DNA from: Planctomycetota bacterium
GTDB lineage: Bacteria; Planctomycetota; OFTM77
Length of the DNA: 44,316 bases
Assembly (NCBI GenBank): GCA_029260795.1
Contig: JAJDCO010000026.1
Coordinates: 1 to 44,316, forward strand
Direction: 5' to 3'
Made by a program: the position numbers and the translations under genes
Notes under the pieces: model-generated
Seen by the model: only the letters and a program-made list of their open reading frames with translations
What the model was told of the DNA's origin: nothing
Databases searched by the model: none
Shown: one piece after another, positions 1 to 44,316 of the stretch
Layout of the letters: every line of letters begins with the position of its first letter
How positions within the stretch are numbered: the first letter of the stretch is position 1

Positions 1-52
1 ACCCCAGGTTCCGGCGGCGCGCTTCGCGCGTCGCGCCGCCTCCACCTGGGGC
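1..52. repeat. Hairpin-forming dispersed repeat, copy A
   Basis: An outer inverted repeat (CCCCAGGT near 2-9, ACCTGGGG near 44-51) encloses an inner hairpin with arms GGCGGCGCG and CGCGCCGCC around a CTTCGCGCGT loop. The inner hairpin recurs with one changed loop base at 36754-36784. No coding potential is evident. It lies downstream of the flagellar operon on the minus strand, so it could also act as a terminator-like structure, but it has no T-tract. Confidence 0.6.
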
Positions 53-64
53 TGTTTGATCGCC

Positions 65-77
65 GGCCCTTCAGGCC
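65..77. repeat. TTCA-centred short palindrome (imperfect)
   Basis: GGCCCTTCAGGCC: GGCC arms around a CTTCA centre, with one unpaired base. It is the weakest member of the TGAA/TTCA-centred palindrome set also seen at 9851-9866, 23084-23097, 32887-32902 and 32955-32970. Confidence 0.35.
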
Positions 78-226
78 TCGCAACCGTCTTTTTCACGTCC
101 GCTTGTTCGGCGCCCGTCGTCGTCGTTCCGAAGAATGATGCACCATCAAACGTGCGCCACCAGGCCACGCAGCACCGGGCTTTTTGCAAAGCTAGGTTGA
201 ACTTTCGATGCCTTCGTGGTCGTCCA

Positions 227-285
227 CTCTCCGTGCCCTCGGTGGTGATCTCCTGCCTCAGTGCTCTCCGTGCCCTCGGTGGTGA
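227..285. repeat. Tandem direct repeat, two units, 36-bp period
   Basis: A 23-bp unit beginning CTCTCCGTGCCCTCGG occurs at 227-249 and again at 263-285, separated by 13 bp. It sits just past the stop codon of the GNAT gene (minus strand). No gene is supported in 1-293, which otherwise holds only this repeat, the hairpin at 1-52, the small palindrome at 65-77 and a TTTTGCAAAGC tract near 182 that resembles the end of the repeat at 9841-9917. Confidence 0.7.
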
Positions 286-293
286 TTCCCACC

Positions 294-1388
294 TCAGATC
301 GAGTCGAGGCCCCAGACGTAGAATGGGAGCGGGAGGCGTTCGGAGATCTCGGGACCTCCGAGTGCCTCGGGCAGGGCGAAGCGCTCATTCCCCAACCCCA
401 GCAGGAGCCGCAAGGCATCGTCGTGTCCCAGCTCGAACGGCTCGCCGGTCGTCAGGCTCGACACGATCACGCCTTCGTCGTGCCAGCTCAAGTTCCACGG
501 GATGCCGGCCGGCCAGAGGCAGGACTCGAGCTGCTGTGCGAGGCTCCTCGGGTTGATGACCCGGAACATTCCGAGCGCGGCGGGCTCCGGTGTCAGGTCG
601 AGGCGTTGGAAACGCTCGAGGACGTCTTGGCGCGAGGGGGGACCGATCAGTGTCACCGTCTCGCGGCGCGTGATCTCCAGCACACCGCGTACGAGCGAGA
701 CCACGTCGTCCGCAGATCCGCACCACTCGTGCAAGCAGCCGGCGAAGTCGCGGCCCTTGCCCACCACTCCATAGGCGGTCGGGCCGTCCGCCGTGTCGAG
801 CACGTAAGTCGTGGTCCCGGGAATCCCGAGCAGCGCCTCGTACTCGGAAGGCTCACGCATCACGCGCAGGCGCTCGCGTTCGTGCAGAGCGACGACATCG
901 CGCCAACGGTCGGGAGTGAGGCGTCTCACGATGCCGCCGATGCCAGCGACCGGGAGCTTTCCTCGTGATACCTCCAGGCTGAATTCGCTCCCGGCGACCG
1001 TCCAGCCGAGCTTCTCGTAGAAGCCGGGAATGCTCGTCCACAGCAGGGCGAGCTCGGCACCGACCTCGAATAGACGTCGCGCGGCCGCCTGCATCAACAG
1101 ACGAGCGAGACCGCGGCCGCGATGGCGCGGCGAGGTCCGTACCGAGCCGATCAAACCGAGGCGGAGCTTCAGGCTCGGGCCTCGAAACTGAACGGTCTTC
1201 ATCCCGACGTGCGAGACGATCTCGCCGTTCTCCACGGCGACCATCAGGTTGGCGCGATTGCTCGACGCGAAGACCAATGGGTACTCGTCGACCACGCCCC
1301 AAGGGGACGAGTCGTCGAAGTCTTCCTCGAGGAACGCGCAGAGTGCGTCGAACTCGTCCGGTGTGACCGGCCTAATCTCGAGTGCCAT
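294..1388 (-). CDS. GNAT-family N-acetyltransferase, two-domain
   Basis: 364 residues. The N-terminal half (about 3-150) is a GNAT fold. Acetyl-CoA binding motif A is visible as R-H-R-G-R-G-L-A (88-95), followed by a hydrophobic helix and a YEKLGW-type segment typical of the family. The C-terminal half (about 170-364) is a second domain resembling the tail of Eis-like or tandem-GNAT proteins; no substrate can be assigned. The ATG lies inside the 3' end of the upstream FliE-like gene (17-nt overlap), so it is very likely translated from the flagellar operon mRNA. A role in modifying a flagellar protein is possible but is only inferred from position. An unrelated passenger gene is equally possible. 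Confidence 0.85.
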   Translation of the reverse strand: MALEIRPVTPDEFDALCAFLEEDFDDSSPWGVVDEYPLVFASSNRANLMVAVENGEIVSHVGMKTVQFRGPSLKLRLGLIGSVRTSPRHRGRGLARLLMQAAARRLFEVGAELALLWTSIPGFYEKLGWTVAGSEFSLEVSRGKLPVAGIGGIVRRLTPDRWRDVVALHERERLRVMREPSEYEALLGIPGTTTYVLDTADGPTAYGVVGKGRDFAGCLHEWCGSADDVVSLVRGVLEITRRETVTLIGPPSRQDVLERFQRLDLTPEPAALGMFRVINPRSLAQQLESCLWPAGIPWNLSWHDEGVIVSSLTTGEPFELGHDDALRLLLGLGNERFALPEALGGPEISERLPLPFYVWGLDSI

Positions 1389-1695
1389 GGCCGGTCGCCG
1401 GATGCGATCCCTCGCCGCCCGCGAGTCGATAGGCTTCGAGGAGGCGGCTGCGAACTGCCATCAGGTCGTCGTACTGGGTCTGGGCGCGCGCGAACGTGCC
1501 GTCGACGTCCCGCGGTGAGCGTGGACCGGCGAGCTCGCCTTGCGAACGCTCGATGTCCTGGAGTCGCGTCCGGATCTGCTCGAGCAGGCTCTCGAACGAA
1601 GACTCGGGGGCCGAGGTCTCGTTCGGACGCAGGGGGTGCTCGCGAGGTGTGGTCGCGCGGGCGAGACGAATGGGATCGATCGGAGGAGTTTCCAT
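1372..1695 (-). CDS. Small FliE-like protein at the end of the flagellar operon
   Basis: 107 residues, about 20 nt after flgL and overlapping the GNAT start by 17 nt. The first 30 residues are Pro/Arg-rich and look disordered. From residue 33 the pattern matches the C-terminal half of FliE, the MS-ring/rod adaptor: F-x-x-L-L-x-x-I, a spaced helix with ELA, then D-V, an A-x-x-x-x-x-x-L helix and the closing VRSRLLEAYR, like the FliE ending VRNKLVEAY. FliE is usually about 100 residues and encoded beside flgBC/fliF, so this place is odd. It may be a displaced fliE, a paralogue, or an unrelated coiled-coil flagellar protein. The match is by eye only. Confidence 0.5.
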   Translation of the reverse strand: METPPIDPIRLARATTPREHPLRPNETSAPESSFESLLEQIRTRLQDIERSQGELAGPRSPRDVDGTFARAQTQYDDLMAVRSRLLEAYRLAGGEGSHPATGHGTRD

Positions 1696-1715
1696 GGCAA
1701 CTCGAGGGCTCGATA

Positions 1716-2657
1716 TCAGAGGAGGAAGTTCAACAGATTCGTATTCAGGATCTGACTGGCCACGGACGCGGCCGCCTGCAATGCGGTCTGGCGCTGTTGC
1801 AGGTCCAGGACCGCTTCGACGGTATCGAGGTCCTCGGTCTCCGAGAGCGCACTCTCGGCAAAGAGCTCGAACCCGAGGAGGTGATCGCGCAAGCCATCGA
1901 CTTCGGAGAGGCGGGATCCCAGCTTCCCGAGCGAAATGAGCAACCGATCCTCGATCCGATCGACGGCGGGCAAGATCTCGCGGATGCGATCGCCGAGGTC
2001 CTCGGCGGGGAGACCGTCGACGTCGGCGATCTCGTCCCTCAGCTCGATGAGGGCCCCGAACAGATCGGGAAACTGACCCTCGGGGTCGGCGAAGGCCTCG
2101 GCCCCCGACACGGTAGCGATCAGGCGCTCGTCCGGTCCGACCTGCATCGGCGCGACGGAGTGGTTGCCCCGAAAGGTGACGGCCGTGATCTGCCCGTCCG
2201 CGTCGCGCTCGGCGACGTAGGGTGTCTCGCGAGTGGCCGTACCGCCGAAGAGAGGGACATCGTCGAACTGGGTGTTGGCGAGAGAGAAGAAGCGCTCGAG
2301 AGCCTGGTTCACCTCGGTCGCGAAAGCGGCGCGGTTCTCGGGAGGCTGAACGCTGGACGCCGCGGCGGTGGCGGTCGCGCGAACTGAGCTGAGGCGATCG
2401 TTCAGCTCTTGAAGAGAGGACGTGCTCGATTCGAGCAAATCCGATCCCCGGTCGATGTTGGCGAGGTACTGTCGGGTCCGCTGGATCTGGAGGCGAAGGC
2501 TCATGGCACGTGAGGAGCGCACTGGATCGTCCGAGGGCTTCCTCACCTCGCGCCCGTCGCTGATCGCGTCTTGGATCTCGGTCAGGCTCTTGAAGCCCTC
2601 CGAGATCGATCGCTTGGCCGAAGAAAAAAGTCGGCCCTGAGTGATGCGGAGTTCCAT
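1716..2657 (-). CDS. flgL: Flagellar hook-associated protein 3 (hook-filament junction)
   Basis: 313 residues. FlgL forms the second junction layer between hook and filament outside the cell. The N terminus has the flagellin/FlgL signature (ITQGRLFSSAKRSI, then DGREVRKPSDDP near 35-46) and a coiled-coil NIDRGSDLLESSTSSLQELN. The C terminus ends with the matching helix (LQAAASVASQILNTNLLNFLL). The middle domain is short, so the length is normal to compact for the family. It follows flgK by 34 nt on the same strand, the usual flgK-flgL order. Well supported. Confidence 0.95.
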   Translation of the reverse strand: MELRITQGRLFSSAKRSISEGFKSLTEIQDAISDGREVRKPSDDPVRSSRAMSLRLQIQRTRQYLANIDRGSDLLESSTSSLQELNDRLSSVRATATAAASSVQPPENRAAFATEVNQALERFFSLANTQFDDVPLFGGTATRETPYVAERDADGQITAVTFRGNHSVAPMQVGPDERLIATVSGAEAFADPEGQFPDLFGALIELRDEIADVDGLPAEDLGDRIREILPAVDRIEDRLLISLGKLGSRLSEVDGLRDHLLGFELFAESALSETEDLDTVEAVLDLQQRQTALQAAASVASQILNTNLLNFLL

Positions 2658-2691
2658 GGTGCTTCTCTCGTTCCGGTGCCCGAGTCGCGGC

Positions 2692-4377
2692 TCAGAAGCC
2701 GAGTGACAGGATCGCGTCGGTCGTCTGGTTGATCACCTGCAGGTAGCGAGACGCGGCTTCGAAGGACGTCTGGAAGCGCTCGAGATCGATCAGCTCTTCC
2801 TCCAGGGAGACTCCGGTGAGAGACTCCTGACGAGCTTCCAGGGAGCTGACGAGCGTCGTCTGAGAGTCGGAGAGTGCTTGGAGCTGGCTGACTTGAAAGC
2901 CGACCTCGCTGACCTGACGGCGGTAGAAGTCCTCGACCGAGGATCCACCCAGCAGGTCGTTCACGGCGTCTCGTTCTGCGGTCATCGACAGCACGTTCGC
3001 GTTGTCGAGGGGCTCTCCGGTCGCCGAGGTCGCGATGCGCTCGGGATGGGCCTCGAGCTCGGCCGAGACGGCGATCGTTCGCGCGTCGCTGCCCGTGAAG
3101 AAAGCGTTCAGCCCGAGCGCGCCGAGCAGGCCGGTCGAGTCCCGAGGTGTACCGGACTCGGCCGTGAAGTCGAAGGTGAAGCCTCCATCGGCGGTGAGGT
3201 CGAGGCGACCATCACCCGTGACCTTCGCGTTCAAGTTGCCGACGCCGTCCAGGCTGTTGGCAAGATCGGCCAGGCTCTGCTTGTTGGGATCGAATCGGAT
3301 CGGGGTGCGGACGACGTCTCCGGTACCCGTGTTGCGCACCGTGACCATGAAGGCGCCCTTCTTCATGGGCGCGACCAGACCGGCGGCGACCAAGGGCTGG
3401 CTGGCATCGGAGGCCTCGAAGCTCGAGGTCAGTCGCGTGAATGAGCCGGCGGTACCGACGCCGGTGGCGTGAACGCGATTGAGCTGTGTGATCACGCCCC
3501 GCGCGAGGTCGTCCAAGCTGGCGCGGAGCTTCTGAAGGGGTTCCTTGCCGGTCGCCATCAACCCGAGGACCTCGCCTCCTGCCGGCACGAAGCCGTTCGA
3601 GGATCGTCCTTGCACTCGCAGGCGCTCTCTGCCTCCGTCGTCCGTGAAGAGCTCGAGAGGCGGCGTCCCGCCGCGGCCCACCAGCAGCACCGAGCCGGCC
3701 TGGACCTCGGCCGTCTGATCCTCGGCGATCCGCACATCGATGTCGACCAGCTCGGACAGGTCGCGGAGCAGGATGTCGCGTCGGTCGAGCAGGTCGGGCG
3801 GCACGCCATCGATGGTGCGCGCCTCGGCGATGCTCCGGTTGAGGTCGGCGAGGGTTTCGCCGAGTGAGTTGATCTCGGCCACGGTGTTCTCGAGTCGCTC
3901 GCTGCGGGTGCGATCGATCGTGTCGAGCTCGCGGGCCACCCGTTGGAACTGCGAGCTGAGCGCCACGCCGCGTTGGATCGCGTCGTTCTGCAAGGCCGAA
4001 TCGCTCGGACCGGCCGTCAAGGCATCGAGGGAGTCGTAGAAGGCGCCCAGCTTGGCAGCGAGCGCCGTGTCCGATGGCTCTCCCAGTGTGAACTCCGCCT
4101 CCTCGAGGATGTCGAGGCCCGTGCTGAGGTGCGACTGCTCGGCGAGCTGCGTGCGCAGGCGATCGTCGAGCAACGAGTCGTGAGCGCGACGAATGTCGCT
4201 GAGCGCGACGCCGGTTCCGAAGTAGAGACCACCCAGTCGCATCGACGAGGTCGACGTCAAGCTGGCCGACTGGCGTCGATAGCCTTCGGTGCCCACGTTG
4301 GCGACGTTGTTGCCGATGACGTCCAAGGCGCGTTGAGCCGCCTGGAGCGCGAGGAAACCGGTGTTCAGGCCGAGCAT
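2692..4377 (-). CDS. flgK: Flagellar hook-associated protein 1
   Basis: 561 residues. FlgK is the first hook-filament junction protein. The N terminus carries the rod/hook-family motif (ALDVIGNNVANVGTEGYRRQ, residues 17-36). The C terminus has the FlgK tail (SLEEELIDLERFQTSFEAASRYLQVINQTTDAIL), and the two helices are expected to pair in the assembled protein. The central part (about 170-450) is the variable exposed region. It lies 11 nt after flgN, its likely export chaperone, and before flgL. No signal peptide is seen, as expected for a type III export substrate. Confidence 0.96.
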   Translation of the reverse strand: MLGLNTGFLALQAAQRALDVIGNNVANVGTEGYRRQSASLTSTSSMRLGGLYFGTGVALSDIRRAHDSLLDDRLRTQLAEQSHLSTGLDILEEAEFTLGEPSDTALAAKLGAFYDSLDALTAGPSDSALQNDAIQRGVALSSQFQRVARELDTIDRTRSERLENTVAEINSLGETLADLNRSIAEARTIDGVPPDLLDRRDILLRDLSELVDIDVRIAEDQTAEVQAGSVLLVGRGGTPPLELFTDDGGRERLRVQGRSSNGFVPAGGEVLGLMATGKEPLQKLRASLDDLARGVITQLNRVHATGVGTAGSFTRLTSSFEASDASQPLVAAGLVAPMKKGAFMVTVRNTGTGDVVRTPIRFDPNKQSLADLANSLDGVGNLNAKVTGDGRLDLTADGGFTFDFTAESGTPRDSTGLLGALGLNAFFTGSDARTIAVSAELEAHPERIATSATGEPLDNANVLSMTAERDAVNDLLGGSSVEDFYRRQVSEVGFQVSQLQALSDSQTTLVSSLEARQESLTGVSLEEELIDLERFQTSFEAASRYLQVINQTTDAILSLGF

Positions 4378-4388
4378 GGCACGCCTCC

Positions 4389-4880
4389 TCAGATCTTCCG
4401 CGACACGAGTGGGCGCGGCTTCGCATCGTCCGCACGCTTGAGACCGCGGGCCGTGTAGGTGGCCGCCGCGGGAGCCGAGCCGGCCAGGCGTTGCAAGAGC
4501 TCACCATGCAGGCTCTGCGACTGACGCACGATCCGAGTGTTGATGCGGTTCTCGTGAGCCGTCTTCTCGAGGAGTGCCTTGAGCTGCTCTCGCTGACTGT
4601 CGAGCTCCGCGCGCAGAGCATCGGGAGCGTCGGCGATGAGCTCACGAAGCGGCGTGGTGGCCGGCTTGGGGGCACGCTTGCGAAGAGCGGCCTCGCGCTC
4701 GGCCTGGAGCTGCAGGGCGCGCTCGAGCAGCGGATGCATGGATCGCAGAGTTTCGCTCAATCGGTCGACGTCACCGTGAACCAGGTGATGGCGCTTCTCG
4801 GCCATCAGCTCGAGCAGCTGGCTTCGCAGCTCGATCTCGCTTTCGAGGTTCTTGCGGAGGACTTCGTAGAGGTCGTTCAT
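4389..4880 (-). CDS. flgN: Flagellar export chaperone FlgN-like
   Basis: 163 residues from the chosen ATG at 4880; an upstream in-frame ATG at 4913 adds 11 residues with no family resemblance. The protein is nearly all helix and charged, with two long amphipathic helices (about 5-60 and 80-130) as in FlgN, the cytoplasmic chaperone for FlgK and FlgL. Direct placement before flgK and flgL supports the call, because sequence conservation in this family is low. Confidence 0.8.
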   Translation of the reverse strand: MNDLYEVLRKNLESEIELRSQLLELMAEKRHHLVHGDVDRLSETLRSMHPLLERALQLQAEREAALRKRAPKPATTPLRELIADAPDALRAELDSQREQLKALLEKTAHENRINTRIVRQSQSLHGELLQRLAGSAPAAATYTARGLKRADDAKPRPLVSRKI

Positions 4881-5036
4881 CGGGCTTCTCGGCAACGGGG
4901 GCGAGCGCGCCAACCTCGAGGGTCGGACGTTCTCCGTCGCGACCGGACACGGAGTCCGATCGGTTTCATTCCTTGCTCAATCGGTCCTATCGTCTGTTCA
5001 CGGGCGGACGAAAGAGGCTCGGCTCCGTACAGGTCG
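4881..5036. other. flgI-flgN spacer without flgJ or flgM
   Basis: This 156-bp spacer sits where many bacteria carry flgJ (rod-binding/muramidase) and flgM (anti-sigma-28). Only two tiny ORFs are present. One of 17 codons overlaps the flgI stop. One of 30 codons (4877-4969) overlaps the flgN start but is Arg-rich and does not resemble FlgM. No clear promoter or hairpin is seen. Confidence 0.5.
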
Positions 5037-6128
5037 TCATTGCACGATGAGGTGACCCTGGAGCCAGCCGCCCTTCTTCAGCTCTTGGAGAACTTTGATC
5101 TGGTCGCGGGGCGAGGAGCCGATCGCGTCCAGTGCATTCAGCAGGTCGCCGACCGTGGTTTCGCCCGTGAGGGAGACCGGCGCCGAGGTTTCCTCGTCGA
5201 CCGTCACCTGCGTGCGCGGGAGCACCTTCGTCTCGCCTTCCGAGAACGGGGCCGGTTGCGAGGCGATCGGGCTCTCGGTGACGGCGATGGTCAGGTCGCC
5301 TTCTTGGATGTGGCAGGGAGCGACGCGAACGCTGGCTCCGGCGACGATGACGCCGTTGCGGGCGTTGACGATCACGATGGCGGCGTGCGTCGGCTCGAAG
5401 CTCACCGACTGGATGTCGGCGATAAAATCGGTCAAGCGCAGCCGGCGATCGGTGGGCACGTACACGGCCACGGTCTTCGAGTCTTCGGCTTTGGCCAGCG
5501 CGCCCAGGGACTTGTTGATCGCGATCGCGATGCGTCGCGCGTTCTCGGCCCCGCCCAAATCGAGCACCAGGCGGAGGTTTCCGTCCGCGCCCAAGGCATC
5601 CATCTCGATCTCGCGCACCAGCTCGCCACCGCCGGGCACGCGACCCGAGGTCGGGTTGTTCTGGCGAACGTTGGCCGCCTGGCCGCCGCCCGCGAAGCCG
5701 CCGACGATCAAGGAGCCGCCCGCCACGACGTAGGTGACGTCGCCTTCCTTGAGCTCGGTCTCGACGAGCGTGCCGCCCTCGAGGCTCTTGACGCCTTCGA
5801 TGGAGCTCACCTGAACGTCGAGCATCGAACCTTGTCGACCGTGCTCGGGGATCAGCACCGACACCATCACGACCGCGCAGTCCTTGGCGCTCAGCGTGGC
5901 CGCGGGCGCATTGAGCCCGTCCTTCTTCTGGAGGAAGTTGGCGAGCATCTGCTTGGTCAACGGCGAGCCGTCGCCGGTGCCGCTGAGCCCGACCACCAGG
6001 CCGACGCCTTCGACACGGTTCTGCTGGATGCCGTGCAGGCGAGTGACGTCTCCGACCCGCACTTGAGCGAAGGCGACGTTCGCCAAGCCGAGCCAGGCGA
6101 GGACCAGAAGTGAGGTGAGGCGAGTCAT
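5037..6128 (-). CDS. flgI: Flagellar P-ring protein
   Basis: 363 residues from the ATG at 6128, chosen because it opens directly into a Sec signal peptide (MTRLTSLLVLAWLGLANVAFA, cleavage near 21). The longer reading from 6200 would place 24 polar residues before it. Mature FlgI builds the periplasmic P-ring bushing around the rod. Family landmarks are RVGDVTRLHGIQQNRVEGVGLVVGL at the mature N terminus, LPEHGRQGS-like text, ARNGVIVAGASVRVAP, and the ending LQELKKGGWLQGHLIVQ. Length is normal. It lies between flgH and flgN on the same strand. Confidence 0.95.
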   Translation of the reverse strand: MTRLTSLLVLAWLGLANVAFAQVRVGDVTRLHGIQQNRVEGVGLVVGLSGTGDGSPLTKQMLANFLQKKDGLNAPAATLSAKDCAVVMVSVLIPEHGRQGSMLDVQVSSIEGVKSLEGGTLVETELKEGDVTYVVAGGSLIVGGFAGGGQAANVRQNNPTSGRVPGGGELVREIEMDALGADGNLRLVLDLGGAENARRIAIAINKSLGALAKAEDSKTVAVYVPTDRRLRLTDFIADIQSVSFEPTHAAIVIVNARNGVIVAGASVRVAPCHIQEGDLTIAVTESPIASQPAPFSEGETKVLPRTQVTVDEETSAPVSLTGETTVGDLLNALDAIGSSPRDQIKVLQELKKGGWLQGHLIVQ

Positions 6129-6180
6129 GGATCGATCGCTCCGAAGTGATGGGAACGGGATTCGGTCGAGGACGTCGGGC

Positions 6181-6774
6181 TCAGAAGGGGAAGAGTGCAT
6201 CGAGCAGATCCCAGAACCAGCCGCGCTCGGTGGTGGACGACAGCGGGCCGTCGCCCTCGAACTCGATGTGCGCGTTTGCGACGCGCTCGCTTTGGACAGT
6301 GTTGGTCGAAGTGATGTCGGCCGTGCGCACGATGCCCGTCACTGCAATGCGCTTGAGCTCGCCGTCGGTGAGCACCGACCGATGGCCCTCGATGACGAGG
6401 TTGCCGTTCGGCAGGACGTCGACCACGAGGGCCGAGAGCGTGGCCGTGAACTGGCCTTGCTTCGAGTAGTCGGCCTTGCCTTCGAAGTCGCGCTCGGTCG
6501 TGGCTTCGAGCGTCGGCAACGGGTTGAAGGCCTTGGGGGCGATATCGAAGCGTGCGATCTCGGCGCTCAGCGAGTTGTCGCGCTCGAGCTTGGTCTGCTC
6601 TTGGCGAGTGATCTGATGGTTCTCGGAGATCACGACCGTCAGCACGTCTCCCACCCGACGCGCGATGACGTCGGAAAACTGCGAGCCGCCGCCGTGGAGG
6701 CGCCAGGTCGATTGAGCGCCCGCGGGATCGGCCAGGGCCAGCAGCAGGCCAGCCAGGATCAGCAGAGTCTTCAT
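6181..6774 (-). CDS. flgH: Flagellar L-ring protein, without a lipoprotein cysteine
   Basis: 197 residues. FlgH forms the outer-membrane L-ring. It has a signal peptide (MKTLLILAGLLLALADPAGA, cleavage near residue 20) and the FlgH core: F-S-D-V-I-A-R-R-V-G-D-V-L-T-V-V-I, then SENHQITRQEQTKLERDNSL, and the terminal block VVDVLPNGNLVIEGHRSVLTDGELKRIAVTGIVRTADI. Proteobacterial FlgH is a lipoprotein with a conserved Cys at the cleavage site. Here the position is Gln-Ser and no Cys exists in the first 40 residues, so it is predicted to be a plain secreted protein. The gene lies 24 nt after flgA. Confidence 0.93.
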   Translation of the reverse strand: MKTLLILAGLLLALADPAGAQSTWRLHGGGSQFSDVIARRVGDVLTVVISENHQITRQEQTKLERDNSLSAEIARFDIAPKAFNPLPTLEATTERDFEGKADYSKQGQFTATLSALVVDVLPNGNLVIEGHRSVLTDGELKRIAVTGIVRTADITSTNTVQSERVANAHIEFEGDGPLSSTTERGWFWDLLDALFPF

Positions 6775-6798
6775 GAGGTCAGTTCTCCGAGTCGTCGG

Positions 6799-7773
6799 TC
6801 AGCGATGAAGGATCTCGACGGTGTTCATTCCGACCACGCGGGCCGAGATGATCCGTTCGGAGCCGAGGTTCTGAATGCGAATGCGGTCGTCGCGGCGGCC
6901 GGCCTCGAGAGCCTTGCCGAGCGTGCGCAGCTGCAGCGTTCCGCGGCGGTAGTGGATCGTGACGAGGGCGTCCCGGGACACCAGCTCGGCGCGCCGCGCA
7001 TTCTGCGCGGTCAGGACCGTGCCCGGCTGCGTACTGCGGACCATCTCCCAGTCGGTGGGGCGATCGTCCGCGTTGACGGGGGACGCTCCCAGAGCGGTCA
7101 CCTCTTGGCGCTCGTGGCGAAAGTCGGACGGCGAAAGGCGGTCGCCGCGCTCGAGCGGCCGGGTCGTGATCATCACCTTCTGGAAGACGCGCACGAAGTA
7201 CCGCAGCGGGATGGTCCGAAAGCGGGTTCCGTCGACGAGGATGACGAGCTGCACGGTGACGTTGCCCTCGGTCTGCGGGAGGCCCGGCCAGCGCATCTCG
7301 AGTCGGCGGTCCTCGCGGGCCTTCGGAAGCGACAGGTCCACGAGGTTCTGTCGCAGCTCGATCTGGCGCTCGACGCCATCCGACGCGAAGATCGCGAGCT
7401 CCTGCTCGAGAAAGGCGCGACCCTTCTCGATCAGCTCGGCGCCCGCGACCGCGTCGGTCTCGACTCGGACCGCGACTTCGTCGGGCCCCTGGAATCGGAG
7501 CTGCTGAGGATCGAAGCCGGCCCGTTGCAGGGCGGCTCGCATCTCGGTGACGCTCACGAAGCGTTGAAAGCCGGGCAGGGGCCCGGTGCCCAATCGCACC
7601 GCGCGAGCGTCGGCGACCCGTTGGGCATCGGCGCCTTCGATGTCGACCAAGTCTCCGAGTCGCACGTCGACGCCGAGCGTCGTCGCACGAGAACGGACGG
7701 TGATCGTGAGCTCGAAGGCTCGGTCGTCGAGGGCGGCCAGGGCGAGGCCGGACAGGATGAGTGTCAAGATCAT
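6799..7773 (-). CDS. flgA: P-ring assembly chaperone FlgA
   Basis: 324 residues, longer than E. coli FlgA (about 220) but within the range of multidomain FlgA proteins. It starts with a hydrophobic signal segment (MILTLILSGLALAAL). The C-terminal part holds a SAF domain (VMITTRPLERGDRLSPSDFRHERQEV, about 200-225) followed by the FlgA ending with SERIISARVVGMNTVEI. FlgA helps FlgI subunits assemble in the periplasm, which agrees with flgH and flgI directly downstream. It lies 6 nt after flgG. Confidence 0.92.
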   Translation of the reverse strand: MILTLILSGLALAALDDRAFELTITVRSRATTLGVDVRLGDLVDIEGADAQRVADARAVRLGTGPLPGFQRFVSVTEMRAALQRAGFDPQQLRFQGPDEVAVRVETDAVAGAELIEKGRAFLEQELAIFASDGVERQIELRQNLVDLSLPKAREDRRLEMRWPGLPQTEGNVTVQLVILVDGTRFRTIPLRYFVRVFQKVMITTRPLERGDRLSPSDFRHERQEVTALGASPVNADDRPTDWEMVRSTQPGTVLTAQNARRAELVSRDALVTIHYRRGTLQLRTLGKALEAGRRDDRIRIQNLGSERIISARVVGMNTVEILHR

Positions 7774-7779
7774 GGGTGG

Positions 7780-8583
7780 TTACCGGATGAGAGACGCGAG
7801 CTGGGAGAGCATCTGATCGGCCGACCGGATGGCTCGTGAGTTGACCTCGTAGGCACGCTGAGCGGTGATGAGCCCGACCAGCTCCTGGACGATGTCGACG
7901 TTGGAGCGCTCGATGGCGCCTTGTCGGATGGTGCCGACACCTTGATCGCCGGCGGTGGCTTGAGCGACCGGACCCGAGGCGTCGGTCGCGAGCCAGATGT
8001 TGTTGCCGCGGCTCTCGAGTCCCGCCGGGTTCGCAAACGTGTTGAGCGTGATCTGACCGAGCTGCTGCGAGGTCGTGTCACCATTCTGGGTCGCGAGGAC
8101 GCGACCGTCCGGTTGGATCGAGAGGTTGGCCTCCAGCTGGAGGACGCTGTTGAGTGCCGGCGCATTGGCCAAGGGATAGCCCTGCGACGTGACGATGCGA
8201 CCTTGCCCGTCGATCTGGAAGCTGCCGGATCGGGTGTAGGCAGGCGTGCCGTCCGGCAGGGTCACCTCGAAGAATCCGTCGCCTTCGATGGCCAAGTCGA
8301 GGGGATTCCCGGTGAGGTCGACAGGGCCTTGGCTGAAGTTCTTGGTGGTCGAGATGACCTCGGTCCCCGAGCCGATCTGCAGCCCCGACGGCGGTCCGAG
8401 CGCAGCCGCGCCTTGGCCACCGGCACCCGGGCGCCGAATCGTCTCGTAGAGGAGGTCCTGAAAGTCGACCCGGCTCTTCTTGAAGCCTCCGGTGTTCACG
8501 TTCGCGATGTTGTTCGCGATCACATCGACATGGCGCTGCTGCGCCTTCATGCCGCTCGCCGATGCGTAGAGTGCCTTGATCAT
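7780..8583 (-). CDS. flgG: Flagellar distal rod protein
   Basis: 267 residues, the normal length. The N terminus has the rod signature VDVIANNIANVNTGGFKKSRVDFQDLLYE (20-48). The middle has LDLAIEGDGFFEV and the YTRSGSFQIDGQGRIVTSQGYPL block. The C-terminal helix is RSNVDIVQELVGLITAQRAYEVNSRAI. FlgG polymerises as the distal rod through the P- and L-rings encoded downstream. It follows the FlgF-like gene by 18 nt. Confidence 0.97.
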   Translation of the reverse strand: MIKALYASASGMKAQQRHVDVIANNIANVNTGGFKKSRVDFQDLLYETIRRPGAGGQGAAALGPPSGLQIGSGTEVISTTKNFSQGPVDLTGNPLDLAIEGDGFFEVTLPDGTPAYTRSGSFQIDGQGRIVTSQGYPLANAPALNSVLQLEANLSIQPDGRVLATQNGDTTSQQLGQITLNTFANPAGLESRGNNIWLATDASGPVAQATAGDQGVGTIRQGAIERSNVDIVQELVGLITAQRAYEVNSRAIRSADQMLSQLASLIR

Positions 8584-8601
8584 GGCTCAGGAGCTCCGGG
8601 A

Positions 8602-9312
8602 TCAGTTGGTGGAGGACACGGCACGTTGGAGCGTGCGGTCGATCGTCTGCATGGCCTTTTGGTTGGCCTCGAACGCGCGCATGTTCTCAATCATCGCGAC
8701 CAGCGCATCGATCGGTTCGGTGTTCGCCGTCTCGAGGGCCTGGTGTCGGACCTCGGCTTTCGCCGGACGCTCGCGAGCGTCCTCGGACGCCTGGAAGAGT
8801 CCGTGTCCGACAGCTTCGAGCGGGTACGGCTCCTCAAAGTCGACAATCTGGAGCTGACCCCGCGGCTGACCGTTCAAGGTGACATGGCCCGCCGAGTCGA
8901 TGCTGAGGCCGCTCGAGTCGGCGGCTCGGATCGGCTGTCCGCCCTGGCCCAGAATCAGGTGCCCCGAGCTCGTGACCAGCTGACCGCTCGCATCGACCTG
9001 AAAGGCGCCGTTGCGGGTGTAGCGCGTGCCGGCTTCGGTGCGCACCGCGAAGAAGCCGGGTCCGCTCAACGCCACGTCGAGCGTGCGGTCCGTCAAGTCG
9101 AGAGCACCCTGAGAGAAATCCGTCACCTCGTGCGAGCGCACGAAGTGAGCGCGAGGCTCGCCCTGCCCGAGCGTGGCCCGGAATGACTCCGCGATCACCT
9201 TCTTTCCCTTGAACCCCGGGGTCCCGAAGTTCGCCAGGTTGTAGGCAATCGCAGATTGACGTCGCTGAGCCTGCTCGAGGCCCGACACCGCTGCATAGAG
9301 TCCGGTTCGCAT
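8602..9312 (-). CDS. flgF: Flagellar proximal rod protein, FlgF-like
   Basis: 236 residues from the ATG at 9312 (MRTGLYAAVSGLEQAQRRQ). The longer reading from 9396 adds 28 residues unlike the family and would overlap the sigma-54 promoter. It has the rod N-terminal helix with YNLANFGTPGFKGKK (32-46), LDVALSGPGFFAVRTEAGTRYTRNGAFQVDASGQL, and a C-terminal TEPIDALVAMIENMRAFEANQKAMQTID helix. It is shorter than the FlgG that follows it, and the FlgF-FlgG order is standard. It could also be called a FlgG-family rod protein. First gene of the operon. Confidence 0.88.
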   Translation of the reverse strand: MRTGLYAAVSGLEQAQRRQSAIAYNLANFGTPGFKGKKVIAESFRATLGQGEPRAHFVRSHEVTDFSQGALDLTDRTLDVALSGPGFFAVRTEAGTRYTRNGAFQVDASGQLVTSSGHLILGQGGQPIRAADSSGLSIDSAGHVTLNGQPRGQLQIVDFEEPYPLEAVGHGLFQASEDARERPAKAEVRHQALETANTEPIDALVAMIENMRAFEANQKAMQTIDRTLQRAVSSTN

Positions 9313-9380
9313 CGTCTCGAATCTCGTGTAGGAATGAACACACGATTCCACGGGAGCCCGTCGGGCCCGACGCTCCGATC

Positions 9381-9396
9381 GCAACCATCCGGCCAA
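9381..9396 (-). promoter_or_regulatory. Sigma-54 (RpoN) promoter for the flagellar operon
   Basis: On the minus strand the sequence is TTGGCCGGATGGTTGC. It has the invariant -24 GG and -12 GC separated by exactly 10 bases, and both flanks (TTGG, TTGC) match the consensus. It lies about 70 nt before the flgF-like ATG, giving a predicted leader of about 55-60 nt. Sigma-54 commonly drives rod and hook genes with a bacterial enhancer-binding protein. No such activator is encoded in this window. Confidence 0.6.
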
Positions 9397-9556
9397 AGCG
9401 CGAGACGAGGCGAGTCAACGCTTGGAATCGCCCGAGGGACGGGGAGAAGTGGCCGATTGGTTTTTTGTGCGAGGGCATCGAGTGATCGTCGACGCCCGGA
9501 ACGGTTTTCCGGGTTGGGAAGCGATGACCCAGGAGGCGGCAGCGTGCGTCTCGGGC

Positions 9557-9749
9557 GCCAGGACCCGTGAGGGGCGGCAGGAGAGGTGACCGCTCTCTCA
9601 ATTGGGTCGTCCTCAAGCATCCCTGCCCGAAGTTGCGCGACGACAGAGACGGAGCGACGTGACGGACTCCGTTCACGTCTCCGTTGGTTTGCGGCGACGG
9701 CCGGGATTGGAGACGCTGGCAGTCGACTCTTCTGCCAGGACCCGTGAGG
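9557..9749. repeat. Pair of 16-bp direct repeats in the flagellar divergent gap
   Basis: GCCAGGACCCGTGAGG is present at 9557-9572 and 9734-9749. The 676-bp gap between the divergent flgF-like and fliK-like genes contains no credible gene. It holds this pair, the repeat copy at 9655-9685, the repeat at 9841-9917 and the sigma-54 site. Confidence 0.6.
9655..9685. repeat. ACGGACTCCGT dispersed repeat, copy 1
   Basis: This 31-bp stretch begins CGACGTGACGGACTCCGTT and contains the near-palindrome ACGGA-C-TCCGT. Three closer relatives lie at 23046-23073, 23214-23246 and 23321-23354. This copy differs at a few positions (CACGTCTCC for CGCGTCTCT). Confidence 0.6.
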
Positions 9750-9840
9750 CGTTGTCCGTCGCGACGTGAAGATGGCGATCAACCACTCCGGGTGGGACTC
9801 ACGCCGGGGTCGCCGCCTGATCGAACCGATTCCAGGCGTG

Positions 9841-9917
9841 CGACCTCACACCCGAATGAATTCGGGCCTCCAAAGGGACGGTCTGGAATCACCTCTTCTG
9901 CAAAGCCAGGGTGAAGT
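9841..9917 (+). repeat. About 77-bp dispersed repeat with a TGAA-centred palindrome, copy 1
   Basis: It contains CCCGAATGAATTCGGG (9851-9866) and ends near a TGCAAAGCCAGGG segment. The same unit is present in opposite orientation at 32836-32912. The first 23 bases from CACCCGAATG are identical in the two copies, and the remainder is about two-thirds identical by hand alignment. Confidence 0.7.
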
Positions 9918-9988
9918 CTTCCCACCCCTTCGGTCGATGATCTCCTTCGAGAGTATGTCGTTCACGCGATCTGGCTTAGGAGCGTCCG

Positions 9989-11074
9989 ATGGACTTCCAC
10001 ATCGGTTCCGTTCAGGGGGAAGGTGGTAGCCGTGGCGACGGCGCGTCGTTCCTCTTGCGCCTCGCCACGGGCGATCGCGTTCGCGGCCGTGTGAATGGTA
10101 CGCAAGGGGATCGTGTCCATCTGACCGTGCGGGGTCACGCGACCACGGCCCTGGTCCGCTCGGGGCCTCCGTTCCACCGCGGAGACGTGTTGGAGCTCGA
10201 GCTGATCCAGAATGATCACCACACGCCGGTCTTCCGCTTCATCGGCTTCGTTTCGCGCGATGGCGGATCGGCCACAGCGGCGTCCGTTCCCAGTATCTCG
10301 GTCGAGATCCGAGCGGCGCTCGCACATCTCGGTGAGCACGGCGGGCAGTCGCCGCTCATCGCGGAGTCATTGCTTCGGTTGCTCCAGCTTCCCACGACGC
10401 CGATCGCTGCTCGACTGGCTCGGGCGTTCTTGACTTGGCGCCAAGCCTGGTCGAAGGGGAGTCAGCCCACGACGGTTCGGGTCGCCCTGCCCGTCGTCGA
10501 CCCCGCCTCGCCGACCGACGCGCTGAAGAGCCTGCGCGCAGCGACCGAATGGCTGACACGTCCCCTCGAATCGCAGCTTCTCCGCGGGGCGCCCATCGAG
10601 GACCCCCGCGCCGTGCTTCTGGGCTCCGAAGATCCCGCGAATCGAGAGGCCGCCGATCGCATTCAGGGGCAGCAGCTTCTGACTCAGGGGCTGCCGTTCA
10701 TCTACGTGGCGGCGGAGACTCCGGACGGGGCACCTCTCGAGGTCGAGATCGATCGCGAGTCGCGTGACTCGGGAGACCCGGCGCTGCGGGCGCGCGTTCG
10801 GTTGACGGTCCCTCGACTGGGCCGAGTGGAGGTCGGCCTGCACCTGGTGGGAGAGGATCTTCGGGTCGCGGTAGTGACCGAGTCGGAGTCCGCCGCTGAG
10901 CGGCTCGAAGCCGGAGCCGGGCTGTTGGAGGCACCACTCCTCGCCCTGGGATTCCGGCTGGCGCGTCTCGAGGTGGTGGCGGATCCCGCGTTGGCCGAGA
11001 GTGACTTCTGGGCGCACGCGATTGCCGAGTCCGCGCCCACACCGGTGATCGGAGGCCTAGATGTCGTCATCTGA
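9989..11074 (+). CDS. fliK: FliK-like hook-length control protein
   Basis: 361 residues. The C-terminal segment (about 265-330) fits the flagellar hook-length control domain: VRLTVPRLGRVEVGLHLVGEDLRVAVVTESESAAERLEAGAGLLEAPLLALGFRLARLEV has the layout of FliK's substrate-specificity switch region (P-x-x-L-G-x-V-x-V, then a helix that follows L-R-V-x-x-x-x-x-x). The N-terminal part is variable, as in other FliK proteins. Start: ATG at 9989 with GGAG 7-8 nt before. It overlaps the fhlB start by 14 nt, and FhlB is a relative of FliK's partner FlhB. A general flagellar protein with this domain is the alternative. Confidence 0.75.
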   Translation: MDFHIGSVQGEGGSRGDGASFLLRLATGDRVRGRVNGTQGDRVHLTVRGHATTALVRSGPPFHRGDVLELELIQNDHHTPVFRFIGFVSRDGGSATAASVPSISVEIRAALAHLGEHGGQSPLIAESLLRLLQLPTTPIAARLARAFLTWRQAWSKGSQPTTVRVALPVVDPASPTDALKSLRAATEWLTRPLESQLLRGAPIEDPRAVLLGSEDPANREAADRIQGQQLLTQGLPFIYVAAETPDGAPLEVEIDRESRDSGDPALRARVRLTVPRLGRVEVGLHLVGEDLRVAVVTESESAAERLEAGAGLLEAPLLALGFRLARLEVVADPALAESDFWAHAIAESAPTPVIGGLDVVI

Positions 11075-11333
11075 GCGGCCCCATCCCCAGCGCGCCGTCG
11101 CCCTGCGCTACACCGAAGGCGACGTCGTGCCCACGGTGCTGGCCGCCGGTGGCGGCGTCATCGCCGAGCGCATCCTCGAGCGAGCCGAGGCTCTCGGGAT
11201 TCCGATCCACGACGATCCCGAGCTCGTCGAAGCGATGGCTCGCCTTCGCTCGGGCGAGCCGATCCCCGAATCCCTGTACCTGGCAGTGGCCCAAGTCATC
11301 GCCTGGGTCTTTGCGGTCGCCGGACAGGACTGA
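11061..11333 (+). CDS. fhlB: FhlB: stand-alone FlhB cytoplasmic-domain homologue
   Basis: 90 residues, matching only the C-terminal cytoplasmic domain of FlhB, the export-gate switch protein. It has the expected RAVALRYTEGDVVPTVLAAGGGVIAERI start, the GIPIHDDPELVEAMARL helix-strand pair, and IPESLYLAVAQVIAWVFAV. The NPTH autocleavage site of full FlhB is absent, as in other stand-alone FlhB-C paralogues. It starts inside the fliK-like gene, which suggests translational coupling and a joint role in export switching. Confidence 0.88.
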   Translation: MSSSERPHPQRAVALRYTEGDVVPTVLAAGGGVIAERILERAEALGIPIHDDPELVEAMARLRSGEPIPESLYLAVAQVIAWVFAVAGQD

Positions 11334-11342
11334 GGCGATCCG

Positions 11343-11371
11343 CGCGGGGGAGTGCCGGGAGTGCCCCCGCG
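11343..11371 (+). terminator. GC hairpin after fhlB
   Basis: CGCGGGGG (11343-11350) pairs perfectly with CCCCCGCG (11364-11371) around a 13-nt loop, 9 nt after the fhlB stop. There is no T-tract, so it may be a factor-dependent terminator or a 3'-stabilising hairpin. The rest of the gap to 11726 holds a candidate promoter and a small AGGTCT/AGACCT inverted repeat at 11522-11540. Confidence 0.45.
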
Positions 11372-11526
11372 GAGCGGAGCCGCGTGCTTCGTCGGAGCTT
11401 CCCGCGCCCCCGCGCGAAGCGGAGCTGACGCCATCGCCCCCGCCAGGCCACCGAACATTCTCGGCCTCGGGGCAGCTTGGTTCCTTCAATTGCCCGGGAG
11501 ACTCGCGCCCTACCCCAAATGAGGTC

Positions 11527-11556
11527 TTGAGAGGAGACCTGGGTGAGCCGTAGGAT
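11527..11556 (+). promoter_or_regulatory. Candidate sigma-70 promoter for the Gld-type ABC operon
   Basis: TTGAGA (11527-11532), an 18-nt spacer and TAGGAT (11551-11556) match the housekeeping consensus at 5/6 and 4/6 positions. It lies about 170 nt before the ATPase ATG. The -35 overlaps an AGGTCT/AGACCT inverted repeat (11522-11540) that could be an operator. Confidence 0.35.
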
Positions 11557-11726
11557 ACGGCGCTTCGGGCCAGGGAATCGCGAGTCGTCGGGTGTCTCAC
11601 TCGGGGACCGGTCGGCCCGTACCGTAAAGAGCCGGGTGCGTTCGGTGGGCGGCGGCGAGAATCGCTGCCGGGCCCGACGCCGTGTTTTTCGTGCACACAC
11701 CAGGGATTGAGGAGCGGAGTGAGAGG

Positions 11727-12458
11727 ATGTCCGAATCGGGATTGATGATCGAGGCGGTAGGGCTGAGTAAGTTCTACGGAGGCTTCGCCGCGATCCAGGA
11801 CGTGACGTTCTCCGTCGCCAAGGGCGAGATCGTTGCTTTCTTGGGTCCGAACGGAGCGGGCAAGTCGACGACGATGAAGATCTTGACAGGTTTTCTGACG
11901 CCCAGCGCCGGAACGGCGCGCATCGCGGGTCGGGACGTCTTGACGGATCGCATCAAAGCGGCGGCACACATCGGCTACTTGCCGGAGAACGGCCCTCTGT
12001 ATCCCGACATGACGCCTCGGAGCTTCCTGAAGTTCCTAGGCGACGCGCGGGGTTTGACGGGGAGCAAGCTGTCGGAGCGGCTGGAGAAGGTGATCGCCCA
12101 GTGCGCCTTGCAGTCCGTGGTCGACAAGCCGATCCACAAGCTGTCGAGAGGCTATCGGCAGCGAGTCGGCATGGCGCATGTGCTGCTGCACGAGCCGGAC
12201 GTGCTGATCATGGACGAGCCGACCAGCGGTCTCGATCCGAACCAGATCCGCGAGGTTCGGCAAACGATCCGCGAGATCGGTAAGACCAAGACGATCCTGC
12301 TCTCGACCCACATTCTGCAGGAGGTGGACGCGGTGGCGGATCGCACGATCTTCATCAACGAGGGTCGAATCGTCTTCGACGGCCGCTCTCGCGAGATGTC
12401 CCAGAGTGACGAGTCCCTCGAGCAATCGTTCCACCGCTTGACGAGCACGGAGGCCTGA
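11727..12458 (+). CDS. ABC transporter ATP-binding protein, GldA-like
   Basis: 243 residues from the ATG at 11727, preceded by GAGAGG; the longer reading from 11682 lacks family similarity. It has Walker A GPNGAGKS (about 39-46), signature LSRGYRQRVG, Walker B VLIMDEPTSGLDP and the switch His in LLSTHILQEV. The sequence is the GldA/CcmA/NatA type that energises ABC-2 permeases. The next gene starts 1 nt after its stop and is a permease fused to a GldG-like protein, so the three genes form one transporter. GldA in Bacteroidota supports gliding motility. Homologues outside that phylum have no settled substrate. Confidence 0.93.
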   Translation: MSESGLMIEAVGLSKFYGGFAAIQDVTFSVAKGEIVAFLGPNGAGKSTTMKILTGFLTPSAGTARIAGRDVLTDRIKAAAHIGYLPENGPLYPDMTPRSFLKFLGDARGLTGSKLSERLEKVIAQCALQSVVDKPIHKLSRGYRQRVGMAHVLLHEPDVLIMDEPTSGLDPNQIREVRQTIREIGKTKTILLSTHILQEVDAVADRTIFINEGRIVFDGRSREMSQSDESLEQSFHRLTSTEA

Positions 12459-12459
12459 C

Positions 12460-15135
12460 ATGGCGCTGCAAACGCATGTGATTCGGGCGGTCTTCAAGCG
12501 AAACGTCCTGTCGTACTTCGCGAGCCCGACCGGTTACGTCTTCATCACGATCTTCATCTTCCTCGGTGCGATCGCCGCCTTCTGGCAGGAGAGCTTCTTC
12601 GCCCAGAACCTGGCGAATCTGGACACGCTGAACGAGGTCTTTCCTTTCCTCCTCCTCTTCTTCATTCCGGCCGTCACGATGAGCCTGTGGGCGGAGGAGC
12701 GCCGACAGGGTACCGACGAGCTCTTGTTCACGCTGCCCGCACACGACTACGAGGTCGTGCTCGGCAAGTACCTGGCCGCGGTCGCGATCTACACGATCGC
12801 GCTGTTCTTTTCGCTGAGCAACGTGGTCGCCTTGACGATGCTCGGGGAGCCCGACGTGGGGCTGATGCTGGGGACGTACTTCGGCTACTGGCTGTTCGGC
12901 TCGGCGATGATCGGTGTGGGGATGATCGGCTCGCTGCTGGCGAGCAACGTGACGATCGGCTTCATCGTCGGCGCCGCGCTCTGCGCCTTGGTGGTCTTCG
13001 CCGATGAAGCGGCCGTCTTCGGAACCGGCCTGGCCGAGGTCTTCGAGCGCTACACGGCGGTGCCGCTCTTCGAGCAGTTCGCAACCGGCATCATCTCGAT
13101 CACGGGCCTGGTCTACTTCACGGGCCTGGCGGTGTTCGCGTTCATGGTCAACGTCGCACTCCTGCGGCGCCGTCACCGCGGTGGCCAGAGCGTGCTCGCC
13201 GCGCGCGGCTTCCACGACTTCGTGCGCGTGACCGCCGTGTTCGTAGCGTTCATCAGCTTGAGCATCGTGGCCGGTCGCTTCGATTGGCGTCCGGACGTGA
13301 CTGCCGAGCGGCTGCACTCGCTCTCCTCCGAGACGGACGAGCTGATCGGCAAGATCGATCCGAAGACGCCCGTCTACATCCAGGCGTTCTTCAGCCCCGA
13401 GGTGCCGCAGAGCTATTCCGAGAAGCGGAACAACCTCGTCAACTTGCTACGCCAATACGATCAGATGGGTGGCGAACGCATCGTGGTCAAGATCCACGAC
13501 ACCGAGCGCTTCTCCGACGAGGCCCGGCAGGCGCAGGAGAAGTTCAACATCCGCGCCATGCCCGTCTACGTCAGCGAGGGCGGCCGCGGCAAGCAGGACG
13601 AGATCTATCTCGGCCTGGTGTTCACCTCGGGGCTCGAAGAGGTGATCATCCCGTTCTTCGATCGTGGCCTGTCCGAAGAGTATGAGCTGACGCGCTCCAT
13701 CGGCGTCGTCGCGCGCGCTGACCGCAAGAAGGTCGGCGTCCTCGTGACCGACGCGGACCTGCTCGGTGGCTTCGACTTTCAGACCATGCAGTCGCGGCCC
13801 GAATGGTCGGTGATCGGTGAGCTGAAGAAGCAGTACGAGATCGAGCGCGTCGACCCGGCCAGCGACTACCCGGCGGACATCGACGTGCTGCTGGCGGTCC
13901 TGCCGTCCTCTCTGAATCAGGAGCAGCTCGATCGCTGCAAGGACTGGGTCGAGTCCGGCAATCCGACCTTGATCTTCGACGATCCGCTGCCTCTCGGTGC
14001 GCGTGGCGAATTGATGGCGATGGCTCCGAGCGAGCCGAAGCCCCGCCCGCAGCAAAACCCGTTCGGAGGCGGAGGCGGCCCCCCCCCGGAGCCCAAAGGC
14101 AACATCCGCGGCTTCCTGCAGCAGATCGGCATCTCCTGGTCGATCGGTGACCTGGTGTGGGACACCTACAACCCGCACCCCGAGCTGCAGAACCTGCCGC
14201 CCGAGTTCGTCTTCATCGGTGTCAACAGCGGCTCCGACATGCCGTTCAATGAGAACCACCCCGTCACCTCAGGGCTCCAGGAGATCGTTCAGATCTACCC
14301 GGGCCACATTCAGGAGGCGCCGGGGAGCGGAGTGACGTTCACGCCGCTGCTGAAGTCGTCTCAGGAGTCCGGTCGCGTGCAATACAGCAGCGTGATCGAG
14401 CGGAGCTTCTTCGGCGCTCGCATCAACGACCGCGTGCCGCACCTCATCGACGATCGCAGCTACACGATCGCCGCCGAGGTCGAGGGCGCCCTCGCTGCTT
14501 CGGGCGAGGGGGACGCGCCGAGATCGGTGAAGGCCATCTTCGTGGCCGACATCGACATGATCTCCGAGCAGTTCTTCGCGCTGCGCCGTCAGGGTGTCGA
14601 AGGTCTCCAATTCGACAACGTCACCTTCGTTCTCAACGCCGTCGACGTCCTCGCCGGCGACGCCTCGTTCGTCGCGCTGCGCAAGCAGCGACGGCGTCAC
14701 CGGACGCTCTCCGAGCTCGAGAAGGAGATTCGGGTTCACGAGGAAGCCCGTCTCGCCAAGCAGGAGCAGGCCGAGAATGCCGCCAAGGAAGCCCTCCAGC
14801 GCGCTCAGGTGGCCTTCCAGACCAAGGTGCAAGAGCTCGAGCAGCGAACCGATCTTGATGAGCGCGCCAAGGCCATCCAGATCGAGGCCCTGCGATCGAC
14901 CGAGCAGCGCAAGCTCGACGTGAAGTCGAATCAGATCGAGGACGACAAGGAGCGCGCCATCGAGCTGAGCAAGATCGACATGGAGCGCGAGATCCTCAAG
15001 ATCCAGTCGCGCATTCGAGTGTTGGCCGTGGCGCTTCCGCCCATCCCGGCGCTGCTGCTGGGAATCTTCGTTTTCATGATCCGTCGAGGCCGAGAGAAAC
15101 GAACGATCTCCGAAGCGCGTCAGGCGAGGAGGTGA
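12460..15135 (+). CDS. Fused ABC-2 permease (GldF-like) and GldG-like auxiliary protein
   Basis: 891 residues. Residues 1-235 are an ABC-2 permease with about six membrane segments (opening with FITIFIFLGAIAAFW) and the WAEERRQGTDELLFTLP motif after segment 2. Around 248-268 is another membrane helix, followed by a large extracytoplasmic GldG-type region (about 270-730): DITAERLHSLS-like WRPDVTAERLHSLSSET, YIQAFFSP, and DVLLAVLPSSLNQEQLDRCKDWV. Residues about 735-850 are a charged coiled coil. A last membrane helix (IRVLAVALPPIPALLLGIFVFMI) is followed by a basic tail. GldF and GldG are separate genes in Bacteroidota, so this is a one-chain version. A Gly/Pro-rich linker (PFGGGGGPPPEP) lies near 530. 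Confidence 0.88.
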   Translation: MALQTHVIRAVFKRNVLSYFASPTGYVFITIFIFLGAIAAFWQESFFAQNLANLDTLNEVFPFLLLFFIPAVTMSLWAEERRQGTDELLFTLPAHDYEVVLGKYLAAVAIYTIALFFSLSNVVALTMLGEPDVGLMLGTYFGYWLFGSAMIGVGMIGSLLASNVTIGFIVGAALCALVVFADEAAVFGTGLAEVFERYTAVPLFEQFATGIISITGLVYFTGLAVFAFMVNVALLRRRHRGGQSVLAARGFHDFVRVTAVFVAFISLSIVAGRFDWRPDVTAERLHSLSSETDELIGKIDPKTPVYIQAFFSPEVPQSYSEKRNNLVNLLRQYDQMGGERIVVKIHDTERFSDEARQAQEKFNIRAMPVYVSEGGRGKQDEIYLGLVFTSGLEEVIIPFFDRGLSEEYELTRSIGVVARADRKKVGVLVTDADLLGGFDFQTMQSRPEWSVIGELKKQYEIERVDPASDYPADIDVLLAVLPSSLNQEQLDRCKDWVESGNPTLIFDDPLPLGARGELMAMAPSEPKPRPQQNPFGGGGGPPPEPKGNIRGFLQQIGISWSIGDLVWDTYNPHPELQNLPPEFVFIGVNSGSDMPFNENHPVTSGLQEIVQIYPGHIQEAPGSGVTFTPLLKSSQESGRVQYSSVIERSFFGARINDRVPHLIDDRSYTIAAEVEGALAASGEGDAPRSVKAIFVADIDMISEQFFALRRQGVEGLQFDNVTFVLNAVDVLAGDASFVALRKQRRRHRTLSELEKEIRVHEEARLAKQEQAENAAKEALQRAQVAFQTKVQELEQRTDLDERAKAIQIEALRSTEQRKLDVKSNQIEDDKERAIELSKIDMEREILKIQSRIRVLAVALPPIPALLLGIFVFMIRRGREKRTISEARQARR

Positions 15136-15138
15136 GTC

Positions 15139-17028
15139 ATGAGTGATACCGTCAAGACACTGATCTACATCGGCATCGCGGTCGTCTGTGGTGTCGGAGC
15201 TTGGCTCCTGGCCGACCCGGCTCCGAGCGAGCCACCGTTCTTCGATGACCAAGGTGAAGTCTTCTTCCCAGGATTCGACGACCCGCGACAGGCCGCGGCT
15301 CTCGAGGTCATCGCGTTCGACGAAGAGACGGCCACCGCCCGACCCTTCAAGGTCGAGGTGAAGGACGGGCTCTGGACCATCCCGTCCCATCACGGCTATG
15401 CGGCCGACGGCAAGGATCGTCTCGCCAAGACGGCCGGCGGCGTGATCGCCCTTCGCAAGGACCAGGTGATATCCGACAGCCCCGAGATGCACACGCAGCT
15501 CGGACTCGTCGACCCGCTGGACTCGAGCCGCACCGAGCTCACCGGCTGGGGCAAGCGCGTTACGCTCAAGAATGCTGCCGGCAACGTCCTCGCCGATCTC
15601 ATCGTCGGCAAGCCGCTCGAAGGCGATCGCACCGGCATGCGCTACGTGCGTGTACCCGGCAAGAGCCGCGCCTACGCCGTCAAGATGGAGGTCGATCTCT
15701 CGACGCGCTTCGCCGATTGGATCGACACCGATCTCGTCACCGTCTCGTCCGCGGACTTCGAGAAGATTGAGCTCGACCGCTACTCCGTCGACGAGCGCAA
15801 TGGTGCCATCGTCGAAGGCGAGAAGGTCGTCCTCACCAAGGACGACACTAGCAAGTGGACGATGGCCGATCTGCCGGAGGGACGCGAGCTCGACACGGGC
15901 AAGATCAGCTCGCTGACCAGTGCCATCGATTCGCTGGCGATCGTCGGTGTGCGCCCCAAGCCCGAAGGACTCACGGGGGATCTCACTCAAGAGCAGAACC
16001 GGCGCGTCAATCCCCAGTCGCTGCTTTCGCTGCAGAACAAGGGCTACTTCTTCACCCGGGACGGCAAGCTGGTCTCGAATGAAGGCGAGCTGCGCTCGTG
16101 GACGAAGGACGGCGTGCGGTTGACCTTCCGCTTCGGCGAAGTGCTGTACGGTTCAGGTGACGACGTGACGGCTGGCAGTGAGTCCGAGGGCGCCGAGAAG
16201 ACCGCGTCCGAAGGCGACGAGAAGCCCGCCGGAGTCGAGAACCGCTATCTGTTCATCTCTGCCGAGCCCGACACGGAGTCTCTCGAACCGGTGGCGCCTC
16301 CCGAAGGACTCGACCTGGAATTCTACGCCGAGTGGAAGCAGAAGCGAGACGCCGGCGAGACTGAAGGCGAGACCGAGGGTGAGACCGAGACACCTGAGGA
16401 GGAGCTTCCCGAAGAAGAGCGAAAGCGACGCTCGGAGCAAGAGGCGCTGTCCCTCGAGTATCAGGCGTCGCTCGACGCGCGACAGATCACGATCGAGGAA
16501 ACGGAGAAGAAGGCCGACGAGCTCAGCGAGCGCTTCGCGCAGTGGTACTACGTCATCTCCGGAGACAGCTTCTCGAAGCTACACCTCAGCCGCGAAGATC
16601 TGCTGAAGGCACCCGTCGAGGACGAGGGTGAGGATGCGACCGGCGACCTGCCACCGGTGCTCCCGACCGAGGACGGCCAGGACCCCGAGTCGCCCGACGA
16701 GGAGGGTGCGCCGCCGACCGCTGACGAAGGAGACGGTGAGACGCCGCCCGCCGAAAGTGGCGAGGGCGAGCCCAAATCGGAAGAGGGCGACGAGAAGCCG
16801 GCACCGACCGAGGGCGGCGACGGGGGCGAGAAGCCTCCGACCCCCCAGGGCGGCGACGGGGGCGAGAAGCCTCCGACCCCTAAGGGCGGCGACGGGGGCG
16901 AAAAGCCTCCGACCCCCCAGGGCGACGACGGGGGCGAAAAGCCTCCGACCCCCCAGGGCGACGACGGGGGCGAGAAGCCTCCGACCCCCCAGGGCGACGG
17001 CAACACCCCGGGCGACGACGGCCGCTAG
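15139..17028 (+). CDS. DUF4340-type membrane-anchored protein with a 12-residue repeat tail
   Basis: 629 residues, 3 nt after the GldFG-like gene. One N-terminal membrane helix (about 8-25) anchors a large extracytoplasmic part. Repeated strands with W-x-I/W-x-M patterns (DGLWTIPSHHG, SKWTMADLPEG) and the stretch on rates such as RTELTGWGKRVTLKNAAGNVLADLIVGKPL are typical of DUF4340 proteins. These regularly accompany GldA/F/G-like operons outside Bacteroidota. About 340-450 is an acidic low-complexity insert. The C terminus is five copies of a 12-residue DGGEKPPTPQG-type unit. Function of the family is unknown; a cell-envelope scaffold for the transporter is an inference. Confidence 0.82.
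   Translation: MSDTVKTLIYIGIAVVCGVGAWLLADPAPSEPPFFDDQGEVFFPGFDDPRQAAALEVIAFDEETATARPFKVEVKDGLWTIPSHHGYAADGKDRLAKTAGGVIALRKDQVISDSPEMHTQLGLVDPLDSSRTELTGWGKRVTLKNAAGNVLADLIVGKPLEGDRTGMRYVRVPGKSRAYAVKMEVDLSTRFADWIDTDLVTVSSADFEKIELDRYSVDERNGAIVEGEKVVLTKDDTSKWTMADLPEGRELDTGKISSLTSAIDSLAIVGVRPKPEGLTGDLTQEQNRRVNPQSLLSLQNKGYFFTRDGKLVSNEGELRSWTKDGVRLTFRFGEVLYGSGDDVTAGSESEGAEKTASEGDEKPAGVENRYLFISAEPDTESLEPVAPPEGLDLEFYAEWKQKRDAGETEGETEGETETPEEELPEEERKRRSEQEALSLEYQASLDARQITIEETEKKADELSERFAQWYYVISGDSFSKLHLSREDLLKAPVEDEGEDATGDLPPVLPTEDGQDPESPDEEGAPPTADEGDGETPPAESGEGEPKSEEGDEKPAPTEGGDGGEKPPTPQGGDGGEKPPTPKGGDGGEKPPTPQGDDGGEKPPTPQGDDGGEKPPTPQGDGNTPGDDGR
16819..16998 (+). repeat. Coding tandem repeat, five 36-bp units
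   Basis: Five in-frame 36-bp units starting at 16819, 16855, 16891, 16927 and 16963 encode DGGEKPPTPQ-type repeats (unit 2 has Lys for Gln). They are nearly identical at the DNA level, so the array is probably recent and prone to length change. Confidence 0.9.
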
Positions 17029-17060
17029 ACCCATCCAGGTTCAATCGGACCCTTTGACGA

Positions 17061-17096
17061 CGCGGCGTCGCACCGACCGGTGCGGCGCCGCGTTTT
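17061..17096 (+). terminator. Rho-independent terminator after the Gld-type operon
   Basis: A 14-bp stem (17061-17074 with 17079-17092, one G-T pair) with a GACC loop is followed by TTTT (17093-17096) and CGTT. It lies 32 nt after the DUF4340 stop. The rest of the gap to 17257 includes a small GCCGGC-TTC-GCCGGC hairpin near 17119 and no gene. Confidence 0.9.
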
Positions 17097-17257
17097 CGTT
17101 GCGCCTTCCCCGGTTTGCGCCGGCTTCGCCGGCCGCCTGGGGTTTCCGAAGGTGCACACGGAGCCGGGAGTCTTTAACCTAGTGCCTCGGGATCGGGAGA
17201 GCTCGCCTCGCGCGCGACTGCCGATCGAGCTGGGTCGACGCCTCATTCGAGCTTGTC

Positions 17258-20122
17258 ATGGAACTGCAACCCGAGCTCGTTCGGATCATCGAGGTCTTGG
17301 AGCATCACGGTTTCGATCGTGTGGTGCGATCGGGATCCCGGCTGCCGGCCGCGGAGCGCTTTGCGCCCAGCCTCGAGCCGATGCGAGAGCGGCTGCGCTC
17401 CGCCGGTTCGAAGAGCCTCCTCGTCGTCGGTGCCAGCGGAGTCGGTAAGTCGGCTCTGCTCTCCGAGCTCGCCCGCGGGCTGCTCGAGGGCGACTCGCCG
17501 CAGCTCATGGTGCAACTCTCCACGGGCGACATCCTTCGTGGGGCGAAGTACATCGGTGAGTGGGAGGAGCGGCTCGGCCAGCTCATCGCGATCGCGAAGC
17601 GCCCGGCGCCGGTCGTGCTGTGGATCAGCAATCTCAACGACATCGTCGGAGCGGGTCGCGTCGAGGGCGGCAACCAAGACGTGGCGCAGCTTCTCGTGCC
17701 TCATCTCGAGTCGGGGGACATCGCGGTGGTCGGGGAGTCGACCCCGGCCGCGCTGACAGCCGGGCTCGGTGCCCATCCGAACTTGGAGCGACTCTTCCTG
17801 CGGGTGAACTTGGAGCCCACGACTGAGGCCGAGACGCTGGTGATCCTCGAGGGGGTGCGCGAGCGGTGGCAGCAGACGATGCCGAACCTCGACGTCCCTT
17901 CCGAGTCGAGTGAGCGGGCGCTCGAGCTTTCGAGGCTGCTCCGTCCGGTCGGGGAGCAGCCTGGGCGCGCCGTCGATCTCTTCGATGGTGTCCTGGCGGC
18001 CGCGAGCCAGACGGGTCGTACCGACGTCGCGCCCGCTTTCGTGGCCCGGATTCTCGCCGAGTGGACCGGGCTGCCGCTGTGGCTGTTCGATGATGACGAG
18101 CCGCTCGATCTCGAGGAGCTTCAGCGCTTCTTCGAGGAGCGCGTGCTCGGTCAATCCGAGGCCGTCTCGACGATGGTCGACGTCATCACGCTCGTGAAAG
18201 CGGGCCTCCAGGACCCGAGCCAGCCACTGGCGGTTCTCTTCTTCGTTGGACCCACCGGAGTCGGGAAGACCGAGATCGCCAAGGCTCTGGCCGAGCGCTT
18301 GTTCGGCAGCGCCGATCGCATGACCCGGATCGACATGAGCGAGTTCAGCGATTGGAGCGCTCCCGCTCGCCTGATCGGGTACGGCGGACAGCCGGGTGCG
18401 CTGACGGAGCGTGTGCGGCAGCAGCCGTTCTCGGTCGTGCTGCTCGACGAGATCGAGAAGGCCGCCGAGCCCACGTTCGACTTGTTTCTACAGGTGTTCG
18501 ATGACGGCCGTCTCACGGACGGCCGCGGAGTGACCGTCGACTTCCGGCAGACGATCGTCGTGATGACCTCGAACCTGGGCTCGGACCGAATGGGCCGTGA
18601 GACGCTCGGCTTCCACGAATCGAGTGACGGGGTCGCCGACGATGATCCGCTGCTCGAGTCCGTGCATCAATTCTTTCGTCCCGAGTTCGTCAACCGCATC
18701 GATCGGGTCGTGCCGTTCCGGCCCTTGAGCGCTGACGCCCTGGCCAAGATCGCACAGCGAGAGATCGGGAAGATCCTCGCCCGGTCGGGCCTGACGCGGC
18801 GGCGGCTCTCGGTCGACATCGATCCCTCAGTCGTGTCTCTGCTGGTGCGGAGCGGTACCAGCACGCGCTATGGCGCGCGACCGATGAAGCGCGCGGTCGA
18901 GCGTTTAGTGCTCTTGCCGCTAGCGCGCCGGATCGCCGTCGGCAAGGCGCCGGCCGGGGGCGTGCTGCAGCTTCGCGCTGCAGGGGCGAAGGTCGTGGCC
19001 GAGCTCGTGCGCGATCCGCTCGACGACGAGGTCGACCGGCTCAAGGAGCGCTTCCGTATTCCCAGCCCCTTGCCCGAGCGTCGAGGCTCGCTTTCGGCGG
19101 CAGAGCTCGAGCGCTGGGTGGAGGAGCTGCGCGACAAGTCCCGAGCGATGCAGCTTCAGCTCGAAGAGCTGGAGCTCACGAGTGAGAAGAGCGAGCTGGT
19201 CGAGCGGACCCAGCGCCATGACTTCTGGGATGAGCCGACACGCGCTCGGCGGATCCTGTCGCGCATCCACGCCCTCGAGTCGCTGGTCGAGAACGTGCAG
19301 CGCGTCTCGCGGCGGGTCGAGGACCTGTTCGAGTGGGTGCCGCGAGTGGCGAGGAGTCGGCAGCGTCCTCGCCTCGAGCGCGCGGTCGAGCGGTATCGCG
19401 ACGTCGCACGCGATCTCGAGATGGTCGAGTTCGACCTGAGCTGCGGGGAGCCGATCGACCGACTGGATGCGTTCCTCAAAGTCACGGCCGTACCGGGTCG
19501 GAGCCGCACGCAGCGAGACATCGTGGCGGCGCTGGCCACCATGTATCGAAACTGGGCGAACACCAAGGGCTTTGACGTCTTCATTCTCGACGACTCGGTC
19601 ACGGATCGAGGCGGGGAGGACACCATCACGCTGGTGCTCGAAGGGGCGTGTGCGTACGGTCTGCTGAAGGCGGAGCGTGGCCTGCATGTGATCGACGAGA
19701 TCGGGGCGCCGGGTGGCAAGCGGCGGCTGCGAGCGTATGCGCGCGTCGAGGTCTGGCCCAGTGATGACGAGGAAGTCGAGCCCGAGCGGTTGGAAGCGGC
19801 CGACCTGCCGGAGACGGGCTCGGCGAATCGCGGTCGGTTCGGCAATGAGCGCCGGACGCGGATGAGGCTCTTTCACGAGGCGAGCGGGCACGGGGTCGTT
19901 GCGCGAACGCATCTTCCGGTCGAGCGCTGCCGGGAGCTCTTGGCGCGGCTGCTGCGCGAGATCGTGCGCGACAGCGAGGATGAGCCCTCGGAGCGGCTGA
20001 TCGTGCGTCGCTACAGCCTACCTCCCGAGGGGCGAGTGCGAGACACGCGGAGCGGTCTGCAGACCTCGGCCGTCGAGCAGGTGCTGGGGGGTGACTTGGA
20101 CCGATTCCTCTTGGTGCCGTGA
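17258..20122 (+). CDS. Clp/Hsp100-type AAA+ ATPase fused to a release factor 2-like module lacking GGQ
   Basis: 954 residues, and the outstanding gene of the window. D1 AAA+ module (about 40-270): Walker A GASGVGKS (58-65) and the pore region GAKYIGEWEERL (95-106). Its Walker B has WISNLNDIVGAG (122-133) where ClpB/ClpC have FIDELHTLVGAG, so the Asp-Glu pair is lost. D2 (about 290-585): Walker A GPTGVGKT (331-338), intact Walker B VVLLDE (393-398), sensor TSN (437-439) and sensor-2 GARPMKR (539-545). There is no Clp N-domain and no ClpB middle domain.
Residues about 600-954 follow release factor 2 end to end: FWDEPTRARRILSRI (656-670), LDAFLKVTA then MYRNWANTKGFDV (762-774), AYGLLKAERGLH (799-810), and the ending RVRDTRSGLQTSAVEQVLGG (926-945), like RF2 IKDLRTGVETRNTQAVLDG. 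The codon-reading SPF is replaced (EIGAPGGKRR) and GGQ is absent. Inferred role: ribosome- or nascent-chain-linked unfoldase. Confidence 0.9.
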   Translation: MELQPELVRIIEVLEHHGFDRVVRSGSRLPAAERFAPSLEPMRERLRSAGSKSLLVVGASGVGKSALLSELARGLLEGDSPQLMVQLSTGDILRGAKYIGEWEERLGQLIAIAKRPAPVVLWISNLNDIVGAGRVEGGNQDVAQLLVPHLESGDIAVVGESTPAALTAGLGAHPNLERLFLRVNLEPTTEAETLVILEGVRERWQQTMPNLDVPSESSERALELSRLLRPVGEQPGRAVDLFDGVLAAASQTGRTDVAPAFVARILAEWTGLPLWLFDDDEPLDLEELQRFFEERVLGQSEAVSTMVDVITLVKAGLQDPSQPLAVLFFVGPTGVGKTEIAKALAERLFGSADRMTRIDMSEFSDWSAPARLIGYGGQPGALTERVRQQPFSVVLLDEIEKAAEPTFDLFLQVFDDGRLTDGRGVTVDFRQTIVVMTSNLGSDRMGRETLGFHESSDGVADDDPLLESVHQFFRPEFVNRIDRVVPFRPLSADALAKIAQREIGKILARSGLTRRRLSVDIDPSVVSLLVRSGTSTRYGARPMKRAVERLVLLPLARRIAVGKAPAGGVLQLRAAGAKVVAELVRDPLDDEVDRLKERFRIPSPLPERRGSLSAAELERWVEELRDKSRAMQLQLEELELTSEKSELVERTQRHDFWDEPTRARRILSRIHALESLVENVQRVSRRVEDLFEWVPRVARSRQRPRLERAVERYRDVARDLEMVEFDLSCGEPIDRLDAFLKVTAVPGRSRTQRDIVAALATMYRNWANTKGFDVFILDDSVTDRGGEDTITLVLEGACAYGLLKAERGLHVIDEIGAPGGKRRLRAYARVEVWPSDDEEVEPERLEAADLPETGSANRGRFGNERRTRMRLFHEASGHGVVARTHLPVERCRELLARLLREIVRDSEDEPSERLIVRRYSLPPEGRVRDTRSGLQTSAVEQVLGGDLDRFLLVP

Positions 20123-20174
20123 TGCCCGGGAGAGTCCGCTGGACCGGCCAATCCGCGCCGAGCACTTTTTGGCC

Positions 20175-20203
20175 TTGCTCGATGTCCCTTTCCTTCGGAT
20201 AGT
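20175..20203 (+). promoter_or_regulatory. Candidate sigma-70 promoter for speA
   Basis: TTGCTC (20175-20180), a 17-nt spacer and GATAGT (20198-20203), each about 4/6 matches, lie about 95 nt before the speA start in the 180-bp gap after the Clp-RF2 gene. Weak but correctly spaced. Confidence 0.25.
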
Positions 20204-20302
20204 ACGCGGTTTGCATTCGTTTTTCTGGTCGCGCCCTCGCCCCTCGGTACTGGGCCGCTCACCGGGAATACCAGTCCGACCGCGCGACCGACGAGGTGTG
20301 GC

Positions 20303-22291
20303 ATGTCGAATCAGCGAGACATCCGAGCCTGGACCGTTCAAGACAGCTCCGAGCTGTTCAACGTGAACGGTTGGGGACAGGGCTTCTTCTCGATCAATGC
20401 GGCCGGAAACGTCCAGGTGACGCCCGATGGTCCTGACGGAGGGGCGATCGATCTCAAGGAGCTGATCGATCACCTGCAGCAGCGTGGGATCCATCTGCCG
20501 GTCTTGCTGCGATTCAGCGGAATCCTCCATCACCGGGTCAAGGGCATCAACGAGAGCTTTCGTCGCGTCATCGCCGAGGCGGAGTACCGCGGAAGCTACC
20601 GAGGCGTCTACCCGATCAAGGTCAATCAGCAGCGTCATGTGGTCGAGGAGCTGGTCGAGTTCGGCCAAGACTACGACCTCGGTCTGGAGGCGGGCTCGCG
20701 TCCCGAGCTGATGGTGGCGATCGCGTTGGTCGACAACCCGAAAGCGTACATCATCTGCAACGGGTACAAGGACGCGGCGTACATCGAGACGGCGCTCTTG
20801 TCGCGCAAGCTCGGGCGTCAAACCGTGATCGTCATCGATCGGTTCGAGGAGCTCGAGACTGTGCTGCGGTTGAGCCGCGAGCTCGGCATCCGGCCCGTGA
20901 TCGGAGTTCGAGCGAAGCTGGCATCCCGTGGCGCCGGCCGTTGGCAGGAGTCCGGAGGTGACCGCTCGAAGTTCGGCCTGACCTCGTCCGAGCTGGTGGC
21001 CGTGGTCAAGCGCTTGAGAGAGGCGGATCACCTCGACTGCCTGCAGCTCCTCCACTTTCACATCGGCTCCCAGGTCAGCGACATCCGGGCCATCAAGTCC
21101 GCCCTGCGCGAGGCGGGCCGCATCTTCGTCGAGCTCCATGGTCTCGGGGCTCCAATGACGATCCTCGATTGCGGCGGTGGCCTGGGCGTGGACTATGACG
21201 GCAGCCAGACCAAGTTCCACTCCTCGATCAACTACACGCTGGAGGAGTACGCGAACGACATCATCTACGCGATCCGCGATGCGTGCGATGAGAAGGACGT
21301 TCCTCACCCCGACATCGTCACGGAGTCGGGCCGCGCCCTGGTCGCACACCATTCCGTGCTGATCTTCAACGTGCTCGGCGTCCATCGGACGGTCAAGGAA
21401 ACCGTGCCCACCGAGCCGACCGAGGACGAGCACGACCTCGTCACCTCGATGTTCGACGTGTGGCGAGACGTGACGATCAAGAACTTCCAAGAGGCGTATC
21501 ACGACGCCCTCCAGTTCAAAGAGGAGTCGATCAACGCCTTCAACCTCGGGATCCTGGACCTGCAAGACCGAGGGCGGATCGAGGAGCTCTTCTTCGCGAT
21601 CTGCGAGCGCATCCTCCGGCTCGTCCGCGACCTCGACTACGTTCCCGATGAGCTCGACTCGCTCGAGCGCTCGCTGGCCGACACCTACTACTGCAACTTC
21701 TCGGTCTTCCAGTCGATGCCCGATCACTGGGCGGTCAAGCAGCTGTTCCCGGTGATGCCGATCCACGGACTGCACCAAGCCTTGAAGCGACGTGGCATCC
21801 TGGCCGACTTGACCTGCGACAGTGATGGCAAGGTCGACAAGTTCATCGACCTCCGAGCGCAGAAGGACTTCCTCGAGCTTCCCGAGTGGGGCGACAGTCC
21901 GCTCTGGCTCGGTGCTTTCCTGGTCGGCGCCTACCAAGAGATCCTCGGGGACTTGCACAACCTGTTCGGCGATACGGATGCTGTCCACGTGAGCCTCTCC
22001 GAGAGCGGTGGCTATCGAATCTCGCACGTGGTGGCCGGTGACACCATCCAAGAGGTGCTGGGCTACGTTGCCTACAGCAAGGTTGAGCTCGTCTCGCGGA
22101 TACGGGCAGCGGTCGAGCGAGCGCTCGATGAGAAGCGCATCAACCTGGACGAGTCCGGTCGTCTCGTGCGACGTTATGAGCAGAGCTTCGCCGAGATGAC
22201 GTATCTCGAGCCCCCCCGATGCCGGCCGATTCCAGCTCCGACCCCCAGCCCGGTCATGAACCCCCAGCAGCCGGTCTCGCCGTCGCCCTGA
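20303..22291 (+). CDS. speA: Biosynthetic arginine decarboxylase
   Basis: 662 residues, the usual SpeA length. It is a PLP enzyme that decarboxylates arginine to agmatine for polyamine synthesis. The PLP lysine is in GVYPIKVNQQ (Lys106). The barrel motif HFHIGSQ, the glycine-rich phosphate-binding GGGLGVDYDG and the active-site Cys464 in YYCNFSVFQS are all present. Start ATG at 20303 with GAGGTG 5-6 nt upstream. The last 40 residues are a Pro-rich tail. The next gene follows after 42 nt and may be co-transcribed. No agmatine-processing enzyme is in the window. Confidence 0.96.
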   Translation: MSNQRDIRAWTVQDSSELFNVNGWGQGFFSINAAGNVQVTPDGPDGGAIDLKELIDHLQQRGIHLPVLLRFSGILHHRVKGINESFRRVIAEAEYRGSYRGVYPIKVNQQRHVVEELVEFGQDYDLGLEAGSRPELMVAIALVDNPKAYIICNGYKDAAYIETALLSRKLGRQTVIVIDRFEELETVLRLSRELGIRPVIGVRAKLASRGAGRWQESGGDRSKFGLTSSELVAVVKRLREADHLDCLQLLHFHIGSQVSDIRAIKSALREAGRIFVELHGLGAPMTILDCGGGLGVDYDGSQTKFHSSINYTLEEYANDIIYAIRDACDEKDVPHPDIVTESGRALVAHHSVLIFNVLGVHRTVKETVPTEPTEDEHDLVTSMFDVWRDVTIKNFQEAYHDALQFKEESINAFNLGILDLQDRGRIEELFFAICERILRLVRDLDYVPDELDSLERSLADTYYCNFSVFQSMPDHWAVKQLFPVMPIHGLHQALKRRGILADLTCDSDGKVDKFIDLRAQKDFLELPEWGDSPLWLGAFLVGAYQEILGDLHNLFGDTDAVHVSLSESGGYRISHVVAGDTIQEVLGYVAYSKVELVSRIRAAVERALDEKRINLDESGRLVRRYEQSFAEMTYLEPPRCRPIPAPTPSPVMNPQQPVSPSP

Positions 22292-22333
22292 GGCTTCGAC
22301 CCGACTCCGCAGCGTTCTCGAGGAAAACTGACG

Positions 22334-22849
22334 ATGGGAAGCCTCTTCGACGAGCTCCGCAAAGCGAAGCTCATCAATGAGAAAGACGCCAAGCGCCTCC
22401 AGCATGAGAAGCGCGTCACGCGCAAGAAGAAGGGCGGCCACGCGGCCGAGAAGAAGGAGGAGGAGCAGAAGCGCGTCGAGTTCGAGGCCCGCAAGGCACG
22501 TGAGGCCGAGGAGAATCGCCAGCGTGCCGAGGCCCAGCAGGCCTCGCAAGCCGACAAGGAACGCGCTTCTCGGCTCGTCAATATCGTGGAGACCTCGGTG
22601 TTTCGCGGCCGGTGGGGAGGCCAACGCGCCTTTCACTTCGTGGCGCGCAACAAGGAGATCTGGAAGCTCGAGGTCGACCCCGGCGTCGGGCGCCAGCTCG
22701 AGTCCGGCGAGATCGCCCTCTGCGAGAAGCCGGGCTCCCAGCCGATCGAGATCGTGCTGATCAAGGGATCGGTCATCGCCAAGATCCGCGAGCTCGACCC
22801 GAGCCTGGTGCGCTTCTACGGCCCCGACTTCGACAGCGTCGAACGCTGA
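22334..22849 (+). CDS. DUF2058-like (YaiL-type) small protein
   Basis: 171 residues. The layout matches DUF2058 proteins such as E. coli YaiL: a short start (LFDELRKAKLINEKDAKRLQHEKR), a long Lys/Arg/Glu-rich coiled coil (about 25-80), then a compact C-terminal domain with ARNKEIWKLEVDPGVGRQLESGEIALCEKPG, similar in pattern to YaiL's NLIKKIFVDKATQDQLVNGRLAIARL. The basic coiled coil suggests nucleic-acid contact, but no function is established. RBS GAGGA lies upstream. It is probably in the speA transcript. Confidence 0.65.
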   Translation: MGSLFDELRKAKLINEKDAKRLQHEKRVTRKKKGGHAAEKKEEEQKRVEFEARKAREAEENRQRAEAQQASQADKERASRLVNIVETSVFRGRWGGQRAFHFVARNKEIWKLEVDPGVGRQLESGEIALCEKPGSQPIEIVLIKGSVIAKIRELDPSLVRFYGPDFDSVER

Positions 22850-22980
22850 AGACTCGCATCGGCAGTGCTGATGGCCTTCGTCACTAGCCTAGAGACCCAT
22901 TGCAGCGAAGGTCACCGCCTCGCTCCACGGCGTCAGAGCGGGTTCGATCGAGTCCGCGGTGCCACTGCTTCTCTCGCCGG

Positions 22981-23073
22981 CTCTCTCCTCCACGTCCTTC
23001 GAAGGCGAATCGGCCCGCCGAATCTCGACGAGGGTGCACGTGCATCGTGACGGACTCCGTTCGCGTCTCTGTT
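22981..23073. repeat. About 93-bp repeat, copy 1 (ends in the ACGGACTCCGT unit)
   Basis: Starts CTCTCTCCTCCACGTCCTTC and ends with the ACGGACTCCGT unit (23046-23073). A near-identical copy is at 23260-23354, with roughly three differences over the whole length. A much more diverged version seems to occupy about 23160-23246. The 507-bp gap 22850-23356 holds these repeats and no credible gene. Confidence 0.85.
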
Positions 23074-23083
23074 CCTTGGACCG

Positions 23084-23097
23084 CCGGCTTCAGCCGG
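23084..23097. repeat. TTCA-centred palindrome CCGGC-TTCA-GCCGG
   Basis: Perfect 5-bp arms around TTCA, lying between copies of the ACGGACTCCGT repeat. It is the same centre with different arms as at 9851-9866, 32887-32902 and 32955-32970. Confidence 0.6.
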
Positions 23098-23213
23098 GCT
23101 CGTTACGTTTGCGGCAAGACGTCGACTGTGTTCTCTTCCCGGACCGAGCCCACTCTCTCGTCGATGCGACTCGAAGGCGTCGCGGCCCGACGGCACGCGA
23201 TGTTCGTCGACGT

Positions 23214-23246
23214 ACGACGTGACGGACTCCGTTCGCGTCTCTGTTT
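23214..23246. repeat. ACGGACTCCGT dispersed repeat, copy 3
   Basis: Same unit as in 23046-23073 and 23321-23354, here preceded by CGTCGACGTACGACG, a further small palindromic stretch. Confidence 0.7.
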
Positions 23247-23259
23247 GTCGTGCACTCGG

Positions 23260-23354
23260 CTCTCTCCTCCACGTCCTTCGAAGGCGAATCGGCCTGCCGA
23301 ATCTCGACGAGGGTGCACGTGCGACGTGACGGACTCCGTTCGCGTCTCTGTTTT
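23260..23354. repeat. About 93-bp repeat, copy 2
   Basis: Near-identical second copy of 22981-23073. It ends 2 nt before the stop codon of the metallophosphoesterase gene (minus strand) and could therefore form part of that transcript's 3' end. Confidence 0.85.
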
Positions 23355-23356
23355 CC

Positions 23357-24253
23357 TCACGACAGCTCGAGGACGTCGAGGGTTCGCAGGGGCTTTTCCA
23401 CTTCTTCGAAGCCTCTCACCTCGAGTCGAGCGCCGGTCGAGGTTTCGGTCAGGAGGCTGAAGCAGAACGGGCGGGGGGATGGTCCTTCGTACTGGTCGAG
23501 GTGGCGCCTCGATGCCCCTTCGACGAGACGAACGCGGGGGCCGCCGCCGGCTCCTTGGACGATGCAATGCTTCCCTCGCTCGATGAAGTGCTCGTAGGAG
23601 TGCACGTGTCCGCTGATCAAGGCGAGGGTCTTCTCGTGGGCGAGGAAGCCGGGGAGGAAGGCCTGCTGGACGTGCTCGGATTCACCGACCGATTGCGCGT
23701 TGGTGAACGGAGGATGGTGGGTCAGCACGACGACTCCGCGCACCGACTCCTCCTCCTCCGCGGACTGGAGCGTGGTCTCGTACCACGCGCATTGAGCTCT
23801 CCAGTGCGCTGCCCCCAAGCGGTGCCGGTTCGAGTCGAGGAAGATCAAGCGGAGGGAGTCGAAGCGCTCGGTGTACCAAGTCCCCGCGGCGAATCGAGGA
23901 AAGCGCCGGCGATGGTGACGGAGCCCGCGAGTGGCCCAGGCCCACGTGTCATGATTGCCGAGAATCGGTAGGACCGGAGTCTCGCGTTGGCGCAGGGGCT
24001 GCAAGAGCCGGTCGACGGGCATCCACTCCCAGGCCCGGAAGCCGAAGCAGACCAGGTCACCGAGCAGAACCACCGCGCGCGGCGACGTGCTCACGACCGC
24101 GTCGATCAGACGAGCGCGGGCGCGGTCATTCTGCTCTCGCCGCAGCACGACGCGCTCGAAGAGCGACGTGCGTTGGAGATCCCCCAAGATTGCGATCGGC
24201 CCCGTCCGATCAGGGTCGGGGCGATCGCAGAATGCGGTGCCCGCTGCGCTCAA
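23357..24253 (-). CDS. Metallophosphoesterase (calcineurin-like)
   Basis: 298 residues from a TTG at 24253 that overlaps the pnp stop (TTGA). The reading frame is open far upstream inside pnp, but that part has the Arg-rich look of a shadow frame. Metal-binding blocks are visible in order: ILGDLQRT, VVLLGDLVCFG, LPILGNHDTWAWA, VVVLTHHPPFTN and LISGHVHSYEH. The first block usually reads D-x-H; here it is D-x-Q. The family hydrolyses phosphoesters with two metals, and no substrate can be named. The overlap suggests translation coupled to pnp. Confidence 0.85.
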   Translation of the reverse strand: MSAAGTAFCDRPDPDRTGPIAILGDLQRTSLFERVVLRREQNDRARARLIDAVVSTSPRAVVLLGDLVCFGFRAWEWMPVDRLLQPLRQRETPVLPILGNHDTWAWATRGLRHHRRRFPRFAAGTWYTERFDSLRLIFLDSNRHRLGAAHWRAQCAWYETTLQSAEEEESVRGVVVLTHHPPFTNAQSVGESEHVQQAFLPGFLAHEKTLALISGHVHSYEHFIERGKHCIVQGAGGGPRVRLVEGASRRHLDQYEGPSPRPFCFSLLTETSTGARLEVRGFEEVEKPLRTLDVLELS

Positions 24254-26361
24254 TCCACCGGCGGATTGACGACCTCGGACATCGAAACGCCCAAGGCGGT
24301 GCGGCGAGAGAGCCGGATCTTGCCGTTGCGCTCGACGCCGAGCACCTGAACGATGACCTCGTCCCCTTCCTTGAGCACGTCTTCGACTCGCTCGACGCGG
24401 CCTTCTTCGAGCTCGGAGATGTGGACCAGGCCGTCGGTGTTGGGGTAGATCCGCACGAAGGCGCCGAAGTCCTTGATCGTCACGACACGCGAGTGATAGT
24501 ACTTGCCCTCCTCGAGCGTGGCAGTCACCTCCTTCACGCGGCGCAGCGCGTCGTCGCCCTGCTTCTCCGAAGGCGCGAAGATCGAGACGCTGCCATCGTC
24601 TTCGACCGAGACGTCGGCGCCCGTCTGCTTTTGAATGTCCTGAATCGTGGCACCGCGGGGGCCGATCAGGTCTCGGATCTTCTCGGGGCGGATGGTGTGG
24701 AGTCGGAAGCACGGCGCGTGCTCCGAGACCTTGGTGCGCGGCTGCTCGAGGATGCGGGCCATCTCGGTCAGGATGTGGAGACGACCTTGGCGAGCCTGCT
24801 CGAGAGCGCGCTCGAGGACGTCGCGAGGCAGCGAGCCCAACTTGTTGTCCATCTGCAGCGCCGTGATGCCCTCGCGGGTGCCGGCCACCTTGAAGTCCAT
24901 ATCACCGAGATGATCCTCGTCCCCGAGGATGTCGGAGAGCACGGCGATCTGCCCCTCGGCCTGGATGAGGCCCATGGCGATGCCGGCGACGGGGCGAGTG
25001 ATCGGAACGCCCGCATCCATCAAGGCCAAGGTGCCGCCGCAGACCGTCGCCATCGAGGAGGAGCCGTTGGACTCACTGATGTCTGACTCGACGCGCAGGA
25101 CGTACGGGAAATCCTCGGCCTTGGGCAGCACCGGGGTGATGCCGCGCTTGGCGAGCGTGCCGTGTCCGATCTCGCGGCGACCGGGGCCACGCAGCGGGCG
25201 CGTCTCACCGACGCAGTAGGGCGGGAAGTTGTAGTGGAGGAGGAAGGTCTCGGTTTGATCGCCGAGGATGGTCTCGACGCGTCGAGCGCTGTGCGGCGGA
25301 CCGAGGGTGCAGGAGACCATGGCTTGCGTCTCTCCGCGCGTGAAGATCGCCGAGCCGTGCACCCGGGGCAGCCAACCGACGCGGCCCGAGATGGGGCGCA
25401 CGGTGGTCAGGTCGCGGCCGTCGAGCCGCACGCCGTCGACGGCCACGCGACGCCGCACGATCTCGGACTGCAGATCGTGGACGATACCGCCGACGCGCGG
25501 GTCCGGCGTCTCGTCCTCGAGCAGGAACTCGGACGCGACCGATCGTTCGGCCTGAGAGACCGCTTCGGCACGGGCGAGCTTCTCGTGGATGGACAGCGCC
25601 TCGGTGAGCCGCGGCTGTGCCACCTCACGAACGCGCGCGGCGAAGTCGGTGTCCTCGGCGACCTCCTCGATCACCCACTTCTCACGTCCGACCTCGGCCC
25701 GCCAGCGATCCAGGAGCTGCAAGAACTCGCCGAGCCAATGCTCGCCACGCTCGAGCGCTTCGATGACGACGGCTTCGGAGGCCTCGCGTCCCTCGCCTTC
25801 GACCATGCTGAGCCCGTCGGGTCCGGCCGAGACGATCAGGTCGAGCAGGTTGCTCTGACGCTCCGCCTCGGTGGGCAGCGCCATGACCGAGTCGCCGTTG
25901 GAGCCCACGCGGATGCCGCCGGCGGGTCCGTTCCAGGGGATGTCGGACAGGTGCAGGGCCGCCGCGGCGCCGAGGATGCCCAGCGGGCTGGGATCGATGG
26001 CGGGGTTGGCGGACAAGACGGTCGCCATCACCTGAACCTCGTTCCGGAACCCCTTGGGGAAGAGGGGGCGGATCGAGCGGTCGATGAGACGGCAGGTGAG
26101 CACCTCGTGGTCGGCGATGCGCCCTTCGCGCTTGAGGTATCCGCCGGGAATGCGGCCGGCGGAGGCGAGCTTCTCGCGGTACTCGACGGTCAGGGGAAAG
26201 AAGGAGGCGTCGGGTCGCGCCGTGCGTGCGGCGACCGCAGCGACGAGCACGACGACGTCGTCCATTTGAAGCAGGATCGAAGCATTGGCCTGCTTGGCGA
26301 TCTCGCCGGTTTCGAGGCGGACCTCACGGTCACCAAAGCGGATGGTCTGCACCGATGGCAT
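24250..26361 (-). CDS. pnp: Polyribonucleotide nucleotidyltransferase (PNPase)
   Basis: 703 residues, the normal length. PNPase degrades RNA 3' to 5' by phosphorolysis. Two RNase PH cores (about 10-220 and 315-540) flank a helical domain. The second core has FTRGETQAMVSCTLG, SDISESNGSSSMATVCGG and DEDHLGDMDFKVAGT with the catalytic acidic residues. A KH domain (about 555-610, loop GPRG 567-570) and an S1 domain (about 620-688) follow. It lies 75 nt after citrate synthase on the same strand. The GC-rich spacer (26362-26436) has small GGGC/GCCC hairpins. rpsO, its common neighbour, is not next to it. Confidence 0.98.
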   Translation of the reverse strand: MPSVQTIRFGDREVRLETGEIAKQANASILLQMDDVVVLVAAVAARTARPDASFFPLTVEYREKLASAGRIPGGYLKREGRIADHEVLTCRLIDRSIRPLFPKGFRNEVQVMATVLSANPAIDPSPLGILGAAAALHLSDIPWNGPAGGIRVGSNGDSVMALPTEAERQSNLLDLIVSAGPDGLSMVEGEGREASEAVVIEALERGEHWLGEFLQLLDRWRAEVGREKWVIEEVAEDTDFAARVREVAQPRLTEALSIHEKLARAEAVSQAERSVASEFLLEDETPDPRVGGIVHDLQSEIVRRRVAVDGVRLDGRDLTTVRPISGRVGWLPRVHGSAIFTRGETQAMVSCTLGPPHSARRVETILGDQTETFLLHYNFPPYCVGETRPLRGPGRREIGHGTLAKRGITPVLPKAEDFPYVLRVESDISESNGSSSMATVCGGTLALMDAGVPITRPVAGIAMGLIQAEGQIAVLSDILGDEDHLGDMDFKVAGTREGITALQMDNKLGSLPRDVLERALEQARQGRLHILTEMARILEQPRTKVSEHAPCFRLHTIRPEKIRDLIGPRGATIQDIQKQTGADVSVEDDGSVSIFAPSEKQGDDALRRVKEVTATLEEGKYYHSRVVTIKDFGAFVRIYPNTDGLVHISELEEGRVERVEDVLKEGDEVIVQVLGVERNGKIRLSRRTALGVSMSEVVNPPVD

Positions 26362-26436
26362 GTTGGGCTCACGCTGAAGGATTTGGGAACGAGCCCAGGG
26401 GGCCCGCGGTGAGCCCGTCGGGCGATCGTGAAAGTC

Positions 26437-27723
<1,287 letters not shown>

Positions 27724-27815
27724 GGTAGGTTCTGCGACTTGCTAACGTTCTGGTGTGCAAGTGGTTGCGCGTGAGGCTGGCGAGTCGAAACCCGCTGCAA
27801 CGACGAAAGGTCGGC

Positions 27816-27844
27816 ATTGTACCCTTCGCCGTTTCGCCTGCGAA
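27816..27844 (-). promoter_or_regulatory. Candidate sigma-70 promoter for gltA
   Basis: On the minus strand, TTCGCA (27844-27839), a 17-nt spacer and TACAAT (27821-27816; 5/6 match to the -10 consensus) precede the gltA ATG by about 93 nt. Confidence 0.4.
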
Positions 27845-27880
27845 GCCGGAATTCCCGAAGGCGGGGTCCCGACACGCGAA

Positions 27881-27906
27881 CGGCCGACTCCCAAAGGAGC
27901 CGGCCG
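27881..27906. terminator. Hairpin after the sialidase-like gene
   Basis: CGGCCG-A-CTCC and GGAG-C-CGGCCG form an 11-position stem with one mismatch and a CAAA loop. It lies 33 nt past the stop of the sialidase-like gene (minus strand). T-runs on either side are short, so termination is plausible rather than certain. Confidence 0.45.
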
Positions 27907-27938
27907 AGGTTTCGGTCCCGAGAGAGCGCCGCGATCGA

Positions 27939-29216
27939 TCAGGGATCGATCCAGATGTCCCCGGTGGGTGAGCTGGTGCGATAGAGCTGGGACTCGGCCG
28001 GGATCGCGTTCGCGCCGCGGGGCGTGATCGCCATCCGCGGCGTCGCCGGCCGGACCAGCGGGTGGTCGTTGATCTGGGTCGTGGTCACCTCGAAGCCCCG
28101 CACGTGCGCCTGGAAGAACAGGACTCCGATGCCGGGGTTCGGCAGTACCGGATCGGTCACGCAGACGGCGGTGATGAAAGCATCATTCCCGCGAATCTCG
28201 ATGTCGGCCGACGTCTGGGCGCGACCGTGCAGGGCCGGCAGCTCGGTGAAGCTCCCGGCCGTGATCCCGTTGTACCAGGTGAGCGAGTAGGCGCCGTAGC
28301 GATCCGGCTGCCCTCGGAGAGCCGTGAAGTTGATCTCACCGCGATAGACCGCTACCTCGGGATGATGTGTTCGCACGCTCGGTGACGTTTGGAACGTCGC
28401 TTTCAGCGACTTCCAACGCTGGATGTGGTCCTCCGAGCGGCCGCTCACGAGATGCACCACGCCATCCGTGTCGTCATGAAAGACGAGCACCGTCTCGCGC
28501 GTGTTCAGGTCACCGACCAGGCTGGGATGGCCGAAGTTACTACCCGAGGAGATCACGTCACCGTAGGGGCCGGCGACGATCCGACCGTACTGGCAGCTCT
28601 TTCCATAGTCTTCGGAGTAGGTCACTTGGACGGTCGACGTTCCACTCTTGAGCGACGGAAACGTGAAGGCCATGCCGACCGCGTAGTCGCTGCCGCCGGC
28701 GAGGGGAATCACGGCGATGCTGCTGTGCATCTCGGACCAGGGCCGAGCGTGACCCCAGGACGGCTCGATCCAGACGCATTGAGGACCGGGCCAGGGCTGG
28801 AGATACGAGCCGCTCAGCATGCCGAGGAAGCCGAGCGGTTGCCCGCGATCGCTCCAGACACCGTTCACACCGATGTAGACCTTGCGGTCGATGCTCGAGT
28901 TGCCGGTGCCGTAGGCGAGGTCGAGCGAGAGGTGACGGATCTCCTCGACTCGGCCCAATGGACCGACGTAGAGAGGGATCCAGCTCCGGCCCTGGTCGTC
29001 CGATCGCAGGACGTGAATCTGGTCGTAGGGACTCTTCGGCTCGGCCCAGGCGAGGACGATCGTGCCTTGGTCGTCGATGTCGAAGTCGAGGGCGCGAGCA
29101 CCGCGATCCACCGAGAGATCGATATCGTCTTGGGCGACGAGCGAGGCGGTCGACAGGTTGAGGGCTGCGAACATCCAAGAAGCGAGCACGAGTGAACGGC
29201 GTTGAGTGCAAGGCAT
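27939..29216 (-). CDS. Secreted sialidase/BNR-like beta-propeller protein
   Basis: 425 residues from the ATG at 29216, which has AGGAG 8 nt upstream; the longer reading from 29327 lacks that and adds 37 polar residues. A signal peptide (RRSLVLASWMFAALNLSTASLVAQ, end near 27) is followed by repeats with the BNR Asp-box pattern S-x-D-x-G-x-x-W, e.g. RSDDQGRSWIPLY and a related SEDYGKSCQYGRI. The rest is beta-rich. Such propellers may be sialidases or simple repeat proteins. The Arg triad of true sialidases cannot be identified confidently, so an enzyme activity is not claimed. It follows the FecR-like protein gene by 163 nt on the same strand. Confidence 0.6.
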   Translation of the reverse strand: MPCTQRRSLVLASWMFAALNLSTASLVAQDDIDLSVDRGARALDFDIDDQGTIVLAWAEPKSPYDQIHVLRSDDQGRSWIPLYVGPLGRVEEIRHLSLDLAYGTGNSSIDRKVYIGVNGVWSDRGQPLGFLGMLSGSYLQPWPGPQCVWIEPSWGHARPWSEMHSSIAVIPLAGGSDYAVGMAFTFPSLKSGTSTVQVTYSEDYGKSCQYGRIVAGPYGDVISSGSNFGHPSLVGDLNTRETVLVFHDDTDGVVHLVSGRSEDHIQRWKSLKATFQTSPSVRTHHPEVAVYRGEINFTALRGQPDRYGAYSLTWYNGITAGSFTELPALHGRAQTSADIEIRGNDAFITAVCVTDPVLPNPGIGVLFFQAHVRGFEVTTTQINDHPLVRPATPRMAITPRGANAIPAESQLYRTSSPTGDIWIDP

Positions 29217-29235
29217 CGGCGATCTCCTGAGCTCG

Positions 29236-29255
29236 AGCCGATCCGAGGATCGGCT
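29236..29255. promoter_or_regulatory. Inverted repeat in the leader of the sialidase-like gene
   Basis: AGCCGATCC and GGATCGGCT are perfect 9-bp inverted arms with 2 bases between. The element lies 20-40 nt upstream of the ATG at 29216, just before the AGGAG. It could be an operator or an RNA hairpin near the ribosome site. Confidence 0.4.
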
Positions 29256-29379
29256 GAAGCGCTGCCCACCGGAATGGGGGCCATCGGGGCGCCACCGTCC
29301 CGAGACGGCGGCTCTCGCCTTCCCCAACGAGAGCCCGACTCGAACGCAACAAGAGTTCTTCGGGTGTCGGAGTGTCGCG

Positions 29380-32130
29380 CTAGCGGAGTGTCACGGTCGC
29401 CTGGTCACCGAACATCTCGAACGTGCCTTCGAGCTGGCGACCGTCGGCCTCGGCGGTCACGCGGTAGGTCCCAGGACCGAGGTGCTTCACCTCGAAGGTG
29501 CGCCCATCCGCGCTGCCGATGGTGGCGATGTGCCGGTAGTCGGCCGGGACGCGCTCGGCCAGGTTCTGGCCGGCGAAGGAGAGGACACGAACCGTGATCG
29601 CGACGTCGGCCGGGAGCGGATCGCCTTCGATGCGGCCCATGAGACGACCCTCCGGCCACAGGATGAGCTGCTCGTTGGCGTCTTCCTGCGAGCTCATCTC
29701 GACCCAGAACGTCTGCTCCAGCTGCGGATGTACCACACGCGCGATACAGGGGCCCATCGACAGGGACTGGGCCGAGAAGCGGCCTTCGTCATCGGTCGTC
29801 GCGTCTCGTGACTCGATCGTGCCGGCACCGAGGATGCCGATCGAGACCAGGGCCCCGGAGACGGCAGCGTCGTCGAGCAGCAGCCGACCGGCAACGCTGC
29901 CCCGGCGTCCGCCGAAGTTCACGGTCACCGTTTCGCCTTCGGCGATCTTGACCAGCTTGATCTCCGAGCCGAACCCGCGAGTGACCGCAAAGGTGCCCTC
30001 GGGCACGGCCGAGAAGTTGTAGCGGCCTTGCTTGTCGGTCTGGCGGTACATCAGCATCTCGTGCTTGCCGCCGATCAGGTCCGGGCGGTAGAGGCTGACG
30101 GAGTTCTGGGACGGGTTACCCTCATTGTCGAAGAACTGTCCGACGATCGTGCCGCCGGCAGGAAGGATGATCTCGAGGCCTTGTGTCTCTTCACCGGCGA
30201 GGATCTCGACGCCCTCTCGGTTGATGTCGACGTACACGGGCACCGTACCGTCTTCAGGAGCCTCGAACTCTCTCGAGTCGTTGCGCCGGACGGTCAGCTC
30301 GTAGGTGCCGACACGCAGCTCGCCGAATCGGAATTGCCCGCCCGAGTCGCTGCTCTCGGTTTGACCGCTGACGAAGGTGGCGGAGTCCGTGCGTCCGTGG
30401 ATGGCGGAGAGCTGAACGGCTCCCTCTCGATAGAGGATGATCTCGACGTCCTCGGCGGCTCGGCCATCGGCGTAGGAGACGTGACCGCTCAAGCTGCCGG
30501 TCTCCAAGGGCGGGAGGACCAAGTCGAGGTCGGTGCGATTCATGCCCGGGTTCTCGAGTCGAATGGTGGCGTGCTCCGGATGCTCGGCCGCGAGCTGAAT
30601 GTCGTCACCGACGATCTCGATGCGATAGAAGCCGTCCTCGTCGGACTGGACGCTCGTGCTCATCTTGGCTTCTTCGAAAAAGAGACGCCGCTTGATGCTC
30701 TCGACCTCGATCCACGCGCCCGCGATCGGCTGTCCCTGGGTGTTCCGCACGATGCCCGACAAGAATCCCGTCTCCTCGAGAGGAATGTCGAGATGCTGCT
30801 GTCCCGGGCGAAGCTGATAGGACATCTCTCGTGGAGCATAGCCTTGGGCCTTGGCTTCGAAGACCAGTCGTGTGCCGATGGCGCCCTGGATCTCGAAGAC
30901 GCCATTCTTGTCGATCGGGAGACGCGCCCGGAGCTCGCGGAAGGGGTCGGCGGCCTTGAGTGGAATCGAGAGCTGTAGATCCGCGAACTGATCTCCGCCG
31001 CGCACGGGCCGGCCGTCGGGGCCGAGGAGCCTTCCGGTGAGAACCGCTCCCGGGGCGAGAGCGACCGTGAGCTCCTCGCCCTCGAGCGAGTTCGGCCGGC
31101 CGAGCACGAGGATCGGACGCTGCCCCTCGGCACGAATGAGAAGGCCTTCGGTGTCGTGGGGTGGAAACTCCGGAAAGAGGAAGCGGCCATCGGCATCGGT
31201 CGTCGTGTGAGTTTGCTCGATCAGCGACGACCCGGCGAGGGCCGGTAAGGGGCCGTCGAGCTCATTGCCGAAGGCGAGGGCGAGCCGGAAGCTTCCATCG
31301 GCGAATCGCTCGCGTAGGGTCGTGCGGACGTCCAGGTCTCGATACTTGCACCAGACGACCTCGGCGCCCGCGAAGGGGGCGCCCGTGGCTTCATGAATCA
31401 CTTGCCCCACCAAGAAGGGCTTCTCGCCGCTCTCGCTCGGAGAAGGTCCCGGGTCATCGGAGGCACCGGGCTCCTCGACGACCGGACGCGCGGTCTCGGT
31501 CACGGAGGGCTCCAACACGACGATGGGCTTGGAGTCGGCTTCAGGAATCGCAAGCTCGATCGAGGTGGGTGCCTCGAGCGCGTGCGTCTGCGCGTCGAGC
31601 TCGACCTCGCCGTTTCCGCTCACGAGTTGAATGGTAACGATGGCGGCCAAGGTGCCGGCGGCGATGCCGCCGAGACCGAGCTGACGGGAAAGGCGGGACA
31701 TCTCGGGATCTCCTTTCAACACGACCCGGACTTCGGCTTGCCCGGAGGCGAGTCGGAGTCGGCCGCGAGGGAACTCGACTTGAAGGGAGCCGGTGCCGGT
31801 CTCGGCAGTGACGGACCCCTGGAACAGCACGAGTCTTGAAAGGGAGCGCTCGACCTCGTGACGGCTCCCCGGCGCGAGCCGGAAGGATCCGCCATCCGCC
31901 AGTCGGATCGGACCGTCGCCGCCGTCGCCGCCATCGAGGGCCCGCCAGACCGCCGTCGCCGAGACCAGCACCAGAATGGCCGCCGCGATCGCCCAACGGC
32001 GACCCCTTCCGGGCCGACGACGAGCGGCGAGCTCGTCGTGCGCCGCCCCCAGGATCTTCTGATCCAGGGAGATCGGCGTCGTGGCCGGGAGGCTGTGCTC
32101 GAGAGCTTGTTCGAGATCGCGGTCAGACAT
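29380..32130 (-). CDS. FecR-like membrane protein with about seven carboxypeptidase-regulatory-like domains; probable anti-sigma factor
   Basis: 916 residues from the ATG at 32130, which overlaps the sigma gene's stop; a GTG one codon earlier is also possible. The first 45 residues are short, charged and helical as in anti-sigma domains but lack a zinc HxxxCxxC motif. A membrane helix follows (about 46-63). Residues about 75-140 resemble a FecR segment (GGSFRLAPGSRHEVERSLSRLVLFQG). A second hydrophobic stretch lies near 153-170. After a Pro/Glu linker there are about seven carboxypeptidase-regulatory-like beta domains, each opening like V-x-G-x-V and closing with D-x-x-G-x-F/Y-x-F (e.g. TTDADGRFLFPEF, SDEDGFYRIEI, TDKQGRYNFSAV). 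Inferred role: it binds the sigma factor inside and senses an envelope signal outside. Confidence 0.75.
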   Translation of the reverse strand: MSDRDLEQALEHSLPATTPISLDQKILGAAHDELAARRRPGRGRRWAIAAAILVLVSATAVWRALDGGDGGDGPIRLADGGSFRLAPGSRHEVERSLSRLVLFQGSVTAETGTGSLQVEFPRGRLRLASGQAEVRVVLKGDPEMSRLSRQLGLGGIAAGTLAAIVTIQLVSGNGEVELDAQTHALEAPTSIELAIPEADSKPIVVLEPSVTETARPVVEEPGASDDPGPSPSESGEKPFLVGQVIHEATGAPFAGAEVVWCKYRDLDVRTTLRERFADGSFRLALAFGNELDGPLPALAGSSLIEQTHTTTDADGRFLFPEFPPHDTEGLLIRAEGQRPILVLGRPNSLEGEELTVALAPGAVLTGRLLGPDGRPVRGGDQFADLQLSIPLKAADPFRELRARLPIDKNGVFEIQGAIGTRLVFEAKAQGYAPREMSYQLRPGQQHLDIPLEETGFLSGIVRNTQGQPIAGAWIEVESIKRRLFFEEAKMSTSVQSDEDGFYRIEIVGDDIQLAAEHPEHATIRLENPGMNRTDLDLVLPPLETGSLSGHVSYADGRAAEDVEIILYREGAVQLSAIHGRTDSATFVSGQTESSDSGGQFRFGELRVGTYELTVRRNDSREFEAPEDGTVPVYVDINREGVEILAGEETQGLEIILPAGGTIVGQFFDNEGNPSQNSVSLYRPDLIGGKHEMLMYRQTDKQGRYNFSAVPEGTFAVTRGFGSEIKLVKIAEGETVTVNFGGRRGSVAGRLLLDDAAVSGALVSIGILGAGTIESRDATTDDEGRFSAQSLSMGPCIARVVHPQLEQTFWVEMSSQEDANEQLILWPEGRLMGRIEGDPLPADVAITVRVLSFAGQNLAERVPADYRHIATIGSADGRTFEVKHLGPGTYRVTAEADGRQLEGTFEMFGDQATVTLR

Positions 32131-32665
32131 CACCGATGGTCCTTCCGAGGCGTTGGCGCAGAGTGTCGAGCGCGCGCCGGTACCGGTTGCGAACGGTGGC
32201 CAACGGAGCCTCGACCTCGGACGCGATGGTCGCGAAGTCGAGGCGTCCGAAAAGCCGGAGGCGAATCACGTCGGCCTGAGGCTCGGGCAAGGCGCTGACC
32301 GCCTCCTGGACGAGGGTCTCGCGCTCGCGCTCCCAGCTCTGCTCCGCCGGGGCGGGCCGTCCGTCCGAGGCATGCTGTGCCGCCTCGAGCGATTGGGTCC
32401 GTCCGGCGAACGAGCGTCGCTGGTCGATGAAGCGATTGCGAACCGAGCGGAGCAGGTAGGCGAGGACCGCCGCGTCCGGGCGCAGCCGATCGACGTTTCG
32501 CAGGAAGCCGAGAAACGCATCCTGGGCGAGGTCCTCCGCGACCAGTCCGACGCCGCCCAATGAGCAGGCGTAACGGTAGACCCGATCTTTGTACTCGGTG
32601 TAGAGGGCCTCGAAGGCTCGCTCGTCACCGCGGCGGATTCCCGCGATCCAGAAGGCGTCGCTCAC
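32123..32665 (-). CDS. ECF-type RNA polymerase sigma factor
   Basis: 180 residues, starting at GTG 32665 after GAAAGGG. Region 2 is FEALYTEYKDRVYRYACSLGG...AEDLAQDAFLGFLRNVDRL (about 17-60), which binds the -10 element and core polymerase. Region 4 is ALPEPQADVIRLRLFGRLDFATIASEVEAPLATVRNRYRRALDTLRQRL (about 125-173), which binds -35. There is no region 3, as in ECF sigma factors. The stop overlaps the start of the FecR-like membrane protein gene, a typical sigma/anti-sigma pairing. No target promoters are obvious in the window. Confidence 0.93.
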   Translation of the reverse strand: MSDAFWIAGIRRGDERAFEALYTEYKDRVYRYACSLGGVGLVAEDLAQDAFLGFLRNVDRLRPDAAVLAYLLRSVRNRFIDQRRSFAGRTQSLEAAQHASDGRPAPAEQSWERERETLVQEAVSALPEPQADVIRLRLFGRLDFATIASEVEAPLATVRNRYRRALDTLRQRLGRTIGDV

Positions 32666-32835
32666 CGGTTCCCTTTCAACATGGACTCACCCGGTTCACG
32701 GAGCAGGGCCCGAAAGTGGCCTTTCGAGTTCTGATTCTTTTCTCGAGAAGCGATCGGCGCATTCTACCGGAAGAGTGCGGCAGGGACTCGATGGGCCCGG
32801 GAGAGCGGCCGACCGGCCACGGTGTCGAGCGCAAG

Positions 32836-32912
32836 GCTGAACCCCAGCTTTGTAAAACGAAATGCTCCCGGCCGTCCCCTCGGAGGCCCGAATTCATTCG
32901 GGTGGGAGGTCG
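32836..32912 (-). repeat. About 77-bp dispersed repeat with a TTCA-centred palindrome, copy 2
   Basis: Inverted copy of 9841-9917, with CCCGAATTCATTCGGG at 32887-32902. The region 32666-33150 upstream of the sigma gene and the histidine kinase remnant has no intact gene and is mostly this element and the palindrome at 32955-32970. Confidence 0.7.
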
Positions 32913-32954
32913 TTGGCCCTTGCGAAACCGTCGTGATCGCCGAGGGCGTATCCA

Positions 32955-32970
32955 GCGGACTGAAGTCCGC
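32955..32970. repeat. TGAA-centred palindrome GCGGAC-TGAA-GTCCGC
   Basis: Perfect 6-bp arms around TGAA, 52 bp from the palindrome at 32887-32902. The arms differ completely from the other members but the centre is conserved. Confidence 0.7.
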
Positions 32971-33152
32971 CCTCCGGTTTGCGTGGGAGAGAGAGCGGTG
33001 CGCGAGAAGCCCTCCCTTCGTGCTGTTTCAAGCGTCTCGAGAGGTCGTGCTGCTCTTGCGCATTGGGGGGGCGGGAACGCCTTCGGTCTGGTGATGGGCT
33101 GCTTGGTGCTCCTCGCCAGCCACCTGCTGGCCAAGCGACGAGCTCTTCGAAC

Positions 33153-33644
33153 GTGATGGACTCGGTCATCGGAGAGCTCGCGTCGCTCATGAGTGAGAAG
33201 AACATGGAGGCCGTGTTCACGACGCCCCGGATCACGTCGCCCGTGAATGCCGACGCGGTGCGGCTCGCGCAGGTGTTTCGAAACCTCCTGAGCAACGCCA
33301 TCAAGTTCTCGCGACCGGGAGGCCGTCTCGAGATCGCTTGTGAGACGAGGCCGGACGAGGTTCTGTGGTCGGTACGGGACGAGGGGCCGGGGATCCCCAA
33401 TGAGGAGCTGGAGCAGATCTTCGAGAAGTTTCAGCAGTCCAGTCGGACTCGAACCGGCGCTGGCGGTACCGGGCTGGGATTGGCGATCTGTCGAGAGATC
33501 GTCAACGCGCATCAAGGGAAGATCTGGGCGACCAATCACCCCGACGGTGGAGCCTGCTTCCACGTCGAGCTCCCCGCCGCGAAGATAGTGAAGAGGGACG
33601 CCGCCCGCACATCACCGCGTCCGGGAAAAAGACCCACCGCCTGA
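33153..33644 (+). pseudogene. Histidine kinase remnant (ATP-binding domain only)
   Basis: Only the catalytic ATPase end of a sensor kinase is left: N box LSNAIKFS, G1 DEGPGIP, F box FEKFQQ, and G2 GGTGLGLAI. The sequence from the in-frame GTG/ATG at 33153/33156 starts just past where the phospho-acceptor His region would end. No HisKA, PAS or membrane part precedes it; instead there is repeat-rich DNA with no family signal. The frame is intact to the stop at 33644, so a short ATPase-like protein could still be made. I read it as a 5'-truncated gene. No response regulator is nearby. Confidence 0.7.
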
Positions 33645-33702
33645 GCGAGAGCTTCGCCGAGTTGCGAACACATCGCGACACCTTCGGACTCGCCCCGCTG
33701 CC

Positions 33703-34461
33703 TCACGAGCGGAGGTACGACGCTCCGTTGATGTCGACGATCGCGCCGGTCAGGTGCTCGGCACCGGGGGCGGCCAGGAACAGGATCGTGTGTGCGACTT
33801 CCTCGGGACGGGCCGGTCGTCCGCCCGGATACTGCTCGAGAGCCTTCTGTCCCATCTCACCCTCGAGCATCGGGGACACTCGCTCCGTCTCGACCCAACC
33901 CGGAGCCACCGTCATCACGCCGACGTTCTGCCGCGCCCAGGCCACGGCCAGCGACTGTCCGAGAGCGTTCAGCCCGGCCTTGCTCGCACCGTACGCCGGC
34001 ATCTCCGGCTCGCCCTTGAATGCCCCGCGCGACGAGACGTTCACGATTCGACCGCCGCCTGCCTCGACCATGTGACGTCCGAGTCGGTAGCACAGGTCCG
34101 CGGGAGCCATCAGATTGACGGCCACGGTATCCTGCCAGGCGCCTCGCCACTCGGCCTCGTTGACCTCGTCGGGTGGATGGAGCCGGATCACGGCCGCGTT
34201 GTTGACGAGCACATGGAGTCTCTCGAAGGTCTCCAGTACCTCCGCGACCAGCGTCGAGCGCGCGTCGGGCTCACGCAGATCGGCCACGAACAGCCGGTGC
34301 CCTGGGCCCGGTAGCTTTGCCAAGAGAGCTTCTCCCGCCTCCCGGCTGCGATGGCAGTGGAGGCCCACTCGGGCACCTTCGGCTGCGAAAGCGCGCGCCG
34401 TCGCGGCGCCGATGCCTTGGGCACCGCCCGTCACGAGCACGGTCTGATCTTGGAATCTCAC
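33703..34461 (-). CDS. Short-chain dehydrogenase/reductase (FabG-like)
   Basis: 252 residues from a GTG at 34461 preceded by AGGAG; the longer reading from 34551 adds 30 residues unlike the family. It has the NAD(P) motif TGGAQGIG (about 10-17), NNAA, VNVSSRGAF and the catalytic YGASKAG (Tyr and Lys). The ending LTGAIVDINGASYLRS is typical of FabG-type reductases. Substrate unknown. Divergent from the glutamate synthase-like gene. Its 3' end faces the kinase remnant. Confidence 0.93.
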   Translation of the reverse strand: MRFQDQTVLVTGGAQGIGAATARAFAAEGARVGLHCHRSREAGEALLAKLPGPGHRLFVADLREPDARSTLVAEVLETFERLHVLVNNAAVIRLHPPDEVNEAEWRGAWQDTVAVNLMAPADLCYRLGRHMVEAGGGRIVNVSSRGAFKGEPEMPAYGASKAGLNALGQSLAVAWARQNVGVMTVAPGWVETERVSPMLEGEMGQKALEQYPGGRPARPEEVAHTILFLAAPGAEHLTGAIVDINGASYLRS

Positions 34462-34681
34462 GCTGTTCTCCTGGGGGCAACGATCGAGTTCGGCCGAGAT
34501 GATAGCAGGGGCGCGAGCGCCCGTCGTCCCGAGCGGGGCGATCCCGGGCATGGTTCGCCGCGGAGCCTCTCGAAGCGCCGGGCAGAGATCACGCGCGAGT
34601 GCGCGCGTCTGGTATCATCTTCGCCGTCTCTCCGTGACCTGGCGTTTGGCGAAGATCCTGGCATCGCTTTGGGAGGGCGTC

Positions 34682-36160
34682 ATGATCTGGGTGTGGATCG
34701 GTCTGGGCGTTCTGGCCTTGCTCATCGGGCTCGCCCTCTGGGACATCGTCCAGCCGCAGCATGCGATCCGACGCAACTTTCCGTTGATCGGTCGGATTCG
34801 CTACTTGTTCGAGCCCCTCGGAGCACCGCTCCGTCAGTACATCGTGACCTCGAACACCGAGGAGCGACCGTTCGATCGCATCACCCGCTCTTGGGTGTAT
34901 CAGTCGTCGAAGGACGTCAACAACACGATCGGCTTCGGCTCCGAGCGCGACAAGGGAGAGGTCGGAGCCTTTGGCTTGCTCCCGAGCATGTACCCGTACG
35001 TTCCGAAGAGCGACGAAGACATCCAGTGCGACATCGTCCTGGGCCCAGATCGAGCGCAGCCCTACGCCGTTCCGTCGTGGATCAACATCTCCGCGATGAG
35101 CTTCGGCTCGATCTCGGCCCGCGCCGTCGAGGCACTCTCGATCGGAGCCAAGCAGGCCGGGTGCTTCTTGAACACCGGCGAAGGCGGCGTCTCGGAATAC
35201 CACCTTCGCGGTGGGTGCGATCTCGTGTATCAGCTCGGCACCGGCAAGTTCGGCTCCCGCGGTGAAGACGATCAGTTCGACCCGGATCGATTCCGGCGCG
35301 TGTGCGAGCGAGACGAGGTCAAGGCGATCGAGCTGAAGCTCTCCCAAGGTGCGAAGCCGGGCAAGGGAGGGATGCTCCCCGCGATCAAGGTGACGGAAGA
35401 GATCGCCCAGGCCCGCGGCATTCCGATCGGCAAGGACTGCATGAGCCCTTCGTGTCACCCCGAGGCCAAGGACGCCTCGTCGCTGCTCGAGTACGTGCGC
35501 CGGCTGCAGGACCTCGCCGGCAAGCCGGTCGGAATCAAGCTGTGTCTCGGCTGGGAAGGCGAGATCGAGGAGCTGGTCGCGCGGATGGCCGAGCTCGACA
35601 TCTGCCCCGACTGGATCACGATCGACGGTGCCGGTGGCGGAACCGGCTCGGCGCCGCCCAGCTTCGCCGACTACATGGGCATCCCGCTCTACGAGGCCAT
35701 TCCGGTGGTCGAGGATGCGCTGCTGCGCTTCGGCCTTCGACAGAGAGTGCCGATCATCGGATCGGGCAAGCTGGTGATGGGCGCGCCGGCCGCGATCGCC
35801 TTCGCCCTGGGTGCCGATCTCGTCAATACGGCTCGCGGCTTCATGTTCTCCTTGGGCTGCATTCAAGCGCTCCAATGCCACGAGAACACTTGCCCGACCG
35901 GCGTCGCGACCCAGAGTGCCTGGCTGCAGCGGGGGCTAGTGCCCACCGCCAAGGGCGAGCGAGCGGCCACCTACCACAAGAACTTGATGAAGGATCTCTT
36001 GGCCGTCACCCATGCCGTCGGAGTACCGACACCGAACCTCCTGCGACGGTATCATGCTTGCCTGGTGACCGAGGCGTCGAGCAAGCAGTCGCTCGATACG
36101 GTCTTCCCCTATCCGGCCGGCTACGAGAGCGAGGTCATCGATCGCGTTTCGGCCATGTGA
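34682..36160 (+). CDS. FMN-binding glutamate synthase family protein (single-domain, membrane-anchored)
   Basis: 492 residues from the ATG at 34682 (GGAGGG upstream). An N-terminal membrane helix (MIWVWIGLGVLALLIGLALW) leads into the FMN barrel domain of glutamate synthase (GltB central domain): INISAMSFGSISARAVEALS, NTGEGGVSEYH, KLSQGAKPGKGGMLPAIKV, WITIDGAGGGTGSAPP, and NTARGFMFSLGCIQALQCHENTCPTGVATQ with three Cys for a 3Fe-4S cluster. There is no glutaminase domain, so it may use ammonia, work with a separate partner, or do another reaction. A cupin gene follows 23 nt later. Confidence 0.92.
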   Translation: MIWVWIGLGVLALLIGLALWDIVQPQHAIRRNFPLIGRIRYLFEPLGAPLRQYIVTSNTEERPFDRITRSWVYQSSKDVNNTIGFGSERDKGEVGAFGLLPSMYPYVPKSDEDIQCDIVLGPDRAQPYAVPSWINISAMSFGSISARAVEALSIGAKQAGCFLNTGEGGVSEYHLRGGCDLVYQLGTGKFGSRGEDDQFDPDRFRRVCERDEVKAIELKLSQGAKPGKGGMLPAIKVTEEIAQARGIPIGKDCMSPSCHPEAKDASSLLEYVRRLQDLAGKPVGIKLCLGWEGEIEELVARMAELDICPDWITIDGAGGGTGSAPPSFADYMGIPLYEAIPVVEDALLRFGLRQRVPIIGSGKLVMGAPAAIAFALGADLVNTARGFMFSLGCIQALQCHENTCPTGVATQSAWLQRGLVPTAKGERAATYHKNLMKDLLAVTHAVGVPTPNLLRRYHACLVTEASSKQSLDTVFPYPAGYESEVIDRVSAM

Positions 36161-36183
36161 GTGTCCAGCCGAAAGGAAGCGCG

Positions 36184-36687
36184 ATGAGCGACTCGCGACG
36201 CGTCTCGGAAGACTCCGTTCCCTGGATCGAGGTGCGCGGCCCCTCGGGCACACTCCGAATGCGCGTTCGAAGGCTGGGCGCCGCGACCGGTGGCGAGCGC
36301 CTCGGTGCGACCCTGTACGAGATTCCAGTCGGCCAGAAGAACTGGCCCTTCCACTATCATCTCGCCAACGAGGAGTCGATCTTCGTGCTCGCCGGCGAGG
36401 GTCGCGTGCGCTTTCCCGACCAAGAGCTTCCTCTGGTACCCGGGGACTATGTCACGTTTCCGGTCGGTGAGGCGGGAGCCCATCAGATCGTCAACGAGGG
36501 CGACGAGGCTTTGCGGTTCCTCTGCCTCTCCACCATGATCGAGCCCGACATCGCGATCTATCCCGATTCGGGAAAGGTCGGACTCTTCGGAGGGGGTGCC
36601 CCGGGGACCGACCCGGACAAGCGATCGCTGAACGTCTTCCTGCGTCACGATGCCACGATCGACTACTGGGACGGCGAGGACGCCTGA
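36184..36687 (+). CDS. Cupin-domain protein
   Basis: 167 residues, ATG at 36184 after AAGGAAG. Cupin motif 1 is visible as FHYHLANEESIFVLAGEGRVRF (His-x-His and Glu ligands) and motif 2 as PGDYVTFPVGEAGAHQIVNEG (second His). The C-terminal YPDSGKVGLFGGG followed by an acidic tail is seen in small sugar- or amino-acid-linked cupins. It is probably co-transcribed with the glutamate synthase-like gene. No substrate is assigned. Confidence 0.88.
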   Translation: MSDSRRVSEDSVPWIEVRGPSGTLRMRVRRLGAATGGERLGATLYEIPVGQKNWPFHYHLANEESIFVLAGEGRVRFPDQELPLVPGDYVTFPVGEAGAHQIVNEGDEALRFLCLSTMIEPDIAIYPDSGKVGLFGGGAPGTDPDKRSLNVFLRHDATIDYWDGEDA

Positions 36688-36753
36688 GGCGTCGCCACGG
36701 GCTCACGTGGCAGACCAGGGGGAATGTGGGCGCCTCACCGGGCGCGAAGCCTT

Positions 36754-36784
36754 CGGCGGCGCGCTTCGTGCGTCGCGCCGCCAC
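36754..36784. repeat. Hairpin-forming dispersed repeat, copy B
   Basis: The hairpin GGCGGCGCG-loop-CGCGCCGCC recurs here with one loop base different from 13-43. A wider inverted repeat (GCAGACC near 36710, GGTCTGC near 36809) surrounds it. It lies between the cupin gene and the HEAT lipoprotein and may act as a terminator. Confidence 0.6.
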
Positions 36785-36877
36785 CGCGGCCGCCCGAATC
36801 GAACGCGGGGTCTGCTCTGGCGGGGCGATCCGTGATGTGACAGTCTGGAGGCTTTCCGGAACCGGGAGCTCCGCTGC

Positions 36878-38287
36878 GTGCGATGGACGACTCTGATTCT
36901 CATCGGCTGCTACTGGTGTCTCGTTGCTTGTGACGAGGGACGGGAGTCTCTGCGCGACACGCGCTATTGGATCGAGCGCACGAAGAAGACGCCTCCGAGC
37001 GAGTTCATCGAGCAGCTCGATGACGAGGATCCACTGCGTCGTCGCCGCGCCATTCAGAGCCTGGTGATCGTCGGTCCCAAGACGAGCGCGGTCGTGCCCG
37101 CGTTGATTGGGATGCTGTCCGACGAGAATGCCGAGGTGCGTCGGGACGCGGCCGCCAGCTTCGCGAGCATGGCCGAGGCGGCTGCGAAGGCGATCGCACC
37201 GCTGCTCGCAAGGCTCTCCGATCCGAGCACCGAGGTGCGCGGGGCGGTCGTGTTCTCCCTCTCGCGTATGGCGGCCTTGCATCCCGGTCGCTTGCGCGAG
37301 CCGTTGATCACTGCGCTGCGTCACAAGCACACCACGATGCAGGTCCATGCTGCATTCGGATTGGGGCAGATCGGAGACGATGAGTCCCTGGCTGCGCTCG
37401 TGGATGCGCTCGGCGGCGAAACGCCGACCCCGGTCGATGTCCGAAGGGCGTTGGCGGAGGCGATCGCGGAGCAGGGGGAGCGAGCGGTTCCCTTTCTCGA
37501 GCTGGCGCTCGAGGAGCCCGGGCGTCGTCTGGGAGCGATCGAGACGCTCGCTCGTCTTGGCCCGCTGGCTCGTCCGCACGCCGAGACGATCGTCGCCTTC
37601 CTGGAGCCGACCAGCGATTTCGACCTTCAGCGCGCGATCTCCCAGCTTGTGGCCGTCACGGGCGTCGACCCCGAGATCGGTCTGTCGCGACTCCGTCCTC
37701 TGCTGGCGTCGGAGCGTCAGTCCGTCCAGATCGCGGCCGGAAAGGCTGTCGCACGATTGGAGGGGGCGGCATTGCCCATGCTGCGCGAGATCATCCACGG
37801 TCGCGGCGATGAGCTTTCCGGCGCTCTGCGCGCGGTGGGCGAGATGACGCGGCGAGACGCAGAGCTCGAAGCCGGAATCCTCGCGCTGCTGTCGGCCGAT
37901 GACCTCCCGCCGGACCCGAAACGTCGCGCGGTCCGCGCGCTCGGAAAGATTGCCGTGCATCCCGATCGGGTGCTGGGAGCCCTCTTACCGTGGCTGCAAG
38001 ACGAGGACGCTCGGCTTCGTGCCGGCGTAGCCTCCGCTTGCGGTGACCTGGGACCACAAGGCATCGGCGCGGTTCCGCTGTTGGTGGCCGTGCTTCGCGA
38101 CGATTCGGATTCGGGTGTGCGCAATTGCGCGGCAGATGCACTGGGGCGAACCGGTCGTCAGGCCGACGGCACGATTCACCCGATGGCGAAGCACGTCGCG
38201 GTGCCGGCACTCCGCGAGCAGCTGGCAATCGAGGCCACGCCGACGACACGTTCAGCCATCGAGAAGGCACTCGAGTCGCTGCAGTAG
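36878..38287 (+). CDS. HEAT-repeat lipoprotein
   Basis: 469 residues, GTG start at 36878. A lipoprotein signal peptide ends in L-V-A-C (Cys18), so the protein is predicted to be lipid-anchored. From about residue 45 it is a chain of HEAT-like helix pairs, e.g. LRRRRAIQSLVIVGP, VVPALIGMLSDENAEVRRDAAASFASM, LLARLSDPSTEVRGAVVFSLSRM and AVRALGKIAVHPDRVLGALLPWLQDEDARLRAGVASACGDLG. Such solenoids usually bind other proteins. It converges with the minus-strand formiminotransferase gene, with only 5 bp between the stops. Confidence 0.88.
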   Translation: MRWTTLILIGCYWCLVACDEGRESLRDTRYWIERTKKTPPSEFIEQLDDEDPLRRRRAIQSLVIVGPKTSAVVPALIGMLSDENAEVRRDAAASFASMAEAAAKAIAPLLARLSDPSTEVRGAVVFSLSRMAALHPGRLREPLITALRHKHTTMQVHAAFGLGQIGDDESLAALVDALGGETPTPVDVRRALAEAIAEQGERAVPFLELALEEPGRRLGAIETLARLGPLARPHAETIVAFLEPTSDFDLQRAISQLVAVTGVDPEIGLSRLRPLLASERQSVQIAAGKAVARLEGAALPMLREIIHGRGDELSGALRAVGEMTRRDAELEAGILALLSADDLPPDPKRRAVRALGKIAVHPDRVLGALLPWLQDEDARLRAGVASACGDLGPQGIGAVPLLVAVLRDDSDSGVRNCAADALGRTGRQADGTIHPMAKHVAVPALREQLAIEATPTTRSAIEKALESLQ

Positions 38288-38292
38288 CTCCC

Positions 38293-40128
38293 TCAGTGCG
38301 TCTCCAGAGCGCGGTCGAGCAGCGCGCGGGACTCGCCGACCAGGCGATCCCCCTCGGTTGCCAGGCTGCTGGCTCGTTCGCGCACGGTCGTCACCCAGTC
38401 GGCCTCGTCGATCTCGTTCAGGTTGATCCGCACGTTGTAGATCGCACCCTGAAGCGCGGCGTGGGCGAGCAAGGCGCCGACGCCGGCGTCGGTGACCGAA
38501 GCGGGCTTGCCGGACTCCGCTGCAGCGCGGCAGAGACGAAGCGCTTCGAGACACAGCTCGGCACTGTGAAGGGGGACCTCGGTCGCGGTCTGGAATCCGC
38601 GCTGAATCGCGGCCGCGCGTTCTTGACGCTCGGTGTCGGTGTCCTGCGGAAGTCGTCGCGCGGTCAACACGTCACCGAAGGCGTTCGTGTCAGCGTCGAT
38701 GGCGTCCAGGAGCAGATCCTTGATCCGTTGGGCATCGATCGCGATCTGCTCGAGCGCTGACTTCTCTTCTTCGGCGACGACGTCGGGGAAGGTCAGGTTC
38801 GCGACCATCGAGGCCAGCGATGCCGCGAGGCTGCCGACGAGCGCCGACACCGATCCGCCGCCCGGCGCGGGGCTGGAGCGCGAGACCTCGTCGGCAAAGT
38901 CACAAGCCCGCATCGTGGCCAAAGAACCGGTTCGCTCGGGCCGTCCGAGGACCGACTTCTGCGCATCGAACTCCCCGACGTCACGCAAGCCGAGCGACTG
39001 GATCGCCGTCTCCAAGACGTCGTCGGAGGGAACACCCCGGCTCTGTCCCTGAAGGCCGAGGTAGTACTCGCCGGACTCTCGCAGCGCGTCGTACGGGATC
39101 AGCCCGACGACCTCGGAGCCGGTGACGATCAGGCCGCGCTCGCGGGCCAGCTCGCGACAAGCCTCGAGCACGGCGTGGGTCGGTGTGATCTGAGTGTTGG
39201 TCAAGTTGATCGAGATCTGCGCGCGGTTGTACTCGGGAATGACCCAGCCGACGGCTCGGCAGTTCTTGAAGCGGCCCGGCTGGAAGACGCTCTTGCCTTC
39301 GAGGTCTTCCGGGTCGCGCCCGAGAGCCTTCAGCTCGCGTCGGAGGTCGAGCCCGTGCTCGCGGTAGTGGATCTCCAGTGCCTCGAGGTTTGCGAACACC
39401 TCGCCCGTGATTCCCGATGGCCAACGATTCTCGGAGGGAGCGTAGCGAACGATCTCGCCACTTTGATACGCGAGGCCAGTCTGTCCTTCTCGCAGCGCGC
39501 GGCCCTTCTCTCGAATCTCGAAGGCGATGTCGTTGGCGTGCGCTCGGTCGCGCGAGTTGAGGTTGACGTTGTACGCGATCAGGAACTCGCGCGCGCCGAT
39601 CGTCACCACGCCCGGGCCGGGACGAAACTCGGCCGGCCCGAAGTCGGGCTTCCACTCGGGGCGACCGAGCTTGTCGGGCAGCGCCTCGTACTCGCCCTGG
39701 CGAACGTGGGCCAACGAGCGCCGGGCTGGGATCTTGGCGGCCTGGTCGTAGAGGTAGACCGGGATGTCGAGCTCGCGGCCGACGCGCTCACCGACCTGCT
39801 CGGCCAGGCGAGCGCAGTCCTCCATCGTGACCCCGGAGACCGGAACGAAAGGACAGACATCGGTCGCGCCGTGACGCGGGTGGGCGCCTTGATGCTTCCG
39901 CATGTCGATCACCTCGGCCGCGCGACGAATGGCTCGGAAGGCCGCTTCGGCCACGGCTTCGGGTGCCCCCACGAACGTGACGACGGTGCGATGGGTGTCG
40001 AACCCAGGGTCGACGTCGAGCAGGTCGACGCCTTCGACGCCGCGAATGGCCTCGAGGATGGTCTCGATCTTCTTCGGGTCGCGGCCTTCGGAGAAGTTGG
40101 GCACGCACTCGACGATCGGTCGGCTCAT
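38293..40128 (-). CDS. Fused formiminotransferase-cyclodeaminase (glutamate formimidoyltransferase / formimino-THF cyclodeaminase)
   Basis: 611 residues. The N-terminal 300 residues are the formiminotransferase (VECVPNFSEGRD at 7-18; catalytic region HQGAHPRHGATDVCPFVPV near 79-97). After a linker, the last 200 or so are the cyclodeaminase (SPAPGGGSVSALVGSLAASLASMVANLTF, a helical THF-binding domain). It moves the formimino group of formiminoglutamate, from histidine breakdown, to tetrahydrofolate and then releases ammonia. The fused form is the vertebrate FTCD arrangement and occurs in some bacteria. It begins 22 nt after the 3-hydroxyacyl-CoA dehydrogenase gene with AAGGAA upstream, so the two are probably one transcript. 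No hut genes are in the window. Confidence 0.93.
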   Translation of the reverse strand: MSRPIVECVPNFSEGRDPKKIETILEAIRGVEGVDLLDVDPGFDTHRTVVTFVGAPEAVAEAAFRAIRRAAEVIDMRKHQGAHPRHGATDVCPFVPVSGVTMEDCARLAEQVGERVGRELDIPVYLYDQAAKIPARRSLAHVRQGEYEALPDKLGRPEWKPDFGPAEFRPGPGVVTIGAREFLIAYNVNLNSRDRAHANDIAFEIREKGRALREGQTGLAYQSGEIVRYAPSENRWPSGITGEVFANLEALEIHYREHGLDLRRELKALGRDPEDLEGKSVFQPGRFKNCRAVGWVIPEYNRAQISINLTNTQITPTHAVLEACRELARERGLIVTGSEVVGLIPYDALRESGEYYLGLQGQSRGVPSDDVLETAIQSLGLRDVGEFDAQKSVLGRPERTGSLATMRACDFADEVSRSSPAPGGGSVSALVGSLAASLASMVANLTFPDVVAEEEKSALEQIAIDAQRIKDLLLDAIDADTNAFGDVLTARRLPQDTDTERQERAAAIQRGFQTATEVPLHSAELCLEALRLCRAAAESGKPASVTDAGVGALLAHAALQGAIYNVRINLNEIDEADWVTTVRERASSLATEGDRLVGESRALLDRALETH

Positions 40129-40150
40129 GAGGGGATTCCTTGAACGGGGC

Positions 40151-42175
40151 TCAGCGGTGCGTGAACGGGGCGGGGTGACGCGGACCTTTTTCGAGGAAGC
40201 TGCGGACGCCGATCTTCATGTCGTCGAGCGCACAGACCTCGCCGAACAGCTTGGCTTCGAGAGCGAGCCCCTGGGCCAGCGGAAGGCGAGCCCCCTCGAG
40301 AATGGCGCGGCACATCAGCGCGTCGACGGCCCGGCTGAGGTGTCCGATGTCGACGGGCGGCAGCTCGTCGGGCACGTTTGAGAGCGGACCGTCCGGCATC
40401 TTCTCGAGCGTGATCTTGCCGGTGCTCACGTCCAGGGCGAGCGCGACGGCGGCGGCGACCAGGTCGCCGATAACCTCCTCGTGGACGAGCCCGAGCTCGA
40501 CGGCTTGCCTCGAAGTGATCGGGCGACCGGTGCGCAGCAGCGGGGCGGCGGCCTCGATGCCGATCAGGCGCGGCAAGCGTTGAGTCGCCCCGGCGCCCGG
40601 GATGATGCCGAGGTTCGGCTCAGGCTGCGCGGCGAAGACCTTCAGCCCGGCCCGGGCGAGGCGAGCGTGACAAGCCATGGCGAGCTCGTTGCCGCCGCCG
40701 AAGGCGAGGCCGTTCATGGCGGCGATGACGGGCTTGGGGCAGGCCGCGATCTGATTGAGGACGGCCTGGGATCCGAGCGAGTTCTCTTCGCCCGCCTTCG
40801 GAGAGTCGATCTCGGCCAGGAAATGGACGTCGGCTCCACTGACGAAGGCCTTCACGCCGAAGGCCGTGAGCACGATGCCTTGGACGGCCTTGTCTCGTCC
40901 GAGAGCTGCGAAGTGTTCGCCGAGCTGGCGAAACACTTCGCCATTGAGCGCGTTGAGCACGCGCGGGCGGCGAATGCGAAGCACCGCGATGTCGCCCTCG
41001 TTCCAGCGTTGGATCACGGGCACCTGCCACGGATAGCCGGCGGCCGCCTGGCCTTGAATGCACTTCGGAATCGGGAAGCCTTCGTTCTTCGAGCAGAAGT
41101 CTTCTACGAGCCCGAGCGCAGTCGGAACGCCGATCTCGTTCATGAGCGCGCACGGCGGCTGGATGACGAGCGCGATCTCGACGGCCATCTCGAGGTCGGA
41201 GAGATCCGCGATGCCCGAGTCGATGACCTCCCCGAAGATGGCGAAGTAGGCGCCCCGCATCCAATCGCGAATGGCCGCTTCCCGCTCGGCCGGGAGCTCG
41301 ACCTTTTCGCCGCGCTTTGCCACCTCCCAAGCCGTGCCGGCCGCGAGGGCGTCCTCGAGGATCTGCGGCGGATGCCAGCCGGCGTGAATGCGCGTGTGGT
41401 ATTGCTCGAGCCCGTGACGCGTGATCGGATTGCCGCCGGTGAGGTTCATGGCGGTGAAGGGACCGATGCCCAGGCCGAGCGCGCGCGCGGCAGCGGCGTC
41501 GACCTCTTTGGTCGTGCCCAGGCCATTCTCCACGGCGCGGGCGGCGGCGAAGAACAGGCCCTCGAAGATCGGATCGATCGCGTAGCCGTAGCGGCTGCCC
41601 ACCTCGATCGGGACCTTGCCGATCGCCTCGTAGAGATACATCAGATCGGCGGTCAGGCGCGGGTCGGTGTCGGCGCTCGGGACGATCTCGACCGCCGGAT
41701 TGCGCTCGGCCGGAAAGAAGTAGTGGATGACCAGCGTGCGCGTGCGGTCCTTCAGGTTCATGAAGATCTCGCCCGGCTCGAGGTGCGAGGAGTTGGACGC
41801 GAAGATCGTGTTCGGTCCGGTGAGGCTCTCGAGGTTGCGGAAGATCTTGTCCTTGATGCCGGCGTCTTCGGTGGCGGCCTCGACGATGAAGTCGCAATCG
41901 GCCAGGTCGCCCGCGTCGGCGGTGAAAGTGACATTCGCGACCATCTGGTCGGCTTGGTCGGGCTTGAACGCGCCGCTCTCGCGGCCCTTCTCGATCTTGG
42001 CCGTCAGCTTGCCTTTGCCTCGCTCGAGCGCTTCGGCCGAGATGTCCTGAACGACGATCGCGACGCCGTGAGGCGCGAAGACCTTCGTGAAGTGCAACGC
42101 GATGTCCGGCCCGATCTGGCCCGAGCCGACGATGCCGATCTTGTGGAAGGTCCGACCACGGAACTCGAACGCCAT
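40151..42175 (-). CDS. Bifunctional 3-hydroxyacyl-CoA dehydrogenase / enoyl-CoA hydratase
   Basis: 674 residues. Residues 1-390 are the dehydrogenase: NAD motif GIVGSGQIG (14-22), then the substrate-binding HYFFPAERNPAVEIV and the C-terminal 3HCDH helical domain. Residues about 395-674 are an enoyl-CoA hydratase/isomerase crotonase domain with AMNGLAFGGGNELAMACHARLA (oxyanion hole) and NLGIIPGAGATQRLPRLIG (active-site region). The order dehydrogenase-then-hydratase is opposite to FadB. It would run two consecutive fatty-acid beta-oxidation steps. Start ATG with GGAG upstream. No thiolase or acyl-CoA dehydrogenase is in the window. Confidence 0.95.
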   Translation of the reverse strand: MAFEFRGRTFHKIGIVGSGQIGPDIALHFTKVFAPHGVAIVVQDISAEALERGKGKLTAKIEKGRESGAFKPDQADQMVANVTFTADAGDLADCDFIVEAATEDAGIKDKIFRNLESLTGPNTIFASNSSHLEPGEIFMNLKDRTRTLVIHYFFPAERNPAVEIVPSADTDPRLTADLMYLYEAIGKVPIEVGSRYGYAIDPIFEGLFFAAARAVENGLGTTKEVDAAAARALGLGIGPFTAMNLTGGNPITRHGLEQYHTRIHAGWHPPQILEDALAAGTAWEVAKRGEKVELPAEREAAIRDWMRGAYFAIFGEVIDSGIADLSDLEMAVEIALVIQPPCALMNEIGVPTALGLVEDFCSKNEGFPIPKCIQGQAAAGYPWQVPVIQRWNEGDIAVLRIRRPRVLNALNGEVFRQLGEHFAALGRDKAVQGIVLTAFGVKAFVSGADVHFLAEIDSPKAGEENSLGSQAVLNQIAACPKPVIAAMNGLAFGGGNELAMACHARLARAGLKVFAAQPEPNLGIIPGAGATQRLPRLIGIEAAAPLLRTGRPITSRQAVELGLVHEEVIGDLVAAAVALALDVSTGKITLEKMPDGPLSNVPDELPPVDIGHLSRAVDALMCRAILEGARLPLAQGLALEAKLFGEVCALDDMKIGVRSFLEKGPRHPAPFTHR

Positions 42176-42294
42176 GATGCACTCCGACAGGAATGGAAGA
42201 ATCGGGTGAGGTCCCGAAGAGCTGCGGGACGCAGGAAAGCCCCCCAGTCAAATCGAGCGCGGCACTTACGTCAAGGCCCAGGACCGAAGCAACA

Positions 42295-42518
42295 GAACCG
42301 CGCGTGGAGCAAGCGGTCCACGGCGCCGGCCAGCTCCAGCGCTCGCCCCGCACGCTGAGCAAGCGGCACCGGCGTCCCAGTGGAGGAGGTCGTGCTCGGC
42401 GTGCGACCGGAGCAATGACGTGGCGCCAACGAACGCCCCAGGAACCGCGCGTGGAGCAAGCGGGTCCACGGCTCCGGCCAGCTTCAGCGCTCGCCCCGCG
42501 CGCGGAGCAAGCGGCACG
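42295..42518. repeat. Two 75-bp direct copies, each with a 50-bp internal period
   Basis: The copies at about 42295-42369 and 42442-42517 share GAACCGCGCGTGGAGCAAGC and later blocks. Within each copy GAGCAAGCGG occurs twice, 50 bp apart (42307, 42357 and 42455, 42505). The gap 42176-42566 holds nothing else recognisable, and ORFs across it are low-complexity. Confidence 0.75.
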
Positions 42519-42566
42519 AGTGCGGCGGGCGTGACAGTCGCATCCAGCGTCAGCGTCGAGTCGGCC

Positions 42567-44316
42567 TCAATAGTCCCAGTCGGACTTCTTCATGCCTTCG
42601 TACATCTTGGCGACCTGCTCGCCGTGGCCGTTGAAGGGCTGGGTCTTCACGCGCTCGCCCGGGTCGACCTGGTTGCGGAGCACCGCGATCGAGTTGAAGG
42701 CTCCCAAGCCGGACCCGAGCCCCTCGCTCTGAAAGCGAGGCGTCGAGAGATTCACGGTCTTGTTGGTCCGGTCGATGGAGTAGATCGCGAAGGTTTGAGC
42801 CTTGCCCACGATGACGTCCAGCTTGTTCTGACAGGCGCAGTTGCCCAACGCGGGACCGACCCAGAGTCCCGTGCAGCCAGACTCGCCGAGATCACCGTTG
42901 AAGATTCGGGTCAACACCGCCTGTCCATCGCTTTGGGAGTCGCTCTCGAAGATCATGAGGTGGCTGTCTCGCTCGTCAGAGTCGGTCGAGTCCGTGTAGA
43001 TGGCCCCGACGGCGAACACCTCATCGAGTGTGTCTTGCGACGTCATCAAGTCGATATTGTAGGTCGCCAGCCCCGCCAGAGTCCAACCGTAGTCGCCGGT
43101 CGTGCCTGAAGGGTCGTTGTCGATCCAGCTCGTCCAGGGTGACTGACCGTCCGCACAAGTAACGAGCCGACCACCGTTGGTGGACATCACGACCTCGAGG
43201 ACGTCGCTGCCGTTGCTGTCGTCGAGGTTCCCCATCCGGACGGCGCCACCATACGCTCGCGTCGATGCCGTGTAGTACCGGTCATCGAGCATGAACGTGC
43301 CCGTGCTGGGTGTTGGCTGCCAGATGTCAGAAAATGTTGAATTCAGGTAATCCGTCCTTATCCAGAGCCGTCCCGAGTTGTCGTGAACGGTAGTTGGCTG
43401 AGCGCCGATAGCCGACAGATCCCACTGGCCCGTTTGCGCGAGCTCTCCGACATCGACGGTCTCCTGGAAGAAGTGCTTGTCCAGTATAAGTGCTGAATTA
43501 TCCCAAAAGACGTTCCAGACATTGCCCTCATTCAACCCCAGCGGATCCGTCAACGCCGTCGCGCGATCGTCCGGGTTGAAGGCTCGACACGTGGCCCCCC
43601 TCGCCCGTCGAGCGTCCTCGAGGCCCGTCAGCGCATCGATGCGCAAGAAGCCCGACCCGGCCGGAGCCTGGGCGCCATCATCAAACTCGATCTGATCGGC
43701 CAAGTCGTCGAAGTACGAGTAGTGCGCTACCACGTTCAGGGTCGGTGCCAGATCGACATCGACATCTTCGAAGTCGTTCGTGGATTGACCGAGCGAGCTG
43801 AAGCTCTCCGAGAAGGCCTTCAGGCCGACGCCAATGCAGAGGGGGATCTCGTGATGGAGAAGCGTGGGCGCAGGCTCGCTGAAGTCCGTCGGAATCTCCG
43901 CGACGAAGATCAGGCCGTGGACGGTCGTCCCGAAGAGCCGACCTTCCCCGCCGACCGTGGCGGCTTCGAGGCTGAGTACGGGTGTCTTCTTGAGCGCGGT
44001 GGATGATTCGTTGGTCTCGAGCCAGCGCTGGGGGCTCCAGAGCACGGGAGCTTGGCCGCTCATCACGCGAGCGAAGCCGTTCGTCAGATCGAAGTCGTAG
44101 AAGTGGATGCCGTCCTTGGCACCGACGGCGAGGCGCACCTTCGAGCCGTCGCTGGCGATGACTTCGAAGCACTCGAGTGGCAGGTAGGTCTTCCCAGAGC
44201 TTGTACCGAGATCGATGCTCTCCTGGACGAGTGTCCGAAGCTCGTTCGACGAGCCGTCGGTCAGGATGGCGCCGGTCGAGCCGACCGCGATCAGGTTGCG
44301 CTCGACGTCGGTCGAG
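42567..44316 (-). CDS. Large repeat protein, VCBS/FG-GAP-like, 5' end outside the window
   Basis: At least 583 residues; the frame stays open to the window edge, so the true start lies beyond 44316 and the GTG at 44138 is not claimed. Repeated beta-propeller-like units with N-L-D-D/N-x-D patterns are seen (e.g. GNLDDSNGSDVLEVVMSTNGG, GPALGNCACQNKLDVIVGKA, VRLAVGAKDGIHFYDFD). This is consistent with an extracellular integrin-alpha-like or VCBS repeat protein, common in large secreted proteins. No signal peptide or active site can be judged. An AT-richer patch (about 43325-43520) contrasts with the surrounding DNA. The C terminus carries no sorting motif. Confidence 0.7.
   Translation of the reverse strand, partial: STDVERNLIAVGSTGAILTDGSSNELRTLVQESIDLGTSSGKTYLPLECFEVIASDGSKVRLAVGAKDGIHFYDFDLTNGFARVMSGQAPVLWSPQRWLETNESSTALKKTPVLSLEAATVGGEGRLFGTTVHGLIFVAEIPTDFSEPAPTLLHHEIPLCIGVGLKAFSESFSSLGQSTNDFEDVDVDLAPTLNVVAHYSYFDDLADQIEFDDGAQAPAGSGFLRIDALTGLEDARRARGATCRAFNPDDRATALTDPLGLNEGNVWNVFWDNSALILDKHFFQETVDVGELAQTGQWDLSAIGAQPTTVHDNSGRLWIRTDYLNSTFSDIWQPTPSTGTFMLDDRYYTASTRAYGGAVRMGNLDDSNGSDVLEVVMSTNGGRLVTCADGQSPWTSWIDNDPSGTTGDYGWTLAGLATYNIDLMTSQDTLDEVFAVGAIYTDSTDSDERDSHLMIFESDSQSDGQAVLTRIFNGDLGESGCTGLWVGPALGNCACQNKLDVIVGKAQTFAIYSIDRTNKTVNLSTPRFQSEGLGSGLGAFNSIAVLRNQVDPGERVKTQPFNGHGEQVAKMYEGMKKSDWDY

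What the first reader, a model, noticed from the sequence alone, without database searches (positions are those of the whole stretch)
17258..20122. Clp/Hsp100 unfoldase fused to a catalytically dead release factor 2 module
One continuous frame joins a two-ring AAA+ Clp ATPase to a whole RF2-like protein, from the N-terminal PCRF region to the final RF2 tail. D1 has lost the Asp-Glu of Walker B; D2 is intact. The RF2 part has lost both the stop-codon-reading SPF and the peptide-releasing GGQ, so it is unlikely to terminate translation. A ribosome-docking arm attached to an unfoldase suggests a rescue or nascent-chain extraction device. I do not know of an established function for this fusion, and I cannot check whether it has been described.
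Basis: partly seen in the sequence, partly recalled or inferred. Interest (0 to 1): 0.93.

Follow-up and report, generated by a model that had tools for sequence, protein, structure and literature searches.

The report
Clp motor carrying dead release factor
Some planctomycete bacteria encode a Clp-type ATPase, predicted to feed the ClpP protease, fused to a descendant of translation release factor RF2 that has lost the motifs for reading stop codons and releasing proteins and now likely serves as an arm that brings the motor to ribosomes.

Summary

D1 has lost Walker B but kept its aromatic pore loop; D2 keeps its ATPase motifs but has lost the GYVG pore loop. So one ring appears to burn ATP and the other to grip.

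Best reading: a ClpP-partner motor tethered by a non-terminating RF2 arm. That the tether is to ribosomes is inferred, not shown: codon- and PTC-contact motifs are gone, gene neighbours say nothing, and normal RF1 and RF2 coexist. Six searches of open-access papers found no description.

The parts
17059..17094 (+). Strong GC-rich hairpin followed by CGUUUUCGUU, terminator-like, between the upstream ABC-transporter genes and this gene
   Evidence: -36.1 kcal/mol, z -4.8, 0 of 200 shuffles as stable; the pattern scan lists part of it, but its count of 3 sites is near the shuffled mean of 1.6
17258..20122 (+). The fusion gene, 954 aa (P0001), stop included
   Evidence: same start and junction as P0002
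17408..18013 (+). AAA+ ring D1 (residues about 51-252), Walker A kept
17540..17563 (+). D1 pore loop GAKYIGEW (95-102), aromatic kept
   Evidence: 26 of 26; 116 of 120, 4 gaps
17612..17632 (+). Degenerate D1 Walker B VVLWISN (119-125)
   Evidence: Asp-Glu lost in 26 of 26; Asp 2 and Glu 5 of 120 at these columns
18107..18982 (+). AAA+ ring D2 with small domain (residues about 284-575)
18248..18271 (+). D2 Walker A GPTGVGKT (331-338)
   Evidence: Lys in 120 of 120
18377..18397 (+). Shortened D2 loop GYGGQPG (374-380) where other Clp proteins have GAPPGYVGxxxGG
   Evidence: canonical loop in 0 of 26 fusions and 6 of 7 comparison proteins; 0 of 120
18434..18451 (+). D2 Walker B VVLLDE (393-398)
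18605..18613 (+). LGF (450-452), ClpP-type docking loop between sensor 1 and Arg finger
   Evidence: xGF in 26 of 26; GF 111 and GL 9 of 120; function of the loop from PMC5540906 and PMC9035409 (passages)
19049..19096 (+). Linker (about 598-613), low confidence in the model
   Evidence: pLDDT under 50 at 598-610
19097..19441 (+). RF2 domain 1 (PCRF helical bundle, about 614-728)
19466..19762 (+). RF2 domain 2 (about 737-835), SPF and AGGTEA lost, GxxAxGLLxxExGxH kept
19790..19978 (+). Remodelled RF2 domain 3 (about 845-907), GGQ replaced by RGR
20000..20119 (+). RF2 domain 2/4 tail (915-954), best-conserved part of the module

Best explanation
The gene encodes one protein that joins a two-ring Clp/Hsp100 ATPase to an RF2-derived module without the stop-codon-reading and peptide-releasing motifs, and it is predicted to work as a ClpP-feeding motor whose RF2 arm likely docks it on ribosomes. 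Shown by sequence, tree or model: the fusion, one clade of modules, the RF2 fold, loss of release and decoding motifs, purifying selection in two pairs, intact D2 ATPase motifs, dead D1 Walker B, aromatic D1 pore loop, missing D2 pore loop, conserved ClpP-type docking loop. Inferred: a hexamer; ATP turnover in D2 alone, moving the D1 loops that hold the substrate; transfer of the substrate to ClpP bound under D2. Inferred with least support: RF2 arms on flexible linkers recruit the machine to ribosomes through domains 1 and 2/4, with the PTC-reaching domain 3 dispensable, so that proteins at stalled or terminating ribosomes can be removed.
For: ClpP side: (L/I/V/F)GF loop in 26 of 26 fusions, present in three ClpC-type comparison proteins (L002, L004, L028) and absent in L003, L006 and L115; PMC5540906 states that ClpA binds ClpP through IGL/F and that ClpB/Hsp104 lack it (passage); ClpP in 40 of 40 fusion genomes. 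Motor: D2 Lys, Asp, Glu, Asn, two Arg in 120 of 120; D1 aromatic 116 of 120; D1 Walker B lost. Arm: RF2 fold, one clade 100/100, dN/dS 0.113 and 0.052 in two pairs, better retention of RF2-invariant residues in domains 1 (0.45) and 4 (0.53) than in 3 (0.22), deletion of most of domain 3 with the tail kept in L019, L020, L021, L026.
Against: All the RF2 motifs recalled as stop-codon or PTC contacts are lost (AGGTEA, SPF, GGQ). The better-kept residues may be no more than the fold's core. The gene stands apart from translation genes and its neighbours are not conserved. It follows D2 on the presumed ClpP side, where it could hinder ClpP. ClpP occurs in most bacteria, so 40 of 40 is weak (control genomes: 10 of 14). 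SmpB (36 of 40) and RF1 and RF2 are there anyway. Loss of the D2 pore loop casts doubt on processive unfolding. Charge change of the module (less acidic in domains 1, 2 and 4, less basic in 3) decides nothing.
Confidence: 0.38

Rival explanations
1. The RF2 module has been wholly exapted: it is a partner- or substrate-recognition scaffold of a ClpP-type protease and no longer touches ribosomes.
For: Loss of the codon- and PTC-contact motifs with the fold core kept; domain 3 deleted in some members; further decay of a related C-terminal region in tandem Clp paralogues; no translation neighbours.
Against: Domains 1 and 4 keep about half of the RF2-invariant residues, and the fold matches free and pre-accommodated RF2 over the whole module.
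Confidence: 0.37
2. The module acts on its own motor: it caps or gates the ClpP side, or holds the ring together in place of the dead D1.
For: It follows D2, near the LGF loop, on a low-confidence linker; D1 has lost Walker B and Arg fingers.
Against: Nothing in the sequence demands it; the RF2 fold is not a known oligomerisation or gating domain (recalled).
Confidence: 0.12
3. The module competes with RF2 or RF3 partners and tunes termination; the Clp part is the effector that removes stalled factors.
For: Descent from RF2 with the RF3- and L11-side domain 1 kept (the contacts are recalled).
Against: Patchy presence (40 of 392 genomes) and no link in gene order.
Confidence: 0.07
4. Assembly artefact or decaying gene.
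For: Most sources are metagenome-assembled genomes; the copy in G018 (L019) is interrupted by a stop.
Against: Same architecture in 40 of 392 genomes from 15 family-level groups and in 108 of 115 database proteins; dN/dS well below 1 in both halves in two pairs.
Confidence: 0.02

Closest known systems
ClpA/ClpC (ClpP-partner Hsp100 ATPases)
   Same: Two AAA+ rings, D2 motifs, no long M domain, (I/L/V)GF-type docking loop in the same place
   Different: D1 Walker B and D2 GYVG loop lost; no Clp_N domain among the hits shown; RF2 module added
ClpB/Hsp104 disaggregases
   Same: Best NCBIfam score by E-value (5e-114)
   Different: No M domain in the four fusions shown (P0001, P0004, L018, L026); has the docking loop that ClpB lacks
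Peptide chain release factor 2
   Different: GGQ, SPF and AGGTEA lost; part of a Clp protein; intact RF2 coexists
ArfA/ArfB and tmRNA-SmpB rescue
   Same: Would also act at stalled ribosomes if the arm binds there (inference)
   Different: No GGQ, no tag; SmpB coexists in 36 of 40 genomes
Vms1 with Cdc48 in eukaryotic ribosome quality control
   Same: Pairs a release-factor relative with an AAA+ ATPase (PMC6514570, passages)
   Different: Unrelated release-factor superfamily, two proteins instead of one, and Vms1 is described there as a peptidyl hydrolase
Tandem Clp-like triplets of planctomycetes (found here)
   Same: Dead D1 Walker B, missing D2 pore loop (7 of 7 proteins); C-terminal region of gene 1 matches the fusion modules (HH probability 97%, E 4e-11)
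   Different: Direct match of gene 1 to the host's RF2 is only 24%, Pfam sees no PCRF in the four scanned, and gene 3 lacks the region in five of six operons

Membership tests
ClpA/ClpC ClpP-partner ATPases | IGF/L-type ClpP docking loop between D2 sensor 1 and Arg finger | tested here: met
   26 of 26 GF; GF 111 and GL 9 of 120
ClpA/ClpC ClpP-partner ATPases | Both rings with Walker A and B | tested here: not met
   D1 Walker B lost in 26 of 26
ClpA/ClpC ClpP-partner ATPases | Aromatic pore loops in D1 and D2 | tested here: not met
   D1 kept, D2 lost
ClpA/ClpC ClpP-partner ATPases | NCBI equivalog score cut-off | tested here: not met
   ClpA 357.4 bits, cut-off 993.15
ClpA/ClpC ClpP-partner ATPases | Degrades proteins with ClpP | not testable with these tools
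   ClpP gene present in 40 of 40 genomes is permissive only
ClpB/Hsp104 | Coiled-coil M domain | tested here: not met
   Absent in P0001, P0004, L018, L026, present in the host's L003
Class I release factor RF2 | RF2 fold | tested here: met
Class I release factor RF2 | GGQ catalytic motif | tested here: not met
   Gln in 0 of 20; 0 of 120 at the column
Class I release factor RF2 | SPF stop-codon motif | tested here: not met
   S 3, P 2, F 0 of 20
Ribosome rescue or quality-control factor | Binds ribosomes | not testable with these tools
   No binding data; gene neighbourhood uninformative

The most novel reading that the evidence does not exclude
A bacterial, single-polypeptide counterpart of the Vms1-Cdc48 idea: an RF2 paralogue turned into a non-terminating ribosome probe carries a ClpP-coupled motor, in which D1 grips and D2 burns ATP, to ribosomes so that incomplete or misbehaving nascent proteins are destroyed at their source.
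Probability: 0.22. Interest if true: 0.92.

Novelty: new variant of a known kind. Interest (0 to 1): 0.76.

Why it matters
If the RF2 arm binds ribosomes, this would be a bacterial AAA+ protease tied physically to the translation machinery, and would make co-translational ClpP degradation directly testable. Even if it does not, it is a clear case of a core translation factor turned into a domain of a Clp machine, and of a two-ring Clp motor in which ATPase and grip appear to be split between the rings.

Tried and rejected
Gene neighbourhood: an all-against-all comparison of called genes in the window, 20 fetched stretches (14 around fusions, 6 around related Clp genes) and L039 found no family beside the fusion gene in more than two loci; the widest other groups span 3 of 22 loci, and the two genomes of one genus (G042, G082) share neighbours as expected. 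My gene caller missed or split some fusion genes (G043, G018), so this is rough.

Replacement of trans-translation: rejected, SmpB in 36 of 40 fusion genomes; the four misses (G200, G213, G233, G297) are under 90% complete.

Anti-phage defence: PADLOC hits of P0001 (DolB, PDC-M37B, mad8) lie on the D2 AAA region, mad8's range running on to 659, and look like generic AAA similarity.

Distribution outside Planctomycetota is therefore open.

Literature: six searches of open-access PMC gave no description of the fusion. I read passages of PMC6514570, PMC9035409 and PMC5540906; of the rest I saw listings only.

Rows left out: one search has 28 fusion rows, one duplicate (L147 = P0005) and one partial (L019); searches use the other 26. 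The RF1/RF2 tree and retention counts use 20, dropping also L018, L020, L021, L026 (domain 3 cut) and L145, L148 (near copies). An earlier tree with 26 fusions and 7 RF2s gave the same single clade. Of the loci, L153, L157 (frame not resolved by my script), L159, L164, L167 (cut by contig ends) were not used. The 120-protein set is P0001-P0005 plus 115 hits of one clade's query; Arg in place of the GGQ Gln holds for that clade, while L011, L145, L152, L155, L156 and P0003 have Val there. A regular-expression search found seven stray GGQ triplets after D2 in the 120, none followed by xVN and none at the domain 3 column.

Full report
OBSERVATION. The ORF at 17258-20122 (+) reads 954 codons without interruption. 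Pfam finds AAA (54-152), AAA_2 (323-483), ClpB_D2-small (490-568) and PCRF (642-811, E 3.8e-18). NCBIfam finds ClpB and ClpA models and prfB (622-841, E 8.9e-35), with prfA much weaker (2.6e-13), none of them over its cut-off. PDB sequences of RF2 match up to 614-951. P0002, from a planctomycete MAG, is 64% identical with the same start and junction.

DISTRIBUTION. All genomes scanned are of the window's phylum; named database hits are Planctomycetes/Planctomycetota, Planctomycetia and Gemmataceae, and one scanned genome carries P0005 itself (L147), so I take the host to be a planctomycete. A profile of 17 fusions against 392 genomes of the phylum gives 40 genomes, the window's own included, with a high-scoring member (E <= 1.5e-219); in 37 the alignment passes position 1000 of 1187. 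The 40 lie in 15 family-level groups and 28 genera (table). The C-terminal region of a relative (L119) finds 115 proteins; by eye all carry AAA_2 and 108 carry PCRF. Relatives often have N-terminal HEAT repeats (for L119; Pfam columns); P0001 has about 50 residues before D1.

THE MOTOR. D1 has Walker A (Lys 114 of 120) but no Walker B Asp-Glu (26 of 26; Asp 2 and Glu 5 of 120), and keeps an aromatic pore loop (26 of 26; 116 of 120, 4 gaps). D2 keeps Walker A Lys, Walker B Asp-Glu, sensor 1 Asn, Arg finger and sensor 2 Arg in 120 of 120, but the PPGYVG pore loop of 6 of 7 comparison Clp proteins is absent in 26 of 26 and 0 of 120 have it there (two have such a string somewhere). The seventh comparison protein, L041, looks like gene 3 of the triplets below. 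No M domain is seen in the four fusions shown. Between sensor 1 and Arg finger lies LGF, aligned with LGF of the ClpC-type proteins L002, L004 and L028 and missing in L003, L006 and L115. PMC5540906 says that ClpA binds ClpP through IGL/F and that ClpB/Hsp104 lack it (passage); PMC9035409 describes IGF loops as flexible (passages), and this segment (448-461) has pLDDT under 50 in the full model. ClpP is present in 40 of 40 fusion genomes, as in most bacteria.

CONTEXT. Upstream lie an ABC-transporter ATPase, an ABC_transp_aux protein and a DUF4340 protein (11727-17028), then a strong terminator-like hairpin, then this gene, then an arginine decarboxylase (20303-22291). No sigma-70-like promoter was found by the simple scan. 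Nothing ties the gene to translation, and neighbours are not conserved.

MECHANISM. I commit to a ClpP-partner motor in which D2 hydrolyses ATP and D1 grips, tethered by RF2-derived arms, most likely to ribosomes. The ClpP link rests on the conserved loop, the split motor on motif losses shared by all aligned members. The ribosome link rests only on RF2 descent, the kept fold, and better retention of domains 1 and 4 than of the PTC-reaching domain 3. Against it stand the lost contact motifs, the presumed position on the ClpP side and the lack of translation neighbours; the charge change decides nothing. The ribosome version (0.38) is thus about level with a non-ribosomal adaptor role (0.37).

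KNOWN OR NEW. It is not an RF2 (GGQ and SPF tested, not met), not a ClpB (no M domain) and not a canonical ClpA/ClpC (D1 Walker B and D2 pore loop tested, not met), but it should work most like the last. Six paper searches found no description. I rate it a new variant of a known kind.

Noticed in passing
L133:7080-15864, L135:5222-14197 (minus strand), L136, L137, L138; L039:89-10391: Tandem arrays of three Clp-like ATPases (about 1100, 1080 and 750 aa; in L039 1202, 1192 and 1015) with dead D1 Walker B and no D2 pore loop; the C-terminal region of gene 1 matches the RF2 modules of the fusions (HH probability 97%), that of gene 2 weakly (84%), and gene 3 lacks it in five of six. They may be a further decayed branch of the same family.
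   Followed up: partly
L007:1458-1463 (G000:C30): The host's own RF2 gene has CTTTGAG, an in-frame TGA at the place of the known RF2 programmed +1 frameshift (the mechanism is recalled), so a normal, self-regulated RF2 coexists with the fusion.
   Followed up: partly
L005 (G000:C84:117520-121425): A 470-aa host protein with a single D2-type Clp AAA+ domain, 42% identical to D2 of P0001 over 288-579.
   Followed up: no
window 11727-17028: ABC-transporter ATPase, ABC_transp_aux/DUF7088 membrane protein and DUF4340 protein in a row, resembling gliding-type exporters (the resemblance to gliding genes is recalled).
   Followed up: no
window 36878-38287: A 469-aa protein made largely of HEAT repeats; HEAT repeats also form the N-terminal part of many fusion relatives, though not of P0001.
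   Followed up: no
fusion members in L011, L145, L152, L155, L156, P0003 against the rest: The place of the catalytic Gln of GGQ has been refilled clade by clade: Gly-Arg in one clade (Arg in 100 of 101 rows), Gly-Val in another, which hints at new selected roles for that loop.
   Followed up: partly
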